Positions 1 through 64,000 of a stretch of DNA of 64,000 bases are shown here, one piece after another (the stretch's first letter is position 1; every line of letters starts with the position of its first letter). The position numbers were made by a program, and so were the translations under genes. Source of the DNA: Treponema sp. (GTDB lineage Bacteria > Spirochaetota > Spirochaetia > Treponematales > Treponemataceae). The notes under the pieces are model-generated. The model did no database searches, was not told the origin of the DNA, and saw only the letters and a list, made by a program, of their open reading frames with translations. The stretch covers positions 1 through 64,000 of the forward strand of contig JAEEYO010000072.1 in NCBI GenBank assembly GCA_016288205.1. The letters are read 5' to 3'.

Positions 1-191
1 CTCATGTACACCGCCCCGTCAATCATCTCGGGCTCAAGCTTAGTGTCCTCCAGCCTCAGGTCCGTTCCGTGCAGGGCATTGTAAAGCGAAAGGAAGTTCT
101 CCTTTGCGTTTATGTCCTTTCCGAAGAGGTCGACGAACATGCTGTCCTTTATCCTGCGGTTCCCGCCGCCGGGAATGCCTTTCTCCGCCAT
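1..191 (-). CDS. Rpn-type PD-(D/E)XK nuclease/transposase-like protein, N-terminal part
   Basis: Only the first 63 codons lie in the window; the gene runs off the left edge. The visible N-terminus (MAEKGIPGGGNRRIKDSMF, then a FLSLYNAL stretch and a DGAVYM end) matches my recollection of the Rpn family, recombination-promoting nucleases with a PD-(D/E)XK fold that are very numerous in treponemes. The catalytic residues lie beyond the edge, so activity cannot be judged. The ATG at 191 follows a GAGG, and a promoter sits at 213-241. Family assignment is by recognition of the start only. Confidence 0.6.
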   Translation of the reverse strand, partial: MAEKGIPGGGNRRIKDSMFVDLFGKDINAKENFLSLYNALHGTDLRLEDTKLEPEMIDGAVYM

Positions 192-212
192 AAGCCTCAA
201 TCGCTCCTTTAT

Positions 213-241
213 ATTATAATGCATTTCTTTTGAAATGTGAA
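213..241 (-). promoter_or_regulatory. Sigma70-type promoter of the Rpn-like gene
   Basis: Read on the minus strand: -35 TTCACA (241-236), 17-nt spacer, -10 TATAAT (218-213). It lies 22 nt before the ATG at 191. The rest of 242-370 is AT-rich and I see no gene in it. Confidence 0.5.
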
Positions 242-370
242 GGATTTTCCGAGCCTACATGGATCAGAAAAATCCCTCATATAATATAATAGCTGCGAAT
301 CTTCGCCACGGTAATCAAATCTGCAAAAAATTTTAAAAAAAGATGTGGGGATGGCATAAATATCGTTTTA

Positions 371-709
371 TTATTTCACATCATCAATCTGAACCCATAT
401 TTCCAGTTTGTCCTCTTCATAATTATCCAAAAGAATCAATGTTTTTTGTTTTAAATCTTCGATTATATTATCTATTTTATCTGGACACAAAGATTTTATA
501 TCTTCCAATTCACAGCATTCCTGAAGCAAATCAATAATTTCCTTATTAATTCCTTTTTTCTCCAATGTAAAAAATGTATATGGCGTAAAAATTATCTTTT
601 CACTTTCATCAATAGTTGTTCTCTTGGTCTTTAATGCTTCCAAAGTTCCAAGAATAGTGATTAAATACAACTTTTCTATTCTCTCTTTACCAAATACCGT
701 GAATTTCAT
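371..709 (-). CDS. Small hypothetical protein, DUF3969-like
   Basis: A 112-residue AT-rich gene with a good ribosome site (GGAAGG six nt before the ATG). It has no signal peptide or membrane segment and looks cytosolic, mostly helical, with an acidic C-terminal half. The pattern (KEKxxKLxLITxLGTLEAL near the start, then a SPYTF-like stretch, then LEDIKSL) resembles DUF3969 as I remember it, a family of small orphan proteins of unknown function. It sits among other small AT-rich orphans, which suggests an accessory patch. No function is assigned. Confidence 0.6.
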   Translation of the reverse strand: MKFTVFGKERIEKLYLITILGTLEALKTKRTTIDESEKIIFTPYTFFTLEKKGINKEIIDLLQECCELEDIKSLCPDKIDNIIEDLKQKTLILLDNYEEDKLEIWVQIDDVK

Positions 710-769
710 TTTCCTTCCATATAATTAAATATACATCTCACGATGAGAAATAGTGTCCCAAAAAATCTA

Positions 770-1195
770 TCAAATCCTATTTGTATAGTGCTCATCCACA
801 ACGATGAACTGTCCGTTCTTGTAAATTGTTTCCAAGAACAGATGCCCTCCAAACCAATTGATCTCAAGCTTATACCGACGATCTTCTGTAAATTTTTCCT
901 TATACTCAGATATATCCTGTATTATAATAATCTCATTATTATTTCTTTCGTATTTTAAAACATCAACACGATAAAATAGTTTTAACTCATGAATTTCTCC
1001 AATCGGTTTAGATTTATTAGTATTGTCCAAAACGATTGTAACAACATTATTTGAATCTATGTTTATTGATTTCAACAACGGTTTCTTAAACTCTTTAAGG
1101 TTTCGTGGCATTAAAAAGCAACCAGAGAAAACAAGAGAAAATAACAATAAAAAGAAAAGTACGGGACAAATTATTTTACGTCGCATTCTTTCCAT
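770..1195 (-). CDS. Small hypothetical lipoprotein
   Basis: 141 residues. The first 26 form a lipoprotein signal peptide: basic MERMRRK, a hydrophobic core (VLFFLLLFSLVF) and a lipobox FSGC, so Cys26 should be lipidated. The mature part is short, charged and rich in Asn and Ile, with no family I recognise. Codons are AT-rich like the neighbours. It lies 16 nt downstream of the small membrane-protein gene at 1212-1421 and may be cotranscribed with it. Function unknown. Confidence 0.6.
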   Translation of the reverse strand: MERMRRKIICPVLFFLLLFSLVFSGCFLMPRNLKEFKKPLLKSINIDSNNVVTIVLDNTNKSKPIGEIHELKLFYRVDVLKYERNNNEIIIIQDISEYKEKFTEDRRYKLEINWFGGHLFLETIYKNGQFIVVDEHYTNRI

Positions 1196-1211
1196 CTCAC
1201 ATTAAGACTTT

Positions 1212-1421
1212 TCAACCATTTTTGCGCTGGCCTGCCTTACTCCGTCTCCTCTGCTCGCGTTTTGCCTCCTCCTTTCGCTGAAGATAGTCACCATAAATCA
1301 CCAGGAGAAGAATTCCAAAGAACGTGAGGGAAATCCATTTCGTTCCGTCATCGTAACAGTTGCAGGACGTATAAATTTTTTTGCCATAAGAACTCCATAA
1401 AAAAAATTTATATAAAACCAT
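1212..1421 (-). CDS. Possible small single-span membrane protein, start uncertain
   Basis: A 69-codon open frame with one hydrophobic segment (WISLTFFGILLLVIYG) followed by a strongly basic and acidic tail (QRKEEAKREQRRR), as in a small inner-membrane protein with a cytoplasmic tail. The only ATG, at 1421, overlaps the -10 box of the promoter at 1420-1448, so a transcript from that promoter would start inside the frame and lack it. Either the start is non-ATG, or the gene is frameshifted: a 29-codon frame with a better TGGAG site starts nearby in another phase. It may be decayed. Confidence 0.35.
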   Translation of the reverse strand: MVLYKFFLWSSYGKKIYTSCNCYDDGTKWISLTFFGILLLVIYGDYLQRKEEAKREQRRRSKAGQRKNG

Positions 1422-1448
1422 TCTATAGCACTATACCTCAATTTTCAA
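1420..1448 (-). promoter_or_regulatory. Promoter, first of a near-identical pair
   Basis: Minus strand: -35 TTGAAA (1448-1443), 17-nt spacer, -10 TAGAAT (1425-1420). The block from GC just before the -35 to GGTTT after the -10 is about 85% identical to the promoter at 2195-2223, including both hexamers. It should drive 1212-1421 and 770-1195. Confidence 0.55.
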
Positions 1449-1500
1449 GCATAATGCCATCAAAAAAAGACGCCACTGGCCTTCCGAACTTGTCCACCCG

Positions 1501-2160
1501 TCATTGTGACTTTTTCTTTTTTGTAATCATTTCCCTGAACGCTTCCTGCTGTTTTGTGTTCCATTCATCCTTTTCTCTTTCAGCAGGCGGATACAATCTG
1601 TCTCGCTCATCGGCCAAATCAAACATATAATTGGTAATGTCCTTGACAAAGGTTTCGCCCGGATCCCATCTTTTTACGCACCAGTATTTTCCGTCGATGC
1701 TCACTTCGACCACTTCAGTATACCCGTCCCTTCCGTTCGTCCAAACTGTAGGCGGCTGATTGTAAAAGTCACACTCCTCTATCATCGAAACAAGCTTATC
1801 GACGGCCTCCCTCGGGATCTCAACCTTTTTATGAAAATCAAGTTTCCTGTCACCGAATCTGTCATAATATGATTCACATGAGAATTCCAAAAACTGCCTA
1901 TTAGTAGTCCACTCAACCTTGATGCAATAAATTGGAGCGGAATCGCTTATATACTGTATTGCATTTTTCTTTTTCGACAAAACCCTCACCTTTTGATTTC
2001 TTAACGGCTCCACCGAAAGCAATTCATATTCCTCGTGCCATTGCTCAAATATGTGGTCAATCTCCTCCTGAGGATCCGTCGGCTTTTCTATCCTGCCGTA
2101 TTGTGCAAAAACCAATGCGTTAAGAAAAATCAGCATAAAAGCTATCAAGGTTTTCTTCAT
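1501..2160 (-). CDS. Hypothetical secreted or periplasmic protein
   Basis: 219 residues with a classical signal peptide (MKKTLIAFMLIFLNALVFA, cleavage after AFA-Q). The mature region has no transmembrane segment and is rich in aromatic and charged residues; the C-terminal 30 residues are lysine/glutamate-rich (ending ITKKKKSQ). A good AGGTGGAGA ribosome site precedes the ATG and a strong promoter lies at 2195-2223. I recognise no domain. The export signal places it in the periplasm or outside the cell. Confidence 0.65.
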   Translation of the reverse strand: MKKTLIAFMLIFLNALVFAQYGRIEKPTDPQEEIDHIFEQWHEEYELLSVEPLRNQKVRVLSKKKNAIQYISDSAPIYCIKVEWTTNRQFLEFSCESYYDRFGDRKLDFHKKVEIPREAVDKLVSMIEECDFYNQPPTVWTNGRDGYTEVVEVSIDGKYWCVKRWDPGETFVKDITNYMFDLADERDRLYPPAEREKDEWNTKQQEAFREMITKKKKSQ

Positions 2161-2194
2161 ATTGTCTCCACCTTTTATAAATATGTTTTAAACC

Positions 2195-2223
2195 ATTCTA
2201 TAGTACTTTCCTTCGATTTTCAA
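2195..2223 (-). promoter_or_regulatory. Promoter, second of a near-identical pair
   Basis: Minus strand: -35 TTGAAA (2223-2218), 17-nt spacer, -10 TAGAAT (2200-2195), 35 nt before the ATG of the secreted protein. Closely matches the promoter at 1420-1448. Confidence 0.6.
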
Positions 2224-2371
2224 GCAAGCAAGGATTATTTTAAGGATGCCGAGATCCTTCTCCTGGATTCTTCCCGCTTGCACATTTTATTTTTCTATAA
2301 TATACTTTTATTGCATCGATTTTTAGATGCTACCATTTGCCATCAGAGGCACATTTTTGCGGAGGTATAAT

Positions 2372-3349
2372 ATGAAGGTTCTTGTCATCGGAGGCGCGGG
2401 ATATATTGGAAGCCATGTGGTAAAGGAGCTCATGGCCAAGGGACACAAGGTTACGGTTTTTGACAATCTTTCAAGCGGCCTGATTCAGAATCTTTTCCCG
2501 GAGAATGATTTTATAGCGGGAAACATACTTCACCCCGAGGATTTGGACACCGCATTCTCAAGGGGATTCGACGCATTCATCCACTTGGCGGCATTCAAGG
2601 CTGCGGGTGAGTCCATGATCAAGCCCGAGAAATATTCTGTAAACAACATCAACGGCACAATCAACATACTCAATGCCGCGGTCGCACACGGATGTCTGAA
2701 CATGGTTTTCTCTTCAAGCGCAGCCGTTTTCGGTGAGCCGCAGTATCTTCCGATTGACGAAAATCATCCGAAGAACCCGGAGAACTACTACGGATTCACC
2801 AAGCTCAAGATTGAGGAATTCATGAAATGGTACGAGCAGCTCAGGGGACTTCATTTTGCGGCCCTGCGTTATTTCAATGCGGCTGGATACGATCCTGAGG
2901 GCGTGCTTTACGGACTTGAGAAAAATCCTGCGAACCTGCTTCCGGTAATCATGGAGGCGGCATGTGGAAAAAGGGAAAAAGTCTGCATCTTCGGAAACGA
3001 CTATCCCACGCGCGACGGAACCTGCATCAGGGACTACATCCATGTAAGTGACCTCGCTTCGGCACACGTTCTCGCCCTGGAATACATAGCGAAAAACAAG
3101 AGCAGCCTCACACTGAACCTTGGAACCGGAAACGGAATCACGGTCACTGAAATGCTTGAGTCCACAAGAAAAATCACCGGCAGGGAAATCAAGGCGGAGT
3201 ACACGGACAGAAGACCCGGAGATCCAGCACAGCTTACGGCATCATCGGAGCTTGCGAAAAAGACCCTCGGTTGGGAGCCAAAATATTCCGACGCGAACAC
3301 ATTGATTGGCTCAACCTGGGCCGCATACAAGAAATTCTTCGGAATCTAA
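2372..3349 (+). CDS. galE: UDP-glucose 4-epimerase
   Basis: 325 residues, the usual GalE length. It interconverts UDP-glucose and UDP-galactose in the cytoplasm, feeding galactose use and surface glycan synthesis. The N-terminal Rossmann motif is GGAGYIGSH (residues 7-15), followed by VFDNLSSG for NAD binding, an SSSAAVFG stretch with the catalytic Ser region, and YYGFTK with the Tyr-x-x-x-Lys pair. RYFNAAG and RDGTCIRDYIHV are standard GalE blocks. The ATG at 2372 is chosen over the upstream in-frame start at 2327 because a GGAGG lies 6 nt before it. It is a single-gene unit. Confidence 0.95.
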   Translation: MKVLVIGGAGYIGSHVVKELMAKGHKVTVFDNLSSGLIQNLFPENDFIAGNILHPEDLDTAFSRGFDAFIHLAAFKAAGESMIKPEKYSVNNINGTINILNAAVAHGCLNMVFSSSAAVFGEPQYLPIDENHPKNPENYYGFTKLKIEEFMKWYEQLRGLHFAALRYFNAAGYDPEGVLYGLEKNPANLLPVIMEAACGKREKVCIFGNDYPTRDGTCIRDYIHVSDLASAHVLALEYIAKNKSSLTLNLGTGNGITVTEMLESTRKITGREIKAEYTDRRPGDPAQLTASSELAKKTLGWEPKYSDANTLIGSTWAAYKKFFGI

Positions 3350-3542
3350 AGATTCGCAATCCAAGGATTCAAAACACACCAAATGCCGATTTCACAGGCG
3401 AAAATCCGGTCGGAGGTTTGACTCTGGCCGGAAATCTAAAAATAAAAGGCAACTCGAAAAACTAATTTCCAATGTTTTTTTTCAAAAAAAATTAAAAAAT
3501 TTGAGGTTTCCTTGTTGACAAACGACCGGAAAAATATTATAT

Positions 3543-3572
3543 ATTGTGTGGCTTTTTGGCACAATTTTTTTT
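3543..3572 (+). terminator. Possible intrinsic terminator after galE
   Basis: ATTGTG (3543-3548) pairs with CACAAT (3560-3565), followed by an eight-T run. It lies about 190 nt after galE. A promoter-like TTGACA-17-TATATA at 3515-3543 overlaps its left arm, so the two readings compete. Apart from this, 3350-3599 holds nothing I recognise. Confidence 0.35.
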
Positions 3573-3599
3573 CTCTCTCATTTTTAGTGCCAATCCTCA

Positions 3600-3628
3600 T
3601 TGACTATTTTTTTCTTTTTCTCTATAAT
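3600..3628 (+). promoter_or_regulatory. Strong promoter giving a leaderless mRNA
   Basis: -35 TTGACT (3600-3605), 17-nt spacer, perfect -10 TATAAT (3623-3628). Seven nucleotides separate the -10 from the ATG at 3636, so the transcript should begin at or next to the start codon. No Shine-Dalgarno is present. Confidence 0.65.
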
Positions 3629-3635
3629 CATAAAT

Positions 3636-4580
3636 ATGAACAGGATTTCAGAATCGGCATTTCATCAGGCCCAGCAACTTATTGAACAGTGTGAACCTGG
3701 TAAAGCGGAGGTGCTTCTTCGTGATGCCATGTCCGCCGATCTTGAAAACGCGGAATTTCGTACAGCCATTTCCTTCTGCTCATACTGGACGGATGTTTTT
3801 CAGGACATCGAAGTGCTTTCACCATTTGACGGGGGAGAATGTCTTTTGGACAAATGGAAGAAGTTCGACGCATGGTCCGTGGGATTTCCGAACGTGAACG
3901 CAGGCATCTATTATGGATGCAAAAAGGGTACTTTTACCAAGGCCATGCAGAAGTACAGTGAGGCGGAACCATCTTCACCGTCACAGGCGGAGGACCAAAA
4001 GCTGATTGCGGAAATCAGGAGGAAGACAGGACTGTGCCACAAGAGGCTCGGTGAATACGAGGAGGCGCTGCAATGCCTTATGGAAGCGAATTCACTGAAT
4101 CCCGGACAGGCGGACATAGTTGCGGAATTCGCGGACTGTTATGATCTTTGCGGAGAGAAAAAGCTTTCAAAAATTTTGTTTAGGGAAGCTTTTTACATTG
4201 ACCCTCAGAAAGTCGATCTTGGCAATCTGGACTCTCCCCTCATTCAGGGGCTGATAAAGCAGGTGCAGCAGGAAGGCTACGAGGGACACATACTTCAGGA
4301 ATGGATTCCGGTCTATGGAATCCTGCTCGGTGTTTTCAACGTCAAGAGAAATCTACGGGCCATGGAACTGGGGCGGCTCAGGCAGGACATTTTCAACAAG
4401 GAGAATGAACTGAAAGATCCGTCGAACAACAGTAAGACCATCACACCCAGACTGATGAATCTTTATCTTTGGCTGATGGATTACTATCGGCTGAGCAATG
4501 AAAGCACAAGCAGAATCAATGAGCTGCTGTTCAAAATCAGGCTCCTTGATCCTGAGATATATAAGGAATACTTTAACTAG
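3636..4580 (+). CDS. TPR-containing cytosolic protein upstream of greA
   Basis: 314 residues with no signal peptide. Residues about 100-190 show tetratricopeptide-like helices (KTGLCHKRLGEYEEALQCL, then ADCYDLCGEKKLSKILFREA), implying a protein-binding scaffold. The start at 3636 is chosen because the promoter -10 ends 7 nt before it; the longer frame from 3600 would place its start inside the -35 box. The gene lies 50 nt upstream of the giant greA and is probably cotranscribed. That neighbour also has a helical-repeat N-terminus, so the two may work together; this is inference. Confidence 0.7.
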   Translation: MNRISESAFHQAQQLIEQCEPGKAEVLLRDAMSADLENAEFRTAISFCSYWTDVFQDIEVLSPFDGGECLLDKWKKFDAWSVGFPNVNAGIYYGCKKGTFTKAMQKYSEAEPSSPSQAEDQKLIAEIRRKTGLCHKRLGEYEEALQCLMEANSLNPGQADIVAEFADCYDLCGEKKLSKILFREAFYIDPQKVDLGNLDSPLIQGLIKQVQQEGYEGHILQEWIPVYGILLGVFNVKRNLRAMELGRLRQDIFNKENELKDPSNNSKTITPRLMNLYLWLMDYYRLSNESTSRINELLFKIRLLDPEIYKEYFN

Positions 4581-4630
4581 AGGAAACACCAAGAGCGGAA
4601 AATCATCCGCACAACATTTGAGGAGATTTT

Positions 4631-7381
4631 ATGTCTGAAGAACTTGTAAACTCGGTAAGCGAGATGCTCAAGGAAGAGTGGTTGACCGGAGGGGCAAAAG
4701 TCAAAATCAGCGGAATTACGCAGGAAAAACTGAATTCCCTTGATAAGATTCTTGAACAGGCCTATGCCGAAGGATGCGAAAAGGAAATCAAGGCATTGTG
4801 TGATGCCCAGCTTGACGGAAGCAAGGAAAGCAGCAGCAGCGTCATAGCACTTTATCTTTCCGGAATCATTGAGCTGAAGGATCACTCTCTCGACAACAGA
4901 AATCTGCTCACACTCATCGACATACTTGAGCGCAATCATAAGGAGCCGTTGGTAAAATCAATCTGCGAGGAGATTGAAAGAAACGATCCTTCCAATAAAT
5001 TCGCACTCAGAAAGCTTGCCGAATTCTACAACGAAGAAAAGAGCCCGAAAGTCTGGGAGTACTACGAGAAGATTCTTGAGAACGACCATGACGACCCGGA
5101 GATTCCAAGACAGCTCGCCGAATATCATCAGAAGCAGAAGGATTCGGAAAAGGCCACACGTTACTACAAGAATGCCCTGCAGCGTTATGTTGACGCGAAG
5201 AATTTCACCGGCGCAAAGGAAATGTTCAGCAAGATAATCGAACTGAACGCAACCAACCTTTCCCGCGTATATGACTTCCTTATTAAAGAAGAAAAACGCA
5301 CGGCAAAACTCATAAGCGAGCAGAAAGCAATCATGCTGCTGGAGTTGCTCTACCTGCACTACACTGAGAAAGAAGATTTCGAGCAGGCAATCGTCATTGC
5401 AAAGAGCATTTTGGAAATTGATTCCAAGGACAGGGACGCACGCAAAAATCTCGTCACATGCTACAGAAAGATTTACTCGGCTGAAAAGAAAAACCTTGAG
5501 TCATACATCCTTACCTCAGGCCTTGAGTCAGGATTCAGAAACGTATTCGAGGCAATCAAGGACTTTGAAAAGCACATCGCTTTCGACAAGGGAAATTTCG
5601 TCTACCACCGCACATGGGGAGTCGGAAAGATTCTCGGCGTATACGGAGACAAGCTTAAGATTGTGTTCGGCGGAAAAATTGGCGTGAAGGACAACATCTC
5701 ACTGAAGATGGCGGTGGAGGTTCTGCAGCCGCTTTCAGAGGATCACTTCTGGGTCAAAAAGGCCACGAAGAAAAAGAGCGTCCTCGCACAGGAAGTCCTT
5801 GCCGACGTACCGGGCACGCTTGAGTCAATCATCAAGAGCTACGGAAATTCATGCGATGAAAAGCACATCAAGAGCGAGCTGATTAACAGCGTCCTCAATG
5901 ACCGTGAGTGGACCCGCTTCCATCAGGAGGCAAAGAAGGTTCTTGAGCAGAACAAGAAATTCGTCGTAAACCCTGCGAACATCAACGAATGGATGGTGCT
6001 TGACCACGAGCTCAGCAACTCAGAGCGTCTCAGCAACAAGTTCAAGGCCGAAAGGGATTTCTTTGAAAGAATCAACATCTTCCTGGAGTTCGTAGAGGAC
6101 GAGGAAGTAAACAGCTCTTCAGACTCTTTCACGGAGATGTTCAGCTATTTCAACAGCTATTTGAAATCAATCAACAACGTGGACGCGCAGATTGTGGGAT
6201 CCTACCTCATCATCAAGCACGTTACCGACATGGAAAAATTCAAGACGGTAAAATCCGGAATCAACTTCACTTTCGATGAGCTCTACAATGAGATTCAGAA
6301 TCCGAACGAAATGTATGGACTTCTTGAGAGCGAAAAAATCCAGAAAGACTTCCTTGATTTGATTCAGACTCTTCCCAACGCAGAGAGCGAGTACATAAAG
6401 CTCTTCCCCTCCATCCTTGACAAAGCACTCCTTGAGCGTCTTATTAAGGAAGACAGCGGGGACAACACAAAGAAGATGGTCATTGACTGCTTCGAGGATT
6501 ACAAGAACAACCGCGAGGCCGTAATCTTCTTCTTCAAGGAAATGAGGAAAACAGAGTGGTTTGAGTCAATCGGCATAAGCTATGAAAAGCAGCTCTTCAC
6601 TTTGGTCAACGTAATTGACATCTGCAACAAGGAAATTGACAGCCACGTAAAGGCGACCGAAAACAAGAAGATTATTAAGAACGCAACAAACCTTCTCTTC
6701 GAGGAGAAGACTGCTGGCGGAACAAAGAACAATGTCATTGACTACATCGCCGGAAACGACCTTGACAATGTGACAAGGATTTACACTCTGCTCAGCGATG
6801 TCAAGAACCTTGAGTACGATTACAAGAACATGATTCACAAAGCCATCCTTGAGAAATATCCTGACTTCAAATTCCAGGAAGCGGAAATCAAGAAGGATGC
6901 GCCGAAGGGTCTTATGGTCACAGCTCAGAAGCTCAAGGACAAGATTGCCGAGGCAGAAGACCTTGAGAGGGTGATTATTCCGAAGATTCAGCAGGAAGTT
7001 GCTGACGCAAAGGAAAAGGGAGACTTGAAGGAGAACGCAGAGTACCAGTCCGCGAGGGAAAGAGCATCCCACGAGGGCCAGCGTCTTGCGAAACTCAAGC
7101 AGCAGATCAGCGAGACAGTCGTATTCGATCCGGAAACCGTCAACACAAATTTTGTCTCATTCGGAACTCAGGTTACATGGCACAACAACACTGACGGAAC
7201 GGACACAACATACACAATTCTCGGACCGTGGGAGTCTGACAGTGACAACGGCATTCTTTCATACCAGTCACCGCTCGGACAGAATATCCTTGACGCTAAG
7301 GTTGGAGAGAATCTTAAGTTCAAGATTAAAGACCGCGAATACGATCTGACAATCACTTCCATTACCGCCGCAAAGATTTAA
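4631..7381 (+). CDS. greA: Transcription elongation factor GreA with giant N-terminal extension
   Basis: 916 residues against about 158 for ordinary GreA. GreA rescues backtracked RNA polymerase by stimulating transcript cleavage. The GreA part is the last ~160 residues: a coiled coil with the conserved acidic tip (KGDLKENAEYQSARE), then the C-terminal FKBP-like domain (GPWESDSDNGILSYQSPLG). The first ~750 residues are helical and TPR-like (DPEIPRQLAEYHQKQKDSEK, FEQAIVIAKSILEID). A beta-rich insertion around residues 320-350 (FVYHRTWGVGKILGVYG) looks like the RNA-polymerase-binding domain of CarD/Mfd proteins. Treponema pallidum also has a long GreA. RBS GAGGAG precedes the ATG. Confidence 0.88.
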   Translation: MSEELVNSVSEMLKEEWLTGGAKVKISGITQEKLNSLDKILEQAYAEGCEKEIKALCDAQLDGSKESSSSVIALYLSGIIELKDHSLDNRNLLTLIDILERNHKEPLVKSICEEIERNDPSNKFALRKLAEFYNEEKSPKVWEYYEKILENDHDDPEIPRQLAEYHQKQKDSEKATRYYKNALQRYVDAKNFTGAKEMFSKIIELNATNLSRVYDFLIKEEKRTAKLISEQKAIMLLELLYLHYTEKEDFEQAIVIAKSILEIDSKDRDARKNLVTCYRKIYSAEKKNLESYILTSGLESGFRNVFEAIKDFEKHIAFDKGNFVYHRTWGVGKILGVYGDKLKIVFGGKIGVKDNISLKMAVEVLQPLSEDHFWVKKATKKKSVLAQEVLADVPGTLESIIKSYGNSCDEKHIKSELINSVLNDREWTRFHQEAKKVLEQNKKFVVNPANINEWMVLDHELSNSERLSNKFKAERDFFERINIFLEFVEDEEVNSSSDSFTEMFSYFNSYLKSINNVDAQIVGSYLIIKHVTDMEKFKTVKSGINFTFDELYNEIQNPNEMYGLLESEKIQKDFLDLIQTLPNAESEYIKLFPSILDKALLERLIKEDSGDNTKKMVIDCFEDYKNNREAVIFFFKEMRKTEWFESIGISYEKQLFTLVNVIDICNKEIDSHVKATENKKIIKNATNLLFEEKTAGGTKNNVIDYIAGNDLDNVTRIYTLLSDVKNLEYDYKNMIHKAILEKYPDFKFQEAEIKKDAPKGLMVTAQKLKDKIAEAEDLERVIIPKIQQEVADAKEKGDLKENAEYQSARERASHEGQRLAKLKQQISETVVFDPETVNTNFVSFGTQVTWHNNTDGTDTTYTILGPWESDSDNGILSYQSPLGQNILDAKVGENLKFKIKDREYDLTITSITAAKI

Positions 7382-7392
7382 TCATGCGCAAA

Positions 7393-7421
7393 GGGTGTCT
7401 CCAAGCAAATTGGGGATGCCC
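7393..7421 (+). repeat. Hairpin repeat, divergent member of the CTCTAAAAAC family
   Basis: A 12-bp stem including G-T pairs, GGGTGTCTCCAA (7393-7404) with TTGGGGATGCCC (7410-7421), around a GCAAA loop, between greA and the MBL gene. The GGG...ATGCCC edges match the hairpin at 40831-40865. No T-run follows, so it is a poor terminator. Confidence 0.45.
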
Positions 7422-7449
7422 TGATCCAGCGGTGTCTTAAGGAAACAAA

Positions 7450-8397
7450 ATGGCAATTTCAGCAGACCGATTCAAAAAACTCACCGAACACATTGGATGC
7501 TTTCCAGACACAACAAACATTGGACTCATAGACACGGAGGAAGGGCTTTACCTCGTTGACTCAGGCAACTCATCGGACGACGGAAAGGCTCTCGTGGAAG
7601 CGGCCTCAAAGCTTTATCCGGGGAAAAAAATCGTTGGCATACTCTGTACCCACGCGCACAACGACCACTGCGGCGGAAACAAAATCATAAAGGAAATGAC
7701 GGGCGCAAAAATCTGGGCATCGAAAAAAGCGACCAGAATTCTTGAGGTTCCCGAGACCATAGCCTTCATTTTCTGGGGCGGACTTCCCTTCTCCTCCATA
7801 AACGAGCAGTCATTTTCTGCAAGCGGAGAGTATCAGGTGGACTGCACCATGGTCGCCGGAGAGACTTTCAAGCTCGGAAAAAACATATCCGTCATGCCGG
7901 TACTTTTGCCCGGACACTACTTCGAGCAGCTGGGCATTCTTGTAAGCGACTCAGACGGACACTCAGCGTTCTTCCTTGGTGACGCATGTTTCGGCTCGGA
8001 CATGATAAAAAAATATTGGATTCCGTACATGATTGATCCGGTTGAGTTCCGCTCCTCCATAAAGAAAATCATGGACATTGACTCTGATTTTTATGTTCCG
8101 GGACACGGTGAGACCTGCGACCGGGAAAAAATACAGGCCATAGGCGAAATGAACATCATAATCACGCTTGAGACCGAGGTACTGATCCAGAACGTGCTTA
8201 AAAAGGCCGACATGACCCATGAGGAGCTTCTGGAAGCCATTGCTGACTACGCGGGCATAGAGATGAGGCTGGGACAGTTCGTGTTGATTGGAAGCACAAT
8301 AAAATCTTACCTTGGAAGCATGTACAACAGGGGCATGGTAACATTCCGCATGGACTCAAACCGCATGGTATGGAGCATTCCGCAACCCGAAAACTGA
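7450..8397 (+). CDS. MBL-fold metallo-hydrolase
   Basis: 315 residues, cytoplasmic. The dinuclear metal motif HAHNDH is at residues 68-73 (H68, H70, D72, H73). Further ligands are likely in LPGHYFEQLG, GDACFGSD and VPGHGE. The C-terminal ~80 residues are helical (MTHEELLEAIADYAGIEM) and resemble the winged-helix tail of broad-substrate MBL hydrolases. The substrate cannot be read from sequence; thioesters, phosphodiesters and glyoxalase-like substrates are all known in the superfamily. AAGGAAA precedes the ATG. It lies 68 nt after greA with a hairpin between, so cotranscription is uncertain. Confidence 0.8.
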   Translation: MAISADRFKKLTEHIGCFPDTTNIGLIDTEEGLYLVDSGNSSDDGKALVEAASKLYPGKKIVGILCTHAHNDHCGGNKIIKEMTGAKIWASKKATRILEVPETIAFIFWGGLPFSSINEQSFSASGEYQVDCTMVAGETFKLGKNISVMPVLLPGHYFEQLGILVSDSDGHSAFFLGDACFGSDMIKKYWIPYMIDPVEFRSSIKKIMDIDSDFYVPGHGETCDREKIQAIGEMNIIITLETEVLIQNVLKKADMTHEELLEAIADYAGIEMRLGQFVLIGSTIKSYLGSMYNRGMVTFRMDSNRMVWSIPQPEN

Positions 8398-8451
8398 TTT
8401 GGCCATGTTCGTCAATTATTCAGTTTTTTTCAAATCTACGGTAAAAAGTAC

Positions 8452-8480
8452 TTGAACAAATTCTTTGTTTGGTATATACT
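8452..8480 (+). promoter_or_regulatory. Promoter of tRNA-Arg
   Basis: -35 TTGAAC (8452-8457), 17-nt spacer, -10 TATACT (8475-8480), ten nt before the mature tRNA 5' end. Confidence 0.7.
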
Positions 8481-8490
8481 ATTGTTCAAT

Positions 8491-8565
8491 GACGCCTTAG
8501 CTCAGCTGGATTAGAGCATCTGCCTTCTAAGCAGAGGGTCGGCAGTTCGAGTCTGCCATGCGTCA
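8491..8565 (+). tRNA. tRNA-Arg (anticodon TCT)
   Basis: A full cloverleaf is visible: acceptor GACGCCT/ATGCGTC with one mismatch, D arm GCTC/GAGC, anticodon stem TCTGC/GCAGA with loop CTTCTAA (anticodon TCT, reading AGA and probably AGG), variable GGGTC, T arm GGCAG-TTCGAGT-CTGCC, discriminator A. CCA is not encoded. The gene is a single-tRNA unit with its own promoter and terminator. Confidence 0.95.
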
Positions 8566-8566
8566 T

Positions 8567-8595
8567 AGGTCTTCCGAAAGGGAGGCCTTTTTTTT
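8567..8595 (+). terminator. Intrinsic terminator of tRNA-Arg
   Basis: AGGTCTTCC-GAAA-GGGAGGCCT stem-loop followed by eight Ts, directly after the tRNA. Confidence 0.85.
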
Positions 8596-8628
8596 GCGAA
8601 AAAATCCAATCCAATGTTGATGAAAAAA

Positions 8629-9450
8629 TCAGCTTCCTGAGACGACAATCTTCACGGCACCCATCAGATAGGGCTGGCTGTAAGAAAGTGTATAGCTTGC
8701 GTCACGTCCCACGGAAACAGCATACATATCCACATACCAGACCCCCTCCTCCGTGGTCGTCTCTGAGTAGGTCACGTCGCTGTCGTCCCTTGAGGGAACC
8801 GGGTTCGCCTCATCGGTGGTGGAAAAACTGAACCCGTATGCTGAGTTGGAATTGCGCCTGGGGAAAACCTCCACGCCGTCCACATTAAGGGAAGCCGACG
8901 GATCGTAGCGGTCTATCACATAGTTACCGACGCAGATCGCGCTCTTGTAGTCCTCGCCGCTTCCATAATTGCTGAGCCTGATGTAAACGTAGCGGTTGTC
9001 CGGGGAGGAGCCTGCCTTGACAAGGGGAAAAACAGAGCCGGAACTGGTCTTCAGAGTCTTGTATCCCTTTGACTCAATCAGATAGTCGGCTGCGGATGAA
9101 TAGGATGAGGTGGATGAAATCATGGAGGAAACGGAGCTTTCCACACTGCGCATCGTACTCAAATTATTGTAGATCTTATAGTAGATTTCGGTTCCAAGAA
9201 AACGGAAGTCGGAGGATGAGGAGAAGTAAAGGTAATTATCACCGGTGGAGCTTTCCTCATTTGTCCTGCATGAAAAAAAATCCTTGACGGGATCCTCGTT
9301 GTCTGTCGTAACCGGAGAAGTCGCATACAGAGGGCTGTCAAGGTAATAGAATGTGTCGAGACCACAAGCCGTGAACATGAGCACAACAACAGAAGCAAGT
9401 AATGCACAGACTTTAATTTTATGAAAAAGATTCATTTTCTTCACCATCAA
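8629..9450 (-). CDS. Hypothetical lipoprotein
   Basis: 273 residues. The N-terminus is a lipoprotein signal (VCALLASVVVLMFTAC) with Cys at about residue 29. The mature part is Ser/Thr/Tyr-rich and beta-like with repeated SSSSD, STSSYSS and TTTEEG stretches, suggesting a surface or periplasmic beta-sandwich protein. No family is recognised. Two adjacent ATGs (9450, 9447) follow a GGAG; an internal ATG at 9435 is less likely. It lies 50 nt downstream of the TPR membrane protein and probably shares its transcript. Confidence 0.65.
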   Translation of the reverse strand: MMVKKMNLFHKIKVCALLASVVVLMFTACGLDTFYYLDSPLYATSPVTTDNEDPVKDFFSCRTNEESSTGDNYLYFSSSSDFRFLGTEIYYKIYNNLSTMRSVESSVSSMISSTSSYSSAADYLIESKGYKTLKTSSGSVFPLVKAGSSPDNRYVYIRLSNYGSGEDYKSAICVGNYVIDRYDPSASLNVDGVEVFPRRNSNSAYGFSFSTTDEANPVPSRDDSDVTYSETTTEEGVWYVDMYAVSVGRDASYTLSYSQPYLMGAVKIVVSGS

Positions 9451-9502
9451 AGTCTCCGGTCATGCGGTCCCGTAAATCTGGAAAGAATTACCAGAAGAAA
9501 CC

Positions 9503-10201
9503 TTAGTTGCTGATTTTACCGTCCAGTTTGAGCTGGATGAGCCTTGTCTGAGCGAGATCAGCCCATTCACTGGAAGGATGATCCGTAGTAAGCGTCTGAT
9601 ATGCTTCCTGGGCACCTGCATAGTCACCCTTTCCTTCCTTGAGGCGGGCGATGTTAAAAAGAACATGCGGCTTCAAAAGGAATGAAGTGTCTGTGGAAGC
9701 GGCCTCATAGTATGAAAGAGCTGTCTCAACGTCACCGGACTCCTCGGAGCAAACTCCAGCATTGTAGCGGCACAAGGCGGCGGTATAATTGTCCTTGCTG
9801 AGCTCTGCGGCCTTAAGCCAGTAGTCAATGCCGTTCACATAATCCTTTTTGAAGGTGTAGATATCTGCGGCAAGCATGTTGGCACGGACACCGACGACAC
9901 CGCTCTTTTTTGTATATGGAACAAGACTCTCAAGCGCTGTATTCTGCCTTGCGACAATCTCCTCATCGGTGAGCGCGTCAAATCCGTTGGTATAGGCATA
10001 CTCAATGCTTTCCACGGCGGCGACACCCTTTTTTCTCTGTGAATCAAGAACACCAAAGCAGACACAGGCAACAAGAGCCACTGCCAAAACAAAAATGCCA
10101 AGTCCAAGTATAAGCCCTCTGTGACGGGTCATAAAACTTTCAACTTTTTTCTCAGTACCAATTTTTTTTGACTCTTTGTCAAGAGTAAGTACGTTAGCCA
10201 T
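9503..10201 (-). CDS. Membrane-anchored TPR protein
   Basis: 232 residues from the ATG at 10201, preferred because a TTGGAG lies 7 nt before it. A single transmembrane helix at about residues 32-54 (LILGLGIFVLAVALVACVCFG) follows a basic cytoplasmic N-terminus. The outer part holds at least three TPR-like repeats (YWLKAAELSKDNYTAALCRY, CSEESGDVETALSYYEAAS, LKEGKGDYAGAQEAYQTL). The layout is like YfgM/ancillary-translocon or BamD-type scaffolds, but I cannot assign either. It has its own promoter at 10245-10273. Confidence 0.7.
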   Translation of the reverse strand: MANVLTLDKESKKIGTEKKVESFMTRHRGLILGLGIFVLAVALVACVCFGVLDSQRKKGVAAVESIEYAYTNGFDALTDEEIVARQNTALESLVPYTKKSGVVGVRANMLAADIYTFKKDYVNGIDYWLKAAELSKDNYTAALCRYNAGVCSEESGDVETALSYYEAASTDTSFLLKPHVLFNIARLKEGKGDYAGAQEAYQTLTTDHPSSEWADLAQTRLIQLKLDGKISN

Positions 10202-10244
10202 TTTAAACTCCAATAAATACAGATATGCAAATCAGTGTTTTACT

Positions 10245-10273
10245 ATAATAACGAAAAATACAATTTTTGTCAA
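10245..10273 (-). promoter_or_regulatory. Promoter of the TPR membrane protein
   Basis: Minus strand: consensus -35 TTGACA (10273-10268), 17-nt spacer, -10 TATTAT (10250-10245), 43 nt before the ATG. Confidence 0.7.
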
Positions 10274-10346
10274 AACCCTTTTGCAAAAAATCTGAAAATT
10301 CGGCGGTCATATTCAAAAAAACGATGTTTCACGAACAGACCAGCCC

Positions 10347-11921
10347 TTAAAAAGTGCCCTCCACAGGCTTTTTTATGTCAAGCTCCTGAATCAGCTTAGT
10401 CACATAAGTGCGCTGAACGTCAAGGATGCGTGCTGTCTCAGTCTGATTCCACCCCGACATCATCAAGACTTTTTCTATATATTTTTTCTTGAATCTGTTG
10501 ACGGCTGTCTTGAGTGTCCTGTCCTCCGAAAGACTTATCTCCTCCGCAAGACTTCCGTCCGAATCAGTGTAGACGGTTCCTCCACCTTCCTCCGAAATTG
10601 GAAGCCGCAAGTCGCCGGTATGAATCTGCGGTTCCTGTCCCAGAATACAAGCCCTCTCCACGGTGTTCTCAAGCTCACGGACATTTCCCGGCCATGAGTA
10701 GGAATAAAGGGCCTTAATTGCCGATGGTGAGAAACTCACAAAATTCTTTTTCATCTCCGAGCTGTATTTCTGCAGGAAGAATGTGGCAAGGGGAAGTATG
10801 TCCTCCTTTCTCCGTCTCAGCGGCGGTATGTTCAGAGGAAGCACGTTCAGGCGGTAGTAGAGGTCGTCGCGGAAAGTCTTTGTCCTGACCATCTCCTCAA
10901 GATTCCTGTTCGTAGCGGCGATTATACGCACGTCAACCGATATGGTCTCGCTGGAACCCACCCTCTCGAACTTTCTTTCCTGTATGGCACGGAGAAGTTT
11001 CGCCTGAAGGTTCAGGGGCATCTCACCAATCTCGTCAAGGAAGAGAGTACCTCCGTCGGCAGTCTCGAAACGTCCCTTCTGGCTTGTGACCGCGTTCGTA
11101 TACGCACCCTTCACATGTCCGAAAAGCTCGCTTTCAAGCAGGGACGGAGAAAGAGCCGCGCAAATCACCCTAACGAAAGGCTTGTCGCTCCTGGGACTCT
11201 TCAAATGCAGCTGCTCGGCAAAAAGCTCCTTACCCACACCGCTTTCCCCGATTATCAGGACGGAGGAATTTGTCTGGGAGACATCCTCAATCACTTTCAT
11301 TATGTCAAGGATGATTGGACTTTTCGCCACAAAGGTATGATATTCCTTGCCCCTGTCAACGGCATTCTGCAGCACGGCGATGTTGTCCCTCGTACTACGG
11401 AAGCTTTTTGCGTTGAGGTATGCGGTTCCCGCCTGTTCTCCCAAAAGCTCAAGGATTGCAAGATCCTCGCTGTCGAAATCACGATGCTCAGATTTGTTCA
11501 GAACCTCAATGACACCGACGCACTCACGCTTTACTCCCACGCGCATGGGGAACGCAATCATATTGTAAGTGATGTACTGGGTTTTTTCCTGAACCGTGGA
11601 ATTGAAGCGTTTGTCATTTGGAACGTCATTGATTATTACGGACTGATTGTTCTCCACCACCCAACCGGCAATGGAATTCTTGCTGACCTTGATGTTTTCC
11701 GCCGCCGCACCCTTTGGTCCAAGTGCAACCATAAAGCGGAGAGAGGAGTCTTCGTTGTTGACAAGAAGAATGGAAGAAGATTCACACTGAACCAGAGCCA
11801 TAACCGCCTCAAGGATTGAAACGAGCATGGCATTAGGGTCAGTGTATTTCTCGTTTATTCGTGCAGTCAACTCGACGAGTGACTTAAGTCGTTCTATAGA
11901 TATTGCCTTTTGGTCACTCAT
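10347..11921 (-). CDS. GAF-AAA+-Fis regulator with a non-canonical GAFTGA loop
   Basis: 524 residues with the three-part layout of sigma-54 enhancer-binding proteins. A GAF sensor spans about residues 25-172, an AAA+ ATPase about 195-430 (Walker A GESGVGKE at 225-232, Walker B GGTLFLDEIGE at 290-300), and a Fis-type helix-turn-helix sits at the end (MSGWNQTETARILDVQRTYV). The loop that contacts sigma-54, normally GAFTGA, reads GAYTNA (272-277). There is no receiver domain, so the GAF presumably senses a small ligand. It is the last gene of the rpsA run, 12 nt after rpsA. Confidence 0.85.
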   Translation of the reverse strand: MSDQKAISIERLKSLVELTARINEKYTDPNAMLVSILEAVMALVQCESSSILLVNNEDSSLRFMVALGPKGAAAENIKVSKNSIAGWVVENNQSVIINDVPNDKRFNSTVQEKTQYITYNMIAFPMRVGVKRECVGVIEVLNKSEHRDFDSEDLAILELLGEQAGTAYLNAKSFRSTRDNIAVLQNAVDRGKEYHTFVAKSPIILDIMKVIEDVSQTNSSVLIIGESGVGKELFAEQLHLKSPRSDKPFVRVICAALSPSLLESELFGHVKGAYTNAVTSQKGRFETADGGTLFLDEIGEMPLNLQAKLLRAIQERKFERVGSSETISVDVRIIAATNRNLEEMVRTKTFRDDLYYRLNVLPLNIPPLRRRKEDILPLATFFLQKYSSEMKKNFVSFSPSAIKALYSYSWPGNVRELENTVERACILGQEPQIHTGDLRLPISEEGGGTVYTDSDGSLAEEISLSEDRTLKTAVNRFKKKYIEKVLMMSGWNQTETARILDVQRTYVTKLIQELDIKKPVEGTF

Positions 11922-11933
11922 CGCGTGTCACAC

Positions 11934-13652
11934 TTACTTATTCTGATTTTTCAGGCTGTCTCCAATTGTGTAGGCACCATCATCATCATTGCTGCTGGAC
12001 ATATACTGGGAGATTTCCGCACGCTCTTTGGCTTTCTTGTATTCCTTAACGGAGAATGCGACCTTCTCTTTTTCAACATCAACAGATACGACATAGACGT
12101 TTACCTTGTCGCCAACATTGTACTTCTTAACAGCTTCCTCATAAGGAGTCTCCCTGTCCTCGCTGAGATTGGCCTTGTTGACCAGTCCCTCAATTCCGTT
12201 GGGAGCCTTAACGAAGATTCCGAAGTCCTGAATGCTGGAAACCTCACCCTCAAGAGAGCTGCCGGCCTTGTACTCAGCCGCAAATGCCTTCCAAGGATTG
12301 TCTGTGAGCTGCTTTACGCCGACACGGATGCGATGGTTTGAAGGATCGCACTCAAGGACGATGACATCAAGCTCCTGATCAACCTTGATTTCGCTTCCAG
12401 GATGCTTAACCTTCTTTGTCCAAGAAAGATCCTCGCCTGCCAGGAATGCGTCGATTCCTTCCTCAAGCTGGATAAACGCACCGCTGTTGGTAATCTTCAC
12501 GACCTTTCCCTTGAGCTTTGTGTCCACGGGGTACTTCTGGTCGATGGTGTCCCACGGATTTGCAGTAACCTGCTTGAGTCCGAGAGAAACACGTCCGGCC
12601 TGAACGTCGTAACCAAGGATCATGCACTTAACTTCGTCGCCCTCTTTAACCATGTCAGACGGCTTGTTGATTTTCTTTGTCCAGCTGAATTCAGAAATGT
12701 GGGCAAGACCCTCAATTCCTTCCTCAAGCTCGATGAAAGCACCGAATTCGCAGAGCTTTGTGACCTTTCCGGTAACAATCTCGTCGATGTGATACTTCTC
12801 GTCAAAGTGAACCCACGGATCCTCGCTGAAATGCTTGAGTGAGAGGTTGATTCTCTTTTCCTCAGGATCAAGGCGGATAACCTTAAGCTCGATCTCCTGT
12901 CCCTTCTTTACGAAATCCTTCGGGCGTGTTACGTGTCCCCAGCTCATGTCGTTGATGTGCAGGAGTCCGTCGAATCCACCGAGGTCGATGAATGCGCCGA
13001 AGCTTGTGAATGATTTTACGGTTCCCTTTACGGTGTCGCCAATCTTCACCTCGTCAAAGAACTTCTTGCGGTTCTCGTCAATCAGCTGCTCAAGATACTT
13101 TCTGCGGTTTACGACAACATTTCTCTTCTTGTTGCTTGAGTAAAGACGCTCAATATAGAACTGTGCCTTGAGTCCGACCAATTTCTCTTCTTTTTCAACT
13201 TTCTGGCTGTCTGCCTGGCTGATGGGCAAAAATGCAGAGATTCCGCCGCCCAAATCAACGTTATAACCGCCTTTCTGTACAGACGTAATTGTTCCGGTTA
13301 CAGGAGTCTTTTCCTTGAATGCAAGTTGGAATTCATCCCACAGACGTGTCTCATCCGCCTTTTGCTTTGAAATTACCGGCAGTCCGTGGCGTCCAGATGA
13401 CTCGCTCAAATACACCGTAATTTTCGAACCAATCTCCGGTTTTTCTCCAGAGAACTCAGAGAGACGGAGCTCACCGTCCCTTGGAAGACCGTCAATATGA
13501 ACATAAACGGTATCATCCGTAACCGCGACGACAGAACCTTCAACGTTTCTGCCCTCTTCCACTGACCCCATGCTGTCGATTGATTCTCTCAATTGTGCGT
13601 GAATGGCACTGGAGTCCTGTGCTTCATTCAGTTCCACTTCCTTCTGTTCCAT
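11934..13652 (-). CDS. rpsA: 30S ribosomal protein S1
   Basis: 572 residues with six S1 (OB-fold) repeats starting near residues 35, 118, 205, 290, 377 and 464; the central ones are typical (VKGTVKSFTSFGAFIDLGG). S1 captures mRNA on the 30S subunit by binding unstructured 5' regions. The N-terminal repeats are divergent, as usual for the ribosome-binding end. The ATG lies 2 nt after the cmk stop and the AAAGG ribosome site is inside cmk. In T. pallidum these two genes encode one polypeptide. Confidence 0.93.
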   Translation of the reverse strand: MEQKEVELNEAQDSSAIHAQLRESIDSMGSVEEGRNVEGSVVAVTDDTVYVHIDGLPRDGELRLSEFSGEKPEIGSKITVYLSESSGRHGLPVISKQKADETRLWDEFQLAFKEKTPVTGTITSVQKGGYNVDLGGGISAFLPISQADSQKVEKEEKLVGLKAQFYIERLYSSNKKRNVVVNRRKYLEQLIDENRKKFFDEVKIGDTVKGTVKSFTSFGAFIDLGGFDGLLHINDMSWGHVTRPKDFVKKGQEIELKVIRLDPEEKRINLSLKHFSEDPWVHFDEKYHIDEIVTGKVTKLCEFGAFIELEEGIEGLAHISEFSWTKKINKPSDMVKEGDEVKCMILGYDVQAGRVSLGLKQVTANPWDTIDQKYPVDTKLKGKVVKITNSGAFIQLEEGIDAFLAGEDLSWTKKVKHPGSEIKVDQELDVIVLECDPSNHRIRVGVKQLTDNPWKAFAAEYKAGSSLEGEVSSIQDFGIFVKAPNGIEGLVNKANLSEDRETPYEEAVKKYNVGDKVNVYVVSVDVEKEKVAFSVKEYKKAKERAEISQYMSSSNDDDGAYTIGDSLKNQNK

Positions 13653-13654
13653 AG

Positions 13655-14296
13655 CTATAACCCTTTAGCATTAATATTTGATTCTATTATGCCACAAACC
13701 TGATTTATGGTCAAGTCCGATGTGTCAATATAGAGTGCATCCGGCGCTTTTTTTAAAGAACCTTCCGCTTTATTTTTGTCCATTTCGTCCCTTTTTATGA
13801 TCGCCGCCTTGATTTCCTCCAGGGAAAGATTGCTCACCCCCTGATCAAAGCGTCTTTTTGCCTGCACGTCAATGCTCGCGTCAAGGTAAAATTTGTGCTC
13901 GGCATTCGGGAAAACCACTGTGGTCATGTCACGTCCCTCGCAGATTATGCTCAGAGACTTCACGATTTCACGCATACGCTCGTTCACAAAGTGCCGTAAA
14001 TCCACGATGGAAGACACTTTTGACACGTTCGCGTCCACCTTGTCCTGATGCAGAAGATCGTCCACGTCCTTTCCGTTCAGAATCAGCCTCGCGTTCACGT
14101 AATCCAGGGTCTGTTTCTTCACGAAATCCATGACCTGGGCGTTGTCGTCAAGATTGATTCCCGCATCCAGAAGAGCGAGCGTCAGTGCCCTGTAGAAACT
14201 TCCGCTGTTCAGATAAACAAGCCCCAAATCCTCGGCAACCTTGTGTGCCACGGTGCTTTTTCCGGTTCCTGCAGGTCCGTCTATCGCAACTACCAT
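13655..14296 (-). CDS. cmk: Cytidylate kinase
   Basis: 213 residues. Phosphorylates CMP and dCMP to the diphosphates. The P-loop is GPAGTGKST (residues 7-15), followed by LNSGSFYRALTLAL for nucleotide binding and EGRDMTTVVFPNAEHKFYL, the Cmk signature. AGGAGG lies about 10 nt before the ATG. It is translationally close to rpsA (2-nt gap) and downstream of rluB in the same run. Confidence 0.93.
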   Translation of the reverse strand: MVVAIDGPAGTGKSTVAHKVAEDLGLVYLNSGSFYRALTLALLDAGINLDDNAQVMDFVKKQTLDYVNARLILNGKDVDDLLHQDKVDANVSKVSSIVDLRHFVNERMREIVKSLSIICEGRDMTTVVFPNAEHKFYLDASIDVQAKRRFDQGVSNLSLEEIKAAIIKRDEMDKNKAEGSLKKAPDALYIDTSDLTINQVCGIIESNINAKGL

Positions 14297-14322
14297 CTAT
14301 TATATATCCTCCTGTCCTAAAC

Positions 14323-15105
14323 TCACTTCGTAGAATTCTTGCACAGTTTCAAAAGCGACGCAACCTCTGCCTGGGTCAAATCCCTGAACTGACCGTATTG
14401 CAGGCCGCCGACTCCCACGCATCCGATTCTTATGCGCATCAGGCTCTTGATTCCGATTTCCCTTGACTCAAAGACACGCCTGATCTCACGGTTCTTTCCC
14501 TCAACGAGGACTATCCTCATGCGGTGGGAATTGAGCTCCACGGCCTCCTTGCAGCGGTAAAACACGTTGTCCACGCGAACTCCGTCCATAAAATCCTGGG
14601 CGAGACTCCTTGGCATGGGCAAACTGGTGTCCACGATGTACTCTTTTTCAAGCTCCGCCGAGGGATGGGAAAGTTTCGCGGCAAAATCACCGTCGTTCGT
14701 AAATAATATCAGTCCTGAGGAGAACATGTCAAGCCGTCCCACGTTGTAAAGACGCTCGCTGTAGGCATCCTTGAGCAAATCCGCCGCCACGAGCCTGCCC
14801 TTTTCATCGGACATGGAGCAGACGTATCCCGCGGGCTTATTCAGGAGGACATAGCGCTTCGTTTCCTCAAAAGCGATTTCCTTTCCGTCCACGCACACAG
14901 TATCGGCCTTAGTCACTTTGGTACCCGGCTCGGTTACGGTCGCACCATTCACCGACACCCTTCCCTCCGCGATTATCGCCTCCGATGCCCTGCGGCTTGC
15001 GACTCCACAAAGAGCCATGTAATGCTGGAGCCTCCATGTGTCCTTCTTTTTAGATTCAGTTTCGTTAACGGGCAAGTTCAAACCTCTCGCTTTCTTTTTC
15101 ATCAA
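14323..15105 (-). CDS. rluB: RsuA/RluB-family 23S rRNA pseudouridine synthase
   Basis: 260 residues. An N-terminal S4 RNA-binding domain (about 25-80: LQHYMALCGVASRRASEAII) precedes the RsuA/RluB catalytic domain with YVLLNKPAGYVCS and the catalytic Asp in GRLDMFSSGL. GKNREIRRVFES is the usual C-terminal signature. The family makes single pseudouridines in 23S or 16S rRNA; the chromosomal link to scpA-scpB is the classic RluB context. Its first 41 nt overlap the end of scpB. Confidence 0.88.
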   Translation of the reverse strand: MMKKKARGLNLPVNETESKKKDTWRLQHYMALCGVASRRASEAIIAEGRVSVNGATVTEPGTKVTKADTVCVDGKEIAFEETKRYVLLNKPAGYVCSMSDEKGRLVAADLLKDAYSERLYNVGRLDMFSSGLILFTNDGDFAAKLSHPSAELEKEYIVDTSLPMPRSLAQDFMDGVRVDNVFYRCKEAVELNSHRMRIVLVEGKNREIRRVFESREIGIKSLMRIRIGCVGVGGLQYGQFRDLTQAEVASLLKLCKNSTK

Positions 15106-15853
15106 GCTGCGGTAAATCCGCTATGCTCTGGAGGTGGAAAAATTCAAGGAATTCCTTTGTGGTGCCATAAGTGACGGGCTTTCCGGGGATGTCCTTTTTT
15201 CCGACTTCCTTTATAAACTTACGGTCAAGCAACACTCGCATCATGTTGTCCGCGCTCACGTGACGTATGCTCTCAATCTCCGCTCTGGTTATGGGCTGGC
15301 TGTAGGCAATTATGGAAAGGGTCTCAATGGCTGCCTTGCTCAAGCGGCCCTCGTTCTTTTTGCCGTAGCGTTCCTTGACCAGATCGAAGCACTCCTTCTT
15401 CGGCGTGAGAATCCATCCGCCAATAATCTGTGAAATCTCAATGCCAGAGTCCGCGTTCGCATATTTGTCCTTCAGGCGCTGAATGCACTCCTCAATGACA
15501 TCGGGGGCAAACTGGGTGATTTTCGCAAGGGTCTCCACAGGCTGCGGCTCGCTTTCAAGAAAAAGGACGGTCTCAAGCAGGGCGGTCTCGTTGTCAAGAT
15601 TCATCTCAGACCTTCGCCTTTCCAAGTCCTGCTTTTCCTCATCGCTCAGCTCATCGTCGGAAGAGTCCGCCTCATTTTCCACAACGGCATCCTTCTTCTC
15701 CTCATTTTCAGCCGCGACCACAGCCTCCACCGTGGGAATGGAAGGTTTCTTCTTTTTAGAGGCCTTTTTCTCCGTTGATTTTACCGCATTTTCCATAACT
15801 GAATCAGCCACAGTATTTTCAACACTGTCTACGCTGCCCGATTCTTCCTGCAT
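15065..15853 (-). CDS. scpB: Segregation and condensation protein B
   Basis: 262 residues. The last ~175 are ScpB (two winged helices: ALLETVLFLESEPQPVETLAK, then RLSKAAIETLSIIAYSQPITRAEIESIR). ScpB forms the SMC-ScpA-ScpB condensin that organises and segregates the chromosome. The first ~85 residues are a low-complexity acidic/lysine extension (KKASKKKKPS, DSSDDELSDEEKQD), longer than in most ScpB proteins. It overlaps scpA by 25 nt and rluB by 41 nt, which indicates coupled translation. Confidence 0.9.
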   Translation of the reverse strand: MQEESGSVDSVENTVADSVMENAVKSTEKKASKKKKPSIPTVEAVVAAENEEKKDAVVENEADSSDDELSDEEKQDLERRRSEMNLDNETALLETVLFLESEPQPVETLAKITQFAPDVIEECIQRLKDKYANADSGIEISQIIGGWILTPKKECFDLVKERYGKKNEGRLSKAAIETLSIIAYSQPITRAEIESIRHVSADNMMRVLLDRKFIKEVGKKDIPGKPVTYGTTKEFLEFFHLQSIADLPQLDEKESERFELAR

Positions 15854-16602
15854 ATCTTTATGTCTCCAAACATTCTATTCTGATAAATCTCCGCCATTTT
15901 GTTCTTTACCGCCTCAAGAAGCGCCATGAAAGCACAGACCACATCCAGCATATTGCCGTGACGTGTAATCAGGTCGGTGAACATGCACTCTCCGTCCCGC
16001 TCCAGCAACTCCCGCATGAGAACGATTTTTTCCTCGGTGGTTATGTCGTCATTCATGTTGAGGATGCGCTCGTCAGGATTTATGTTCGTCAGGCTCCTGA
16101 AGATTTTCTGCATGTCCTGAAGCAGCGACCAGGGATCCACCTTTTCCCACTGCTTCTCGTCATTCTCAAACGGCAGGTAACGCTCAATCTTCTTGCGCTC
16201 AAAGCTCCACTCGCTCTGCTCCTCCTGCTCCTCCATCAGATTCGAGAGTTTCTTAAAACGCTGGTACTCAATCAGCTGCTCCACCAGCTCTTCCCTCGGA
16301 TCCTCCATGCTCTCGTCGTCATCATAGGAAATCTCAACCGGCAGCATCATGCGGCTTTTGATGTAAACCAACTTCGCGGCCCATGAATAAAAATCGCTCA
16401 AATCCTGCAGGTCAAGCTCCACCGCATAGTCCAGATAATCAAGAAACTGATCCGTGATTTCCGCAATCGGAATGTCGTAAATATTTATCTGCTGCTCGCG
16501 TATCAGGCTGTACAAAAGGTCAAGCGGCCCGTCAAAGGTCTCTCCCGCCCTGAATTTTCTCTTTGTGACTTCCTGCACGTCAACACTTTCTTTAAGTTCC
16601 AT
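15829..16602 (-). CDS. scpA: Segregation and condensation protein A
   Basis: 257 residues. This is the kleisin of the SMC condensin. It begins with the conserved FDGPLDLLYSLIREQQINIYD block (residues about 19-39), which binds SMC, has an acidic middle (SYDDDESMEDPREEL), and ends with a C-terminal winged helix (FTDLITRHGNMLDVVCAFMALLE). It overlaps scpB by 25 nt; the gap to folK upstream is 51 nt. Confidence 0.92.
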   Translation of the reverse strand: MELKESVDVQEVTKRKFRAGETFDGPLDLLYSLIREQQINIYDIPIAEITDQFLDYLDYAVELDLQDLSDFYSWAAKLVYIKSRMMLPVEISYDDDESMEDPREELVEQLIEYQRFKKLSNLMEEQEEQSEWSFERKKIERYLPFENDEKQWEKVDPWSLLQDMQKIFRSLTNINPDERILNMNDDITTEEKIVLMRELLERDGECMFTDLITRHGNMLDVVCAFMALLEAVKNKMAEIYQNRMFGDIKICRKNRAA

Positions 16603-16653
16603 ATCCCCTCCCGCACCGAGTCTCCCATTTCAAAAGCCAGGTTTCCATCGGTC

Positions 16654-17169
16654 TCAGAGAGAAAACGGAGGACATTCCAGCGAAATTCTCTGATCACCAA
16701 GCGATTTCAGCCTGAGCTCATAACATTCGATGCTGTTCCTATTAGAATCGGCATTTTCCCTCAGAATATCAAGCAGGGGAACCAAAACAAATGCGCGCTC
16801 AAAAAAACGCTCGTGAGGAATAATCAGGTCGGTCTCGTGAACCACAAGATTTCCGAAAAGCTCTATGTCAACGTCAAGGGAGCGGGGGCCGTTCCTGAAT
16901 TCAAGGCTTCTGTCCCTGCCGAGGGATTTTTCCACGGCATGGATTTTGTCAAGAAGCTCGCGGGGAGTACCGTCAAAGGAACCAGAGACGACCATGTTGT
17001 AAAAATCATCCTGATTCTCAACGTACATGGCCGCAGTCCTGTAGACGGGGGAACAAATCATGCCCGGAAGGAAAGACGCAATCATGGAGCATGCCTCGGA
17101 AAGAAGCTGCACGGGTGATTTTCCATTGTAGGAGCGGTTTGATCCCAATCCGAGCACGACACCGTCCAT
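16654..17169 (-). CDS. folK: 6-hydroxymethyl-7,8-dihydropterin pyrophosphokinase
   Basis: 171 residues. Transfers pyrophosphate from ATP to the pterin in folate synthesis. Family marks are LGLGSNRSYNG near the start, FYNMVVSGSF, the RNGPRSLDVDIELFG signature with its metal-binding Asp pair, and IPHERFFERAFVLVPL. Its ATG shares one base with the recA stop (TGATG), so it is translationally coupled to recA. No other folate genes are nearby. Confidence 0.93.
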   Translation of the reverse strand: MDGVVLGLGSNRSYNGKSPVQLLSEACSMIASFLPGMICSPVYRTAAMYVENQDDFYNMVVSGSFDGTPRELLDKIHAVEKSLGRDRSLEFRNGPRSLDVDIELFGNLVVHETDLIIPHERFFERAFVLVPLLDILRENADSNRNSIECYELRLKSLGDQRISLECPPFSL

Positions 17170-18464
17170 CAGAAAAGATCCTCCGGAGCAATCTTGTCAA
17201 CGGCGGCTGATTTTGCGAGCGACGAAGCTTTGGCCGATGTCTTTGCAGCAGGGGCCTTTTTCGCACTTTCCGCAGCCGGAGCGGCACTTGCAGGACTTGG
17301 AGCAGGAGCCACATTCACGGATGAGTCTGACTCAGCGGACGCAGGCACTCCAACACCCTTTGCCCTCATCTGTTTTTCGTACTCACGGATCTGATCCTCG
17401 GTAACTACCTCACCTTCCTTTGTCCTGAGCACCTGACCCGGGAAAATCTTCTCGCGCAAAAGATGCTCAAGCTCAATGCGGTAGTCGGGATTGTTCTCAA
17501 TGAATGCGACGGCATTTTCCTTGCCCTGACCGATTTTTTCCTCGCCACGGTTGTACCATGCGCCCTTCTTTTCGATGATGCCATGCTTTACGGCTGAATC
17601 CAGGATGGAGGCTGATGCGGAGACACCCTTTCCGAAATAGATGTCCAGCTCAACCTTGCGGAATGGCGGCGCGACCTTGTTCTTTACAATCTTCACGCGG
17701 ACCCTGTTTCCAAGAGCCTCCTCGTCACCCTTTCCGTCAATGGTCTCAATGCGGCGGATCTCAAGGCGGATTGAAGAGTAGAACTTAAGGGCGTTTCCAC
17801 CGGTCGTAGTCTCGGGATTTCCGAACATCACGCCGATTTTCATGCGGATCTGGTTGATGAACACAATGGTACACTTGCTCTTTCCCACGATCGCGGTAAG
17901 CTTTCTGAGTGCCTGGCTCATAAGACGCGCCTGAACGCCCATCATGGAGTCGCCCATCTCACCGTCAATTTCCTTCTGTGGAACCAAAGCCGCAACCGAG
18001 TCAATTACGATGATGTCCACGGCACCTGAGCGAACCAGATTCTCACAGATTCCAAGGGCCTGCTCACCTGCGTCGGGCTGTGACACCCACAATTCGTCAA
18101 TGTTCACTCCCAGATTTTTCGCATACACAGGGTCAAGGGCATGCTCAGCGTCAATAAAGGCCGCGATTCCACCGAGTTTCTGAGCCTCCGCAACCGCATG
18201 AAGCGCAAGGGTCGTCTTACCGGAGCTTTCGGGACCATACATCTCAATGATTCTTCCGCGCGGATATCCACCCACGCCAAGAGCCTCGTCAAGGAGGACT
18301 GAGCCGGACGGAATTACGTCAACCTCGGTCGCATCCGCTTTCGTGCCAAGTTTCATCAGCGAGCCGGAACCGAAATTTTTTTCAATCTGAAGACGAGCGG
18401 CCTCCAGTGCCTTCATTTTTTCCGACATATCCGCCGGCATTTTTTCTTCTGTAGTCTTTGCCAT
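17169..18464 (-). CDS. recA: Recombinase RecA
   Basis: 431 residues; the core is standard, with Walker A GPESSGKT (77-84), IDAEHALDP, the [13 protein letters not shown]-like stretch, [10 protein letters not shown] and the L2 region GNALKFYSS. It drives strand exchange, and in organisms with LexA triggers its self-cleavage. The tail beyond about residue 345 is extended and Ala/Ser/Lys/Pro-rich ([18 protein letters not shown]), roughly 80 residues longer than E. coli RecA, and ends in an acidic PEDLF. The upstream region has a poor -35 and a palindrome at the candidate -10. Confidence 0.97.
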
Positions 18465-18532
18465 AAAAGGTCTCCCAAGAAAAATTCAGGATTTGAAATC
18501 ACGTCCCCGGAAAGGAGCCGCGTTTTAATCCC

Positions 18533-18542
18533 TACTATAGTA
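18533..18542 (-). promoter_or_regulatory. Candidate recA operator/-10 palindrome
   Basis: TACTATAGTA is a perfect 10-bp palindrome containing TATAGT, a plausible -10, about 70 nt upstream of the recA ATG. No good -35 sits 17 nt away. A regulator binding here would control recA; this is inference. Confidence 0.3.
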
Positions 18543-18671
18543 ATAGCCCCAGAATTTCATTTTTGGACACTAAATCAGCAATTTTTTTCGTGTTTTTTTA
18601 GAATTCCGCCGCTTTTTGCCATTCTATCAAATTTCAGTCGGATTTTAAAGGGGGAAAATGGATAAATAAGC

Positions 18672-18703
18672 AAAAAAAACGGACCTCCAAAAATGGAAGC
18701 CCG
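18672..18703 (-). terminator. Intrinsic terminator after rpsD
   Basis: Minus strand: ACGGGCTTCC-ATTTTT-GGAGGTCCGT stem-loop with a run of eight Ts, starting about 20 nt after the rpsD stop. It separates rpmE-rpsD from recA. The rest of 18465-18670 shows only the recA upstream region. Confidence 0.75.
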
Positions 18704-18724
18704 TCTCTTTTGAGTTCCGGCAGA

Positions 18725-19318
18725 TTACTTTGAGTAGTATTCAACGACCATCTGCTCGTTGATGATTACCGGAATCTTTTCACGCTGCGGGAAGCTTACA
18801 AGCTTTCCTGTGAAGTTGTCATCGTCGCGCTCGAGGTAATCCAGGGGTGCTCCGTTGGCGTTGAAGTAGCACTTCTTGAACTGCTCGTTCTTGCGTGACT
18901 TTTCAGCCAAAGAAATTGTTGAACCGACCTTCACGTTGAATGAAGGGATGTTCACGCACTTTCCGTCCACGAGGATGTGCTTGTGTGAAACCATCTGGCG
19001 GGCCATGCGGATTGAATTTGCGAATCCGAGGCGGTAAACCAGATTGTCAAGGCGGCACTCCAGGATTCCGAGCAATGCTGCACCGGTCTTTCCCTCAGCC
19101 TTTGAAGCCATTTCGAAATAGCGAACCAGCTGTCTCTCCAGGATTCCGTAATATGCCTTTACCTTCTGCTTCTCAATCAACTGCAGACCGTACTCAGAAG
19201 TCTTCTTTGTCTTCTTGAAAGCAGGGTCATTAGCTCTGTTCATTGCCTTGGGATGTCCGCAAACGTTAACACCCAGTCTTCTACATTCCTTAAAACGAGG
19301 TCCTCTTCTTGTAGCCAT
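18725..19318 (-). CDS. rpsD: 30S ribosomal protein S4
   Basis: 197 residues. S4 is a primary 16S rRNA binding protein that nucleates the 30S body. The central S4 RNA-binding domain is clear (RLDNLVYRLGFANSIRMARQ, then VSHKHILVDGKCVNIPSF). The N-terminus (RRGPRFKECRRLGVNVCG) keeps only two cysteines of the zinc-type motif, so zinc binding is doubtful. It lies outside the large ribosomal clusters, 76 nt after rpmE. A TAAGGAG lies about 7 nt before the ATG. Confidence 0.96.
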   Translation of the reverse strand: MATRRGPRFKECRRLGVNVCGHPKAMNRANDPAFKKTKKTSEYGLQLIEKQKVKAYYGILERQLVRYFEMASKAEGKTGAALLGILECRLDNLVYRLGFANSIRMARQMVSHKHILVDGKCVNIPSFNVKVGSTISLAEKSRKNEQFKKCYFNANGAPLDYLERDDDNFTGKLVSFPQREKIPVIINEQMVVEYYSK

Positions 19319-19394
19319 TTTAATGCTCCTTAAATCTCTTAATTCAGCCTTTACTTGCCGCGGTTAGGGCTTTTTAAGCGACGGTCTCTAAAAC

Positions 19395-19613
19395 CTACTC
19401 TGATTTCTTCTCCGCGTTCATGCCGTAGCGCTTGTTGAAGCGATCGATACGACCGGCGGTGTCAACCAGTTTCTGCTTTCCCGTGAAGAACGGATGGCAG
19501 GCGGAACAAATTTCAACATGGATGTCTTCCACTGTTGAGCTTGTCTCAATGACGTTACCACATACGCAGGTAATCTTCGTCAACTTGTAGTTTGGGTGGA
19601 TTCCCTTTTTCAT
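19395..19613 (-). CDS. rpmE: 50S ribosomal protein L31 (zinc form)
   Basis: 72 residues. The C+ type is shown by the cysteines in TCVCGN and CSACHPFF, which bind one zinc. L31 bridges the central protuberance to the 30S head. The chain ends DRFNKRYGM plus a short tail. It follows rho, a common pairing, but here a 263-bp repeat element and a separate promoter lie between them. Confidence 0.95.
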
Positions 19614-19735
19614 TGTTTTCTCCTGTTCTTGCCCGATACTGAAGAAAGCCCGGTCAGCCCTACCTTGCCCCGAAACAGGGCTTGTATCATTCCCTCACCG
19701 TTAACAGTCAAATCAGCACCACAAGATAATATGGT
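19614..19735 (-). ncRNA. Candidate structured 5' leader of rpmE
   Basis: About 120 nt of untranslated RNA between the predicted start site and the rpmE ATG. It contains a GCCC/GGGC hairpin around UGUUUCG, an outer CUUGU/ACAAG pairing, and a CCUGUU stretch complementary to AACAGG that includes part of the Shine-Dalgarno. L31 leaders that autoregulate are known in other phyla; a spirochete version would be new to me. Structure is by eye only. Confidence 0.35.
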
Positions 19736-19741
19736 AGCAAA

Positions 19742-19770
19742 ATGATATATAAAAAATGAAAAAAAGTCAA
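19742..19770 (-). promoter_or_regulatory. Promoter of rpmE-rpsD
   Basis: Minus strand: -35 TTGACT (19770-19765), 17-nt spacer, -10 TATCAT (19747-19742). Confidence 0.55.
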
Positions 19771-19800
19771 GATATCAAACGAGAAATTATTTATAAGATA

Positions 19801-20063
19801 TGAAAAAGGTTCAATCCCTTAAAAAATTCTGCAAGGCATTTCCGTGAGGAACAAAGCAAGCGATCGCTTGCTAAGGAGTTTTGATTTGCTCACAAGGTTC
19901 GCATTTTTCTTTTGAAAAAACATCAAAACTCCCAACCCTTTAGGTCAATAAGCGCGGTAATAGGTATCTAAGTCGCTGTCGCTCCTACCGCGCAAATGTG
20001 TTTTTGTCGGGAACCCTCGCTCCATTGCCTTGCAGAATCGCTTTATAACAGGAACCTTTTTCA
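19801..20063. repeat. 263-bp nested inverted-repeat element
   Basis: Terminal 12-bp perfect inverted repeats (TGAAAAAGGTTC 19801-19812 and its complement 20052-20063) are followed inward, after 15 and 14 nt, by a second perfect 12-bp pair (TTCTGCAAGGCA 19828-19839 and 20026-20037). Inside are three more hairpins: the palindrome GCAAGCGATCGCTTGC (19856-19871), GGAGTTTTGAT/ATCAAAACTCC (19875-19885 with 19922-19932), and GCGCGGTA/TACCGCGC (19952-19959 with 19986-19993). It occupies most of the rho-rpmE gap. There is no transposase. It looks like a MITE-type element or a large structured RNA. A 26-codon frame lies inside on the minus strand (19945-20025). Confidence 0.65.
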
Positions 20064-20153
20064 AGTCCCATGATTTAAATAGTTTCAATATTCAATTTAA
20101 TTCAATTTATATATACAAACATTCATTATATAGAAATTGAAAAAATATATCTT

Positions 20154-21923
20154 TTAATCAATAGCAGCAGAGCCTGTATTCATGGAAAGAAGGAAGGCGT
20201 CGTTGTCCTTGGTCTTCCGCATCTTGTCCATAATCAGCTCCAGGATGTCCGCGTCTTCCATTGGGTTCAGGACCTTGCGCAGAATCCAGATCTTCTGGAG
20301 CTCGTTTTCGGTAAGAAGAAGCTCTTCCTTGCGGGTTCCAGATTTCTTGATGTTGATTGCGGGGAAAAGTCTCCTTTCGGCAAGCTTTCTGTCCAAATCA
20401 ATCTCGCTGTTGCCGGTTCCCTTGAATTCCTCGAAGATAACCTCGTCCATGCGGCTTCCGGTCTCAATCAATGAAGTGCTGATGATTGTGAGGGATCCTC
20501 CCTCCTCCACGTTGCGTGCAGCACCGAAGAATCTTTTCGGCTTATGGAGCGCGTTGGAGTCCACACCACCACTCAGGACTTTTCCCGATGTGGGAACCGT
20601 CTGGTTGTATGCGCGTGCAAGACGTGTGATTGAGTCAAGGAAGATTACGACATCCTTTTTGTGCTCGACAAGACGCTTTGCCTTTTCAAGAACCATCTCC
20701 GCAACCTGAACATGGCGCGTTGCCTGCTCGTCGAATGTGGAAGAGATGACCTCGGCCTTGATGCTCCTCTCCATCTCGGTAACTTCCTCAGGACGCTCGT
20801 CAATCAGGAGGACTATAAGGTAGACTTCGGGATTGTTCGCGGTGATGGCATTCGCAATCTTCTGCATGAGGATTGTCTTACCTGCTTTCGGGGGAGCCAC
20901 AATCAAAAGACGCTGGCCTTTACCGATCGGAGCGAAAAGATCCACGATTCGTGTGGAAAGCTCAGTGCTTACGGTCTCAAGACGCAACTTTTCATTCGGA
21001 TAAAGCGGCGTAAGATTTTCAAACGGTATTCGTGTCTGTGCCACATGGGGCGGATCGTAGTTGACCGACTCAATTCTCAAGAGAGCAAAGAATCTCTCGC
21101 CTTCCTTGGGGCTTCTGGTCTGTCCGTAGATTGTGTCGCCTGTCTTCAAGTTGAAAAGCCTGATCTGGCTCGGTGAGATGTAGATGTCATCCGGACCTGG
21201 AAGATAGGAGTTCTGCGGGCTGCGTAGGAATCCGTATCCGTCGGGAAGAATCTCCAGTGCGCCGCTTGCGAAGATGATTCCGCCATGCTCGGTGTGTGCC
21301 TTTAATATGGTAAAAATCAGATCCTGCTTTTTCATTGGGGCAAGGTCATCGGCACCAAGTCCGTACTGCGTGGCAAGTTCCCTGAGCTCGTGCATGCCCA
21401 TTTTTGTAAGGTCATTGATTAAAAGGCGTGGCTTTGACTCGTAATCCTCAGGATTTTCTATTCTCTGTGCGGCCTCAGCAGCCTCAAGACGTGCCTGTGC
21501 GTTGCGCTCGTAATTTCCGTTTCTGTAATTGTTGTTGTAGCGTCTTCCGTTGTTGCTTCTGTAGCCGTTATTGTACCCGCCGTTGTTGTAACGTCTGTAC
21601 TGGGTGTGTCCGCCGTAGGATTCCCTTTGATGATTTTCCGTGCGTGACTCCTGCTGTCCCTGGTCGGACTCTGATTGTGCCGGCGTCTCTTCCTTTTCTA
21701 CGGATGCCGCAGCGGGCGAACTTTCCTCGGCAGGTTTTTCCTCCGTCTGTGCAACGGCCTCTGTAGTCTCCACTACCTTTTTAACGATGCGTCTTCTCCG
21801 GGGCTTTACGGGCTTTTCCTCCGCACCTTCCGAGCTCTCAGCCTGATTTTCCGCCGTGGAAACTGAATCCACAGTAGAGGTCTCCGAATCCGCAGGTTTG
21901 TTCTCAGCGTTCTCATCAGCCAT
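20154..21923 (-). CDS. rho: Transcription termination factor Rho with RNG-rich insertion
   Basis: 589 residues from the ATG at 21923, preferred because GGAGGAGCAGGT precedes it; ATGs at 21968 and 21953 are alternatives. Rho is the hexameric RNA helicase that ends transcripts. The ATPase core has [15 protein letters not shown] (Walker A), [16 protein letters not shown] and [11 protein letters not shown]; the RNA-binding domain has [12 protein letters not shown]. The first ~165 residues are an extension: acidic/Ala-rich, then Arg/Asn/Gly/Tyr-rich ([20 protein letters not shown]), likely an extra RNA-binding, disordered segment as in actinobacterial and bacteroidete Rho. Confidence 0.94.
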
Positions 21924-22152
21924 ACCTGCTCCTCCTCTCTTTGTAAATGCCATCAGATTTTTCTCCATAAACTATTAGAGCATTTCTTGTATTTGAATAG
22001 AATTATTTGTTTCAAAAAAATGATTTCCCCACAAAAATTATCCAGCAAAACTTTAAGTTGTCCAAATTGATTGATTTTTATACCAGAAATAAAGAATAAA
22101 TTCCGCCCTACAGACGGACGGTCATATAAACGACCACTAATTATTATTTACA

Positions 22153-22181
22153 TTCTTTCACAACAAATACTTTTTGTCAAG
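22153..22181 (-). promoter_or_regulatory. Possible rho promoter with long leader
   Basis: Minus strand: -35 TTGACA (22181-22176), 17-nt spacer, weak -10 AAGAAT (22158-22153). It would give a 220-nt leader, a length compatible with Rho autoregulation. Between 21969 and 22237 I see no gene, only this and AT-rich sequence. Confidence 0.4.
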
Positions 22182-22237
22182 TGGAGGATAAAAAAAATAA
22201 GGAAATGAATTTTTTTTGAAAAAAGACGGCATTATAC

Positions 22238-22266
22238 TTGCGGCACGGATTATTAGATGATATAAT
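22238..22266 (+). promoter_or_regulatory. Promoter of lipoprotein copy 1
   Basis: -35 TTGCGG (22238-22243), 17-nt spacer, -10 TATAAT (22261-22266), 33 nt before the ATG; CGGAGG is the ribosome site. The -10 region onward is repeated before copy 2 (-10 at 23260-23265), where the -35 is replaced by TTCGCG with 18-nt spacing. Confidence 0.6.
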
Positions 22267-22299
22267 TATAATAGAATAAAAGTTTTTCGGAGGTTTGAA

Positions 22300-23121
22300 A
22301 TGAAACACACTCCCGCACGCATTTTTATGACCCTTTTGGCTTTCGGACTTGCATTTACCCACATGTCATGCTCAAGCAATCTTTCAGAGCTCACCGGATC
22401 AGTGTCACTTGAAATACCGCAGTCAATTGTCAGCCGCGCCAGCACTGAGAACACAGGTAGCTCGGAGCTTTACGTAGTCGCAATGGCAAAGGGCGACGAT
22501 TACACCGCAGCCCAGTACAAGACGATCAGGGAAGGAAGCCTCAGCTCGGATGACAGGTTCATGAAGCTGCTCGACATTCCGACGGATAAGAACATACGCA
22601 TAGACATGGCCGTCATTGACAACCAGGGCGTAAGGAAATATTACGGAAGCACCGGAACATTCTATGTGCAGCACGGCATAAACGTACAGAACATAAGACT
22701 TACGAGAATTAATGAGGGGCCGGGAGCAGCTTTAAATTATGAAAGCAAATCTGGTTTCGTCACATACAACGGCTATCCTACTGTCATAGATGACGCAAAC
22801 GGAGGTGGCTCCATCTATTTTTTTTCTGATGGCTGGTACACAATTCAAAACAGTGCCAGTTTAACACTCTCAGCAGGAACGTGGGAAGGTTCCACAAGTG
22901 GTATTGTCCATCTAACAGAGAATATATACAAAGAGATTAATCCTGAAATTAAAACAAATATTTTTAATTCGGACGACCAATATGTCAATCCATTCCCCAA
23001 TATCATCATAACAAAAGAGCCAAAGAAATACGACATCAATTTTTTCTACGATGGCGCAACTATGTTTTTTTCCTTCACATTGAGAAATGGTCTCCAAATA
23101 CAACTTAATTTAGGAACTTAA
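22300..23121 (+). CDS. Lipoprotein, tandem paralogue 1
   Basis: 273 residues. Lipoprotein signal with a variant lipobox (FGLAFTHMSC, Cys24). Residues about 25-135 are nearly identical to the paralogue at 23300 (ITRINs apart) and include ELYVVAMAKGDDY and STGTFYVQHGIN. The C-terminal half diverges but keeps LSAGTWE, LTE-IY-E and a KEP-KY motif, so the fold is probably conserved. Possibly a surface or periplasmic binding protein; function unknown. It lies two genes upstream of an ABC-type binding protein. Confidence 0.75.
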   Translation: MKHTPARIFMTLLAFGLAFTHMSCSSNLSELTGSVSLEIPQSIVSRASTENTGSSELYVVAMAKGDDYTAAQYKTIREGSLSSDDRFMKLLDIPTDKNIRIDMAVIDNQGVRKYYGSTGTFYVQHGINVQNIRLTRINEGPGAALNYESKSGFVTYNGYPTVIDDANGGGSIYFFSDGWYTIQNSASLTLSAGTWEGSTSGIVHLTENIYKEINPEIKTNIFNSDDQYVNPFPNIIITKEPKKYDINFFYDGATMFFSFTLRNGLQIQLNLGT

Positions 23122-23299
23122 ATTTTCTCACCCCAAACAGCAGCCTTGCACAAAGCATTGTTTTGGATTATGATTCAAATAGCCTCTGAAAATTGAAGTT
23201 TTTGGAGGCTCGTTTCAAAAACTGTCGCGGAGGTATTCGCGATGGGATTTATAAGATGATATAATTATAATAGAATAAAAGTTTTTTCGGAGGTTTGAA

Positions 23300-24124
23300 A
23301 TGAAACACACGCCCGCACGCATTTTTATGGGTCTTTTGGCTTTCGGACTTGCATTTACCCACATGTCATGCTCAAGCAATCTTTCAGAGCTCACCGGCTC
23401 CGTGTCACTTGAAATACCGCAGTCAATTATCAGCCGAGTCGGATTGGAGACCACTGCCGAAGGTGGCTCAGATCTTTATGTAGTCGCAATGGCAAAGGGA
23501 GATGATTACGCCGCGGCACAGTACAAGACAATCAGGGAAGGAAGCGTCAACTCGGATGACAGGTTCATGAAACTGATTGACATTCCGGCGGAGAAGAACA
23601 TACGCATAGTAATGAGCGTCATTAACAGCCAGGGAGAAATAAAGTACTACGGAAGCACCGAGACATTCTATGTGCAGCACGGCATAAACATACAGAACAT
23701 AAGGCTTGCGAGAATTAATAATGATGATGTAACGATTTGCGAACAGAAAAATGGCGATGGAACAGTTCGAGGGGTAAGTGCAGGAAATGACGTGAACTCG
23801 CAGTTCCAAATTTATTTCTACAACGACGGCCGTTATGAAATTCTGAGCAGTTCAAATTTGATAATGTCTGCTGGAACATGGGAAAGAGCCTCTTACAGCA
23901 TTTTGCAACTGACAGAATTTGTATACAGGGAGTTTGATCCTCAAGTAAAATTTAATGAAATAGATTATTTTAATTATGTAGATTACTATCCTAACGTCAC
24001 CATAGCAAAAGAACCAACACAATATAATTTTCAGATTGACCAGGATGATAATTATCCTGATTCGAATTATGATTTTACTATAAAAAGCGGACTTAAGATA
24101 AGTAACATATTCATAGGTCACTGA
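23300..24124 (+). CDS. Lipoprotein, tandem paralogue 2
   Basis: 274 residues, the duplicate of the gene at 22300. Same lipobox (THMSC), near-identical N-terminal half, divergent C-terminal half that still shows MSAGTWE, LTEFVYREFDP and AKEPTQYNF at matching places. Substitutions cluster downstream of about residue 140, which suggests either selection for diversity or a conversion event that homogenised the 5' halves. It ends 120 nt before the solute-binding protein. Confidence 0.75.
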   Translation: MKHTPARIFMGLLAFGLAFTHMSCSSNLSELTGSVSLEIPQSIISRVGLETTAEGGSDLYVVAMAKGDDYAAAQYKTIREGSVNSDDRFMKLIDIPAEKNIRIVMSVINSQGEIKYYGSTETFYVQHGINIQNIRLARINNDDVTICEQKNGDGTVRGVSAGNDVNSQFQIYFYNDGRYEILSSSNLIMSAGTWERASYSILQLTEFVYREFDPQVKFNEIDYFNYVDYYPNVTIAKEPTQYNFQIDQDDNYPDSNYDFTIKSGLKISNIFIGH

Positions 24125-24244
24125 TCCCCATCCCCAAACAGCAGCCTTGCACAAAGCATTGTTTTGGATTATGATTCAAGTAGCCTCTGAAAATTGAAGT
24201 TTTTGGAGGCTCGTTTCAGAAAACTGACGCGGGAGGTATTCGCG

Positions 24245-25954
24245 ATGGAATTTAATGGAAGAAAAATGCTTCCGGGCGTAAAAAGGTTGGTTTTGGTTTT
24301 GTGCCTGCTCTGCGGAATCAGTTTGCACGCCGCCGCAAATGACGACATTCAGGTATTCGACGTGGATTTCGGAAATGAGAAGGTTTGTTTTCAGCTCCGG
24401 GATCTGGATGAGATAAAGCTCGCACTTTTTGCCGACACAGGCAGACTTGAAATTGATGCCGTGGTTTGCGCGCCGGATGAATACGGACAGCTGAAAAAAA
24501 TAGCCTATGAAAGCAAGGTGCTGGTTAAATCCGTAGAAAGCCACACTCAGTACGAGAGCAGCAAAATCTATCAGGAAATCGTAAATAAATTCAAGTCCTT
24601 CGCTCCCATTGTCAAAGAAGACTACATGGACTTTGAGGACTTCGGGTTCATCAAGATAAGTTTCTTCTTTACAAAATCCGTCTACGACAAACACAAGGAT
24701 GAGTTTGAGGAGGGCTTTGCAAACGGAGGTCTCAGCGGACTCGGACCAAAGGGCAGCCCAAAGAAACTTACGGTCTGGTCATTTACCGACGAGCTTGAGG
24801 ATTTAACGGAAAAATATTACAAGCCCGCCCATCCGAAAATGGAAATAGAATACAAGGGAATACCGACGGACCAGTTCCCGGACGCTCTTGAGTCGCAGCT
24901 GGTAAAAGACAGCGGTACACCCGACGTGTTCGCCCTGGAAACGGCTTTCGTGCGGAGGTTCGTTGAGTCAGGACTCCTGCTTCCCCTTGACGACATCTAC
25001 AAGGAAATCAAGGACAAGATGGATGACTACCCTATGCAGGTCGCCACATACAACGGACATGTGTACGCAATGTCATGGCAAACATATCCCGGAGCCATGT
25101 TCTACAGAAGGAGCCTTGCAAGGAAATATCTCGGAACGGACGATCCCAAGGAAGTGCAAAAATATTTCTGTGACCTAGACACATTCATAGACACAGCCCG
25201 AATAATAAGAAGAAAATCCTATGGAAGCTGCCGCATAACCGTCTCCCCCGAGGATCTGTTTTTGGCATACAAGGGAGCGAGAAAAAATCCGTGGATAGTG
25301 AACGACAAGCTCACCATAGACCCCGCGATGAGCTCATATATGGAAGCGTACAAAATCATGCGGGACGAAAATCTTACGGCGGGCGCATACCAGTGGTCGG
25401 AGGAATGGTTTCTGGGCATGAACGACAGGCTGTTTGACCCAATCGGCGACAATCCAATTGACATTTTCTGCTACATGCTTCCTCCATGGGGACTCGACTA
25501 CGTGCTCAAGCTCAACGGAACATACACGAGCGGAGACTGGGCAATGTGCGAAGGACCAAGCAGCTGGTACTGGGGCGGAACATGGATTGCCGCGAGCAAG
25601 AAGACCAAAAACGCAAAGCAGGCAAAAGAGATGATAAAGTATCTCGTGAGCGATGATGAATACCTCACGAAATACGCTAAGTCAACGGGAGACATTGTCG
25701 GAAACATCAATGTGCAGAAAAAGGTAAAGGACAGTTTCGCCGAGCCATATCTTTCGGGGCAGAATCCATACGAAAAGTTCGCCGCAATCTCAAAGAAGGT
25801 TAACGGCAGCCTGGATCAGTCAAGCGACCAGATGATTGAGTCAATCTTCCGCGAGGCCGTAATGGATTATGCGGATGGTGGAAAGAGCAAGAAAAAGGCA
25901 CTGAGGGATTTCGCGAAGCAGGTGGAAATGCAGCTTGGAATCAGGAGCAACTAA
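24245..25954 (+). CDS. Extracellular solute-binding protein with N-terminal extra domain
   Basis: 569 residues from the ATG at 24245 (GGGAGG upstream; the longer frame from 24194 lacks a site). A signal peptide (LVLVLCLLCGISLHAAA) is followed by ~135 residues of unrecognised domain and then a family 1-like sugar-binding protein (about 170-569: LTVWSFTDELEDLTEKYY, YNGHVYAMSWQTYPGAMFYRR, WAMCEGPSSWYWGGTWIAASK). Such proteins deliver sugars to ABC permeases, but no permease or ATPase is adjacent. The extra domain may sense or dock to a partner. It directly follows the duplicated lipoproteins. Confidence 0.82.
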   Translation: MEFNGRKMLPGVKRLVLVLCLLCGISLHAAANDDIQVFDVDFGNEKVCFQLRDLDEIKLALFADTGRLEIDAVVCAPDEYGQLKKIAYESKVLVKSVESHTQYESSKIYQEIVNKFKSFAPIVKEDYMDFEDFGFIKISFFFTKSVYDKHKDEFEEGFANGGLSGLGPKGSPKKLTVWSFTDELEDLTEKYYKPAHPKMEIEYKGIPTDQFPDALESQLVKDSGTPDVFALETAFVRRFVESGLLLPLDDIYKEIKDKMDDYPMQVATYNGHVYAMSWQTYPGAMFYRRSLARKYLGTDDPKEVQKYFCDLDTFIDTARIIRRKSYGSCRITVSPEDLFLAYKGARKNPWIVNDKLTIDPAMSSYMEAYKIMRDENLTAGAYQWSEEWFLGMNDRLFDPIGDNPIDIFCYMLPPWGLDYVLKLNGTYTSGDWAMCEGPSSWYWGGTWIAASKKTKNAKQAKEMIKYLVSDDEYLTKYAKSTGDIVGNINVQKKVKDSFAEPYLSGQNPYEKFAAISKKVNGSLDQSSDQMIESIFREAVMDYADGGKSKKKALRDFAKQVEMQLGIRSN

Positions 25955-25958
25955 GAAA

Positions 25959-26783
25959 ATGAAGATAATATCTTGGAACGTAAACGGCATCCGTGCGGTG
26001 GAAAAAAAGGATTTCGTACCCTGGCTGATTAACTCGGGTGCGGACGTAGTGTGCATACAGGAGACAAAGGCAAATCCGTCGCAGCTTTCACCCCAGCTCT
26101 TGAATCCGGGGGCAGAGCTTGAGGATGATGACACTCCTCTTTTTTCGGACACACAGAGCACGTCGGGAAAATCATACCGCTCGTATTTTTCCTCGGCAAA
26201 AAAGGCAGGCTACTCGGGAACCGCAATCTATTCGCTCACTGAGCCTGATTCGGTTGAGACCCTTGGCATACCGGAATTCGACGACGAGGGACGCACTACC
26301 ATAGCGACGTACAAAAATCTTGCCGTAATCTCAGCTTACTTTCCGAACAGTCAGGGTGAGGGCGCGAGGCTTCCATATAAGCTTGCGTTCTGCGATGCCA
26401 TGTTCAAAAAATGCCGGTCGCTGGTGGACGCGGGTTATGGAATTGTGCTTTGCGGGGACTACAACATCGCACACAAAGCGATTGACCTTGCGAATCCCAA
26501 GGCGAACGAAAAGAACGCTGGATACCTGCCCGAGGAGCGCGCGTGGATGGATTTTTTCACCGCCAACGGATTTACCGACACATTCAGGATGTTCTGCAAC
26601 GAGCCCGGAATGTACAGCTGGTGGAGCTACCGCATGCGTGCGAGGGAAAAGAACGTGGGATGGCGCATTGACTATGCCTGCGTGAACGACGGGATTAAGG
26701 AAAAGGTAAAGTCGAGCAGAATACTGAGCGACGTGATGGGAAGCGACCACTGCCCCATTGAGGTGGAGGTGGACATCGGCTGA
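25959..26783 (+). CDS. xth: Exodeoxyribonuclease III
   Basis: 274 residues from the ATG at 25959, 4 nt after the upstream stop. AP endonuclease/3'-exonuclease of base excision repair. All family blocks are present: SWNVNGIRA, CIQETKA (metal Glu), SGTAIYS, GDYNIAH (Asp-Asn), and SDHCPIEVEV with the catalytic Asp-His. The gene is joined to the binding-protein gene but unrelated in function. Confidence 0.95.
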   Translation: MKIISWNVNGIRAVEKKDFVPWLINSGADVVCIQETKANPSQLSPQLLNPGAELEDDDTPLFSDTQSTSGKSYRSYFSSAKKAGYSGTAIYSLTEPDSVETLGIPEFDDEGRTTIATYKNLAVISAYFPNSQGEGARLPYKLAFCDAMFKKCRSLVDAGYGIVLCGDYNIAHKAIDLANPKANEKNAGYLPEERAWMDFFTANGFTDTFRMFCNEPGMYSWWSYRMRAREKNVGWRIDYACVNDGIKEKVKSSRILSDVMGSDHCPIEVEVDIG

Positions 26784-26829
26784 GACTGGTTAGCACTAGC
26801 TAATTCCTTATCCTTCAAGGAGTTTTTAC

Positions 26830-26858
26830 TTGATTTTTTGGTCTTGATGCATTATACT
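26830..26858 (+). promoter_or_regulatory. Ferredoxin promoter
   Basis: -35 TTGATT (26830-26835), 17-nt spacer, -10 TATACT (26853-26858), 35 nt before the ATG. Confidence 0.65.
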
Positions 26859-26893
26859 TTAGCCATAAAATCCATGAATGAGAGGTAAAGGAA

Positions 26894-27067
26894 ATGGCAT
26901 ACAAAATTACAGCAGATACTTGCATAAATTGTGGAGCATGTGAGGGCGAATGTCCCGCATCAGCAATCACAGAACAGGACGACAAGAGAACCATCAATGC
27001 GGATGCCTGCGTAAGCTGCGGAAGTTGTGCTTCTGTATGTCCCGTAGAGGCAATCTCTGAGGAGTAA
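26894..27067 (+). CDS. 2[4Fe-4S] ferredoxin
   Basis: 57 residues, the classical clostridial-type ferredoxin. Two complete CxxCxxCxxxCP motifs are visible: CINCGACEGECP and CVSCGSCASVCP, each binding one 4Fe-4S cluster. It carries low-potential electrons in the cytoplasm, for example for pyruvate:ferredoxin oxidoreductase or hydrogenase in anaerobes. AAGGAA precedes the ATG. It has its own promoter and terminator, so it is a single-gene unit. Confidence 0.96.
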   Translation: MAYKITADTCINCGACEGECPASAITEQDDKRTINADACVSCGSCASVCPVEAISEE

Positions 27068-27101
27068 TCCCCAAAAGACCGCTTAATGGTCATTCTTTAT
27101 G

Positions 27102-27152
27102 AACAGGTTTCTGCATATTGTTAGTTACGACATGCGGGAACCTGTTTTTTTT
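27102..27152 (+). terminator. Intrinsic terminator after the ferredoxin
   Basis: AACAGGTT (27102-27109) pairs with AACCTGTT (27139-27146), with an inner CTGCAT/ATGCGG helix and a run of eight Ts. Confidence 0.75.
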
Positions 27153-27171
27153 GTTACGTGGAGGTAAAAAA

Positions 27172-27564
27172 ATGACTGGCAAAGGAAGACTCAGGATTGC
27201 AAGCGGATTCAAAAAACTGACATCCTCTCTCGGAAAGATTCTAATCCTTTCTGCAATCTGCATCGCAATGGCTCTGGGAGTCGCATATCCGCTGTGGAAA
27301 TGGGCAACGACATCACCCAAAAGCTACACCGCGGCAATGCTCGTCATAATGGGGCTTCTGCTTCTTCTTCTCATAATCAGGACGGCAATCAAAAAGGGAC
27401 CGAGAAATTTCGTTTTCTTCGCGTTAAAGCTCGCCGTAATCGCGGGTGGACTTGGAGGAACGGTTTTCTTCATATTAAAATGTTACCGTCTGGTGGCATT
27501 GATTGTTTTTTTAGTGGCTGGTATAATTTATGCCATACTTTCACTTGGAGATAAAAAGAAATGA
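27172..27564 (+). CDS. Hypothetical four-span membrane protein
   Basis: 130 residues from the ATG at 27172, chosen for its GGAGG 7 nt upstream; an earlier in-frame start falls inside the terminator. Four hydrophobic segments (ILILSAICIAMALGVAYPLW, AAMLVIMGLLLLLLII, FVFFALKLAVIAGGLGGTVF, LVALIVFLVAGIIYAI) fill most of the chain, with basic ends. No family recognised. It overlaps the M23 peptidase gene by 4 nt (ATGA), so the two are coupled and may work together at the envelope. Confidence 0.7.
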   Translation: MTGKGRLRIASGFKKLTSSLGKILILSAICIAMALGVAYPLWKWATTSPKSYTAAMLVIMGLLLLLLIIRTAIKKGPRNFVFFALKLAVIAGGLGGTVFFILKCYRLVALIVFLVAGIIYAILSLGDKKK

Positions 27565-28556
27565 AAAGATTTTTTCTAGCAGCATTATTTCTTTTCACCG
27601 GGATTTTCGCACTTGCACAGGAAACCACAGTAATCCCGACCCTCGACACAAGCACAAGGGTACCGAAAGCGGACAGGGCCGTACTCAAGCAGTATCAGGC
27701 GGAACTGCAGAAAAACACGCAGGCCATAAACATCTCAAGACCTTACACGCTCAATTTCTATGAGTACACACCCACGAGGGATTTCAGCGACCTGTACGCA
27801 CTTTCCTCAAGGATTTCCCTGCGCTACGACACGATTGTCTCACTCAACGCCATAGACTCGCCGCAGACTGACCTTACGGGAAAAAAGCTCTACATCCCCA
27901 CGGCGGACGGACTTTTCATCGCGAAAAAGCCAGTGACATCCATTGACTACATCCTGCAAAGCGAATATCCGGTGTATCAGGGCGAGGAAGGAAAATATCC
28001 GACCTACACCATCGGCGGAAACGAATACTACTTCATTGTGGACGCGAAATTCTCACCGACCGACCGCGCATACTACACGCAGAAGGGACTCGTGCTTCCC
28101 ATCGATGAGAGCATCCTGGATGAGGAGACAAAATCGACCACATCCACAACACAGGTGAGCTCGCAGAATCCGGCGAAACCACTTGACAAAAGCGTGGTAA
28201 CTTCCCCTTTCGGGATGCGCATCAGTCCGATTAGCGGCAAATGGCTGATGCACAAGGGAGTGGATTTGGCCGCACCGACCGGAACACCAATCAAAGCTTG
28301 TAAATCAGGAACCGTAACTTATGCCGTGGCCATGAATCCCACGTACGGGAATTATGTGGTTATTGACCACGGCGGAGGAATGACGAGCCTGTACGGACAC
28401 ATGAGCCAGATTCTCGTCAAGAAGGGACAGAAAGTTACCACAAATCAGGTAATCGGGAAAGTCGGCTCGACAGGACTTGCTACGGGGCCCCATCTGCATT
28501 TTGAAATCAAGCTAAACGGAGAGCCTCAGGACCCGCTGAAATATATTGACAAGTGA
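27561..28556 (+). CDS. M23-family metallopeptidase with LysM-like domain
   Basis: 331 residues. Signal peptide (FFLAALFLFTGIFALAQ), a LysM-like segment at about 60-115 (YEYTPTRDFSDLYALSSRIS ... ALSS, LYIPTADGLF), then the M23 endopeptidase at about 220-331. Zinc-site residues are in MHKGVDLAAP (His, Asp) and GPHLHFE (HxH). Such enzymes cut peptidoglycan cross-bridges in the periplasm; with LysM they are bound to the wall. All metal ligands appear present, so it is likely active rather than an EnvC/NlpD-type activator. Confidence 0.9.
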   Translation: MKRFFLAALFLFTGIFALAQETTVIPTLDTSTRVPKADRAVLKQYQAELQKNTQAINISRPYTLNFYEYTPTRDFSDLYALSSRISLRYDTIVSLNAIDSPQTDLTGKKLYIPTADGLFIAKKPVTSIDYILQSEYPVYQGEEGKYPTYTIGGNEYYFIVDAKFSPTDRAYYTQKGLVLPIDESILDEETKSTTSTTQVSSQNPAKPLDKSVVTSPFGMRISPISGKWLMHKGVDLAAPTGTPIKACKSGTVTYAVAMNPTYGNYVVIDHGGGMTSLYGHMSQILVKKGQKVTTNQVIGKVGSTGLATGPHLHFEIKLNGEPQDPLKYIDK

Positions 28557-28565
28557 AAACGGACA

Positions 28566-28585
28566 TTCGGCGGACCGAAGTTTTT
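28566..28585 (+). terminator. Short intrinsic terminator after the M23 gene
   Basis: TTCGG-CGGA-CCGAA stem-loop, then G and five Ts, 10 nt after the stop. Confidence 0.5.
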
Positions 28586-28659
28586 CGGGGTTTCCAAGCT
28601 TAAAAAAATCACTTGGGACTGGAATTTGTTTTGTAAATTTCATATAATGCGAATGAAAT

Positions 28660-29670
28660 ATGAATGAAAAGTTTTATGGAAGAAAAAGCTCAAGATTCTC
28701 CAAGAGATTGCTGGCACTCGGCCTGATGCTGGCTGTCATGGGAATTTCAGCCTTCGCGGACTCATTCAAAGTGCACAAGGTAATGGAGCTTGCCATCTCT
28801 TCCGGTGGAGAAAAAAAATCCATAAGGGCGGGCATTGATGACGGAATCATCATAAAACTTCCCGAAGACCTCACTTTCATAGAAGGAATAGAACTTTCGT
28901 TTAAGGTTCCACAGGCGGTCGCCTCATGGGGAAACAGCATTTCATGGGCTTTCTATGACGGAATCACCCCGGAGCCAAATGTCGAAAACATTGAATACAG
29001 CGGCGCGAAGGGAACGAACGGAACTTTCGGAAACTCATACAGCCTGAACCTGAAGATTCCTCTGAAAAAGAACAACAGCATAAAAAAAGACGTATACTCA
29101 CAGTACATAAAATCAGTGCCGGAGATTGTGGACGGAAAGATTTTCCTACGCCTGCAGCTGAACATGAAGGGAATCCCGAACGAAGCATACGACTCCCAGT
29201 TCCTGATTACAGGGAAGCCTCTTTTCATAAACAAGGGAAAGCTGTATATGGATGTCAAGGATCCGGACGGAAGCCAGGTCAAGCCGTTTACCCTTTTTGT
29301 TGACGGATCGGCCGTGGACATGGGAAGCGGAGGACTCCTTCTCTCCCCCGGAATGCACAACATAAGCCTCACGAGCGACTATTACCGCAACGAGCAGAGA
29401 ACCGTTACCATAGAGCAGGCGAAATCCCACAGGATCAGCATTGACCTCAAGAGCGTGGTTCCGACAATACGCATCGCCGCCCCCGACGGAGCAAAAATCT
29501 TTCTGGACGAAAATCTTGTCGCCCCGGCAACCCCCATTGAAGTACAGCAGGGAGACCATACCGTGCGCTTTGTAATAGGAAACTATGAGACCGTCCGAAC
29601 CGTCTCTGCCCTGAACGGAAGAAGCTACCTTGTTTCCGTAAAACTTGATGCATTTGTAACCGAGGAATAA
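28660..29670 (+). CDS. Periplasmic PEGA-like domain protein
   Basis: 336 residues with a signal peptide (LLALGLMLAVMGISAFA). The N-terminal ~180 residues form an unrecognised beta-rich domain. The last ~130 hold two PEGA-like repeats (LFVDGSAVDMGSGGLLLSPG, IFLDENLVAPATPIEVQQG), short beta modules common in surface proteins. The candidate -10 TATAAT (28643-28648) lies 11 nt before the ATG, so any 5' untranslated region is very short and lacks a ribosome site. Followed after 29 nt by the flotillin gene. Confidence 0.65.
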   Translation: MNEKFYGRKSSRFSKRLLALGLMLAVMGISAFADSFKVHKVMELAISSGGEKKSIRAGIDDGIIIKLPEDLTFIEGIELSFKVPQAVASWGNSISWAFYDGITPEPNVENIEYSGAKGTNGTFGNSYSLNLKIPLKKNNSIKKDVYSQYIKSVPEIVDGKIFLRLQLNMKGIPNEAYDSQFLITGKPLFINKGKLYMDVKDPDGSQVKPFTLFVDGSAVDMGSGGLLLSPGMHNISLTSDYYRNEQRTVTIEQAKSHRISIDLKSVVPTIRIAAPDGAKIFLDENLVAPATPIEVQQGDHTVRFVIGNYETVRTVSALNGRSYLVSVKLDAFVTEE

Positions 29671-29699
29671 AATTCCTTGACATAAAAAGGAGGATCATT

Positions 29700-31184
29700 A
29701 TGAATTTGGCTCTTGTTCTGGAAGCTGGTGCGGTGGCACTGGTTCTGGCTTTGTTTTTCTGTTCCTATAGGAAAGTCCCTAAAAACAGAATTGGCATTCG
29801 CGTGGGTCCGTTTGGAAACAAGACTGTTACCGGTAAGGCCATTTTCGTCATTCCTTTCCTGCAGCGCATTGATTACATGACGCTGGAAAACATTCAGGTT
29901 GATTTTGTCTCAAAGGATTCCATTCCGACTCAGGACGCAATCAATATAAAGGTTGATGCTGTCGCGAACATCGCAATCTCACAGGAAGCCGAGATTATGA
30001 AAAAAGCGGCTGCGAAGTTCATCGGCTACTCTACTGACGACATCGCTTCGGTCGTAACTCCGGTTCTGGAAGGAAACATCCGCGAAATCATCTCACAGAT
30101 CAAGCTCAAGGATTTGATTCAGGGCGACAAAAAGGTTCTCGCCGAAAAGGTTGCGGAGAACGTAAAGCCGAACCTCATGGATTTGGGACTTGAGCTCACC
30201 ACTTTCAACATCCAGAACTTCAAGGATGACAACGGAGTAATCAACAATCTGGGAATTGAGAATACGGTCTCCATCTCAAAGGATGCCGCAAAGGCAAAGG
30301 CAGCAGCAGAAGCCGAGGTAAAGATTGCCCAGGCACTCGCAGACAAAGACGCAAACGACGCACGTGTTGCAGCGGAACTGGAGATTGCACAGAAGCAGAA
30401 CGAGCTTGCACTCAAAAAGGCGTCCCTGAAAGCCATGGCAGACACAGAGGCCGCAAAAGCAGACGCAGCAATGGCCATTGAGGCTGAGGTTCAGCGCAAG
30501 GACAAGGAAGTCAAAGAGGTAGAGGCAAACATCGCCCGTCAGGAAAAAGAGATTGAGCTTCAGGAAAAGAGGGTCTCAATCAAGGAACGCGCTCTTGAGG
30601 CTGAGGTTAAAAAGACCGCGGAGGCAGACAAATATGCGGCACAGCAGCAGGCGGACGCTGGACTCTACACAAGGCAGAAACAGGCTGAGGCTGAGGCATT
30701 TGAAATTCAAAAGCAGGCGGATGCGGCGGCATACACAAAACTGAAGCAGGCGGAAGCTGAGAAACTTGCGATGGAAAATGAGGCGGCAGGTAAAAAGGCT
30801 CTTGCTGAGGCGACCAAGGCACAGGGAGAAGCTGAGGCGGCTGCAATCAAGGCAAAACTTGAGGCGGAGGCGGAAGGTCTCAACAAAAAAGCTGATGCAA
30901 TGGCAAAATATGGTGACGCGGCAAAACAGGACATGCAGCTTGAGGCGCTTAAGCTTTACTTCGAGCAGCTCCCGAAAATTGCGGAGGCGGCAGGAAACGC
31001 ATATTCCAACGTCGACAAGATTTACATGTACGGCGGAGACTCATCACAGCTTCAGGGCGACATCATGAAGAACGTGACGCAGATTTCAGAGGCCTTGGGA
31101 CAGAGTCTGGGAATTGACCCCAAGAATCTCCTGAACAGCTTCATCGGCGCAAAACTTGCAAATGCCACGGGAAAAGACAGCTGA
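29700..31184 (+). CDS. Flotillin-like SPFH protein
   Basis: 494 residues. An N-terminal membrane anchor (ALVLEAGAVALVLALFFC) is followed by the SPFH/band-7 domain (about 30-190: GKAIFVIPFLQRIDYMTLE) and a long Ala/Glu/Lys coiled coil (about 195-400) with EAE/QAE repeats. Flotillins oligomerise into membrane microdomains that organise signalling, secretion and wall-synthesis complexes. AAGGAGG precedes the ATG. The partner NfeD protein usual for such loci is not seen; the neighbours are the PEGA-like protein and aconitase. Confidence 0.9.
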   Translation: MNLALVLEAGAVALVLALFFCSYRKVPKNRIGIRVGPFGNKTVTGKAIFVIPFLQRIDYMTLENIQVDFVSKDSIPTQDAINIKVDAVANIAISQEAEIMKKAAAKFIGYSTDDIASVVTPVLEGNIREIISQIKLKDLIQGDKKVLAEKVAENVKPNLMDLGLELTTFNIQNFKDDNGVINNLGIENTVSISKDAAKAKAAAEAEVKIAQALADKDANDARVAAELEIAQKQNELALKKASLKAMADTEAAKADAAMAIEAEVQRKDKEVKEVEANIARQEKEIELQEKRVSIKERALEAEVKKTAEADKYAAQQQADAGLYTRQKQAEAEAFEIQKQADAAAYTKLKQAEAEKLAMENEAAGKKALAEATKAQGEAEAAAIKAKLEAEAEGLNKKADAMAKYGDAAKQDMQLEALKLYFEQLPKIAEAAGNAYSNVDKIYMYGGDSSQLQGDIMKNVTQISEALGQSLGIDPKNLLNSFIGAKLANATGKDS

Positions 31185-31193
31185 CGGCACACC

Positions 31194-31222
31194 TTGAACA
31201 AAGCAACGTTATATGCTATTAA
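31194..31222 (+). promoter_or_regulatory. Aconitase promoter
   Basis: -35 TTGAAC (31194-31199), 17-nt spacer, -10 TATTAA (31217-31222), 41 nt before the ATG. Confidence 0.45.
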
Positions 31223-31263
31223 TATAGAAACATTTTGATTTTATAAGATTAAGGAAGAATACC

Positions 31264-33291
31264 ATGGCACTGACATTGGCAGAAAAAATCATTCAGAATC
31301 ACATCATTCCGGGTTCCATCGAATTTACGCCGGGAACACCAATCAAGAGAGGCGAGGACATTGCAATCAGGATTGACCAGACGCTCACACAGGATGCGAC
31401 CGGTACAATGGCTTACCTCCAGTTCGAGACAATCGGAGTACCGCGCGTTAAGACAGAGGTCAGCGTCTCATACATTGACCACAACACTTTGCAGACGGAT
31501 TTCAAGAATCAGGACGACCACAGATACCTCCAGTCCATCGCGGCAAAGTACGGTCTCTATTTCTCACGCCCCGGAAACGGTGTCTGCCATCAGGTGCACA
31601 TTGAGCATTTCGGAAAGCCGGGAAAGACCCTGCTCGGTTCGGACAGCCACACCCCCACAGGAGGCGGAATCGGAATGATTTCCATCGGTGCGGGCGGTAT
31701 TGACGTTGCAGTTGCTATGGGCGGCGGTGCATTCCATCTTGCCATGCCGAAAATCTTCGGTGTAAAGCTTACCGGAAAGCTCAGGAAGGGAGTCGGTGCA
31801 AAGGACATCATCCTTGAGGTGCTTCGCCATGAGAGCGTAAAAGGTGGAGTCGGTGCCATCTACGAGTATTTCGGCGAGGGTGTCTCAAGCCTTACGGTTC
31901 CACAGAGAGCCACTGTTACGAACATGGGTGCCGAGCTTGGTGCCACTTGCTCAATCTTCCCGTCAGACCTTACCACAAAGAGCTTCCTTGAGAGCATGGG
32001 CCGCCCGCAGGATTGGACGGAGCAGAAAGCCGACGACAACGCGGAGTACGACAAGATTATTGAGATTGACCTTTCAAAGCTGAATCCTCTCGCCGCATGT
32101 CCGCACTCACCCGACAACGTGAAGGACGTAAAGGATCTCAAGGATATTAAAGTAACTCAGGTGGCCATCGGAAGCTGCACGAACTCTTCACTTGATGATT
32201 TGGAAGCCGTCGCAGCAATCGTCCGCGGAAAGCACATCGCACCCGGTGTTGAGGCAGGAATCGCACCAGGAAGCCGCACCACCCTTCTCATGGCAGACAA
32301 GGCAGGAATCCTCGGTGATTTAATCCGCGCCGGATTCAGAATCCTTGAGAGCGCATGTGGTCCCTGCATCGGAATGGGATTCGCGCCGAACTCAGAGGGT
32401 GTCTCACTCAGGACATTCAACCGCAACTTCAAGGGACGAAGCGGAACTGCGGATGCCTCAATCTACCTTGTGAGCCCGGAGACTGCCGCCGCATCTGCAA
32501 TCACGGGATACATTACCGACCCGACGACATTGGACTACACGGATCCCGCATATACCGAAAACGGACGCGTATCTCTTCTGGAAGGAAAATACAAGGGACT
32601 TTCGCTTGACGAAATCAAGACGGACGCACAGGACACAGGAATGCTCATTCCTCCGCTGGATGAAAAGGAAGCCTCCAAGGTTGAGATTCTCCGCGGACCG
32701 AACATCAAGCCGTGCCCACCGTGCAAGCCATGCGAGGACTCACTCAAGCTCCCGGTTCTGCTCAAGGCCGGAAACAACGTCTCTACCGACGACATCATGC
32801 CGGCAGGAACAAAGGTTCTTCCTTTCCGCTCCAACATTCCCGAAATCAGCAAGTTCACTTACGAAAGAATTGACGCGGATTTCTACAACAAGGCCGTCGC
32901 AACCAATTTCTCCGGATGCTTTGCCGTGGGAGGAGAGAACTTCGGTCAGGGCTCAAGCCGTGAGCATGCAGCTTTGGGACCGATGTACCTTGGCGTGCGT
33001 GCCGTAATCACCAAGAGCTTTGCAAGAATCCACAAGGCGAACCTGATTAACTACGGAATCATTCCGATGACTTTCGTCAACCCGGCGGATTACGACAAGA
33101 TTCAGGACGGAGACACACTGGAAATCAACGGAATCTTCGACTGCCTCAAGAACGCAAAGAACTTCAAGGTAATTGTCCATGGAAAATCCGGGGACAGCGA
33201 GATTGAGTGCGTGAACGACCTTGCCGAAAGAAGCAGACAGATTCTTCTTGCCGGAGGACTTGCCTCATACACAAGGGCTGGCGGCCAGTAA
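31264..33291 (+). CDS. Aconitate hydratase family protein
   Basis: 675 residues. Interconverts citrate and isocitrate through a 4Fe-4S cluster. Cluster ligands are visible in GSCTNSS and ACGPCIGMG. Substrate and catalytic blocks are SDSHTPTGGGIGM, FGQGSSREHAALGP and SRTTLL. The length and single-chain layout fit the shorter bacterial aconitases rather than the ~890-residue AcnA or two-subunit isopropylmalate isomerase. The linker between the large and swivel domains carries an unusual four-cysteine run, CPPCKPC preceded by KP. No other TCA-cycle gene is present here. Confidence 0.88.
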   Translation: MALTLAEKIIQNHIIPGSIEFTPGTPIKRGEDIAIRIDQTLTQDATGTMAYLQFETIGVPRVKTEVSVSYIDHNTLQTDFKNQDDHRYLQSIAAKYGLYFSRPGNGVCHQVHIEHFGKPGKTLLGSDSHTPTGGGIGMISIGAGGIDVAVAMGGGAFHLAMPKIFGVKLTGKLRKGVGAKDIILEVLRHESVKGGVGAIYEYFGEGVSSLTVPQRATVTNMGAELGATCSIFPSDLTTKSFLESMGRPQDWTEQKADDNAEYDKIIEIDLSKLNPLAACPHSPDNVKDVKDLKDIKVTQVAIGSCTNSSLDDLEAVAAIVRGKHIAPGVEAGIAPGSRTTLLMADKAGILGDLIRAGFRILESACGPCIGMGFAPNSEGVSLRTFNRNFKGRSGTADASIYLVSPETAAASAITGYITDPTTLDYTDPAYTENGRVSLLEGKYKGLSLDEIKTDAQDTGMLIPPLDEKEASKVEILRGPNIKPCPPCKPCEDSLKLPVLLKAGNNVSTDDIMPAGTKVLPFRSNIPEISKFTYERIDADFYNKAVATNFSGCFAVGGENFGQGSSREHAALGPMYLGVRAVITKSFARIHKANLINYGIIPMTFVNPADYDKIQDGDTLEINGIFDCLKNAKNFKVIVHGKSGDSEIECVNDLAERSRQILLAGGLASYTRAGGQ

Positions 33292-33337
33292 TTTCTCGAT
33301 AGCACAAGCAAAAGACGGAAATCCCTAGGAATCAAAG

Positions 33338-33371
33338 GCAACGTCTAAAAACTGAGTTTTTTAGAGATTCC
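33338..33371 (+). repeat. Hairpin repeat, CTCTAAAAAC family
   Basis: GGCAACGTCTAAAAACT then GAGTTTTTTAGAGATTCC: an 8-bp TCTAAAAA/TTTTTAGA stem with the same edges as the copy at 40831-40865. A partial echo (AAAGTTTTTGGAGATTTCC) follows at once. Confidence 0.5.
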
Positions 33372-33395
33372 TTAAAGTTTTTGGAGATTTCCGCA

Positions 33396-33424
33396 TTGCT
33401 TTTTTTAAAATAGTGATATATAAT
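33396..33424 (+). promoter_or_regulatory. Promoter of the ComFB-like gene
   Basis: -35 TTGCTT (33396-33401), 17-nt spacer, -10 TATAAT (33419-33424), 26 nt before the ATG with an AAAGGGG ribosome site. Confidence 0.65.
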
Positions 33425-33450
33425 ATAAAAAAAGACAAAGGGGTCTGTTT

Positions 33451-34179
33451 ATGGTCAATATTCACAATATGATGGAAGAACATGTCGTTACCCGCGTAAA
33501 TGAGCTTTACAAGCAGCTTAAGGAAAACGGCTGTACATGGCTGGAATGTGACTGCGAAAACTGTAGGCTCGACACGATTACCTATGTCCTGAACAGGATC
33601 ACACCGAAATATGTTGTCGGAGGACGCGGAATCACCCACAACACGGCGGAAATCAGAAGCAACTCACAGCTCATGGCTGATATGGACAGAATCGCGCTTG
33701 AGGGAATTCGGCTTGTGAATTCAGCCAAAAGACCCTATCATAAATCAGCGAAACTCAATGCGAGCGGTGACTGGGAGACAAACATCCCCACTTACACCTT
33801 CCCCACTTTCCTTGGCACAATCTACGACGGATCCACATTCGAGCCCCTTGACAACGCTTCCGTAACACTCAAGATGAGCGACGGAAAAAATGCCACGATG
33901 ATGGACGCAAGCTGGGCAAATCCATGCAAGACCTTCGCGAAAACAAGCGGAACCTACTCTTTCTGGGTGGCTCCCGAGGCATGTCTTAAGGAAAACGAGA
34001 CCAGGGAATTCTCATTTACTCTGGAAATTGAGCGCGAGGGATATACGCCTATCTCCTACAGTTTCTCAATCTCCCTTGTGAGCAAAGCCGAGGATCCGCA
34101 CAAACTCAACTCAGCATGCAGCCTCAAAGTGCAGGACCTCTTTATGTTCAGGCAGGAAATCTACAACGAGCAGGAATAG
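33451..34179 (+). CDS. ComFB-domain protein with C-terminal beta domain
   Basis: 242 residues, no signal peptide. Residues about 1-75 are a ComFB (late competence) domain with its Cys pattern (WLECDCENCRLDTITYVLNR) and TPKYVV; ComFB-type proteins have been described as cyclic-dinucleotide receptors. Residues 110-242 form a separate beta-rich module resembling carboxypeptidase-regulatory/Ig folds (LGTIYDGSTFEPLDNASVTL, SGTYSFWVAPEA). That fusion suggests a signalling input coupled to a binding surface. Monocistronic, with a strong promoter. Confidence 0.75.
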   Translation: MVNIHNMMEEHVVTRVNELYKQLKENGCTWLECDCENCRLDTITYVLNRITPKYVVGGRGITHNTAEIRSNSQLMADMDRIALEGIRLVNSAKRPYHKSAKLNASGDWETNIPTYTFPTFLGTIYDGSTFEPLDNASVTLKMSDGKNATMMDASWANPCKTFAKTSGTYSFWVAPEACLKENETREFSFTLEIEREGYTPISYSFSISLVSKAEDPHKLNSACSLKVQDLFMFRQEIYNEQE

Positions 34180-34217
34180 ATGGAGAAATCCCCGGTAAAA
34201 CTGGCTTCCTTGGGTAA

Positions 34218-34246
34218 TTGACAAAGATGGGGATTTTTTCTATTAT
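34218..34246 (+). promoter_or_regulatory. Promoter giving a leaderless PBP mRNA
   Basis: -35 TTGACA (34218-34223), 17-nt spacer, -10 TATTAT (34241-34246), 6 nt before the ATG at 34253. No ribosome site. Confidence 0.6.
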
Positions 34247-34252
34247 ATAAGA

Positions 34253-37138
34253 ATGAAACGTGTAAGAATTTGGCCTTTCATCTTTTTGCCCCTTCTTCTG
34301 CTGTCTTCCGTACTGATTGGAGCAGCTTTGGGCAAAGGCCTTGCCGTAACGAAGAATACAATAAACACCGAGAATTTTACGGAATTTGAGACTTCCGCAC
34401 CAACAAAACTCTTGGATATAAACGGTGAGCTGATTACCGAATACTCAAGCGACGAAAAACGTGAGATCATCGCATTCAGAGATCTTCCGCAGCAGATGGT
34501 TGACGCACTCCTTACCCGCGAGGACCGAATTTTCTACGAGCATCCCGGATTCAGCATGAAGGCCATTTTCAGGGCGGTGGTCGGTGTCGTTACTCACAGC
34601 ACTGCCGGAGGAGGTTCCACGCTCACCCAACAGATTGCAGGAACCCTTTACTGCGACAGACGTGAAAAATCCATAAAGCGAAAAATTAAGGAGCTTTGGT
34701 GGGCCATCCAGATGGAGCGCCGCTATTCAAAAGATGAAATCCTTGAGCTTTACCTCAATAAAATCTACTTCGGAGGCGGTACCTACGGTGTAAACGCTGC
34801 CTGTAAGTACTACTTCGGACATGACGCCACGGAAATCAACCCGGCTGAGGCGGCAATCCTCGTAATTCAGCTTTCGAACCCGGCATATTACAATCCGTTT
34901 GAGTATCCCAACCGAGCCATGGCAAGGCAGCAGGATGTTCTGGACGCTATGGTAAACGAGGGCTACGTTACCAAGGAAGATGCGAACACAAGCTTCGACA
35001 ATTACTGGGCGGACTTCGACTTCCTGAGAACGAATCTTTCGGTACACACAATGCGCGTGGACAATGCGCCGTGGTTCAGTGAATATGTGCGTCGTGAGCT
35101 TAGCGGAATGCTCTACGGTTCGGAGGATCTCTACAACGGAGGATATACCGTAAACACCACGCTGAATCTTACGCACCAGAGAGCCGCCGAAGAAATCATG
35201 ACGGACTACATCAAATATGCGAACGAGACATACCGCGACACGCTTCCCGCGTCAAAGAAAGAGGCTCTTTCCGCTTATGTTCCGTTTGCAGAGCTCATGT
35301 GTCTCGCATTCAACCTTCCCTCAATGAAAGTCAGCGCGCAGAGGGCAGAACGCCTTTCCTTGGAAGAGTACGCTGATGACGTGAACCCGATTATTGACAT
35401 CATGTCCATGATTACGGGCATAGAGCCGCTGAAGACACAGATCGTAACGGAAGGAAACAACCTGTACAAGAGAAATACAGAGCGCAATACGGTCGAAGGA
35501 ACCATGATCGCCCTTGAGAACGGAACCGGTTACATTGACGCTTTGGTCGGTGGCTCAAAGTACGACTCAACCAACCAGTTCATCCGTGCGGTTCAGGCAA
35601 AGATCCAGCCAGGATCCACATTCAAGCCGCTCTACTACTCCGCCGCCATTGACAGCAAGCTCTTTACAATGACGACCACAATCAGCGACACGCCGGTTGT
35701 TTTCTATAAAGACGACGGTTCTCCATACCTGCCGAGAGATTTCGTAGGACGTTACGAGGGTGAGGTTCAGACATGGTACGCGCTCGCACACTCAATGAAC
35801 ATTCCGTCTCTGAAAGTGCTTGACACAATCGGATTCGACGCGGCAATCAACCGTGCGACAGACTTGCTCAATATTCCTTACAACGAATGGGAAGCACGAA
35901 GCATCCTCCCAGTCTATCCTCTGGGACTTGGTGTTTGTTCAATCAGGCCGATCGAGCTCGCACGCGCATTCTGTGTCTTTGCAAGCAACGGAGAGGAAAT
36001 CACTCCGATCGCAATACGTAATGTTGAGGACAAAAACGGCAATATCTTCATGGATCCCGAGGCGGACGCAATAGCCGAAAAGAAGGCAAAGGGCCGCGAC
36101 ATACAGGTTATCTCTCGGCAGAACGCATACATCATGCAGGAAATGCTCAAGAGGACGGTACAGACGGGAACCTTGGTGCGAGGATCCAACTTCTCCGCCA
36201 CGAAGTCCACGATTGGAAAAGACAAGGGAACCGGAAACAAATTCAAATTCACGGATTCCCACGGTGAGTCATTCATAATGCCAGCCGGTGGTAAGACAGG
36301 AACCACGCAGAACTGGGCCGACGCATGGACAGTCGGATTCACGCCCTACTACACAGCCGCATTCTGGTTCGGATTCGACAGGCCGGGACAGTCCCTTGGT
36401 CTGAAAATGACAGGATCAACCCTTGCCGGTGTTGCATGGGGAGACTTCATGCACGTTGCGAACCTTGGAAAACCGTACAAGAAATTTACCGAGGTCGCTC
36501 CTGAGGGAGTAATCTCGTTGACCGTATGCTCAGAGACAGGACTTCTTCTCACACCTGAATGTGGAAACAACAAAGTGACTGCGTTCTATCTTGCGGGAAC
36601 AGAGCCGACAGAGGTTTGCGAGCGGCACCTTTATGGAACCGCGGAAAAGACTGCAAAAGCAAACATGAAGCGTGAGGACATCATGTTCGGAAAGCTTTTC
36701 GACAAGCTTGAGGGCGTGGAAGGTCTGAAGCTGGATCTTGACTTCCTTAATGACGATGGAAGCGGAACAGCCTTTGAGAATATGTTTGATGATGACGATG
36801 ATTTCAACTACGATCCGGACTCCTATCTTGAGAGCCAGCTTGGATTCGGAGATGATTTCTTCAACAACTCTGGAAACCGCGACGATGATTTCGGACTCTT
36901 CGATGAGGATGAATTCTTTGACGACACACCGCTGGTAAATCCGCTTGGCAATGCCGAGCCATCCGTTCCAGATGAATCAGAGCCCGAGGAGGAACCTGCA
37001 GCACCGACTAAACCGGCAGAAACACCAGCCCCGGCTCCAGCTCCAGCACAACCAGCACCGTCCACTCAGGGGGATGTAATCAATCCGTCGGAAAAGACCG
37101 ATGATGTAGAGGGTAAAAGCACAGACGCACGTGGTTAG
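34253..37138 (+). CDS. Penicillin-binding protein 1A (bifunctional)
   Basis: 961 residues. An N-terminal membrane anchor (FIFLPLLLLSSVLIGAAL), then a GT51 transglycosylase (catalytic Glu90 in TREDRIFYEHPGF, GGSTLTQQ at 120-127), then a transpeptidase with SxxK in PGSTFKPL (Ser455, Lys458), an HSMN motif and KTGTTQ. It polymerises and cross-links peptidoglycan. The tail after about residue 820 is acidic (DDDDDF) then Pro/Ala-rich and probably disordered. The start codon follows the -10 by 6 nt, so the mRNA should be leaderless. Confidence 0.93.
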   Translation: MKRVRIWPFIFLPLLLLSSVLIGAALGKGLAVTKNTINTENFTEFETSAPTKLLDINGELITEYSSDEKREIIAFRDLPQQMVDALLTREDRIFYEHPGFSMKAIFRAVVGVVTHSTAGGGSTLTQQIAGTLYCDRREKSIKRKIKELWWAIQMERRYSKDEILELYLNKIYFGGGTYGVNAACKYYFGHDATEINPAEAAILVIQLSNPAYYNPFEYPNRAMARQQDVLDAMVNEGYVTKEDANTSFDNYWADFDFLRTNLSVHTMRVDNAPWFSEYVRRELSGMLYGSEDLYNGGYTVNTTLNLTHQRAAEEIMTDYIKYANETYRDTLPASKKEALSAYVPFAELMCLAFNLPSMKVSAQRAERLSLEEYADDVNPIIDIMSMITGIEPLKTQIVTEGNNLYKRNTERNTVEGTMIALENGTGYIDALVGGSKYDSTNQFIRAVQAKIQPGSTFKPLYYSAAIDSKLFTMTTTISDTPVVFYKDDGSPYLPRDFVGRYEGEVQTWYALAHSMNIPSLKVLDTIGFDAAINRATDLLNIPYNEWEARSILPVYPLGLGVCSIRPIELARAFCVFASNGEEITPIAIRNVEDKNGNIFMDPEADAIAEKKAKGRDIQVISRQNAYIMQEMLKRTVQTGTLVRGSNFSATKSTIGKDKGTGNKFKFTDSHGESFIMPAGGKTGTTQNWADAWTVGFTPYYTAAFWFGFDRPGQSLGLKMTGSTLAGVAWGDFMHVANLGKPYKKFTEVAPEGVISLTVCSETGLLLTPECGNNKVTAFYLAGTEPTEVCERHLYGTAEKTAKANMKREDIMFGKLFDKLEGVEGLKLDLDFLNDDGSGTAFENMFDDDDDFNYDPDSYLESQLGFGDDFFNNSGNRDDDFGLFDEDEFFDDTPLVNPLGNAEPSVPDESEPEEEPAAPTKPAETPAPAPAPAQPAPSTQGDVINPSEKTDDVEGKSTDARG

Positions 37139-37179
37139 GAATTCGCTCGGTTTGTAAAAACCATGATAAGGGAGATGCA

Positions 37180-37596
37180 ATGCTTGTCAAAATCAGTGAA
37201 ATAAAGGTGAAAAAGCGGGTCAGAAAGGATCTCGGAGATTTGGATGCCCTCAAGGACAGCCTCAGACGCTACGGACTTCTGAACCCCATCACAATTACAA
37301 AAGACAAGGTTCTCATTGCAGGTGAAAGAAGACTTGAAGCCGCCAAAGCCATTGGTTGGGAAACAATCGGTGCGGAAGTACTTACCTACGACATTGATGC
37401 CATAGACAAGCTGGAAATGGAGATGGAAGAAAACAACCAGCGCATCCCCTTCACCGCCGAAGAAATGGCAGAGGGCTACAGAAGACTTGACAAGCTCAGA
37501 AATCCTTCCATTTTCAGAAGAATCGGAATGTTTTTTGTCCGCATTTTCAAAGCAATAGGAAGATTTTTCGCACGCATTTTCTCAAAAAAGCGGTAA
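37180..37596 (+). CDS. ParB/Srx-domain protein with amphipathic basic tail
   Basis: 138 residues. Residues 1-95 match the ParB N-terminal (CTPase/Srx-like) domain: LDALKDSLRRYGLLNPITIT, then the nucleotide-loop GERRLEAAKAIGW. The DNA-binding HTH of true ParB is absent. Instead the last 30 residues are Phe/Ile/Arg-rich (IFRRIGMFFVRIFKAIGRFF), an amphipathic helix likely to bind membrane. No parA is near. GGGAG precedes the ATG; 41 nt after the PBP gene, so probably cotranscribed. A role at the wall-synthesis site is inference. Confidence 0.75.
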   Translation: MLVKISEIKVKKRVRKDLGDLDALKDSLRRYGLLNPITITKDKVLIAGERRLEAAKAIGWETIGAEVLTYDIDAIDKLEMEMEENNQRIPFTAEEMAEGYRRLDKLRNPSIFRRIGMFFVRIFKAIGRFFARIFSKKR

Positions 37597-37609
37597 GTCA
37601 ATTATTTTT

Positions 37610-37644
37610 CCTCTAAATCTCTGTTTTTGAATGACATTTAGAGG
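37610..37644. terminator. Bidirectional hairpin between convergent genes
   Basis: CCTCTAAAT (37610-37618) pairs perfectly with ATTTAGAGG (37636-37644). It lies between the convergent ParB-like and phase-variable lipoprotein genes, with a T-rich stretch just before on the plus strand. The CTCTAAA core resembles the dispersed hairpin family. Confidence 0.5.
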
Positions 37645-37654
37645 ATAAATATTC

Positions 37655-40475
37655 TCACTGGGACGGTGGGGCGTTTTCAAGCACGAGGGCCGGAACTATG
37701 CCCAAATTTTCATCGACACCTCTTCCACCGTTGTCTGCAGTACCAAACGTATCAACATATCTAACGCAGTTTGAGTAATAGCAGCTGGAACGTTGCCAAT
37801 AATAAGCCCCATATCCAGCATCCTTATTAACATGCTTACTGACAGACAATGCATAGTCGCTTGGCTCTCGTCCCCTATGACTTCCAGCGCCGCCAGCATG
37901 AGCGCTCGTGTTAAAATGATAATCGCCGATTGTAAGCTCTTTCATGCTCAAAAGGAAAATCTTTTCATTCGTTGGATTTTCAGCATAAGGATTTTTTCCG
38001 CTCTTCCACAAAGTTGGATCATTATATGGATTTGTACTTTCAGCATTATTTTCTACGCTTGTCGTGGCTATAAGATTTTGTGCGCTCGAAGTAAATGCCT
38101 TTTGCAAAAATCCTTTTCCAGAGTAGGTTTTTGCCTGTGGGTCGCCGCTTTCATATTTGCCGTTCAAGTATGCCCTCATCGTTGAGTATTTCCAGCTGTT
38201 GCCATCTATCGTAGAGACACCGATTGACCTTGTTGACTGAGAAAGATAAAATGGAATGCCTGCTTTTAAAACCTTGTCTGCAAACAAGAGAGTTTTTCCT
38301 GTTGAGTTGTAATTCGTTGTCAATGCACGCCAGTAAATTGGCTCAACCTTAAAATAATAGTCTTTGTTGTTAGTAACTGTTGTTCCGTTGGAAAATGTTT
38401 TTTTGTCAGAGGTATTATTTGCCGTCTGTTTTTCGTAAAAATATCCGTCACGTCCCAAATACCAGCCGTTATATACAGTGGTACTTGTGTACGCTGAAAT
38501 TCCTGAAACAGTCTGAGGGAAATCTCCGAACTTGTAGTGCTTGTCGCCAGAGTTGTCCCTTTCATGGTAGTTTTTATCATAAACGGGCTTCTGCGTGAGA
38601 GAGTCTTTTTTGGCAATGTAATAAGTGCCGGATAACACCGCGTTCTTTGAGATGTTACCCTCAGAATATGTTTGTGTAAAAGTCCAGTTGGAATCATATT
38701 GATCTCTTTTTGGAACGGTTGCAGTCAAGCTCTCCGTTTTTGAGGTTCCGTTCGAATAATACTTTTTGGTTGAAGTAATTCCGTAATCGGAGATTTTGTC
38801 TCCCACAAAGAAAATATTTTGGGCATGACTTGCGTTAGTTTTCGTAAAATCTAGAGTGCCTGTAAAAGTATATCCTGTAAGGAATGTCGGAATCGTCCTT
38901 TCAACCGAATTTCCCGCATAATCGGTAAATTTTACTTTCATATTATAAGTCTTGTCCGGCTGAATGTTCGTTATGTTTTTGGACAAAGTTCCGTTCGTTA
39001 TCGTTTCCGAGCTTGACGTGGAGCCGGTCACTATGATTTCAGATGTTTTCAAATCAACATAATCCGACCAGTTAAGAGTGTATGTCGTGCTGTTTTCGCT
39101 GCTGATTGTGGGTATGCTGATTTCAGGAGCCTTTGTGTCAACTGCAAAATAAAAATGGCTGCCCGAAGGATATATCAAGTGGTTGCCGCTCCTGTCCATG
39201 AAGTCAAAGACCACCTCGTAAACACCGTCGCCAAGGGAAACCTTCTCCTGCTCCAAATCCACGCTGCCCTCAAATACGGCAGTGTCCGATGTGACAGTCT
39301 GATAGTAAAGCGTAAAGCTTTTCTCATAAGTTGAAGCGGCGTAATTTACTCCGTATAATTTTTTTACTGTAACCGTGAAATACGAGTTGGGACCAGATCC
39401 TCCGTCCTGCTCCTGCACCTCTATGTTCAAGTCAAATTTAAAGTTTCCGTTCTTGATGAATTTCAAGGCCCCGAAATCACTTTTTTTCAGAGCGAAAGCG
39501 GCTGATTTTATAAAATTAGTATTGTCGCTTTTGAATTTCGCCGAAAACAACTCAGTGCTGCCTGATTTCGCAATTACAAGAGGCTTGTCATCGTTCCTGT
39601 TGTTCACCTGGTACATCCACATCTTGCTTCCGGCCATCTCCACCGGCTTTTCCTGCTCCGTGTAGAAAAATCCTTTTTCCACTTCGACCAGCACCTGAGT
39701 GAAGTCATCAAGTATGCGACCGGAATTTGTTTTTTTGTTTACAGAGATGGAAAGAGACCTCGGACTTTCGAATACAGGAGGGTTGAAACAGTCGTTGATG
39801 TTTTCTCCTGTTTTGTTGTTTATAAGCATTATGTTCTTGAAAAAAGTTTCCCCGTTTTTTTTGTAGCAGTAATATTTTTTCTCGCCGCCAATTACCTTAC
39901 AAAGAAAATCACTGTCGCTGAGTCTTTCCGAGACCTTAAGTTCTTTGCGTTCCTTTTCGCTGTAGTAAATGGAGTCGGGATCTATATCGCGGTTAAAGAG
40001 AATCTGAACGGTGGAGTCCTTGAGCATACCAAGAGAATTGGGTGTGTATGAGACAATCTGGGGCCTCGCGCTCACGATGCTCCTTACTCCGAGCTGCATC
40101 TCAGAACCGGGTTCCTTCAAAAGCTTGAATGATGTCTCGTCGCTCTTTGAGTCCGTAAACTCTATGTATCCGTCTGAGTCAAGGGATTCGCCGGTCATTA
40201 CGTTGAATACCTCCCAGCGGATGAATTCAAAATCGGTGTCGCTTTCAAAGGCGATGTTCATGCCCTGCGTGACTTTAATCGGATAAGAGCCCTTGGATGG
40301 CGAGAACTTACCCTTGGATCCATCAATCAGAATCGGAAAGGCAGGTGCATTTGCAAGGGCAATTTCATCCTCAATCTGCTGCTTGATTTTTTGTCCGTTC
40401 AGGAAATTCTCACAGGAAGTAAATATGCCCCCCTGTCAAAAGTATAGTAATTAATAGAATCTGTCCTTTCTTCAT
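37655..40475 (-). CDS. Large surface lipoprotein, frame broken at a G6 tract
   Basis: The main frame (to 40261 by ATG, but open further upstream) joins a lipoprotein signal only if one G is removed from the six-G run at 40428-40433: ATG at 40475 reads MKKGQILLITILLTG, then GIFTSC with a perfect lipobox. As given, translation from that ATG stops after 21 codons. The ~930-residue product has Ig-like beta repeats (YTLNWSDYVDLKTSEIIVTG) and a C-terminal domain like DUF6273 (YYWQRSS, GIVPALVLEN), typical of treponemal surface proteins. A GGAGT ribosome site precedes the ATG. Confidence 0.75.
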
Positions 40476-40550
40476 ACGGCACACTCCATTTATTTCTTCG
40501 CTGATGGCCTACGCAGGCAGAATCAGTTATATACACAGCTATTATAGAAG

Positions 40551-40580
40551 ATTATAGCACAAAAACTAAGCGTGTGTCAT
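40551..40580 (-). promoter_or_regulatory. Promoter of the phase-variable lipoprotein
   Basis: Minus strand: -35 ATGACA (40580-40575), 18-nt spacer, -10 TATAAT (40556-40551). A second TATAAT lies at 40546-40541. Confidence 0.5.
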
Positions 40581-40624
40581 TGTTTTTCTGGAAAAATAGG
40601 TCAAAAATCTCAAATTTCCTGTCA

Positions 40625-40656
40625 TTGACAAAAAAAGTGTTATCTGATAGTATAAT
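40625..40656 (+). promoter_or_regulatory. Promoter of the tyrS leader
   Basis: -35 TTGACA (40625-40630) and a perfect TATAAT (40651-40656), spacing 20 nt; TAGTAT at 17 nt is an alternative -10. The TATAAT ends 6 nt before the leader-peptide ATG, giving a leaderless start. Confidence 0.55.
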
Positions 40657-40662
40657 TACACT

Positions 40663-40767
40663 ATGAAACACATTGTCCGTTGGGCGCAGAAAATCAATTC
40701 CTCTACGTTGGCTTACCTTTATTATGGCTATGATTTTCTCTCTGCTTTTACGGAAACGGCACGCTAG
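40663..40767 (+). CDS. Tyrosine-rich leader peptide for tyrS attenuation
   Basis: 34 codons ending in TAG at 40765-40767. It contains LAYLYYGYDF: four Tyr codons (40714-40716, 40720-40722, 40723-40725, 40729-40731) within six codons. Four tyrosines in a 34-residue leader placed before tyrosyl-tRNA synthetase is the pattern of a ribosome-sensed leader peptide. The start has no ribosome site and should be leaderless. The peptide itself need have no function. The frame is too short to be judged by codon use. Confidence 0.8.
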   Translation: MKHIVRWAQKINSSTLAYLYYGYDFLSAFTETAR

Positions 40768-40828
40768 TGTTTTTGTGTTTTACTGATTAAGTAATTACAA
40801 GGCTTTCCGTAAAGGAGGGCCTTTTTTT
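40745..40828 (+). promoter_or_regulatory. tyrS attenuator: antiterminator arm plus intrinsic terminator
   Basis: Terminator: AAGGCTTTCC (40799-40808), loop GTAAA, GGAGGGCCTT (40814-40823), seven Ts to 40828. Antiterminator: CTTTTACGGAAA (40745-40756, inside the leader frame) pairs over 12 bp with TTTCCGTAAAGG (40804-40815), which is half the terminator's 5' arm, its loop and the start of its 3' arm, so the two structures are mutually exclusive. A ribosome stalled at the Tyr codons leaves 40745-40756 free; one at the stop codon covers it. Confidence 0.8.
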
Positions 40829-40830
40829 AT

Positions 40831-40865
40831 GGGAACCTCTAAAAACTTCAGTTTTTTGAGATGCC
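40831..40865 (+). repeat. Hairpin repeat, CTCTAAAAAC family
   Basis: GGGAACCTCTAAAAACTT then CAGTTTTTTGAGATGCCC. The stem CTC-T-AAAAACT/AGTTTTT-T-GAG (40837-40860) has one T-T mismatch and a TC loop. It lies between the attenuator and the tyrS ribosome site. This is the best-formed of five such hairpins in the window. Confidence 0.55.
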
Positions 40866-40889
40866 CTTATTTTCAGGAGGATACACGCT

Positions 40890-42122
40890 ATGAGTTTATT
40901 TGAAGATTTGAAATGGCGCGGTCTTATCAAAGACGTTGCGGGTGAAGAGACAGATTTACAGAAGGTTCTGGATGGAACTCCATTCTCTTTCTATTGGGGA
41001 ACAGATCCCACGGCGGACTCACTTCACCTCGGTCACTACTCTTCCCTCTGCATGGCAAAACGTCTTGCAAATGCCGGACATCACCCGGTTCTTTTGTGCG
41101 GTGGAGCAACGGGACGCATCGGTGATCCGCGCCCCACGGCAGAACGTGAGATTATCAGTGAGGAAGCCGTAAACAAAAACATCGGTGGAATCCGCGAGCA
41201 GATTAAGCGCCTGGTTCCGACCGCAGAGCTTGTGGACAACTACGACTGGTGGAAGGACCGCTCATTTTTGGACACACTCCGCGACATCGGCAAATACATC
41301 AGCCTGAACTACATGCTCGACAAGGACATCATCCGCCGCCGCCTGGAAACAGGAATCACTTTCGCGGAATTCTCCTACATGCTTCTTCAGGGCTTTGATT
41401 TCGTACATCTTTTCCAGGAAAAAAAGTGCATAATGCAGGTGGCGGGAAGCGACCAGTGGGGAAACATCACAACCGGTGTCGATTTAATCCGCAAAATGTT
41501 GGACGGTCAGGCATACGCTTTTACCATGCCGCTGATTCTTGACGCAACAGGAAAGAAGTTCGGTAAGTCGGAAGGAAACGCGCTCTGGCTCGACAAGTCA
41601 AAAACATCACCATACGCAATCTACCAGTACCTCATCAACTCCGATGACTCCAAGGTTCTGGACTATCTTAAAGTCTTCACCTTCCTTTCAAAGGAACAGA
41701 TTGAGGAAATCTACGCACAGCAGCAGACGGCTCCCGAAACACGCATCGCACAGAAAACACTCGCATGGGAAGTCGTAAAGGACCTGCACGGAAAGGATGA
41801 GGCGGACAACGCGGTAATGATTTCCGAAAAGCTTTTCAAGGGCGAGTTCAAGGGGCTTTCGGTAAACGACATTCTCATGGGACTCAAGGGTGTTCCGAAT
41901 TTTGACTTCAAGGAGGAGCTTCCTTTGGTGGACGTTCTTGTGAACAACGGAATGGCAAGCTCAAAGCGTGAGGCAAGGGAATTCATAAAGAACAACGCAA
42001 TCTCCATCAACGGAGAGACCGTGAGCGATGAAACCAAGGTCATCACGAAGGACATGGCACTTGAAGGAAAGATTCTGATTTTCCGCCGTGGAAAAAAGAA
42101 GTACTTCATCGGTCTTGTGTAA
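40890..42122 (+). CDS. tyrS: Tyrosyl-tRNA synthetase
   Basis: 410 residues, class Ic. Charges tRNA-Tyr. The HIGH motif reads HLGH (46-49) and KMSKS reads KFGKS (223-227), the latter usual for bacterial TyrRS of the TyrZ-like group. GSDQWGNITTG is the tyrosine/tRNA pocket. A C-terminal S4 RNA-binding domain follows (about 345-410: LVNNGMASSKREAREFIKNN). AGGAGG lies 10 nt before the ATG. Expression is probably governed by the Tyr-codon attenuator just upstream. Confidence 0.96.
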   Translation: MSLFEDLKWRGLIKDVAGEETDLQKVLDGTPFSFYWGTDPTADSLHLGHYSSLCMAKRLANAGHHPVLLCGGATGRIGDPRPTAEREIISEEAVNKNIGGIREQIKRLVPTAELVDNYDWWKDRSFLDTLRDIGKYISLNYMLDKDIIRRRLETGITFAEFSYMLLQGFDFVHLFQEKKCIMQVAGSDQWGNITTGVDLIRKMLDGQAYAFTMPLILDATGKKFGKSEGNALWLDKSKTSPYAIYQYLINSDDSKVLDYLKVFTFLSKEQIEEIYAQQQTAPETRIAQKTLAWEVVKDLHGKDEADNAVMISEKLFKGEFKGLSVNDILMGLKGVPNFDFKEELPLVDVLVNNGMASSKREAREFIKNNAISINGETVSDETKVITKDMALEGKILIFRRGKKKYFIGLV

Positions 42123-42179
42123 GAAAATACCTTAATTTTGGCATGAAAAAGTGCCGATAATGAAAATACAAACCAATCT

Positions 42180-42203
42180 CCGTGAGGTCGGGTGGTCTCA
42201 CGG
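42180..42203 (+). other. Hairpin in the leader of the small secreted protein
   Basis: CCGTGAG (42180-42186) pairs with CTCACGG (42197-42203) around GTCGGGTGGT. It lies 57 nt after tyrS and 25 nt before the next ATG. No good T-run, so it is either a weak terminator or a leader structure. Confidence 0.4.
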
Positions 42204-42228
42204 ACTTTCTAAAAAAATCGAGGTCAAA

Positions 42229-42615
42229 ATGCTGAAATACATAAAACACATTATCGCCGGGGCAGTTCTTGGAGCCGCATTGATTTCCACAGGATTTGCA
42301 AAAGAGCAGGATTATTATCTGGAAATCGATGAATACCTTGGGCAGCCGGTGGAGTCGGTGGAAGCAACTTTGGGTGAGCCTTCCGCAGATGGAATTGACA
42401 CGATTTTTTCTGACTACGAGAGCAAGTCCTTAATCTCACCGGAGTACAGCATGTACTTTCCTTCCGAGGAGCTGAAAAACGGCGTGCGTGTGCGCATCCT
42501 TGAGTGGAACAAGGAGACTGTACATTCAGTTGTCTGGGCAAAGCAGGATACCGAGAACTACGGTGACTGGATTGTGTTTACTTCCGTCGCCCATGATGAC
42601 AAGGTGAAATTCTAG
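42229..42615 (+). CDS. Small secreted hypothetical protein
   Basis: 128 residues from the ATG at 42229, which has GAGGT upstream and begins a clear signal peptide (IIAGAVLGAALISTGFA-K); the longer frame from 42151 would bury it. The mature ~100 residues (DYYLEIDEYLGQPVESVEAT, then VRVRILEWNKETVHSVVWAK) look like a compact alpha/beta domain and resemble small SmpA/BamE-like folds in length, but I cannot assign it. Located between tyrS and nadE. Confidence 0.6.
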   Translation: MLKYIKHIIAGAVLGAALISTGFAKEQDYYLEIDEYLGQPVESVEATLGEPSADGIDTIFSDYESKSLISPEYSMYFPSEELKNGVRVRILEWNKETVHSVVWAKQDTENYGDWIVFTSVAHDDKVKF

Positions 42616-42641
42616 AGCATTCCTTATTGTCTGCGAATCAG

Positions 42642-42670
42642 TTTACTTTTTCTCTTTTTTGCTGTATAAT
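42642..42670 (+). promoter_or_regulatory. Promoter giving a leaderless nadE mRNA
   Basis: -35 TTTACT (42642-42647), 17-nt spacer, perfect -10 TATAAT (42665-42670), 6 nt before the ATG at 42677. No ribosome site. Confidence 0.6.
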
Positions 42671-42676
42671 TTTCGC

Positions 42677-44734
42677 ATGACTTATGAATTTTTAAGGGCC
42701 GCTTGTGCTTCTCCAGACCTTAGGGTGGCGGACTGCAAGTTTAATGCTGATGAAATTATCAAGACCGTAAAAGATGCCGACGCGATGGGTGTGCGTGTTC
42801 TTGCGCTTCCAGAGCTGTGCATTACGGGATATACATGCTCCGATCTTTTTTTACAGACGACGCTTCTTGACTCCGCGAAATCCGCATTGCTTAGGATTGC
42901 AAACGAGACCAAGGATTGCGGCGTTCTTTTTTCCGTGGGACTTCCTCTTTTGGTACAGGGCAGCCTTTTCAACTGTGCGGCACTTGTCTTTAGCGGTAAC
43001 ATTCTTGCCGTAATTCCCAAAATGAACATTCCGAACTACGCTGAGTTTTATGAGATGCGTCATTTTTCCCCCGCCTCGTCAAAATGCCAGGGAGAAATTT
43101 CGCTCGGTGAAAAATTCGACTCAGTGCCATTCGGAACCGACATCTTAATAGAAGACAAAAACAGCTCTGAAATCAAAATTGCAGTTGAAATCTGCGAGGA
43201 CTTATGGGTGCCTCTCTCCCCTTCAACCAGAGCAGCATTGAGTTCCGCCACGCTGATTTTGAATCCGAGCGCGAGCAACGAGACCGTCGGAAAGGCAGAG
43301 TACAGAAGACTTTTGGTTCAGGGACAGTCCTCCAAATCCATCTGCGCCTATCTTTATGCGGACGCGGGACACGACGAAAGCTCCACCGACATGATTTTCT
43401 CAGGACACAACATAATCGCACTGAACGGAAATGTGTGCGCGGAGTCTGCCCTTTTTGATGAGTGCGGAAAAATCCTCGTCACAGATTTAGACATGGGACG
43501 CATTGAGCAGGACCGCCTCAGGATAAAATCTTTCAGAAACAATGCCGACACAATGCTTTCCGATCCCTACGGTGATTTCAGGATAATCACGATTTCTTTG
43601 AAGGACAACGGATTTGCTCTCGGTAAATCTGATGAGCAGGGATCAATCGGTTTCGTGGCAAAAAAGTCAAGCGGAGGAAAATCTGAGTGCAAGCTTCTCG
43701 CAAAAATCCCGGAGCATCCATTCGTGCCGGCGGACAAGGAAAAACGCGGACAACGGTGCAAGGGCATAATCGAAATGCAGGCCGAGGGACTTGCGAAACG
43801 TCTCAGACATACTGGAATTAAAAATGCGGTGCTCGGTCTGAGCGGAGGTCTTGACTCCACACTTGCTCTTTTGGTGACTGTGCGTGCGTTCGACAAATGC
43901 GGTCTTGACAGAAAAAATATCCTTTGCGCCACAATGCCTTGCTTCGGCACTACGGACAGAACCTACAACAATGCGTGCAATCTTGCGAAGGAAACTGGTG
44001 CCACGCTCAAAGAGATTGACATAAAGGAAGCTGTTCTCGTTCATTTCAAGGATATCGGGCAGGACAAGGACAAGCATGATGTGACCTACGAAAACTGTCA
44101 GGCACGTGAGCGAACCCAGGTGCTGATGGACCTCGCGAATCAGAACGGAGGACTTGTAATCGGCACAGGAGATTTGAGTGAGCTTGCCCTCGGATGGTGC
44201 ACTTACAACGGCGACCACATGAGCATGTACGGCGTGAACGCATCCATTCCGAAAACTCTCGTGCGTCATCTTGTCGCTTGGTTCAAGGACGAGGCCGGAA
44301 CAAAAGGACAGAAGGGTCTTGAAAACACACTCGCAGATATCCTCGACACACCAGTAAGCCCGGAGCTTCTTCCTCCCGACGGAAAAAACATCAGCCAGAA
44401 AACGGAAGATTTGGTGGGTCCCTACGAGCTGCATGATTTCTTCATCTACTACATGCTCCGCTGGGGATACTCTCCCAAAAAGATTTTCTTCCTTGCGTCC
44501 AAGGCTTTTGAAAACAGAACAGAATATCCGAAAGAAGAGATTCTGAAATGGCTCAGAAAATTCTACACAAGGTTCTTCCGCCAGCAGTTCAAGAGAAGCT
44601 GTATGCCGGACGGTGCGAAAGTCGGTTCAGTAAGTCTTTCACCACGCGGGGACTGGAGAATGCCGAGCGACGCAAGCGAAGCAATCTGGATTTCAGAGCT
44701 GGATGAGATTTCTGAGTCTCTCGGAGTAAAGTGA
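42677..44734 (+). CDS. nadE: Glutamine-dependent NAD+ synthetase
   Basis: 685 residues. It converts deamido-NAD to NAD with ammonia from glutamine. The N-terminal nitrilase-type glutaminase (about 1-280) has LPELCITGYTC (Glu), an NYAEFYEMRHF block and EICEDLW with the catalytic Cys. The C-terminal NAD synthase has the PP-loop GLSGGLDSTLALL and a GTGDLSELALGWCTY block. This is the long two-domain form. The start at 42677 follows the -10 by 6 nt, so the mRNA should be leaderless. The stop overlaps the rlmJ ATG (TGATG). Confidence 0.95.
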   Translation: MTYEFLRAACASPDLRVADCKFNADEIIKTVKDADAMGVRVLALPELCITGYTCSDLFLQTTLLDSAKSALLRIANETKDCGVLFSVGLPLLVQGSLFNCAALVFSGNILAVIPKMNIPNYAEFYEMRHFSPASSKCQGEISLGEKFDSVPFGTDILIEDKNSSEIKIAVEICEDLWVPLSPSTRAALSSATLILNPSASNETVGKAEYRRLLVQGQSSKSICAYLYADAGHDESSTDMIFSGHNIIALNGNVCAESALFDECGKILVTDLDMGRIEQDRLRIKSFRNNADTMLSDPYGDFRIITISLKDNGFALGKSDEQGSIGFVAKKSSGGKSECKLLAKIPEHPFVPADKEKRGQRCKGIIEMQAEGLAKRLRHTGIKNAVLGLSGGLDSTLALLVTVRAFDKCGLDRKNILCATMPCFGTTDRTYNNACNLAKETGATLKEIDIKEAVLVHFKDIGQDKDKHDVTYENCQARERTQVLMDLANQNGGLVIGTGDLSELALGWCTYNGDHMSMYGVNASIPKTLVRHLVAWFKDEAGTKGQKGLENTLADILDTPVSPELLPPDGKNISQKTEDLVGPYELHDFFIYYMLRWGYSPKKIFFLASKAFENRTEYPKEEILKWLRKFYTRFFRQQFKRSCMPDGAKVGSVSLSPRGDWRMPSDASEAIWISELDEISESLGVK

Positions 44735-45618
44735 TGTTTTCCTACCAGCACGAATATCATGCGGGAAACCATGCGGACGTACTCAAGCACATTTGTCTCA
44801 CGCTGATTTTGGACGGTCTTACAAAAAAAGACAAGCCCTTTACGCTGATTGATTCCCACGCGGGAGCCGGCAGATTTTCCCTTGATGATGAAAGACTCTT
44901 GAAAACAGGTGAGGCAACAGGAGGAATTCTTTCGCTCGTGCAATATGCTGAGAAGAACGGATTTCCTCCGTCGGTGGCGCGCTATCTTGAGGTGGAAAAA
45001 AAATATCTTGAAAAGGGACTCTATGCAGGAAGCCCTGAACTGGAGCGATTTTTTCTAAGAAACGGTGACTCACTTCATCTGATTGAAAAACATCCGCAGG
45101 CTCTTTCATCGCTAAAGGTAAACGCGGAAAAAAATCTTCTTACCGACGGCGGTGAAAAAAAATGCGGGGGAAAATGTTTCATCCATGACGAGGATTCATA
45201 CACGGCCCTTAACGCTCTGGTTCCTCCCCAGATTAAACGCGGTCTTGTTTTGTGCGACCCAAGTTTTGAGGAAAGGTCAGACTACACGAAGGTGACGGCC
45301 GCATTGAAGAACGTGAGAAAAAAATGGAACACAGCCGTAATCGCACTCTGGTACCCTATCCTTGAGCGAAAGAAAAATGAGACGGCACAAATGCTTGCTG
45401 AGCTTGAGGATTTCGGAAAGCTTGGTGTAAATCCGTGTGAAAGCATAAAGTGCGAGTTTCATCTTTTTGATTCTGAAAACATACCGGAAGAAATGAAAAA
45501 AGAGGACGGCTCACACATGACTGGAAGCGGAATGTTCATTATGAATCCGCCGTGGCAGCTCAAGGAAAAGATGGAAGAAGCAATCCACTACCTTGAGACA
45601 GCGCTAAAAAACAAGTGA
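44734..45618 (+). CDS. rlmJ: 23S rRNA (adenine-N6) methyltransferase RlmJ
   Basis: 294 residues. It methylates A2030 of 23S rRNA in E. coli. The family opening MFSYQHEYHAGNHADVLKH, the SAM-binding IDSHAGAGRFSL and the C-terminal MNPPWQL are all present. The catalytic motif IV, normally DPPY, reads DPSF (CDPSFEERSDY). The ATG at 44734 is chosen over the GTG at 44731 since GGAG is 7 nt upstream of it. Coupled to nadE by a one-base overlap. Confidence 0.9.
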   Translation: MFSYQHEYHAGNHADVLKHICLTLILDGLTKKDKPFTLIDSHAGAGRFSLDDERLLKTGEATGGILSLVQYAEKNGFPPSVARYLEVEKKYLEKGLYAGSPELERFFLRNGDSLHLIEKHPQALSSLKVNAEKNLLTDGGEKKCGGKCFIHDEDSYTALNALVPPQIKRGLVLCDPSFEERSDYTKVTAALKNVRKKWNTAVIALWYPILERKKNETAQMLAELEDFGKLGVNPCESIKCEFHLFDSENIPEEMKKEDGSHMTGSGMFIMNPPWQLKEKMEEAIHYLETALKNK

Positions 45619-45622
45619 TTTC

Positions 45623-46096
45623 CTAAAACCAGATTCTTATTCCACCGCCCAAGGGAACATGGAAAGCGAACTTACTTCCACCGAAGTTTGTATATCCAAG
45701 TTCCGCCGCCGTCTGCAAATAAATTTCCAGTTCATCGATTACAAAAACATTCAGACCGAGCACAAGCCGTGACGCAATGTAAAAGGAAATGTCACCGTCG
45801 GAATTGTAGACAGTGCCGGTGATTCCGGGCCCCAAATAAAATTTCAGCATGGAAAAAAGCTTTGGATTCGCGAGCCAATAATCCACGTCAAGGCCAATGC
45901 CGTAAAAATCTTTTGCGAAATCAAAATCAACACCGAACACAAGAGGAGTCTTTGAAGATTTGAAAGTCGCCTCCACGCTTGTGAATCCGCTCATATTTCC
46001 AAATGTATATTCCCCCTGCACGCCGACTCCTACCTTTGCAAATGCCGAAGCGACGCAGAGTGTCAAAACCAAAAACAATACAGAAAACTTTTTCAT
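45623..46096 (-). CDS. Small outer-membrane beta-barrel-like protein
   Basis: 157 residues from the ATG at 46096 (GAGGT upstream). A clear signal peptide (FSVLFLVLTLCVASAFA) leads into alternating hydrophobic/polar strands (VGVGVQGEYTFGN, FGVDFDFAKDFYGIGLDVDYW) and a C-terminal aromatic (GGGIRIWF), the signature of BamA-inserted barrels. About eight strands would fit. Function unknown; possibly a small porin-like or adhesin-like protein. Convergent with rlmJ, 4 nt apart. Confidence 0.7.
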   Translation of the reverse strand: MKKFSVLFLVLTLCVASAFAKVGVGVQGEYTFGNMSGFTSVEATFKSSKTPLVFGVDFDFAKDFYGIGLDVDYWLANPKLFSMLKFYLGPGITGTVYNSDGDISFYIASRLVLGLNVFVIDELEIYLQTAAELGYTNFGGSKFAFHVPLGGGIRIWF

Positions 46097-46164
46097 GTTT
46101 AACCTCACTTCCAATTTATCAGAAAAAGGAAGCAATGTCCATAGGTACGGAACAAACGACCTTC

Positions 46165-46193
46165 TTGCGTAAGATTTGCATTTTATGTAAAAT
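46165..46193 (+). promoter_or_regulatory. Promoter of the GADGPTS membrane protein
   Basis: -35 TTGCGT (46165-46170), 17-nt spacer, -10 TAAAAT (46188-46193), 29 nt before the ATG at 46223. Confidence 0.5.
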
Positions 46194-46222
46194 GGAAATC
46201 AAAAATTAACATGGAGGGAAAA

Positions 46223-46975
46223 ATGTACAATCTTAAACAGGCGGCATCAATCGCAATAATCGGAGGGGCAGACGGTCCCACGAGCATCTATGTGGCCAAC
46301 GGCACCCTTCTTACATGTATTCTTCTGTACATCGCTGTACCTGCCATTTTGTTTGCCCTCGCCATTTTTTTCCTTGTCCGAAGCATAAAGAAAAAGCAGA
46401 AAGCAAGGACAATCATCTTTGCAATTTTAAGCGGAATATTTTTCCTGACCCCCATATTTTTAATTTTATGCCCGATCATACTTGCTCACAAAGAAGCGGT
46501 GAAGATTGAAAAAGAGTTTTATCAGAATTATCATGCGGACGAACAAAACATTGAGGTCGAAAATGCAGCTGAATCCGACGTTCAAGAAAACTTCGATTAT
46601 TATTTCTCTCCGATTTCAATAAAAGATTTTTCGGAGCTCCACGGAAAATGCATTGAAACCGAATCTGGTTTTGCAGGAGTAAGCTATATATTTCACAACA
46701 AGACTGTTCCACCGGAGGACGGCATCAGCATGACAGTCGACAAATTCACTCACGGAAGCGGACTGCCTGTAATAGGAGCAGAGTATGATTTACCCTGCTC
46801 CATTGAAAATGACACGCTGACAATTTCCAGTAATGAAAAATTTTTTATCAAAGACGGAATCCTGCATTTTCTTTACGACGACAAAGAAGTAAGATTCTGT
46901 TCTAGGCAAAATGGAGATAAAGTCAAAGCGCATTATGATTCCTTTTTAGAATCTTTTTACAATCCAAAAGACTAA
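46223..46975 (+). CDS. Membrane protein with an N-terminal IIGGADGPTSI motif
   Basis: 250 residues from the ATG at 46223, chosen for its GGAGGG 5 nt upstream. Residues about 9-23 read IAIIGGADGPTSIYV, nearly identical to the conserved loop of the beta subunits of sodium-translocating decarboxylases (oxaloacetate, glutaconyl-CoA, methylmalonyl-CoA). The protein is otherwise unrelated: two transmembrane helices (about 32-53 and 66-88) and a 160-residue extracytoplasmic or cytosolic domain with many charged residues. Function unknown. Its stop overlaps the clpB stop. Confidence 0.65.
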   Translation: MYNLKQAASIAIIGGADGPTSIYVANGTLLTCILLYIAVPAILFALAIFFLVRSIKKKQKARTIIFAILSGIFFLTPIFLILCPIILAHKEAVKIEKEFYQNYHADEQNIEVENAAESDVQENFDYYFSPISIKDFSELHGKCIETESGFAGVSYIFHNKTVPPEDGISMTVDKFTHGSGLPVIGAEYDLPCSIENDTLTISSNEKFFIKDGILHFLYDDKEVRFCSRQNGDKVKAHYDSFLESFYNPKD

Positions 46976-46989
46976 CTCTCCTTTTTGGA
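46963..46989. terminator. Shared hairpin in the overlapping 3' ends
   Basis: TCCAAAAG (46963-46970) pairs with CTTTTTGGA (46981-46989). It lies across the two convergent stop codons, so it is coding on both strands and could terminate both. Confidence 0.45.
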
Positions 46990-49566
46990 AAACACCAGTC
47001 CTCCGTCCCCTGCATCCACAGTGATTGTCTGTCCGTCAGAAATATCTCCTGAAAGCAGCTTCATTGAAAGCGGATTCTCAAGATAAATCTGGATGGCTCG
47101 TTTTACAGGACGTGCACCGAATGTGGGCTCGTAACCGGAGTCCGCAATGAAGTCCAATGCCGCGTCGGTAAAATCAAGATGAATCCTGCGGTCCTCAAGC
47201 CGGGATGCGACACGCTCAAGCTGAATGTTGACGATTCCCTTGATGTGTTCCTTTGAAAGCCGGTTGAACATCACAATCTCATCAATGCGGTTCAGGAACT
47301 CAGGACGGAACGTCTTTTTCAAGAGCATGTCAATCTGAGCCTTGACTTCCTCGGTCTTTGAATTGTCGGCTGCCTCAAGAATCAAGTCGGAGCCAAGGTT
47401 GCTCGTCATAATGATGATTGTGTTCTTAAAATCAACCACGCGTCCCTGCCCGTCAGTCAAGCGACCGTCATCAAGAACCTGAAGCAGCACATTGAACACA
47501 TCCGGGTGAGCCTTTTCCACCTCATCAAAGAGAATCACGGAATACGGACGGCGACGGACTGCCTCTGTGAGCTGACCACCCTCGTCATAACCGACATATC
47601 CCGGAGGCGCACCGATGAGCCTTGTAACGGAGAACTTTTCCATATACTCGCTCATGTCAATGCGGGTAAGAGATTTCTCGTCGTTGAAGAGGAAATCCGC
47701 GAGAGTCTTTGCAAGCTCAGTCTTACCGACACCTGTGGGACCAATGAACATAAAGGAACCCAAGGGTCGGTTCGGATCATTCAGCCCTGCCCTGTTTCTT
47801 CGGATTGCGTCGCTCACGGCATTTACGGCAATCTCCTGACCGATGACCCTTTTGTGAAGGACGGACTCCAGCTGGAGGTACTTCTGTTTTTCGCTGGTCA
47901 TCATTTTTGTAACAGGGATTCCTGTCCACGCGCTGACCACACGGGCAATGTCTTCCTCGGTCACTTCCTTGCGCAAGAGACTCTTTCTTTCCTCGGAGAT
48001 TTCCTGTCCCACGTTTGCGACGGCATTCGTGAGTTTTTTCTCAAGCTCAGGAATTACAGAATACTTAAGCTCGGCGGCCTTTTCCAGATTTCCTTCCCTC
48101 GTGTATTTTTCCTGATCGAAGCGTGCCTTTTCCAAATCTTCCTTAAGGCGGCGGTCTCCCTCAATGGCCTGCTTTTCATTCTGCCACTGAAGCTTCATCA
48201 CATCACGCTTTTGGGTGATTTCGGCAAGATCCTTTTCCAGTTTTTCAAGACGCTCCTTGCTCGCCTCGTCATCCTCTTTTGAAAGGGACTGCTTTTCAAT
48301 GGCCATCTGCAAAATCTTCCGCTCAAGCTGATCCAGCTCCAAGGGCTGACTCTCAATCTCCATCTTAAGACGGCTTGCGGCCTCATCCACCAGATCAATC
48401 GCTTTGTCAGGAAGGAACCGGTTGGTGATGTAACGGTTGCTCAAAGTCGCAGCCTCAACCAAAGCCTCGTCGTTGATTTTCACGCCATGATGAATTTCAT
48501 ATTTTTCACGGAGTCCACGGAGAATCGCAATTGTGTCTTCCACGGTAGGCTCGGCACAGAACACCTGCTGGAACCTTCGCTCAAGTGCGGCATCCTTTTC
48601 TATATACTTGCGGTATTCGTTCAGGGTTGTGGCTCCAATAACACGGAGGTCTCCCCTTGCAAGAGCCGGCTTCAAAAGATTGGACGCATCCATGCTTCCT
48701 TCCGACGCACCCGCTCCCACGATGGTATGAAGCTCATCAATGAAAAGAATAATATGTCCGTCAGATTTTGCAACCTCGGTAATTACGCCTTTAAGACGCT
48801 CCTCAAACTCACCACGGAATTTCGCGCCCGCAACGAGCTGTCCCAAATCAAGTGAAAGAAGCCTCTTGTCCTTAAGGCTGTCGGGAACATCCCCGGATGC
48901 AATGCGTCGTGCAAGTCCCTCAACAATGGCTGTCTTACCTACACCGGGTTCTCCAATCAGCACCGGATTATTTTTTGTCCTTCGGCTGATTACCTGCATG
49001 ACACGGCGGATTTCCTCATCGCGTCCGATCACCGGATCAATTTTGTCCTGTCTTGCACGTGCGGTCAAATCAATGCAATATTTTTCAAGGGCACGCATTT
49101 TGCTCTCCGGGTCGTTTGAGTCAATCGTTGTATTTCCGCGGACGGATTTAAGGGCCTCCAGGATTTTTTTCTTCTCAAGTCCCATGCGACGTAAAAGTCC
49201 ACCAACGGCACCCTCGGATTCAGTCATGGCAAGGAAAATATGCTCGGTGGAAAGATACATGTCCTTGAGCGCGGCCATCTCCTTTTCAGCCTTGGCAAGA
49301 ACTTTCTGCGCGTCGGATGAAAGGCTCATCTGTGTCAGGCCCTTCACCTGAGGATATGAGTCCAAAAGATTTTCTATTTCCTTGAGAAGAGTTTCCGGCT
49401 GAACACCAACACGCTCTACAAGAGGCGGCACGGTACCGTCCTCCTGCTTCAAAAGCACATAAAGTAAATGCTCACAGCCAATCTCACTGTGGTCACGCTG
49501 CTGTGCGAGAGAATTTGCTTCCTGAAATGCATCCCTGGTTTTTAAAGTCATCTGATCAAAATTCAT
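46972..49566 (-). CDS. clpB: Chaperone ClpB
   Basis: 864 residues from the ATG at 49566 (GGAAGG upstream; the longer frame lacks a site). AAA+ disaggregase that works with DnaK to resolve protein aggregates. N-domain ([18 protein letters not shown]), first ATPase ([27 protein letters not shown]), the middle coiled coil unique to ClpB (about 410-530), and second ATPase ([30 protein letters not shown]). No ClpP-binding loop is seen. A promoter lies at 49637-49665; no CIRCE element is visible. Confidence 0.96.
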
Positions 49567-49636
49567 GAAACTGCCTTCCCGTATCAAAAATTTGGGCAAT
49601 CGGATTTCAAGCGATCTCCGAATCCCCATGCTTTTA

Positions 49637-49665
49637 AAAATACGAAAAAATCATAAATTCGTCAA
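49637..49665 (-). promoter_or_regulatory. clpB promoter
   Basis: Minus strand: -35 TTGACG (49665-49660), 17-nt spacer, -10 TATTTT (49642-49637), 70 nt before the ATG. The leader contains a GGATT/AATCC hairpin. Confidence 0.45.
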
Positions 49666-49691
49666 ATTTTTTTATCCCAGAAAATTAATTC

Positions 49692-51074
49692 TTAGTTCGC
49701 AACTTTTCCCAGAGGTGCAATTTCCTTCTTATAAGAGACAATCATAAACGAGGACGCAATTGTGACGGCAACAATCTCCGCAATCGGGAATGCCCACCAC
49801 ACGTTGTCCACGCTGCCGGTAAGAGACAGGAGGAAAGCCGCGGGAAGCAGCACGATAATCTGCCTTATGAAAGATGTAATCATGCTGTAGACACCCTTGC
49901 CCAAAGCCTGAAACACCGAAAGGAAGATGATAGAAAATGCCGCGGGAATAAAATGCAGCCCGATAATTCTCAAAGCCTTCGTACCGATCGCAAGCATGGT
50001 CTCGGAAGCCTCAAAGATTGAAAGAAGCGGGCCCGGAATAATCTCAAACAGAGCCATTCCAACCATCAGGAACGCAAGGGCGATTACAAGTCCCAGCTTG
50101 ATTGTGCCGGTAATGCGTTTTTTGTTCCTTGCCCCATAGTTATAGGCAACAATCGGGACCAAAGCATTGTTCATACCGAACACGGGCATGAAGATGATGC
50201 TCTGGAGCTTGAAGTACACGCCGAACACAGCAACCGCAGTATCCGTAAATGAGCCGAGGATTTTGTTCATCAGATAGGTCATCACAGAACCGACGGAAGC
50301 AAGCAGGATGGAAGGAACACCGACCCTGTAAATCTGCCCGATAACACGGATGCTCGGACGGAATTTCCTGAGTGAGAAATTGATTTCCTTGTTCTTGAAA
50401 ATGTTGAAAAGGAAAGCGAGCGTGAGAGTCACAAACTGTCCGATTACAGTCGCAATGGCAGCTCCCTCAATTTTCATCTCTGGAAAACCGATGAGACCAA
50501 AAATCAGTATGGGATCCAAAATGATGTTCGTAATGGCACCTGCAAGCTGGGCGACCATGGAAAGCACGGTTTTTCCCGTTGACTGCAAAAGGCGCTCGAA
50601 GGTAAGACCTCCAAAAATACCAAAGGAAAAAATCAGGACGATTCTGGTATATTTTACGCCGTAGTCGATTATCTCAAGGTTATCGGACTGGCTCTTAAAA
50701 TACGCCTCGGGAATCGTAAATCCCAAAATCATAAACGCGATTGTCGTGAGCAAAGTAAGGAAGATGCCGTTAAGCGCGGATTTATTCACTTCCTCAAAAT
50801 TTTTCTGACCGAGCCTCATGGAAAGCAAAGCGTTAATACCAACTCCGGTTCCGGTCGCAAAAGCAATCATCAGGTTCTGGATGGGAAAGGCATGGGAAAC
50901 GGCCGTCAGCGCATTCTCACTGATTTTAGCCACAAAATAACTGTCCACCACATTGTAAAAGGCCTGGACCATCATTGAAATCATCATTGGAACTGCCATT
51001 GAAATAAGGAGTTTTCCTACGGGCATGGTTCCCATCTTGTTTTCTTTAATATTTGTTTTATCTGATTCGTTCAT
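49692..51074 (-). CDS. MATE-family efflux transporter
   Basis: 460 residues with about 12 hydrophobic segments in two halves. Na+- or H+-driven export of drugs or metabolites. It opens MGTMPVGKLLISMAVPMMISMMVQAFYNVVDSYFVAK, the typical first helix of the NorM/DinF superfamily (quoted in short blocks: VPMMISMMVQAFYNVVDS). Substrate cannot be told. The candidate -10 lies 6 nt before the ATG, implying a leaderless mRNA. Divergent from the O-acyltransfer operon. Confidence 0.88.
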   Translation of the reverse strand: MNESDKTNIKENKMGTMPVGKLLISMAVPMMISMMVQAFYNVVDSYFVAKISENALTAVSHAFPIQNLMIAFATGTGVGINALLSMRLGQKNFEEVNKSALNGIFLTLLTTIAFMILGFTIPEAYFKSQSDNLEIIDYGVKYTRIVLIFSFGIFGGLTFERLLQSTGKTVLSMVAQLAGAITNIILDPILIFGLIGFPEMKIEGAAIATVIGQFVTLTLAFLFNIFKNKEINFSLRKFRPSIRVIGQIYRVGVPSILLASVGSVMTYLMNKILGSFTDTAVAVFGVYFKLQSIIFMPVFGMNNALVPIVAYNYGARNKKRITGTIKLGLVIALAFLMVGMALFEIIPGPLLSIFEASETMLAIGTKALRIIGLHFIPAAFSIIFLSVFQALGKGVYSMITSFIRQIIVLLPAAFLLSLTGSVDNVWWAFPIAEIVAVTIASSFMIVSYKKEIAPLGKVAN

Positions 51075-51080
51075 ACAAAG

Positions 51081-51109
51081 AATGTACTATAAAATAAAAA
51101 TAAAGTCAA
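51081..51109 (-). promoter_or_regulatory. MATE promoter, leaderless type
   Basis: Minus strand: -35 TTGACT (51109-51104), 17-nt spacer, weak -10 TACATT (51086-51081), 6 nt before the ATG at 51074. No ribosome site. Confidence 0.45.
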
Positions 51110-51167
51110 AGGGAGCCGGAAATCGAAATTTAAGATTTGACAGTTTGGAGTTTATAGAGTTCAGTAC

Positions 51168-51196
51168 TTGAATTTAAAGCATAAATTTGATACTAT
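51168..51196 (+). promoter_or_regulatory. Promoter of the O-acyltransfer operon
   Basis: -35 TTGAAT (51168-51173), 17-nt spacer, -10 TACTAT (51191-51196), 47 nt before the ATG at 51244. Confidence 0.55.
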
Positions 51197-51243
51197 AAGG
51201 AGATTTATTCTGGGATGGGGAAACTGGAGTTTAGAACAAAACA

Positions 51244-52143
51244 ATGAAAAAAAATATATCGCTGCCGACTGCGGTGCTTGGACTTTTGTTCCTGACAGCT
51301 TTCGTCCTTACATCATGCAGCAACAGCACACAAACAGGCTTATCAAAACGAAACTCAAAGGTGATGGACGCAGGATTGGAGTCCATGCCAGAAATACTTG
51401 ACGTGAAGGCTCCGGATCCCAGTTTTGAGGAAGAGCCCTTAAAAGAACTGAGCGAATTTGACCCGCTTGATTTTTTCAAGGATGCCGTTTACTGCGGAGA
51501 CTCCTGCATGAGCCATTACCACTGGAGAGGAAATTCCTACGTGCATCCCGAAATCTTTGGGGAGCATAATGCGGCTGTGTGGCTTGCCAACGGAAGCTAC
51601 GGAGTCCAGTATGCGAACAGGGACGTGAGCCTGCTTTCAAAGACGGAAAAGACTTATTGCCCGAAGTACAAGGGTGCAATCTGCAATCTATGGGACGCAA
51701 TCCCTGCGCTGAATAAAAATCGCGTGTTCATGTTTTTCGGACTCAATGACATCGGCCCCACCGGAGTGGACAAATTCATTTCAAATTACATTGAGGTGAT
51801 TGGAAAAATCAAGGAAGCTGTTCCCGACGCAAAGTTTTACATCCTGAGCATCACGCCAATCCGCGAGGACATGCAGGTTCCCGGAAAACTCTGCACCGAA
51901 AACATATTGAAGGCAAACGAGCGGCTTGTCCAGATGTGCGACGAAAACGGATGGGTATTTGTGGACGTCGCCTCAAAACTCAGAAATGCAAACGGACACA
52001 TGCTTCTTAAGCTGGAAGACGGCACGCAGATTTCCGACGGAACAAATGTGCATCTTATGAAAGCAGCATACAAATTCTGGGATGAAGCCCTGGAAAAAAC
52101 AGCGAGAGAAGAACTCAGAAGAGAATATTACGAGGAGTATTAA
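51244..52143 (+). CDS. SGNH/GDSL-type hydrolase lipoprotein
   Basis: 299 residues. Lipoprotein signal (LGLLFLTAFVLTSC). SGNH blocks are visible: GDSCMSHY (Ser nucleophile in block I), FFGLNDIG (block III Gly-Asn) and SDGTNVHL (Asp-x-x-His, block V). Such esterases add or remove O-acyl groups on extracytoplasmic glycans. First gene of a run with a DUF4358 lipoprotein, an MBOAT and a DHHW protein, which fits surface-glycan O-acetylation. Ribosome site is distant (GGAG about 14 nt away). Confidence 0.82.
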   Translation: MKKNISLPTAVLGLLFLTAFVLTSCSNSTQTGLSKRNSKVMDAGLESMPEILDVKAPDPSFEEEPLKELSEFDPLDFFKDAVYCGDSCMSHYHWRGNSYVHPEIFGEHNAAVWLANGSYGVQYANRDVSLLSKTEKTYCPKYKGAICNLWDAIPALNKNRVFMFFGLNDIGPTGVDKFISNYIEVIGKIKEAVPDAKFYILSITPIREDMQVPGKLCTENILKANERLVQMCDENGWVFVDVASKLRNANGHMLLKLEDGTQISDGTNVHLMKAAYKFWDEALEKTAREELRREYYEEY

Positions 52144-52144
52144 A

Positions 52145-52735
52145 ATGAAAAAAAATATGGTCTCAAAAGTGATTGTAAGTCTTTCGGCTTTACTGGCACT
52201 TTCCGCGTGTAATGGAAAACAGACGGCCGCAACAGCCTCCACAAATGCCGCACCAACCACCGCCGTAACAACAACAGCCGCAGGAGCAAGCGCAAGCACA
52301 AAATCAAGCAGCGCAAAAACAACATCGACAAGCACATCAAGCAGCGGAGTCTCACTCAGCTCAGTGTATGACAAAATGATTTCGGACGTAAAGTTCCCCA
52401 CGGAGATGCTCAAGATGGACGACGAATATCTTGAGATGCAGTTCGGATTCAACGCGGCGGATTTTGACGAATACGTTTATGCACAGGGAGAGGACACACT
52501 TCTTGCCGAGACAATCCTCCTCATCAAAGTGAAGGACTCAAAAAACGTAAACACCGTGAAGGAATCTCTTGAAAACTATCTTTCCGACCAGACAACGCTC
52601 CTTAACAGCTATGTCCCCGAGCAGGGAAAAATTGCGGAAAAGAGCGTCGTGGGCGTAAAAGGAAATTGCGTCTATCTGCTCATGTCATCCCAGGTTGCGT
52701 CACTGAAAAAAATCGCAGCCGACATGATTAAATAG
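52145..52735 (+). CDS. DUF4358-like lipoprotein
   Basis: 196 residues from the ATG at 52145, one nt after the upstream stop, with GAGGAG upstream. Lipoprotein signal (VSLSALLALSAC). A Thr/Ser/Ala-rich linker (about 22-75) tethers a ~120-residue domain whose pattern (VYDKMISDVKFPTEMLKMDD, then VKDSKNVNTVKESLENYL) fits DUF4358, a family I know mainly from MBOAT/DHHW operons. Role unknown, presumably periplasmic partner of the acyltransferase. Confidence 0.7.
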   Translation: MKKNMVSKVIVSLSALLALSACNGKQTAATASTNAAPTTAVTTTAAGASASTKSSSAKTTSTSTSSSGVSLSSVYDKMISDVKFPTEMLKMDDEYLEMQFGFNAADFDEYVYAQGEDTLLAETILLIKVKDSKNVNTVKESLENYLSDQTTLLNSYVPEQGKIAEKSVVGVKGNCVYLLMSSQVASLKKIAADMIK

Positions 52736-52763
52736 CACTAGGTCGCGGGCAGGTTTTTGTAAG

Positions 52764-54170
52764 ATGGTTTTCAGCAGTCTGTTTTTTTATTTTATATTTT
52801 TACCGCTGTTTCTGATACTCTATTATGTTGTTCCGAAACAGATAAAGAATTACATTCTGCTGATTTTCAGTCTTGTCTTCTACGCATGGGGCGAACCGAT
52901 TTATGTGCTCCTCATGCTTGGAATGACCCTTTCAGATTTTCTCCTTGGCCTGCTCATGCAGCGTTTCGATTCAAGTCCCGCGAAGAGAAAAATCTGCCTG
53001 ATTCTTTCTATTGTAATAGACCTTTCCTGCCTCGCATTTTTCAAGTACGCGACATTTTTGGTGGGAAGCTTCAACTCGCTTTTTAAGCTCAGCATACCGT
53101 TCAAGGAAATCGCGCTGCCCATCGGAATCAGTTTCTTTACTTTCCAGACCATGAGCTACACGATTGACCTTTACCGCCGCGAAATCAGCGTGGAAAAAAA
53201 TTACGCCGAATATCTCATGTACGTGTCCATGTTTCCCCAGCTGATTGCAGGTCCCATCGTCCGTTACAAAACCGTAAAGGCCGAGCTGCATGAGCGTGCA
53301 ATTTCGAAATCAGATGTGGCAGAAGGATTTCTCCGCTTCATTTTCGGACTCCTGAAAAAAGTTTTGCTCGCGAACAGAGTCGGTCCTGTATTTGACGCAG
53401 CACTTGCGACACAGAATCCCACGATGGTTTTCGCATGGCTCGGAGCGGTCGCATTTACCTTGCAGCTCTATCTTGATTTTTCTGCCTACAGCGACATGGC
53501 GATCGGTCTTGGAAAAATGCTCGGATTCAAGTTCGGTGAAAATTTCAACTATCCTCTCATCTCAAATTCGGTTACGGACTTTTGGAGAAGATGGCACATT
53601 TCACTTTCCACTTGGTTCCGCGATTATGTCTACATTCCCCTTGGCGGCAACAGATGTAAAATCCCACGGCAAATTTTTAATCTTACGGTCGTGTGGTTTT
53701 TGACGGGACTCTGGCACGGAGCCTCATGGAATTATGTAATCTGGGGCGTGTACTACGGAATCCTTTTGTGCCTTGAAAAATTCGTTTACGGAAAAGCATT
53801 GGAAAAGGCACCGAAGTTTTTGCGCCACATTTATCTCTGCATAATCGTTGTCGTTGGATTCACGGTTTTTGCCATAGAGGATTTTTCAAAGCTGCTTCCC
53901 TACCTCGCTTCCCTGTTTACGGCGAAAGGAGGATTCGTGGGAAAGGATATTCTGTTCTATCTTCAGAACTACGGCTTTGTCCTTGTCGTTTCCATTCTTG
54001 TAAGCACACCGATTTTTCCATTCCTCAAGAAAAAGATTTCGAGTTTCGGACAGGCTGCAAAAAAAGTGTCTTATGCCATTTCCGCAGTCATCCTTCTGAT
54101 TCTGTTTGTGGTTGCCATTTCCTACATGGTTTCTGACACTTACAATCCCTTCCTTTATTTCAGATTTTAG
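52764..54170 (+). CDS. MBOAT-family O-acyltransferase (AlgI-like)
   Basis: 468 residues, about 11 transmembrane helices. AlgI/DltB-type enzymes move acyl groups across the inner membrane for glycan or teichoic-acid acylation. The signature blocks are present: FFTFQTMSYTIDLYRRE, FPQLIAGPIVRY, DFWRRWHISLSTWFRDYVY and the catalytic-His block GLWHGASWNYVIWG. A weak ribosome site precedes the ATG. It lies 8 nt upstream of the DHHW gene. Confidence 0.92.
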   Translation: MVFSSLFFYFIFLPLFLILYYVVPKQIKNYILLIFSLVFYAWGEPIYVLLMLGMTLSDFLLGLLMQRFDSSPAKRKICLILSIVIDLSCLAFFKYATFLVGSFNSLFKLSIPFKEIALPIGISFFTFQTMSYTIDLYRREISVEKNYAEYLMYVSMFPQLIAGPIVRYKTVKAELHERAISKSDVAEGFLRFIFGLLKKVLLANRVGPVFDAALATQNPTMVFAWLGAVAFTLQLYLDFSAYSDMAIGLGKMLGFKFGENFNYPLISNSVTDFWRRWHISLSTWFRDYVYIPLGGNRCKIPRQIFNLTVVWFLTGLWHGASWNYVIWGVYYGILLCLEKFVYGKALEKAPKFLRHIYLCIIVVVGFTVFAIEDFSKLLPYLASLFTAKGGFVGKDILFYLQNYGFVLVVSILVSTPIFPFLKKKISSFGQAAKKVSYAISAVILLILFVVAISYMVSDTYNPFLYFRF

Positions 54171-54178
54171 GAGGACTC

Positions 54179-55303
54179 ATGAGCGGACTGATAAAAAAAT
54201 CTACAATCATAACAATCGCAATTTTGAGTCTTGCGCTTTCACTTTTGACCGTGTTCTGGCCAAAGAAAAATTATTCGGAAAATGAGAACCGCTATCTGGA
54301 GGAATTTCCGAAGCTGAGTTTTGACTTAATCAAAGACGCTTCCTTTATGAAGGACTGTGAGAGCTACGTGTCCGACCATTTTATCCTGCGTGATTTTTTT
54401 ATGACGGTAAAGACAGTCTACGAGCGGATGACAGGAAGAAATCAGGTCAACAAAATCTACATGTGCAGGGACGGATATTACATTGAGGAATACAACGGAC
54501 TGAGAAACACAGCGAAGATTGAGGGTGCCATAAAGCGTCTTTCGGAAAAATCCACCGGGGCAAACATCCGTGTCATGCTTGTACCGACCGCCGTGACAAT
54601 ATGCGACAGCAAACTTCCCGCCACAGCCAAAAACGCGGATCAGCTTGCGGACATCAAGCGCATTGAAAATGACCTCAGCGGAATCAGAGCGGAATTTGTT
54701 GACGTTAGCGATGCCCTTAGGAATGCAAGGAGCGAGCAGATTTTTTACAAGCTTGACCATCACTGGACCACGCTCGGAGCGTACACGGCCTACAGGGAGC
54801 TTGCGAAAAGTTTTGGATTTGAGCCGATTGAAAGAAATCAGTTTGAGGAAAAAATTGTGAGCACGGATTTTAAGGGAAGCTTTTATTCGAAAGTGAACGA
54901 CCTGCTTGCAAAGCCGGATTCCATAGTTGAGTTCAAGAGCCAGAGACTTTCGCTCAACGTAAAATATCCGGACAGAAAACTTGAGACGGACAAACTTACC
55001 GCCGACGAATATCTTGAAAAAAAAGACAAATACTCATATTTTTTGAACAACCAGAATTCCTTTGTGGAAGTACATAATGAAAATGCGCAAAGCCCACGCA
55101 CACTCGCCGTCGTAAAGGACAGCTATGCCAACTGCATGATTTCATTTCTTGCCGAGCATTTTTCCACAATCTATGTTTTTGACACAAGGTTTTACAGAAA
55201 CAAAGTGACGGACTTCATCAATGAGAATAATGTGAGCGACGTTCTTTTCCTATATAACATGCACACGATTGACACCGACACAGGAATCAACACAATTAAT
55301 TGA
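54179..55303 (+). CDS. DHHW-family protein (AlgJ/AlgX-like)
   Basis: 374 residues with one N-terminal membrane helix (IITIAILSLALSLLTVFW). The KLDHHWTTLGAYTAY block (about 195-209) is the DHHW signature, equivalent to the DxH catalytic motif of AlgJ-type acetyltransferases. A family Ser is likely in VKDSYANCM (about 310). It would accept acyl groups from the MBOAT and transfer them to a glycan in the periplasm. Ends before a strong terminator. Confidence 0.85.
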   Translation: MSGLIKKSTIITIAILSLALSLLTVFWPKKNYSENENRYLEEFPKLSFDLIKDASFMKDCESYVSDHFILRDFFMTVKTVYERMTGRNQVNKIYMCRDGYYIEEYNGLRNTAKIEGAIKRLSEKSTGANIRVMLVPTAVTICDSKLPATAKNADQLADIKRIENDLSGIRAEFVDVSDALRNARSEQIFYKLDHHWTTLGAYTAYRELAKSFGFEPIERNQFEEKIVSTDFKGSFYSKVNDLLAKPDSIVEFKSQRLSLNVKYPDRKLETDKLTADEYLEKKDKYSYFLNNQNSFVEVHNENAQSPRTLAVVKDSYANCMISFLAEHFSTIYVFDTRFYRNKVTDFINENNVSDVLFLYNMHTIDTDTGINTIN

Positions 55304-55304
55304 A

Positions 55305-55350
55305 AATGGAAAATTGATAACGGAGAAATAATCTCCCTGAGTTTTCCATT
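55305..55350. terminator. Bidirectional terminator between convergent genes
   Basis: AATGGAAAA (55305-55313) pairs with TTTTCCATT (55342-55350), with an inner GGAGA/TCTCC hairpin. It separates the DHHW gene from the transglutaminase-like gene. Confidence 0.6.
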
Positions 55351-55361
55351 CTCCACTTTCA

Positions 55362-56516
55362 TCAGGGGAACATTACCTCAAGCCACTTGCGCTGGTCATC
55401 CTGAGTCGCGTCTATCTTTCCCCAGGTCTGTCCCTTCGCCGTGGTCTCTCCCATGAGATATTTCTTTCCGTCGTAGGTAAAGGAATGTCCCGGATGGTCG
55501 CTCGTAAAGGCCGGCATGGCATGACTCAACTCCGCACTCACAAGCATGATCGCATCCTGATTCCATGAAGTGAGGAATATTGCAATGAGCATGGAGCGGC
55601 TGTCGCAGTCATTTCCCTCACCGAGCAGAACTGCGGGAAGAGATGTGAAATCGCTCGTGGAACTCTCTCGCTCGTATTTGAATTCCTGGGTCCAGCTAAG
55701 GATTTTTTGCGCAAGGTCAGTCTCATCAGCGGCGGAAGGTGCAAGCTCGTTGTACACGTCAAAAGCAACCCTCCAGAGACGGTTGTAGGAATCCTTGAAA
55801 ATCATGCGGTAATATCTCTGCCATGCCTTTTTCCAGTTCGCGTTGGTCATGTAGAGCTTCAAAATGTCGTACTCACGTGCAATCAGATAATCCGCGGCCT
55901 CCCTGTCATTTTCAGCAAGGCTCGTCGCAATCTTTTTTCCGTCAATCTCCAGGTTCACGTCCACCCTATTCTCTGTTTTCGGGAAAAGATAGCGCGTGAT
56001 GGGTCCTGTCTCAAAATAGCATCCCTCGTCGATTATCAGGCTGTCAAGGAAACTCAGGATATATGTCTCGGAAAGCTGGAACTGATTCACACCTGCCCAC
56101 GCAAGCATTACGACCGTGCCCTTGCCCTCGGGAAGTGATGCCGAAAGTCCGTAGCCCATGATTCTCTGCCGGTTGAGCGTCGTGTTGAATGATGATATTG
56201 CCGAAGTCTGATTTCTCCACTCAAATTCCTCGGTCTCGTTTTCAGCCTTCAGAGCCTTTAAGGAAGAATCCAGGGCATCTTTCGGGGAAGCATAGCGCGA
56301 CGTGGGATAAATCTTGATTATGCATGTGACCGGGAGCACTGTGCTTTTTAACTCGTAGGAAGAGCCGTCATTGCTTGATTCCATGAGCTGAAATCCCACG
56401 GGGAAATCTATGGCCATGTCTCCGTAGCCCGAAAATCCGAGACGCTGTGAAAAAGCCGGAATTGAGCACAGAATCAATAAAAACGAGAAAAATACAGTTC
56501 TAACACATCTTGTCAT
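55362..56516 (-). CDS. Secreted transglutaminase-like protein
   Basis: 384 residues with a signal peptide (FFSFLLILCSIPAFSQ). The C-terminal ~150 residues resemble a transglutaminase/papain-like fold: GEGNDCDSRSMLIAIFL gives the candidate Cys, SHAMPAF the His, and LMGETTAKGQTWG the acidic residue. Such periplasmic proteins are often proteases or cross-linkers. The N-terminal ~200 residues are unrecognised (IDFPVGFQLMESSN). Promoter TATAAT is at 56539-56534 on the minus strand, overlapping the promoter of the divergent gene. Confidence 0.72.
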   Translation of the reverse strand: MTRCVRTVFFSFLLILCSIPAFSQRLGFSGYGDMAIDFPVGFQLMESSNDGSSYELKSTVLPVTCIIKIYPTSRYASPKDALDSSLKALKAENETEEFEWRNQTSAISSFNTTLNRQRIMGYGLSASLPEGKGTVVMLAWAGVNQFQLSETYILSFLDSLIIDEGCYFETGPITRYLFPKTENRVDVNLEIDGKKIATSLAENDREAADYLIAREYDILKLYMTNANWKKAWQRYYRMIFKDSYNRLWRVAFDVYNELAPSAADETDLAQKILSWTQEFKYERESSTSDFTSLPAVLLGEGNDCDSRSMLIAIFLTSWNQDAIMLVSAELSHAMPAFTSDHPGHSFTYDGKKYLMGETTAKGQTWGKIDATQDDQRKWLEVMFP

Positions 56517-56538
56517 TTTTTGCCGCCTTTATTATTAT
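56510..56538 (+). promoter_or_regulatory. Promoter of the RluA-type gene, overlapping the divergent start
   Basis: -35 TTGTCA (56510-56515), 17-nt spacer, -10 TATTAT (56533-56538), 8 nt before the ATG at 56547. The -35 covers the start codon of the divergent gene, and its -10 (56534-56539) overlaps too. Confidence 0.55.
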
Positions 56539-56546
56539 ATCGGTTA

Positions 56547-57275
56547 ATGACACCATTTTCCATAATTTTTGAAAACGATGAACTCCTCTTAATAAACAAA
56601 CCTGCGGGCGTTTCGGTACAGGGTGGAGCAAATATTTTTCACCCCTTGGATGAGGAACTTTCAGCCCAGCTCGGATATAAAATCCATCTGGTGCACAGGC
56701 TTGACAGGGAGACTTCCGGCATTCTGGTTGTGGCAAAGGATTCCGCATCCGCCGCAAAATGGACGAAACTTTTCTCTCAAAGGGAAGTAAAAAAGGAATA
56801 TGTGGCTTTTTGCACAGGGATTCCCTCCCCCGACGGAAAAAAGACCAAAATGGAGGGCACCTTAATGGGAACGGTCGAGGCACACGGCAGGACACAGACC
56901 GCGGAGCTGCATTACAAGGTGGAGTCAGTCGCGGAGATTGATTTACCAAGCGACGGTAAAACTGAGGATCGCACACCCGGCACAGATAAAATCACGCTCA
57001 GCAAAATCCGCATAAGACTCGGAACCGGAAGGATGCACCAAATCCGCATACAGATGGCAAAGGCACTCTCCCCGCTCGCTGGTGATGACAAGCACGGTGA
57101 CTTCAAGGCAAACAAGCGTCTCAGAAAAATCGGGATTAAAAAGCTGTGTCTCGCCGCCGTCAGACTCACCCTGCCCCTGGACGGAACAGAGCGCACATTT
57201 GAGATTCCGCTGCCGGACCACATGGAAAAGATTGAGAGAGAATATAAGTCTTTTGGAGCTACCGCCAGCAAATGA
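56547..57275 (+). CDS. RluA-family pseudouridine synthase
   Basis: 242 residues from the ATG at 56547. The catalytic block HRLDRETSGILVVAK (Asp in HRLDxxTSG) and LLINKPAGVSVQ are diagnostic; GRMHQIRIQMA and a KKLCLAAVRLTL block complete the family. There is no S4 domain, so it is a stand-alone RluA-type enzyme acting on rRNA or tRNA; the target base cannot be told. The start lies just after a -10 box with no ribosome site, so translation is probably leaderless. Confidence 0.9.
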   Translation: MTPFSIIFENDELLLINKPAGVSVQGGANIFHPLDEELSAQLGYKIHLVHRLDRETSGILVVAKDSASAAKWTKLFSQREVKKEYVAFCTGIPSPDGKKTKMEGTLMGTVEAHGRTQTAELHYKVESVAEIDLPSDGKTEDRTPGTDKITLSKIRIRLGTGRMHQIRIQMAKALSPLAGDDKHGDFKANKRLRKIGIKKLCLAAVRLTLPLDGTERTFEIPLPDHMEKIEREYKSFGATASK

Positions 57276-57278
57276 ATC

Positions 57279-57307
57279 TTGACAATTGGAGCAACCTGGA
57301 TTAAGAT
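57279..57307 (+). promoter_or_regulatory. Promoter of the AT-rich orphan pair
   Basis: -35 TTGACA (57279-57284), 17-nt spacer, -10 TAAGAT (57302-57307), 58 nt before the ATG. Confidence 0.6.
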
Positions 57308-57365
57308 AAAATTAAGAAAAAAAAGATGCAGGAAAACATTTTTACTGCAGAAGTAGGAACTTAAA

Positions 57366-57686
57366 ATGATTTTACCATGTTTTAAATTATTAGCAGAACC
57401 TGTTGATGAGAATGCACGAACAATGAAGCCTTTCCAATGGGCTGCTTCTGAGGTTGGAAAACGAAGTAAAATAGGTGGCATTCCGTTTGGGATTAAAGAA
57501 GAAGATTATCCAGTATGTCCTTGCTGCAAAAAAAGAATGACTTTCTATGGCCAATTAGATAGTCTAAATGATGATTATATCATAGCGGACTGCGGATTAA
57601 TTGCAACATTTATCTGTTTTGACTGTAATGAAGTTAAGGCAGAAATTGGTTACATGCTGATGAAGAAGAAAGCACATGAGCATTGA
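57366..57686 (+). CDS. Small Cys-rich protein, DUF1963-like
   Basis: 106 residues, AT-rich. Two CxxC-type pairs (CPCC, and FICFDC further on) suggest a zinc site. The order GGIPFG, CPCCKKRMTFYGQLD, then ADCGLIATFICFDCNE resembles the core of DUF1963 (YwqG-like), but the protein is much shorter than that family, so it may be a fragment or a minimal version. DUF1963 proteins often sit near toxin loci. Cotranscribed with the next gene. Confidence 0.55.
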   Translation: MILPCFKLLAEPVDENARTMKPFQWAASEVGKRSKIGGIPFGIKEEDYPVCPCCKKRMTFYGQLDSLNDDYIIADCGLIATFICFDCNEVKAEIGYMLMKKKAHEH

Positions 57687-57688
57687 AT

Positions 57689-58102
57689 ATGGGAATAAAT
57701 GGAATGTTGAATCACACTTTTTTACTTTTGACACGACAAAATTTTGAAAGTTTGGTAGAAAATTATAGGAAGGCAAATTTTTATTATGAGCCAGAAGTTT
57801 TTAAAAAGATTTCTATATCTGATGATACAATTTTATCTACTGTTAAACTGCTTAAAAATATAAAAACAAGAAATTATAAGGATGAGCAAGATTGTAGAGG
57901 CCTTGAATATTATGGTATAACAATTATTTATCCTGAGAACTTAACTGAGTTTAAAAAGGTTTTTACATATGTAAATGAAAACATAAAAGAGTATTCAACC
58001 TTTTGTCGAAGAAAAAGAATTAAAAAAGAAGTGGAACTATTTACCCTTTTTTTGCAAGAAGGCATAGAAAATAAATTATATATGGTTCATAATGGCATAT
58101 AG
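57689..58102 (+). CDS. Hypothetical AT-rich orphan
   Basis: 137 residues from the ATG at 57689, 2 nt after the upstream stop. No signal peptide or membrane helix. Lys/Asn/Ile/Tyr-rich, with no family recognised (LSTVKLLKNIKTRNYKDEQD). Base composition is clearly unlike the surrounding housekeeping genes. With the upstream gene it forms a two-gene unit closed by a terminator, which would fit a small immunity or toxin-type module, but nothing in the sequence proves that. Confidence 0.5.
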   Translation: MGINGMLNHTFLLLTRQNFESLVENYRKANFYYEPEVFKKISISDDTILSTVKLLKNIKTRNYKDEQDCRGLEYYGITIIYPENLTEFKKVFTYVNENIKEYSTFCRRKRIKKEVELFTLFLQEGIENKLYMVHNGI

Positions 58103-58145
58103 GAAATTTAAAGGAAAAACACGGACGATGTGGAAAGCCCCTGAA

Positions 58146-58188
58146 CCCTGTCATAAATTCTGTGTAAATGACAGGGGCATTTTTTTCT
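58146..58188 (+). terminator. Intrinsic terminator after the orphan pair
   Basis: CCCTGTCAT (58146-58154) pairs perfectly with ATGACAGGG (58168-58176), then GCA and a seven-T run. Confidence 0.75.
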
Positions 58189-58255
58189 TTAGGGTTCTCC
58201 CAGCTTCTCCATGATTTTTTCCACAAGGGTCGTCCAGACCGCAAAAGCATGTTTT

Positions 58256-59449
58256 TCACTTCTCACCTCTGACAATGATTCCGCCACCAGCAATCACGCC
58301 GTCCCTGTAGAAAACTACGGACTGTCCCGGAGCCACCGCGCGCTGATGTTCGGCAAATGTGACTCTCACGGCATCCCCGGACAAGGACTCGTCATCCGAA
58401 TAATATGGCTCGACCAAAGCTTCCACGGGGCGGGATGCAAGACGGATTTTTACCATCGCCTTGAACGCGCACTTGGGATTAAATCCTGCGGGCCAAACAA
58501 GGTCGTCGGCAATCAGGGACGAGCAGAAAAGATCCGAATCATGACCGAGCACAATCAGATTTTTTTTCACATCGATTGAAGCAACGTAAAGAGGCTCCTT
58601 CGCGCTCACACCCAATCCGCGTCTCTGCCCCACCGTATAATGCTCAATTCCCTTGTGCCGTCCCAGAACATGACCGTCCATGTCTATGAAATCACCCGGA
58701 ACAGAAGGCTTGTCGGAAAAAATGATTTCCAGAAGCTCCCCCGGAATAAAATCCTGACTTTCCTCCCTGTTCGCGGCCTCAAGATTTCTTTCCCTCGCCA
58801 TTTGGAAGACTTCCTTTTTTGTGTAGCCGAAAAGCGGGAAACGCACCTTCTCAAGAATTTCGGACGGAATGCGGTAAAGAAAATACGCCTGATCCTTGGT
58901 CACGTCCATCGCACACGCAATCTGCGCCGGATATGATTTCTCACCCTCAAAGTCTGTTACGCCAAAAGACTCCTGCACCGATTGGGTCCCGCGCACCACC
59001 TTCGCATAGTGTCCCGTACAAAAATAATCGTACTCAATCCCGAGCTTTTTTATCCCGGCAAGCAAGGCCCCGAATTTAATGAAGCGGTTGCACCTGATGC
59101 ACGGATTCGGCGTCCTACCCGCCCTGTACTCAGCCTTAAAATATTCCAGCACCTCGCGCTTGTAATCCTCGCGGACATCAATCTCATAATATGGGATTCC
59201 CTGGGACTCACAAAATTCTCGGCACTCGGCAATCTGCTCCGCCTCACCCGGACTGTAGCAGCTCTCATGTGCGAAAGCGGACTCAGGCAGATCGGCAATG
59301 TCATTGTTCCAAAGAGCCATGGTAACGCCCGTAACAACGCATCCGCGCTCCTTCATCAGCATAAGTGTCATTGTGGAATCCACACCCCCGGACATTCCGA
59401 CCACCACACGGTCTCCGGCCTTGGGCATCTCAAGTTCATTATAAGTCAT
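58256..59449 (-). CDS. mnmA: tRNA-specific 2-thiouridylase MnmA
   Basis: 397 residues from the ATG at 59449. Makes 2-thiouridine at wobble position 34 of tRNA-Lys, Glu and Gln. PP-loop GMSGGVDST, the NPCIRCNRFIKFG block with the catalytic Cys, TGHYAKV, and KDQAYFLYRI are family marks. The start at 59449 is chosen over 59455 because the -10 (TAGAGT, 59461-59456, with TTGATA -35 at 59484-59479, 17-nt spacer) ends next to the latter, leaving 6 nt to the former: another leaderless start. Confidence 0.93.
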   Translation of the reverse strand: MTYNELEMPKAGDRVVVGMSGGVDSTMTLMLMKERGCVVTGVTMALWNNDIADLPESAFAHESCYSPGEAEQIAECREFCESQGIPYYEIDVREDYKREVLEYFKAEYRAGRTPNPCIRCNRFIKFGALLAGIKKLGIEYDYFCTGHYAKVVRGTQSVQESFGVTDFEGEKSYPAQIACAMDVTKDQAYFLYRIPSEILEKVRFPLFGYTKKEVFQMARERNLEAANREESQDFIPGELLEIIFSDKPSVPGDFIDMDGHVLGRHKGIEHYTVGQRRGLGVSAKEPLYVASIDVKKNLIVLGHDSDLFCSSLIADDLVWPAGFNPKCAFKAMVKIRLASRPVEALVEPYYSDDESLSGDAVRVTFAEHQRAVAPGQSVVFYRDGVIAGGGIIVRGEK

Positions 59450-59455
59450 ACGCAT

Positions 59456-59484
59456 ACTCTAGCACAAAAGAAATAATCTATCAA
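59456..59484 (-). promoter_or_regulatory. mnmA promoter, leaderless type
   Basis: Minus strand: -35 TTGATA (59484-59479), 17-nt spacer, -10 TAGAGT (59461-59456), 6 nt before the ATG at 59449. Confidence 0.5.
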
Positions 59485-59517
59485 TATGGTAGAGAATTAT
59501 GGAGGATCTCCTAACCC

Positions 59518-59546
59518 TTGTACAACAAAGCAAAACGTGATACAAT
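59518..59546 (+). promoter_or_regulatory. pta promoter and structured leader
   Basis: -35 TTGTAC (59518-59523), 17-nt spacer, -10 TACAAT (59541-59546). The ~50-nt leader holds a TCAGGA/TCCTGA hairpin (59555-59560 with 59584-59589) around ACCG/CGGT. GAGG is the ribosome site. Confidence 0.6.
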
Positions 59547-59603
59547 AGAAGAAATCAGGAACTCCACCGTAAGCGCGGTCCGATCCTGAAAAGTGAGGTT
59601 AAA

Positions 59604-60641
59604 ATGAATTTTGTTGAGGAAATGAAAAACAAGGCAAGGGAATATCAGAACTCCCTCGTGCTTCCCGAAGGAACTGAAGAGCGCACTGTGGTAGCGGCCG
59701 CAAAAATCGTGGCAGAAAAACTTGCAAAGAAAGTTACGCTGCTCGGTAAAAAAGAGGACGTGGAAAAAGTCGCATCTTCAAAGGGTGTTTCACTTGAGGG
59801 AATCGACATAATCAACCCGGAGGCTTCCGAGTGGCTCGATGATTTCGGAAAGGAATACTATGAGCTCCGCAAGGACAAAATCAACAAGAAGACTGGTCAG
59901 CCGGAAGTGACTCCCGAATCAGCAAGGGAATATATCCTCAAGGATCCTCTGAGCTTCGGTGCAATGATGGTACGCCTCGGAAAAGCAGATGCGATGGTCT
60001 CTGGTGCCCTCTCCGCAACAGCGGATCTTCTTCGCGCGGGACTCAAAATCATCAAGACGGCTCCCGGAACAAGCACAGCTTCATCATGTTTCGTCATGGA
60101 CACTCACGACAAGAAATGGGGAAAAGACGGATATCTTATTTTCGCAGATTGCGCCGTAAACCCGACACCGACATCAGAGCAGCTTGCGGACATCGCCATG
60201 GACTCAGCAAAATCTTGCCGTGATCTCCTTGGTGCGGAACCGGCAGTCGCGATGCTCTCATTCTCATCAAAAGGAAGCGGCGGAAAACTCCCCGATGTTC
60301 TTAAGGTTCAGGAAGCCGTGAAGATTGTAAAAGAAAAAGCTCCTGACCTCCTCCTTGACGGTGAGTTGCAGGCGGACGCATCTCTCATCCCGGAAGTGAC
60401 GGCGAAAAAAGCTCCCGGTTCTCCAATCACCGGAAAAGTCAACACACTGATTTTCCCAAGCCTCGAAGCAGGAAACATCGGTTACAAGCTCGTCCAGAGA
60501 TTTGCCGGCGCCGACGCTTATGGACCAATTCTCCAGGGATTCGCAAAGCCAATCAGCGACCTGAGTCGCGGATGCACAAGCGATGAGATTGTCGTAACAT
60601 CAGCAATCACACTCGTGCAGGCAGGACCCAACAAAAACTAA
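59604..60641 (+). CDS. pta: Phosphate acetyltransferase
   Basis: 345 residues, the short single-domain Pta. It converts acetyl-CoA and phosphate to acetyl-phosphate, the ATP-yielding route in fermenting anaerobes. The family blocks are present: LVLPEGTEERTV, DPLSFGAMMVRLGKADAMVSGA (quoted in part), GTSTASSCFVM and GPILQGFAKPISDLSRG. The acetate kinase partner is not in the window. Good start with GTGAGG upstream. Confidence 0.95.
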   Translation: MNFVEEMKNKAREYQNSLVLPEGTEERTVVAAAKIVAEKLAKKVTLLGKKEDVEKVASSKGVSLEGIDIINPEASEWLDDFGKEYYELRKDKINKKTGQPEVTPESAREYILKDPLSFGAMMVRLGKADAMVSGALSATADLLRAGLKIIKTAPGTSTASSCFVMDTHDKKWGKDGYLIFADCAVNPTPTSEQLADIAMDSAKSCRDLLGAEPAVAMLSFSSKGSGGKLPDVLKVQEAVKIVKEKAPDLLLDGELQADASLIPEVTAKKAPGSPITGKVNTLIFPSLEAGNIGYKLVQRFAGADAYGPILQGFAKPISDLSRGCTSDEIVVTSAITLVQAGPNKN

Positions 60642-60675
60642 AGAAGGACAAAGACGGAGGACTTAAAGATATTTC

Positions 60676-61977
60676 ATGCTGACAAACACTCTTTACAAAA
60701 AAGCAAAGACTGGGGGACATTTATGGAGGCATTTGTCTCTATGTGCCGCAGCAGGGATTATTCTTTTTCTCCTCGTCTCTTGTAAAACAACCGAAGTGGT
60801 GGAGCCGGATCCGATCAGATTCTATCCTCCGCCACCGACACAAGAAGAGCTTGAATACAAAGCGACGCATTTTAACGACGGAACAAAAATCGTAACAAAA
60901 GAAACCGCATTCGACGACAGCGACTCTCTGCTTATGACTTTTGCGGGTGACATCATGGCTCACACGCCCAACTGGTCAAAGGGACGCTTCGATGAAATCT
61001 ATGCCGCAATCAAACCATATCTAATAGAAAGCGATTTTGTATTTGCAAATTTGGAGACACCGGTTGCTGATTCCATAGAGTATGCGACCTACCCCGCTTT
61101 CAACGTCCATCACGAATATGCGGAGGCTGCAATCAGCGCCGGATTCAATGTTTTCAGTCTGACTAACAATCACACGAACGACCGTGGCTTAAAAGGAATC
61201 AACGAGACAAGAGAGTGGTTCAAGAAAAAAGTTTCCGAAACCGCAGGATCAGATCGGCCCGTTTACGCGTGCGGATTAAAAGAAAAATCCAACGACCCGC
61301 TCACATATCAGATACTTGAAAAAAACGGATGGACAATCCTTTACGTCGCAATCACCGAAATCCTGAACAATCCCTCGAACTCGCCCTATATTGATTATGT
61401 GGAGCCGTACAAAAAACAAAGGGAGCAGTTCATCAGCACTCTGAAAAAAATGAAGGAAGAGCATCCTGCGGATTTATTCATCCTCAGCATCCACTGTGCG
61501 GAACCGGAGTACATTCTTACCGTGCAGAAAACTCAAAAGGAATTTTATTTCCAGCTTCTTGACGCCGGAGTTGATGTCGTGTGGGTCAATCATCCGCATG
61601 TACCGAAATATTGGGAACTCGTACCAGATACCGAGAACACGGCACGCAAGATGATTTTTTACTCAATGGGAAACACAATCAGCGCGCAGAGGACAAAACC
61701 GAACTGGTCAAAACCATCCGACGGACACGAGTACACTGGCGAGGGCAACATGATTCAGGTCCGCTTCACAAAAGATGAGGACGGAGTAAAAGTCTCGTGG
61801 ATAAATCCCATGACTCTCACAACATATATTGAAAGCGACAGAATGTACGTCATAAAACTACTTGACGATGATTTCATACAAAGCCTTTATAGCGAGGGCG
61901 TAAAAAACTGGCCAAAATATTTGACCGAACGAAAAAAACTCATGGAGCAAATTACAGGAACAGTCACATGGCAATAG
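60676..61977 (+). CDS. CapA/PGA_cap-family lipoprotein
   Basis: 433 residues. A lipoprotein signal (LCAAAGIILFLLVSC, Cys about 36) is followed by a CapA-type metallophosphatase-like domain (LMTFAGDIMAH, FANLETPVAD, FSLTNNHTNDRG, SIHCAEPEY, WVNHPHV). CapA proteins are linked to poly-gamma-glutamate capsule making, but CapB/C are absent, so here it may act on another surface polymer. Its stop overlaps the helicase ATG by 10 nt. Confidence 0.85.
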   Translation: MLTNTLYKKAKTGGHLWRHLSLCAAAGIILFLLVSCKTTEVVEPDPIRFYPPPPTQEELEYKATHFNDGTKIVTKETAFDDSDSLLMTFAGDIMAHTPNWSKGRFDEIYAAIKPYLIESDFVFANLETPVADSIEYATYPAFNVHHEYAEAAISAGFNVFSLTNNHTNDRGLKGINETREWFKKKVSETAGSDRPVYACGLKEKSNDPLTYQILEKNGWTILYVAITEILNNPSNSPYIDYVEPYKKQREQFISTLKKMKEEHPADLFILSIHCAEPEYILTVQKTQKEFYFQLLDAGVDVVWVNHPHVPKYWELVPDTENTARKMIFYSMGNTISAQRTKPNWSKPSDGHEYTGEGNMIQVRFTKDEDGVKVSWINPMTLTTYIESDRMYVIKLLDDDFIQSLYSEGVKNWPKYLTERKKLMEQITGTVTWQ

Positions 61978-64000
61978 ATTACAAGAGCCTGCCCGTTTAT
62001 GAGCAGAAAGACAGAATACTTGAAGCATTGGAGCACAATCAGGTCATCGTAGTGCAAAGTCCGACGGGAAGCGGAAAGACAACGCAGCTCCCGGTAATCC
62101 TGCATGAGGCGGGATATTCAAACAACGGAATCATCGCCGTCACACAGCCACGTCGCATTGCGGCACTCAGCGTCTCGGAATTCATCTCAAAGCAGCTCAA
62201 GACAAAATATCCCGGACTTGTCGGTTACAAATTCCGCTTTGAGGACAAAACCGACGCGACGACAAAAATAAAAATAATGACCGACGGAATTCTTTTGCAG
62301 GAGATGAAACTTGATCCGTGGATGAGCAAGTATTCCGTAATCATGGTGGACGAGGCACACGAGCGCAGCCTGAACATTGATTTTGTCCTCGGTCTTTTAA
62401 AGCGAATCCTTGAAGTGCGGAAAGATTTCAAAGTGATTGTCTCATCCGCAACAATGAACGCGGAGGCATTCAGCGAGTACTTTGACGGCTGCCCCATCGT
62501 CACGATTGACACTCAGGTTTTCCCGGTCACGATGATTTACGATCCGCCGGCAGTTGAGGCAAGCACGGCAAGCGAGAACGCATCAGAGGCACTAATCTCG
62601 AAAATCGCGGACATAATTGAGCGTGTACTTTTGAACCATGAGAGCGGCGACATACTTGTTTTCCTTCCCGGTGAAAAAATCATCAAGGACGCAATGCAGT
62701 ATCTTTTGAACACAAAGTTCCACAACAAAATCCACATCATTCCGCTGTACGGCCGGCTTCCGAAAGAGGAGCAGGAAAAAGTTTTCTCAAACCCACCGTT
62801 CGGTAAAAAGAAAGTCGTACTCAGCACGAACATCGCGGAAACATCGGTGACAATCAACGGAATCACGACGGTAATTGACTCGGGACTCGCAAAATTAAAT
62901 TTCTACAGTCCGCGCACATTCACATCCAGCCTGATTGAGACACCGGTAAGCAAAGCGTCATGCAGCCAGAGACGAGGTAGAGCCGGAAGAACCTGCCCCG
63001 GTACCTGCTACAGACTTTATCCGCGAACCGAATTTGAGACACGTCCGAATTACACCACCGAGGAAATCTACCGCACGGATTTGAGCGAGGTCGTCCTCAG
63101 GATGTCGGAGCTCGGCATAACTGATTTTGAAAGATTCAATTTCATCTCACCGCCCGGACGCGAAGGACTCATCGGTGCCGTCAACACACTGAACATGCTC
63201 AAGGCACTGGAAAGCGACGGAACTCTCAGCAAGATCGGAAAACTCATGGTGGAATTTCCTCTTGAGCCGAGGGTGTCCAGAATCATCGTGGAAAGCATAC
63301 TGCACTATCCCGACGTACTTGAGGAAGTTTTAATCGCCGCATCATTCCTTAGCGCACAGTCACCTTTCGTACTTCCCGTGGGAGAGGAGATGGACGCAAG
63401 ACAGGCGCACCACGCATTCCGCGACATACAGGGAGATTTTGTCTCATACATCAATCTTTTCCGCACCTACTCGGGAATGGCAAACAAGGAGAAATTCTGC
63501 AAGCGAAGTTACCTTGACGAAAAAGTCATGGCGGAGATTGAGAACATAAAGGAACAGCTTGAGGACATAGTTTCAAAGCGTCTCCAGATGCCCATCACAA
63601 GCGGAGGAAACGTGGACGACTATCTGTGCTGCATCGCATCCGGAATGATTCAATTCGTGTGCATACGCGAAGGACGTGAGAGCTACAGGAGCCTTACCGC
63701 CGACCACATTACAATCCATCCGGGCTCATCCATGTTCAGGACAAATCCGCTCTACATAGTGGCAGGTGAAATCGTAAAGACAAGCCGCACGTTCGCAATG
63801 AGCGTCTCACCTTTGACCAAGGCACTCCTCGCAAAAATTGACCCGGGACTTGAAAAGCATCTTTCGGATCTCCGCGGTTCCAAGGGCGAAAACGATCGTG
63901 CAGCCAAAAATAAAAATGCGCGTGAGACCGAGGATCAGAAATCAGCAGGGAAATCAGGCAAAAAATCCAAGAAGGAAAGCAAGGCCGAGGCAAAAAAGCA
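61968..64000 (+). CDS. HrpA/HrpB-like DEAH-box helicase, N-terminal part
   Basis: 677 codons are visible; the gene runs off the right edge. Superfamily 2 helicase: Walker A PTGSGKTTQLP, TQPRRIAALSV, DEAH in VDEAHERS, SSATMN, and QRRGRAGRTCPG (motif VI). HA2 and OB-fold regions follow (LRMSELGITDFERFNF, LTADHITIHPGSSMF). Likely an ATP-dependent RNA helicase in RNA processing or ribosome rescue. The last ~40 visible residues are Lys/Glu/Ala-rich low complexity. It overlaps the CapA-like gene by 10 nt. Confidence 0.9.
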   Translation, partial: MAIDYKSLPVYEQKDRILEALEHNQVIVVQSPTGSGKTTQLPVILHEAGYSNNGIIAVTQPRRIAALSVSEFISKQLKTKYPGLVGYKFRFEDKTDATTKIKIMTDGILLQEMKLDPWMSKYSVIMVDEAHERSLNIDFVLGLLKRILEVRKDFKVIVSSATMNAEAFSEYFDGCPIVTIDTQVFPVTMIYDPPAVEASTASENASEALISKIADIIERVLLNHESGDILVFLPGEKIIKDAMQYLLNTKFHNKIHIIPLYGRLPKEEQEKVFSNPPFGKKKVVLSTNIAETSVTINGITTVIDSGLAKLNFYSPRTFTSSLIETPVSKASCSQRRGRAGRTCPGTCYRLYPRTEFETRPNYTTEEIYRTDLSEVVLRMSELGITDFERFNFISPPGREGLIGAVNTLNMLKALESDGTLSKIGKLMVEFPLEPRVSRIIVESILHYPDVLEEVLIAASFLSAQSPFVLPVGEEMDARQAHHAFRDIQGDFVSYINLFRTYSGMANKEKFCKRSYLDEKVMAEIENIKEQLEDIVSKRLQMPITSGGNVDDYLCCIASGMIQFVCIREGRESYRSLTADHITIHPGSSMFRTNPLYIVAGEIVKTSRTFAMSVSPLTKALLAKIDPGLEKHLSDLRGSKGENDRAAKNKNARETEDQKSAGKSGKKSKKESKAEAKK

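Follow-up and report, generated by a model that had tools for sequence, protein, structure and literature searches.

The G tract that interrupts the signal peptide of a long lipoprotein gene in the window (the whole stretch of 64,000 nucleotides analysed here) very probably represents a translational contingency switch, by which slipped-strand phase variation would turn the members of a large surface lipoprotein family on and off. As assembled, the copy in the window is off. In fact, frame states that resemble random thirds, intact frames under selection, a duplicated pair in the genome G005 and another pair in G026 together argue for slipped-strand phase variation rather than for isolated sequencing error or decay. 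In the mechanism that we propose, a fixed promoter and ribosome-binding site would start translation, and the ribosome would cross the poly-G run within the hydrophobic core of the signal peptide, while slipped-strand mispairing in replication, as we infer, would alter the length of the run. One residue class of lengths would join the signal peptide to the lipobox and to an Ig/FN3-like chain capped by DUF6273, and the two remaining classes would lead to early termination.

This kind of switch is already known. What appears to be new is the lipoprotein family, its extent within a genus of gut-type Treponema, and the motif ACTATAC that accompanies the tract; a literature search found no report of any of the three. 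If the proposed switch is true, poly-G phase variation reaches beyond the promoters of T. pallidum, and gut-type Treponema has a large phasome within coding sequences, from which a single genome could display many combinations of surface lipoproteins.

The proposed switch site in the signal peptide

The features of the locus are collected in Table 1. Read on the minus strand from 40475, the site consists of ATG AAG AAA GGA CAG ATT CTA TTA ATT ACT ATA CTT TTG ACA, then six Gs, then CATATTTACTTCCTGTGAG. The short frame has its ATG at 40475-40473, crosses the G6 at 40433-40428, with the tract starting 42 nt inside the coding region, and ends after 21 codons with the TGA at 40412-40410, just as the preliminary description had calculated. 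The lipobox FTSC, which had been placed one frame over from this ATG, is indeed present and reads GGIFTSC followed by ENFLNG, and counted from the lipobox Cys (40414) the lipoprotein frame remains open over 919 codons, as far as 37655. The earlier figure of an 870-residue protein needs revision: the long surface-type frame is real, but the figure belongs to the ORF that begins at an internal ATG (868 aa, ATG 40261), while the lipid-anchored chain would have 919 residues. In the window copy the parts of the signal peptide and the lipobox are split over two frames, and in the in-frame members of the family, for example L002, L027 and L035, a charged n-region, a hydrophobic core and a lipobox with its Cys follow one another in one frame.

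On both strands of the window the string GGGGGG occurs at this tract alone, where dinucleotide shuffles expect 19.1 +/- 5.7 occurrences; long G runs are therefore avoided in the window, and the sole one sits where the signal peptide is controlled. A small ORF with a ParB_N domain, 37180-37596 (+), adjoins the lipoprotein gene and comes after a penicillin-binding protein gene.

Table 1. Features of the lipoprotein locus, listed in the direction of the minus strand
Feature	Position	Strand	Basis
Promoter-like site ATGACA-18-TATAAT, TG before the second hexamer	40551..40580	-	11/12 consensus bases, consensus match only; ~70 nt upstream of the start codon
Ribosome-binding site GGAG	40484..40487	-	Sequence; served as start-codon criterion
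Start codon with the beginning of the lipoprotein signal peptide, MKKGQILLITILLT	40434..40475	-	Sequence reading
ACTATAC heptamer	40442..40448	-	Same heptamer upstream of poly-G tracts across the genus
G6 tract	40428..40433	-	Short frame crosses the G6; lipoprotein frame one base over
Lipobox FTSC, Cys codon 40412-40414	40412..40423	-	Lipobox conserved in paralogues
TGA at which the 21-codon frame ends with the tract as assembled	40410..40412	-	Sequence reading
Lipoprotein open frame, tract to stop, 925 codons; mature part 37658-40414, 919 aa	37655..40432	-	Stop-free 919 codons; dN/dS ~0.23 vs closest relative
Bacterial Ig-like (Big_13-like) segment within the Ig/FN3-like stalk	38894..39040	-	Below Pfam cut-off; FN3 folds in model
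DUF6273 domain, C-terminal	37676..38299	-	E 7e-16; Z 16.0 to domain of Thomasclavelia ramosa IgA peptidase, 9qa6

Gene family and tract states

Searches with the open frame gave 14 matches in the window's own genome (3.53 Mb, 77 contigs) and matches in 25 of the 59 genomes searched, all 25 belonging to the same genus. The protein family was found neither in G123 (1.1 Mb, another genus of the bacterial family) nor in ten other sister-genus genomes, for a single-member query that elsewhere matched 25 of 59. An origin of the window in T. pallidum is rejected on this absence and on the genome size, G123 being the only sampled genome of the bacterial family with the size of T. pallidum. The layout of the 5' end recurs throughout the family: a ribosome-binding site, ATG or GTG, lysines, a hydrophobic core with the G run (often ACTATACTTTTGAY..G(n)), the lipobox, and C[EQD]NFL. 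The contigs C5, C6, C73 and C71 of the window's genome each carry a paralogue with G7-G10 at the corresponding site in its signal peptide, and C21 carries two. All seven scored tract members of this genome (at least six Gs, the window copy included) are off, six of them by one base and one by two, and the tract-free paralogues on C48 and at 16 kb of C6 are in frame. Under equal thirds the chance of finding all seven off is about 0.06, and silence of the entire set in this strain would be another explanation.

Two further places in the same genome deserve mention. At L113 (G000:C60:117317 and 117382), G runs of 7 and 8 stand just before and inside the in-frame signal peptide of a lipoprotein of a different family. 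At L108/L109 (start of G000:C40, end of G000:C41), 133 bases and eight Gs are common to both contigs, which diverge inside the G run (G12 on one); this looks like the assembly graph forking at a tract of mixed length, a hint of length variation.

Across the genus, in lists curated by hand with start codons picked by ribosome-binding site, spacing and lysines rather than by experiment, the 35 tract-bearing members (at least six Gs) from 12 genomes comprise 11 that are on, 15 that are one base out and 9 that are two bases out (p 0.45 in a chi-square test for equal thirds), while members without a tract of six or more Gs are in frame in 17 of 17 cases, or 17 of 18 counting L004 (Fisher test against tract members, p 2e-6 to 9e-6). 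The tracts of the family range from 6 to 10 Gs, with 7-10 in most relatives, as read from genomes most of which are probably metagenome assemblies, where homopolymer lengths may be less reliable. The tract is placed so that its length alters the frame, lengths vary among copies, all frame classes occur and the downstream ORF is intact, as in a contingency locus.

The closest relatives of the window gene are a duplicated pair in G005, L027 and L046, which are 92% identical: L027 carries the interrupted tract GGGAGGGG and is in frame, while in its sister L046, with G9, the frame is broken. The A that interrupts the tract of L027 would stabilise it, and L027 may thus be a locked-on form. Similarly in G026, L211 with G8 is off and L212 with G9 is on, the two genes being similar. 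Compared with L027, the window gene has dN/dS 0.21/0.92 (~0.23), and its 919 codons hold no stop where the other two frames hold 43 and 62; on this estimate it is under purifying selection.

In L004 (G008:C80), an AAATC pentanucleotide repeat takes the place of the Gs, some 60-110 nt before the lipobox Cys, and the gene is out of frame. With a repeat other than G at the same place, the position seems to be selected for a switch and not for G.

As for the switching rate, the tprL tract of T. pallidum varies from 7 to 11 Gs within isolates (PMC7864442). Since six Gs are the fewest found in the family and below those of tprL, the window locus may switch seldom; it probably switches slowly or is almost frozen, and its off state may be long-lived. 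The caution that six Gs are short for slippage was in this respect a fair warning.

Alternative explanations

It would be rather unlikely that the window copy is a recent pseudogene, permanently off and decaying at a locus that does not switch. Such a fate would agree with the six Gs at the short end of the 6-10 range and with the off state of all scored tract members in the window's genome, but it agrees badly with 919 codons free of any further lesion, with the dN/dS of ~0.23, and with genus-wide states that fit random thirds and not a progressive decay. The preliminary description also thought of a consensus error, and a one-base difference in a homopolymer is in fact the typical error; yet six paralogous sites of differing length (7-10) are likewise out of frame, the same is found in genomes assembled independently by others, and tract-less and tract-bearing members should in that case not differ in frame state as they do. 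An assembly error in a gene that is truly in frame is thus very unlikely.

The frame could moreover be productive as it stands if RNA polymerase slippage or ribosomal frameshifting rescued the off-by-one state, making the gene a constant low-level expresser. Six of the seven scored members of the window's genome are in that state, but genus-wide the two off states are similar in number (15 and 9) beside 11 members in frame, with no clearly preferred state, and six Gs are short for transcriptional slippage, so that we regard this as improbable; a systematic off-by-one state, suggested by the window's genome alone, was dropped after the genus tally. It is hardly credible, finally, that the product is the 868-aa cytoplasmic protein from the internal ATG at 40261, with a non-coding region upstream. 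That ORF is what a mechanical list of reading frames gives, but its start would fall inside a conserved region, and relatives with a lipobox and a signal peptide share the conserved stretch between the lipobox Cys and this ATG.

The protein

The C-terminal DUF6273 domain (Pfam PF19789) scores 58.9 bits against a gathering score of 23.5, and Ig-like segments of the Big_13 or Big_3 type are found in several members of the family. NCBIfam and PDB sequence searches with the protein gave weak matches and nothing stronger. The AlphaFold model has a mean pLDDT of 81.5 and a pTM of 0.48, which makes the domain folds usable, while the arrangement of the domains is not to be trusted. Its residues 118-514 are modelled as a chain of Ig/FN3-like domains (Z ~9-11 to FN3 arrays), and its C-terminal domain resembles the N-terminal part of the Thomasclavelia ramosa IgA peptidase construct at 3.4 A over 204 residues with 22% identity. 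The protein may accordingly be pictured, on the strength of the model, as a stalk with a lipid anchor at one end and a binding tip at the other, although a common fold says nothing of function. We further presume that it is displayed at the surface and acts in the manner of an adhesin or antigen.

A heptamer at the poly-G tracts

In the window's genome, all six exact TACTATACTTTTG sites lie in genes of the lipoprotein family, and every ACTATACTTTTG-plus-G5 site falls at a signal peptide of this family. With at most one mismatch and within 24 nt upstream, ACTATAC is present in this genome at 7 of the 9 tracts with nine or more Gs and at 2 of 32 tracts of 7-8, and the control CATATCA at none, counts in which several matches are paralogues and which leave two tracts on C71 and C73 outside the set. 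Such genome-wide figures come from pattern searches and from retrieved portions of the genome. Across 98 genomes of the genus, ACTATAC no more than 14 nt away from a run of at least seven Gs gives 81 matches, in 38 of the genomes. The reversed pattern gives 2, and the scramble ATACTAC, with matched dinucleotides, gives 3, among them one in which ACTATAC is itself present; GTATAGT, the reverse complement, gives 16 upstream of a tract. Outside the genus the heptamer-tract matches are few. A contig scan with the exact pattern returned the Treponema records UBA3649 and UBA3870, an uncultured Treponema bin and the goat-rumen RGIG3457, all metagenome assemblies, besides scattered matches in unrelated phyla that we take as chance.

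More than half of the 87 distinct cassettes of heptamer and tract lie outside the lipoprotein family. Their genes, named by sequence reading and not by family search, include lipoproteins of the MKQLYK type (L159, L169, L203, L209), a response-regulator-like gene (L148, L180) and an aminotransferase-like gene (L129, L149), and in L185 (G019:C101) a promoter has its TTGACA and TATAAT on the two sides of ACTATACATG8. The heptamer is translated as TIL, LY or YT and occurs in all reading frames and in both orientations, and is therefore kept as DNA and not as peptide. At some cassettes (L150, L181, L208) the likely gene is on the C strand. In eight copies an exact GTATAGT follows downstream, so that an inverted repeat encloses the tract; in several more the downstream heptamer differs by one base. 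The arrangement ACTATAC-T-G(7-9)-CG..GTATAGT surrounds the tract in L030, L161, L162, L189, L194, L195, L196 and L198, mostly inside signal peptides.

In the window's genome the aminotransferase-like gene reads through its cassette in frame (L129, G000:C75:73486), while in G025 the gene is split at the tract (L149/L230, C14). In G061 a distant homologue (27% identity) is without the tract at that place and, judged by eye, about eight residues shorter, which weakly hints at insertion of the cassette. It is tempting, though for now speculative, to regard ACTATAC-N(0-14)-G(7-11)-T/C as a dedicated phase-variation cassette of the genus acting at the DNA level, inserted or kept before unrelated genes (lipoproteins, aminotransferase-like, response-regulator-like, promoter spacers) in any frame and either orientation; its heptamer might promote or control the instability of the tract, or mark a mobile origin. 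ACTATAC with a G run would also be a simple rule for listing switchable genes across the genus, and it raises the question whether bacteria have a sequence signal that turns a homopolymer into a switch. As the heptamer contains a -10-like TATAC, we also considered that TATACT might belong to an internal promoter whose transcripts begin within the G run; this was not adopted, no shared -35 being seen and the cassette occurring in both orientations and in mid-gene.

Comparison with known switches

Another treponemal surface lipoprotein with a variability mechanism is TvpA of T. denticola, which is diversified by a diversity-generating retroelement. Such an element is ruled out for the window locus, because a search for reverse transcriptase (RVT_1) in the window's genome found none, while control genomes gave matches.

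In T. pallidum, poly-G tracts in the promoters of tprE/G/J, tp0126 and tprL set transcription (PMC7864442). The likeness lies in runs of about as many Gs that switch putative surface proteins, in a member of the same bacterial family (PMC7864442); the difference is that those tracts are in promoters, while the window tract is in a signal peptide and sets the reading frame. With its tract inside the coding region, the window locus is not a promoter switch of the T. pallidum type. The preliminary suggestion of a G-tract switch is greatly strengthened by the paralogues with G7-G10 and by the frame tally, while the T. pallidum precedent on which it drew is imperfect, as the published tpr tracts lie in promoters and this one in coding sequence. 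A further comparison is with the translational contingency loci of Neisseria and Helicobacter (PMC5320596, PMC2823697), where a homopolymer or short repeat stands in the 5' coding region and which share the repeat inside the ORF, the frame thirds and the many loci per genome. Unlike these loci, the Treponema genus has a conserved ACTATAC before the tract in unrelated genes. To our knowledge no such flanking motif occurs at Neisseria or Helicobacter contingency loci, and a literature search for a flanking motif at loci of this type found none.

Beside the coding tracts, many genomes of the genus hold at least ten tracts of G9 or longer, and a common class of them is a G9 between TTGACA and a TANNNT box. 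Poly-G in the spacers of sigma70-like promoters (TTGACA..G8-9 TATAAT) is likely a second, transcriptional class of switches, and the same arrangement, with poly-G between the promoter boxes, is that of tp0126 in T. pallidum (PMC7864442). At G101:C35:49378 and G101:C47:214996, near-identical promoter regions carry G runs of clearly different length.

Follow-up and report, generated by a model that had tools for sequence, protein, structure and literature searches.

A tyrosine-codon leader before tyrS in Treponema and its relatives before aroF: comparative evidence for ribosome-mediated attenuation in Treponemataceae

The window analyzed here, a stretch of 64,000 nucleotides from a rumen-type Treponema, carries a short tyrosine-rich reading frame and a terminator immediately ahead of its tyrosyl-tRNA synthetase gene. 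This raises the question of whether the frame and the terminator together form a switch that sets tyrS transcription according to the charging of tRNA-Tyr. Leader-peptide attenuation is textbook knowledge in Proteobacteria. A survey of 2010 added the Firmicutes to a list of leader-peptide systems that had previously been known only from Proteobacteria and Actinobacteria (PMC2965389). We found no earlier report of a spirochete or Treponema leader-peptide element of this kind in the open-access literature; one paper with Spirochaetales data gives leader-to-gene distances and mentions neither tyrS nor Treponema (PMC4833913). The comparison described below strongly supports, at the level of sequence, aromatic-codon ribosome-mediated attenuation in the Treponemataceae, present at tyrS in one clade. 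For the window itself, we consider it very probable that transcription of tyrS is controlled by ribosome-mediated attenuation responsive to tRNA-Tyr charging.

The putatively regulated gene, at 40890..42122 of the plus strand, matches tyrosyl-tRNA synthetase (TIGR00234 363 bits, PF00579), is the only tyrS copy found in its genome and is preceded by a Shine–Dalgarno sequence, AGGAGG, at 40875..40880. Upstream of it, on the plus strand, the leader ORF, the terminator and the antiterminator arm lie where the original prediction had placed them. The 34-codon leader ORF (MKHIVRWAQKINSSTLAYLYYGYDFLSAFTETAR), a member of a conserved family, occupies 40663..40767 and holds four Tyr codons within six (40714-40716, 40720-40722, 40723-40725 and 40729-40731). 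The intrinsic terminator at 40799-40828 is the top-ranked site in the terminator scan, with 10 pairs and a loop of 5 over 40799-40823; its 5' arm, region 3, is 40799..40808, and region 4, 40814..40828, comprises the 3' arm (40814-40823) and the U tract (40822-40828). The antiterminator arm, region 2 (40745..40756, CTTTTACGGAAA), lies inside the leader ORF, 13 nt after the last Tyr codon, and can form 12 bp, including one G-U, with the terminator 5' arm and loop at 40804-40815 (TTTCCGTAAAGG), the final two bases of this partner segment already being part of the terminator 3' arm. Adjoining the terminator on its 5' side is a GTAATTAC box (40791..40798), of which the same or a related version recurs at most leader loci. 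At this place, tyrS and aroF leaders alike conserve a GGTAATTAC-like box, and a small hairpin between it and an upstream TTACT is possible within the antiterminator loop.

Several features of the family were absent from the original prediction, namely a near-leaderless geometry, a pairing between regions 1 and 2, and copies of the leader at aroF. At the window locus, region 1 (40676..40701) pairs with region 2 as a 1:2 hairpin (region 2 side ~40726-40754), and for this reason all three classical pairings, 1:2, 2:3 and 3:4, can be drawn there. Upstream lies a sigma-70-like promoter at 40625..40653 (10/12 in the promoter scan), with TTGACA at 40625-40630, a 17-nt spacer and an extended -10 element, TG..TAGTAT, at 40648-40653; an alternative -10, TATAAT, lies in the same region at 40651-40656. 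The predicted transcription start, ~40660-40663, is at or just before the leader AUG, and the promoter scan predicted no promoter between the terminator and tyrS.

In the mechanism we favor, RNA polymerase would start at or beside the leader AUG, and a ribosome would translate the leader. When Tyr-tRNA is scarce, the ribosome would stall on the Tyr codons and leave region 2 free to pair with newly made region 3, so that no terminator would form and tyrS would be transcribed. When Tyr-tRNA is ample, the ribosome would reach the stop codon and cover region 2, allowing the 3:4 terminator to form and to release an RNA of ~165-170 nt. Were the leader not translated at all, the 1:2 hairpin would form, and termination would again be favored. 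We infer the start site, the translation, the stalling and the direction of the response from the layout of the sequence.

In the window RNA, the predicted folding energy of the complete leader is 4.6 sd lower than that of dinucleotide shuffles, the 1:2 pairing reaches -21.8 kcal/mol (0/200 shuffles as good), and the 2:3 duplex taken alone has a shuffle p of ~0.017. Before arm 4 is synthesized, the predicted fold contains the 2:3 antiterminator. Once arm 4 is present, the terminator is the predicted minimum-energy state even if region 2 is free. This speaks against the attenuation model unless the antiterminator is kinetically trapped.

How widespread is this arrangement? tyrS was found in 181/196 genomes of the genus Treponema, and the upstream regions of 89 tyrS genes were fetched and read in the correct orientation. 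A leader of the same family precedes 19 of these 89. In an alignment of the first 19 tyrS leaders, R6, A8, Q9, I11, S14, L16, A17, Y18 and Y20 are invariant. The original prediction had proposed a comparison of the upstream regions of other Treponema tyrS genes, and in this comparison, wherever the leader is present the Tyr codons, the complementarity and the terminator are present with it, with covariation. The attenuator reading thus gained from conservation, covariation and gene-matched codons, but its extension to Treponema tyrS in general did not hold, and we reject the leader as a general feature of tyrS in the genus: most of the upstream regions read have none. Since most tyrS genes of the genus do without it, control by the leader is dispensable. 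In three loci (L020, L026 and L035), a similar terminator lies between infA and tyrS with no leader ORF, a state that could have arisen by loss of the sensor alone; L035 also has a ATAATTAC box.

A search with the peptide returned copies at other loci, and the genome of the window itself proved to have two. After identical loci were merged, 69 distinct leaders remained, of which 66 are complete: 31 precede a tyrS of the window type, 7 a second type of tyrS and 27 the DAHP synthase gene aroF, and 1 lies at a contig end. Wherever the downstream gene is readable, the peptide with the RWAQKIN motif never occurs away from tyrS or aroF. The second tyrS type (TIGR00234 414 bits) is ~40% identical to the window tyrS; the loci concerned are L159, L160, L163, L164, L167, L175 and L186. 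Because two such divergent tyrS genes carry the leader, leader and gene seem able to assort separately. The aroF genes were identified by PF00793 and PF18152 and by the NCBIfam 3-deoxy-7-phosphoheptulonate synthase model. The copy in the window's own genome (L154, G000:C60:120035-123600; match at G000:C60:120535) has the leader MKNTKLVRWTQKINFSSLAYFYFGFYWFSCPVRRSLHSV, with its ORF starting at 501 in the locus, a terminator and, downstream, a DAHP synthase gene at 736-1770. Judged by eye, the ORF that follows the DAHP synthase gene in many genomes begins in a way that resembles prephenate dehydrogenase.

The peptide family is present in 2/20 genera of Treponemataceae, and named carriers include strains of Treponema bryantii. 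A phylum sample of 393 genomes contained no convincing member beyond the Treponemataceae; two weak peptide matches outside the family (E ~2e-4) were discarded, neither having the anatomy of a leader. Weak matches within the genus were mostly due to chance, two of them (L218 and L221) being divergent aroF leaders. A quick look through the window genome found no leader of the same kind at pheS or at its sole chorismate-binding gene.

The RNA parts are kept throughout the collection. In 66/66 complete loci, a terminator lies 25-57 nt 3' of the leader stop, and its 5' arm and loop can pair with a stretch of RNA that is part of the leader or close to it. The 1:2 pairing is more restricted, with p<0.05 in 24/31 leaders before window-type tyrS, 0/7 before the second tyrS and 7/27 before aroF. 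Shuffling each locus separately gave p<0.05 for the 2:3 duplex in 36/66 loci; this test is too weak and was therefore replaced by anchored covariation and re-pairing tests. For the former, the 66 loci were anchored on an invariant GGA in region 2 and TTCC in region 3, so that pairing itself was not used for alignment. The 2:3 helix then appears as an 8-bp core at positions -3 to +4, with pairing ending sharply at -4 and +5. Positions -3, -2, -1 and +4 pair above permuted partners (p 0.0005-0.0025, values that are inflated by kinship among the leader sequences). Position -2, for example, shows G-C, G-U and A-U pairs, and position +4 shows G-C and A-U. In leaders before window-type tyrS, the core starts a median of 17 nt past the last Tyr codon and stops 8 nt before the stop codon, where a ribosome stalled at Tyr codons would expose it and one at the stop would cover it, although the distance from the last Tyr codon to region 2 varies from locus to locus between 2 and 27 nt.

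The codons follow the gene. Averaged over 12 codons, leaders before window-type tyrS have 3.2 Tyr, 1.1 Phe and 0.1 Trp and those before the second tyrS 3.1 Tyr, 0.6 Phe and 0.6 Trp, whereas those before aroF have 3.4 Tyr, 3.2 Phe and 0.6 Trp; the aromatic run of the own-genome aroF leader reads AYFYFGFYWFS. Among the 31 homologues at window-type tyrS, Tyr stands at the first three sensor positions in 30, 29+2 and 23. Such a match is what one would expect if the switch read the amino acids relevant to its gene, and at aroF the same device would use Tyr, Phe and often Trp codons. The change to Phe, Tyr and Trp codons at aroF lends independent support to attenuation, beyond what the original prediction contained.

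A set of loci chosen independently of the leader points the same way. We took 40 further aroF upstream regions (L268-L307) from across the Treponemataceae, selected by an aroF protein search rather than by the leader model, and applied a detector that requires a short ORF opening with ATG, >=5 aromatic codons within a stretch of 12 and a terminator close downstream. It was positive in 26/40, several of them in other genera of the family, and in 0/2000 shuffled sequences. On tyrS upstream regions without a family leader it gave 0/69, as a strict detector that passes 9/19 known tyrS leaders. The 26 aroF leaders differ widely in their peptides (for example, MKNITYAYYYYWYSHKACRVLAK) and in their helices (for example, CAGAGTTCT/GGAACTCTG and ACGCAGGGT/ACCCTGCGT). 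Their own pairs average -15.1 kcal/mol versus a mean of -11.2 (sd 0.55) for re-pairings among the 26 loci, of which the best in n=5000 reached -13.1. Kinship among loci inflates a test of this kind as well, but complementarity that persists while the sequence diverges is what selection on pairing usually leaves behind. An aroF attenuator looks like a trait of the family, with the tyrS leader as its offshoot.

The promoter arrangement of the window recurs as well. A promoter-like site with a -10 box ending 6-10 nt before the leader ATG is found at 49/69 leaders, including all 27 before aroF; shuffled 60-nt upstream stretches have a match anywhere in 13%. Most of the remaining tyrS leaders sit behind infA. 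In the independent aroF set, such a site is present in 20/26, and 18 of these end 6-9 nt before the ATG. With a start 6-8 nt past the -10 box, the AUG would be at, or within a few nucleotides of, the RNA 5' end, and leader ORFs that have their own promoter are thus probably leaderless, the start being a predicted one.

Does the peptide matter beyond its aromatic codons? The first half of the leader was taken as the 13 aligned codons that end at the second conserved Tyr. For leaders before window-type tyrS, its pN/pS is 0.16 versus 0.88 in the codons that follow, and before aroF 0.41 versus 0.61. Codon-periodic, synonymous-biased substitution of this kind argues for translation of the leader ORF and for a role of its first half as a peptide. 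Attenuation might accordingly be assisted by the nascent chain, the RWAQKINSS-LAY half acting in the exit tunnel to hold the ribosome at aromatic codons, with sensing dependent on both the peptide and the codons. This would refine rather than replace the main explanation, and the low first-half pN/pS and the R, A, Q, I, S, L, A and Y that are invariant in the first 19 tyrS leaders speak for it. However, the other aroF leaders of Treponemataceae keep the codons and the RNA switch and lack an RWAQKIN-type motif, and the motif is therefore not needed for the basic switch; moreover, region 1 pairing and recent common descent may explain part of the first-half conservation. On balance, we regard a contribution of the nascent chain as possible and rather doubtful. 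The same grade applies to the fuller picture of a leaderless spirochete attenuator family that moves between aromatic genes, has its codons retuned and is read by both codon and nascent chain, a proposal that we put forward only tentatively.

Constraint on the first half at the amino acid level could also mean that the leader encodes a small protein acting in trans, its conservation reflecting that function, and there is precedent in peTrpL of Sinorhizobium meliloti (PMC7298713). This seems quite unlikely, as the second half is unconstrained as a peptide, other leaders of Treponemataceae lack the motif, it is never found away from tyrS or aroF where the gene is readable, and the covarying terminator and antiterminator would be left unexplained. 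Less likely still is that an ordinary intrinsic terminator serves to insulate tyrS or to reduce its level with no sensing, the ORF and the pairing being incidental. The three infA–tyrS terminators that persist without a leader would suit such a role, but a conserved Tyr-rich ORF, gene-matched codons and a covarying antiterminator in many divergent loci would not. Finally, a T-box, the RNA that controls tyrS in Firmicutes by binding tRNA directly and so shares both gene and signal (tRNA-Tyr charging) with our case, or another tRNA- or metabolite-binding riboswitch, is scarcely credible here, as a conserved and apparently translated ORF takes up the leader RNA, and a T-box had no Rfam match at the gathering threshold anywhere in the window, nor any up to E=1 within 40600-40900.

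Ribosome-mediated attenuation, the reading we prefer, places the Treponema leader beside several known systems. Like the enterobacterial attenuators of trp, his and pheST, it has a short ORF with cognate codons, alternative antiterminator and terminator structures, and a terminator just before the gene, and with pheST it would share the regulation of a synthetase gene. It differs from them in pairing tyrosine with tyrS, in its spirochete host, in its probably 5'-terminal leader start and in the constrained first half of its peptide. The work of Canestrari (2020) reportedly concerns mycobacterial leaderless polycysteine short ORFs that respond to the amino acid and lie before an operon; they resemble the Treponema leader, itself probably leaderless, and differ in the use of cysteine. 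Rfam comparison relates the sequence of the Treponema leader to no known leader family: no competing element was matched at 40600-40900 to gathering thresholds, and Phe_leader (RF01859) reached 20.7 bits versus a gathering cut-off of 55 (E 0.31) and was rejected.

The S. meliloti trpL attenuator RNA has been measured to begin at the leader ORF AUG; there, Trp codons precede trpE(G) and the peptide also acts in trans (PMC7298713), whereas the leaderless start in Treponema is predicted. Two predicted motifs are also comparable. uORFC-13-1, a leader ORF and terminator before aroF (DAHP synthase) in Acholeplasma, is set apart by its description, with proposed Phe sensing, a ribosome-binding site and another phylum (PMC8632094). 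uORFC-8-2, a Cys-codon leader before cysS in Rhodobacterales, is likewise a codon-sensing leader before the cognate synthetase, for cysteine and in alphaproteobacteria (PMC8632094).

With respect to origin, aroF attenuators span several genera of Treponemataceae, and only two genera have the RWAQKIN version and its attachment to tyrS. On the most economical account, in which we infer the direction of copying, tyrS acquired a copy of an aroF attenuator that was then retuned to Tyr. As judged by comparison, this is the first spirochete case that we have found, with tyrosine codons at tyrS and codons for all aromatics at aroF, and it would extend classic leader-peptide attenuation to spirochetes. 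One leader family on both a synthetase and a biosynthetic enzyme, with its codons retuned and with two divergent tyrS genes among its carriers, makes the evolution of a codon-sensing switch directly traceable. The probable 5'-terminal AUG poses the question of whether a leaderless start can couple ribosome and polymerase tightly enough for attenuation. The model further predicts that Treponema carrying the leader adjust both tyrosyl-tRNA synthetase and aromatic synthesis to tRNA charging.

On the other side of the promoter, the divergent neighbor at 37655-40475 of the minus strand is an 868-aa ORF with a DUF6273 domain. Its apparent lipoprotein signal sequence (from 40475) is out of frame at a run of six G, and the cause may be phase variation, a genuine disruption of the gene or a sequencing error.
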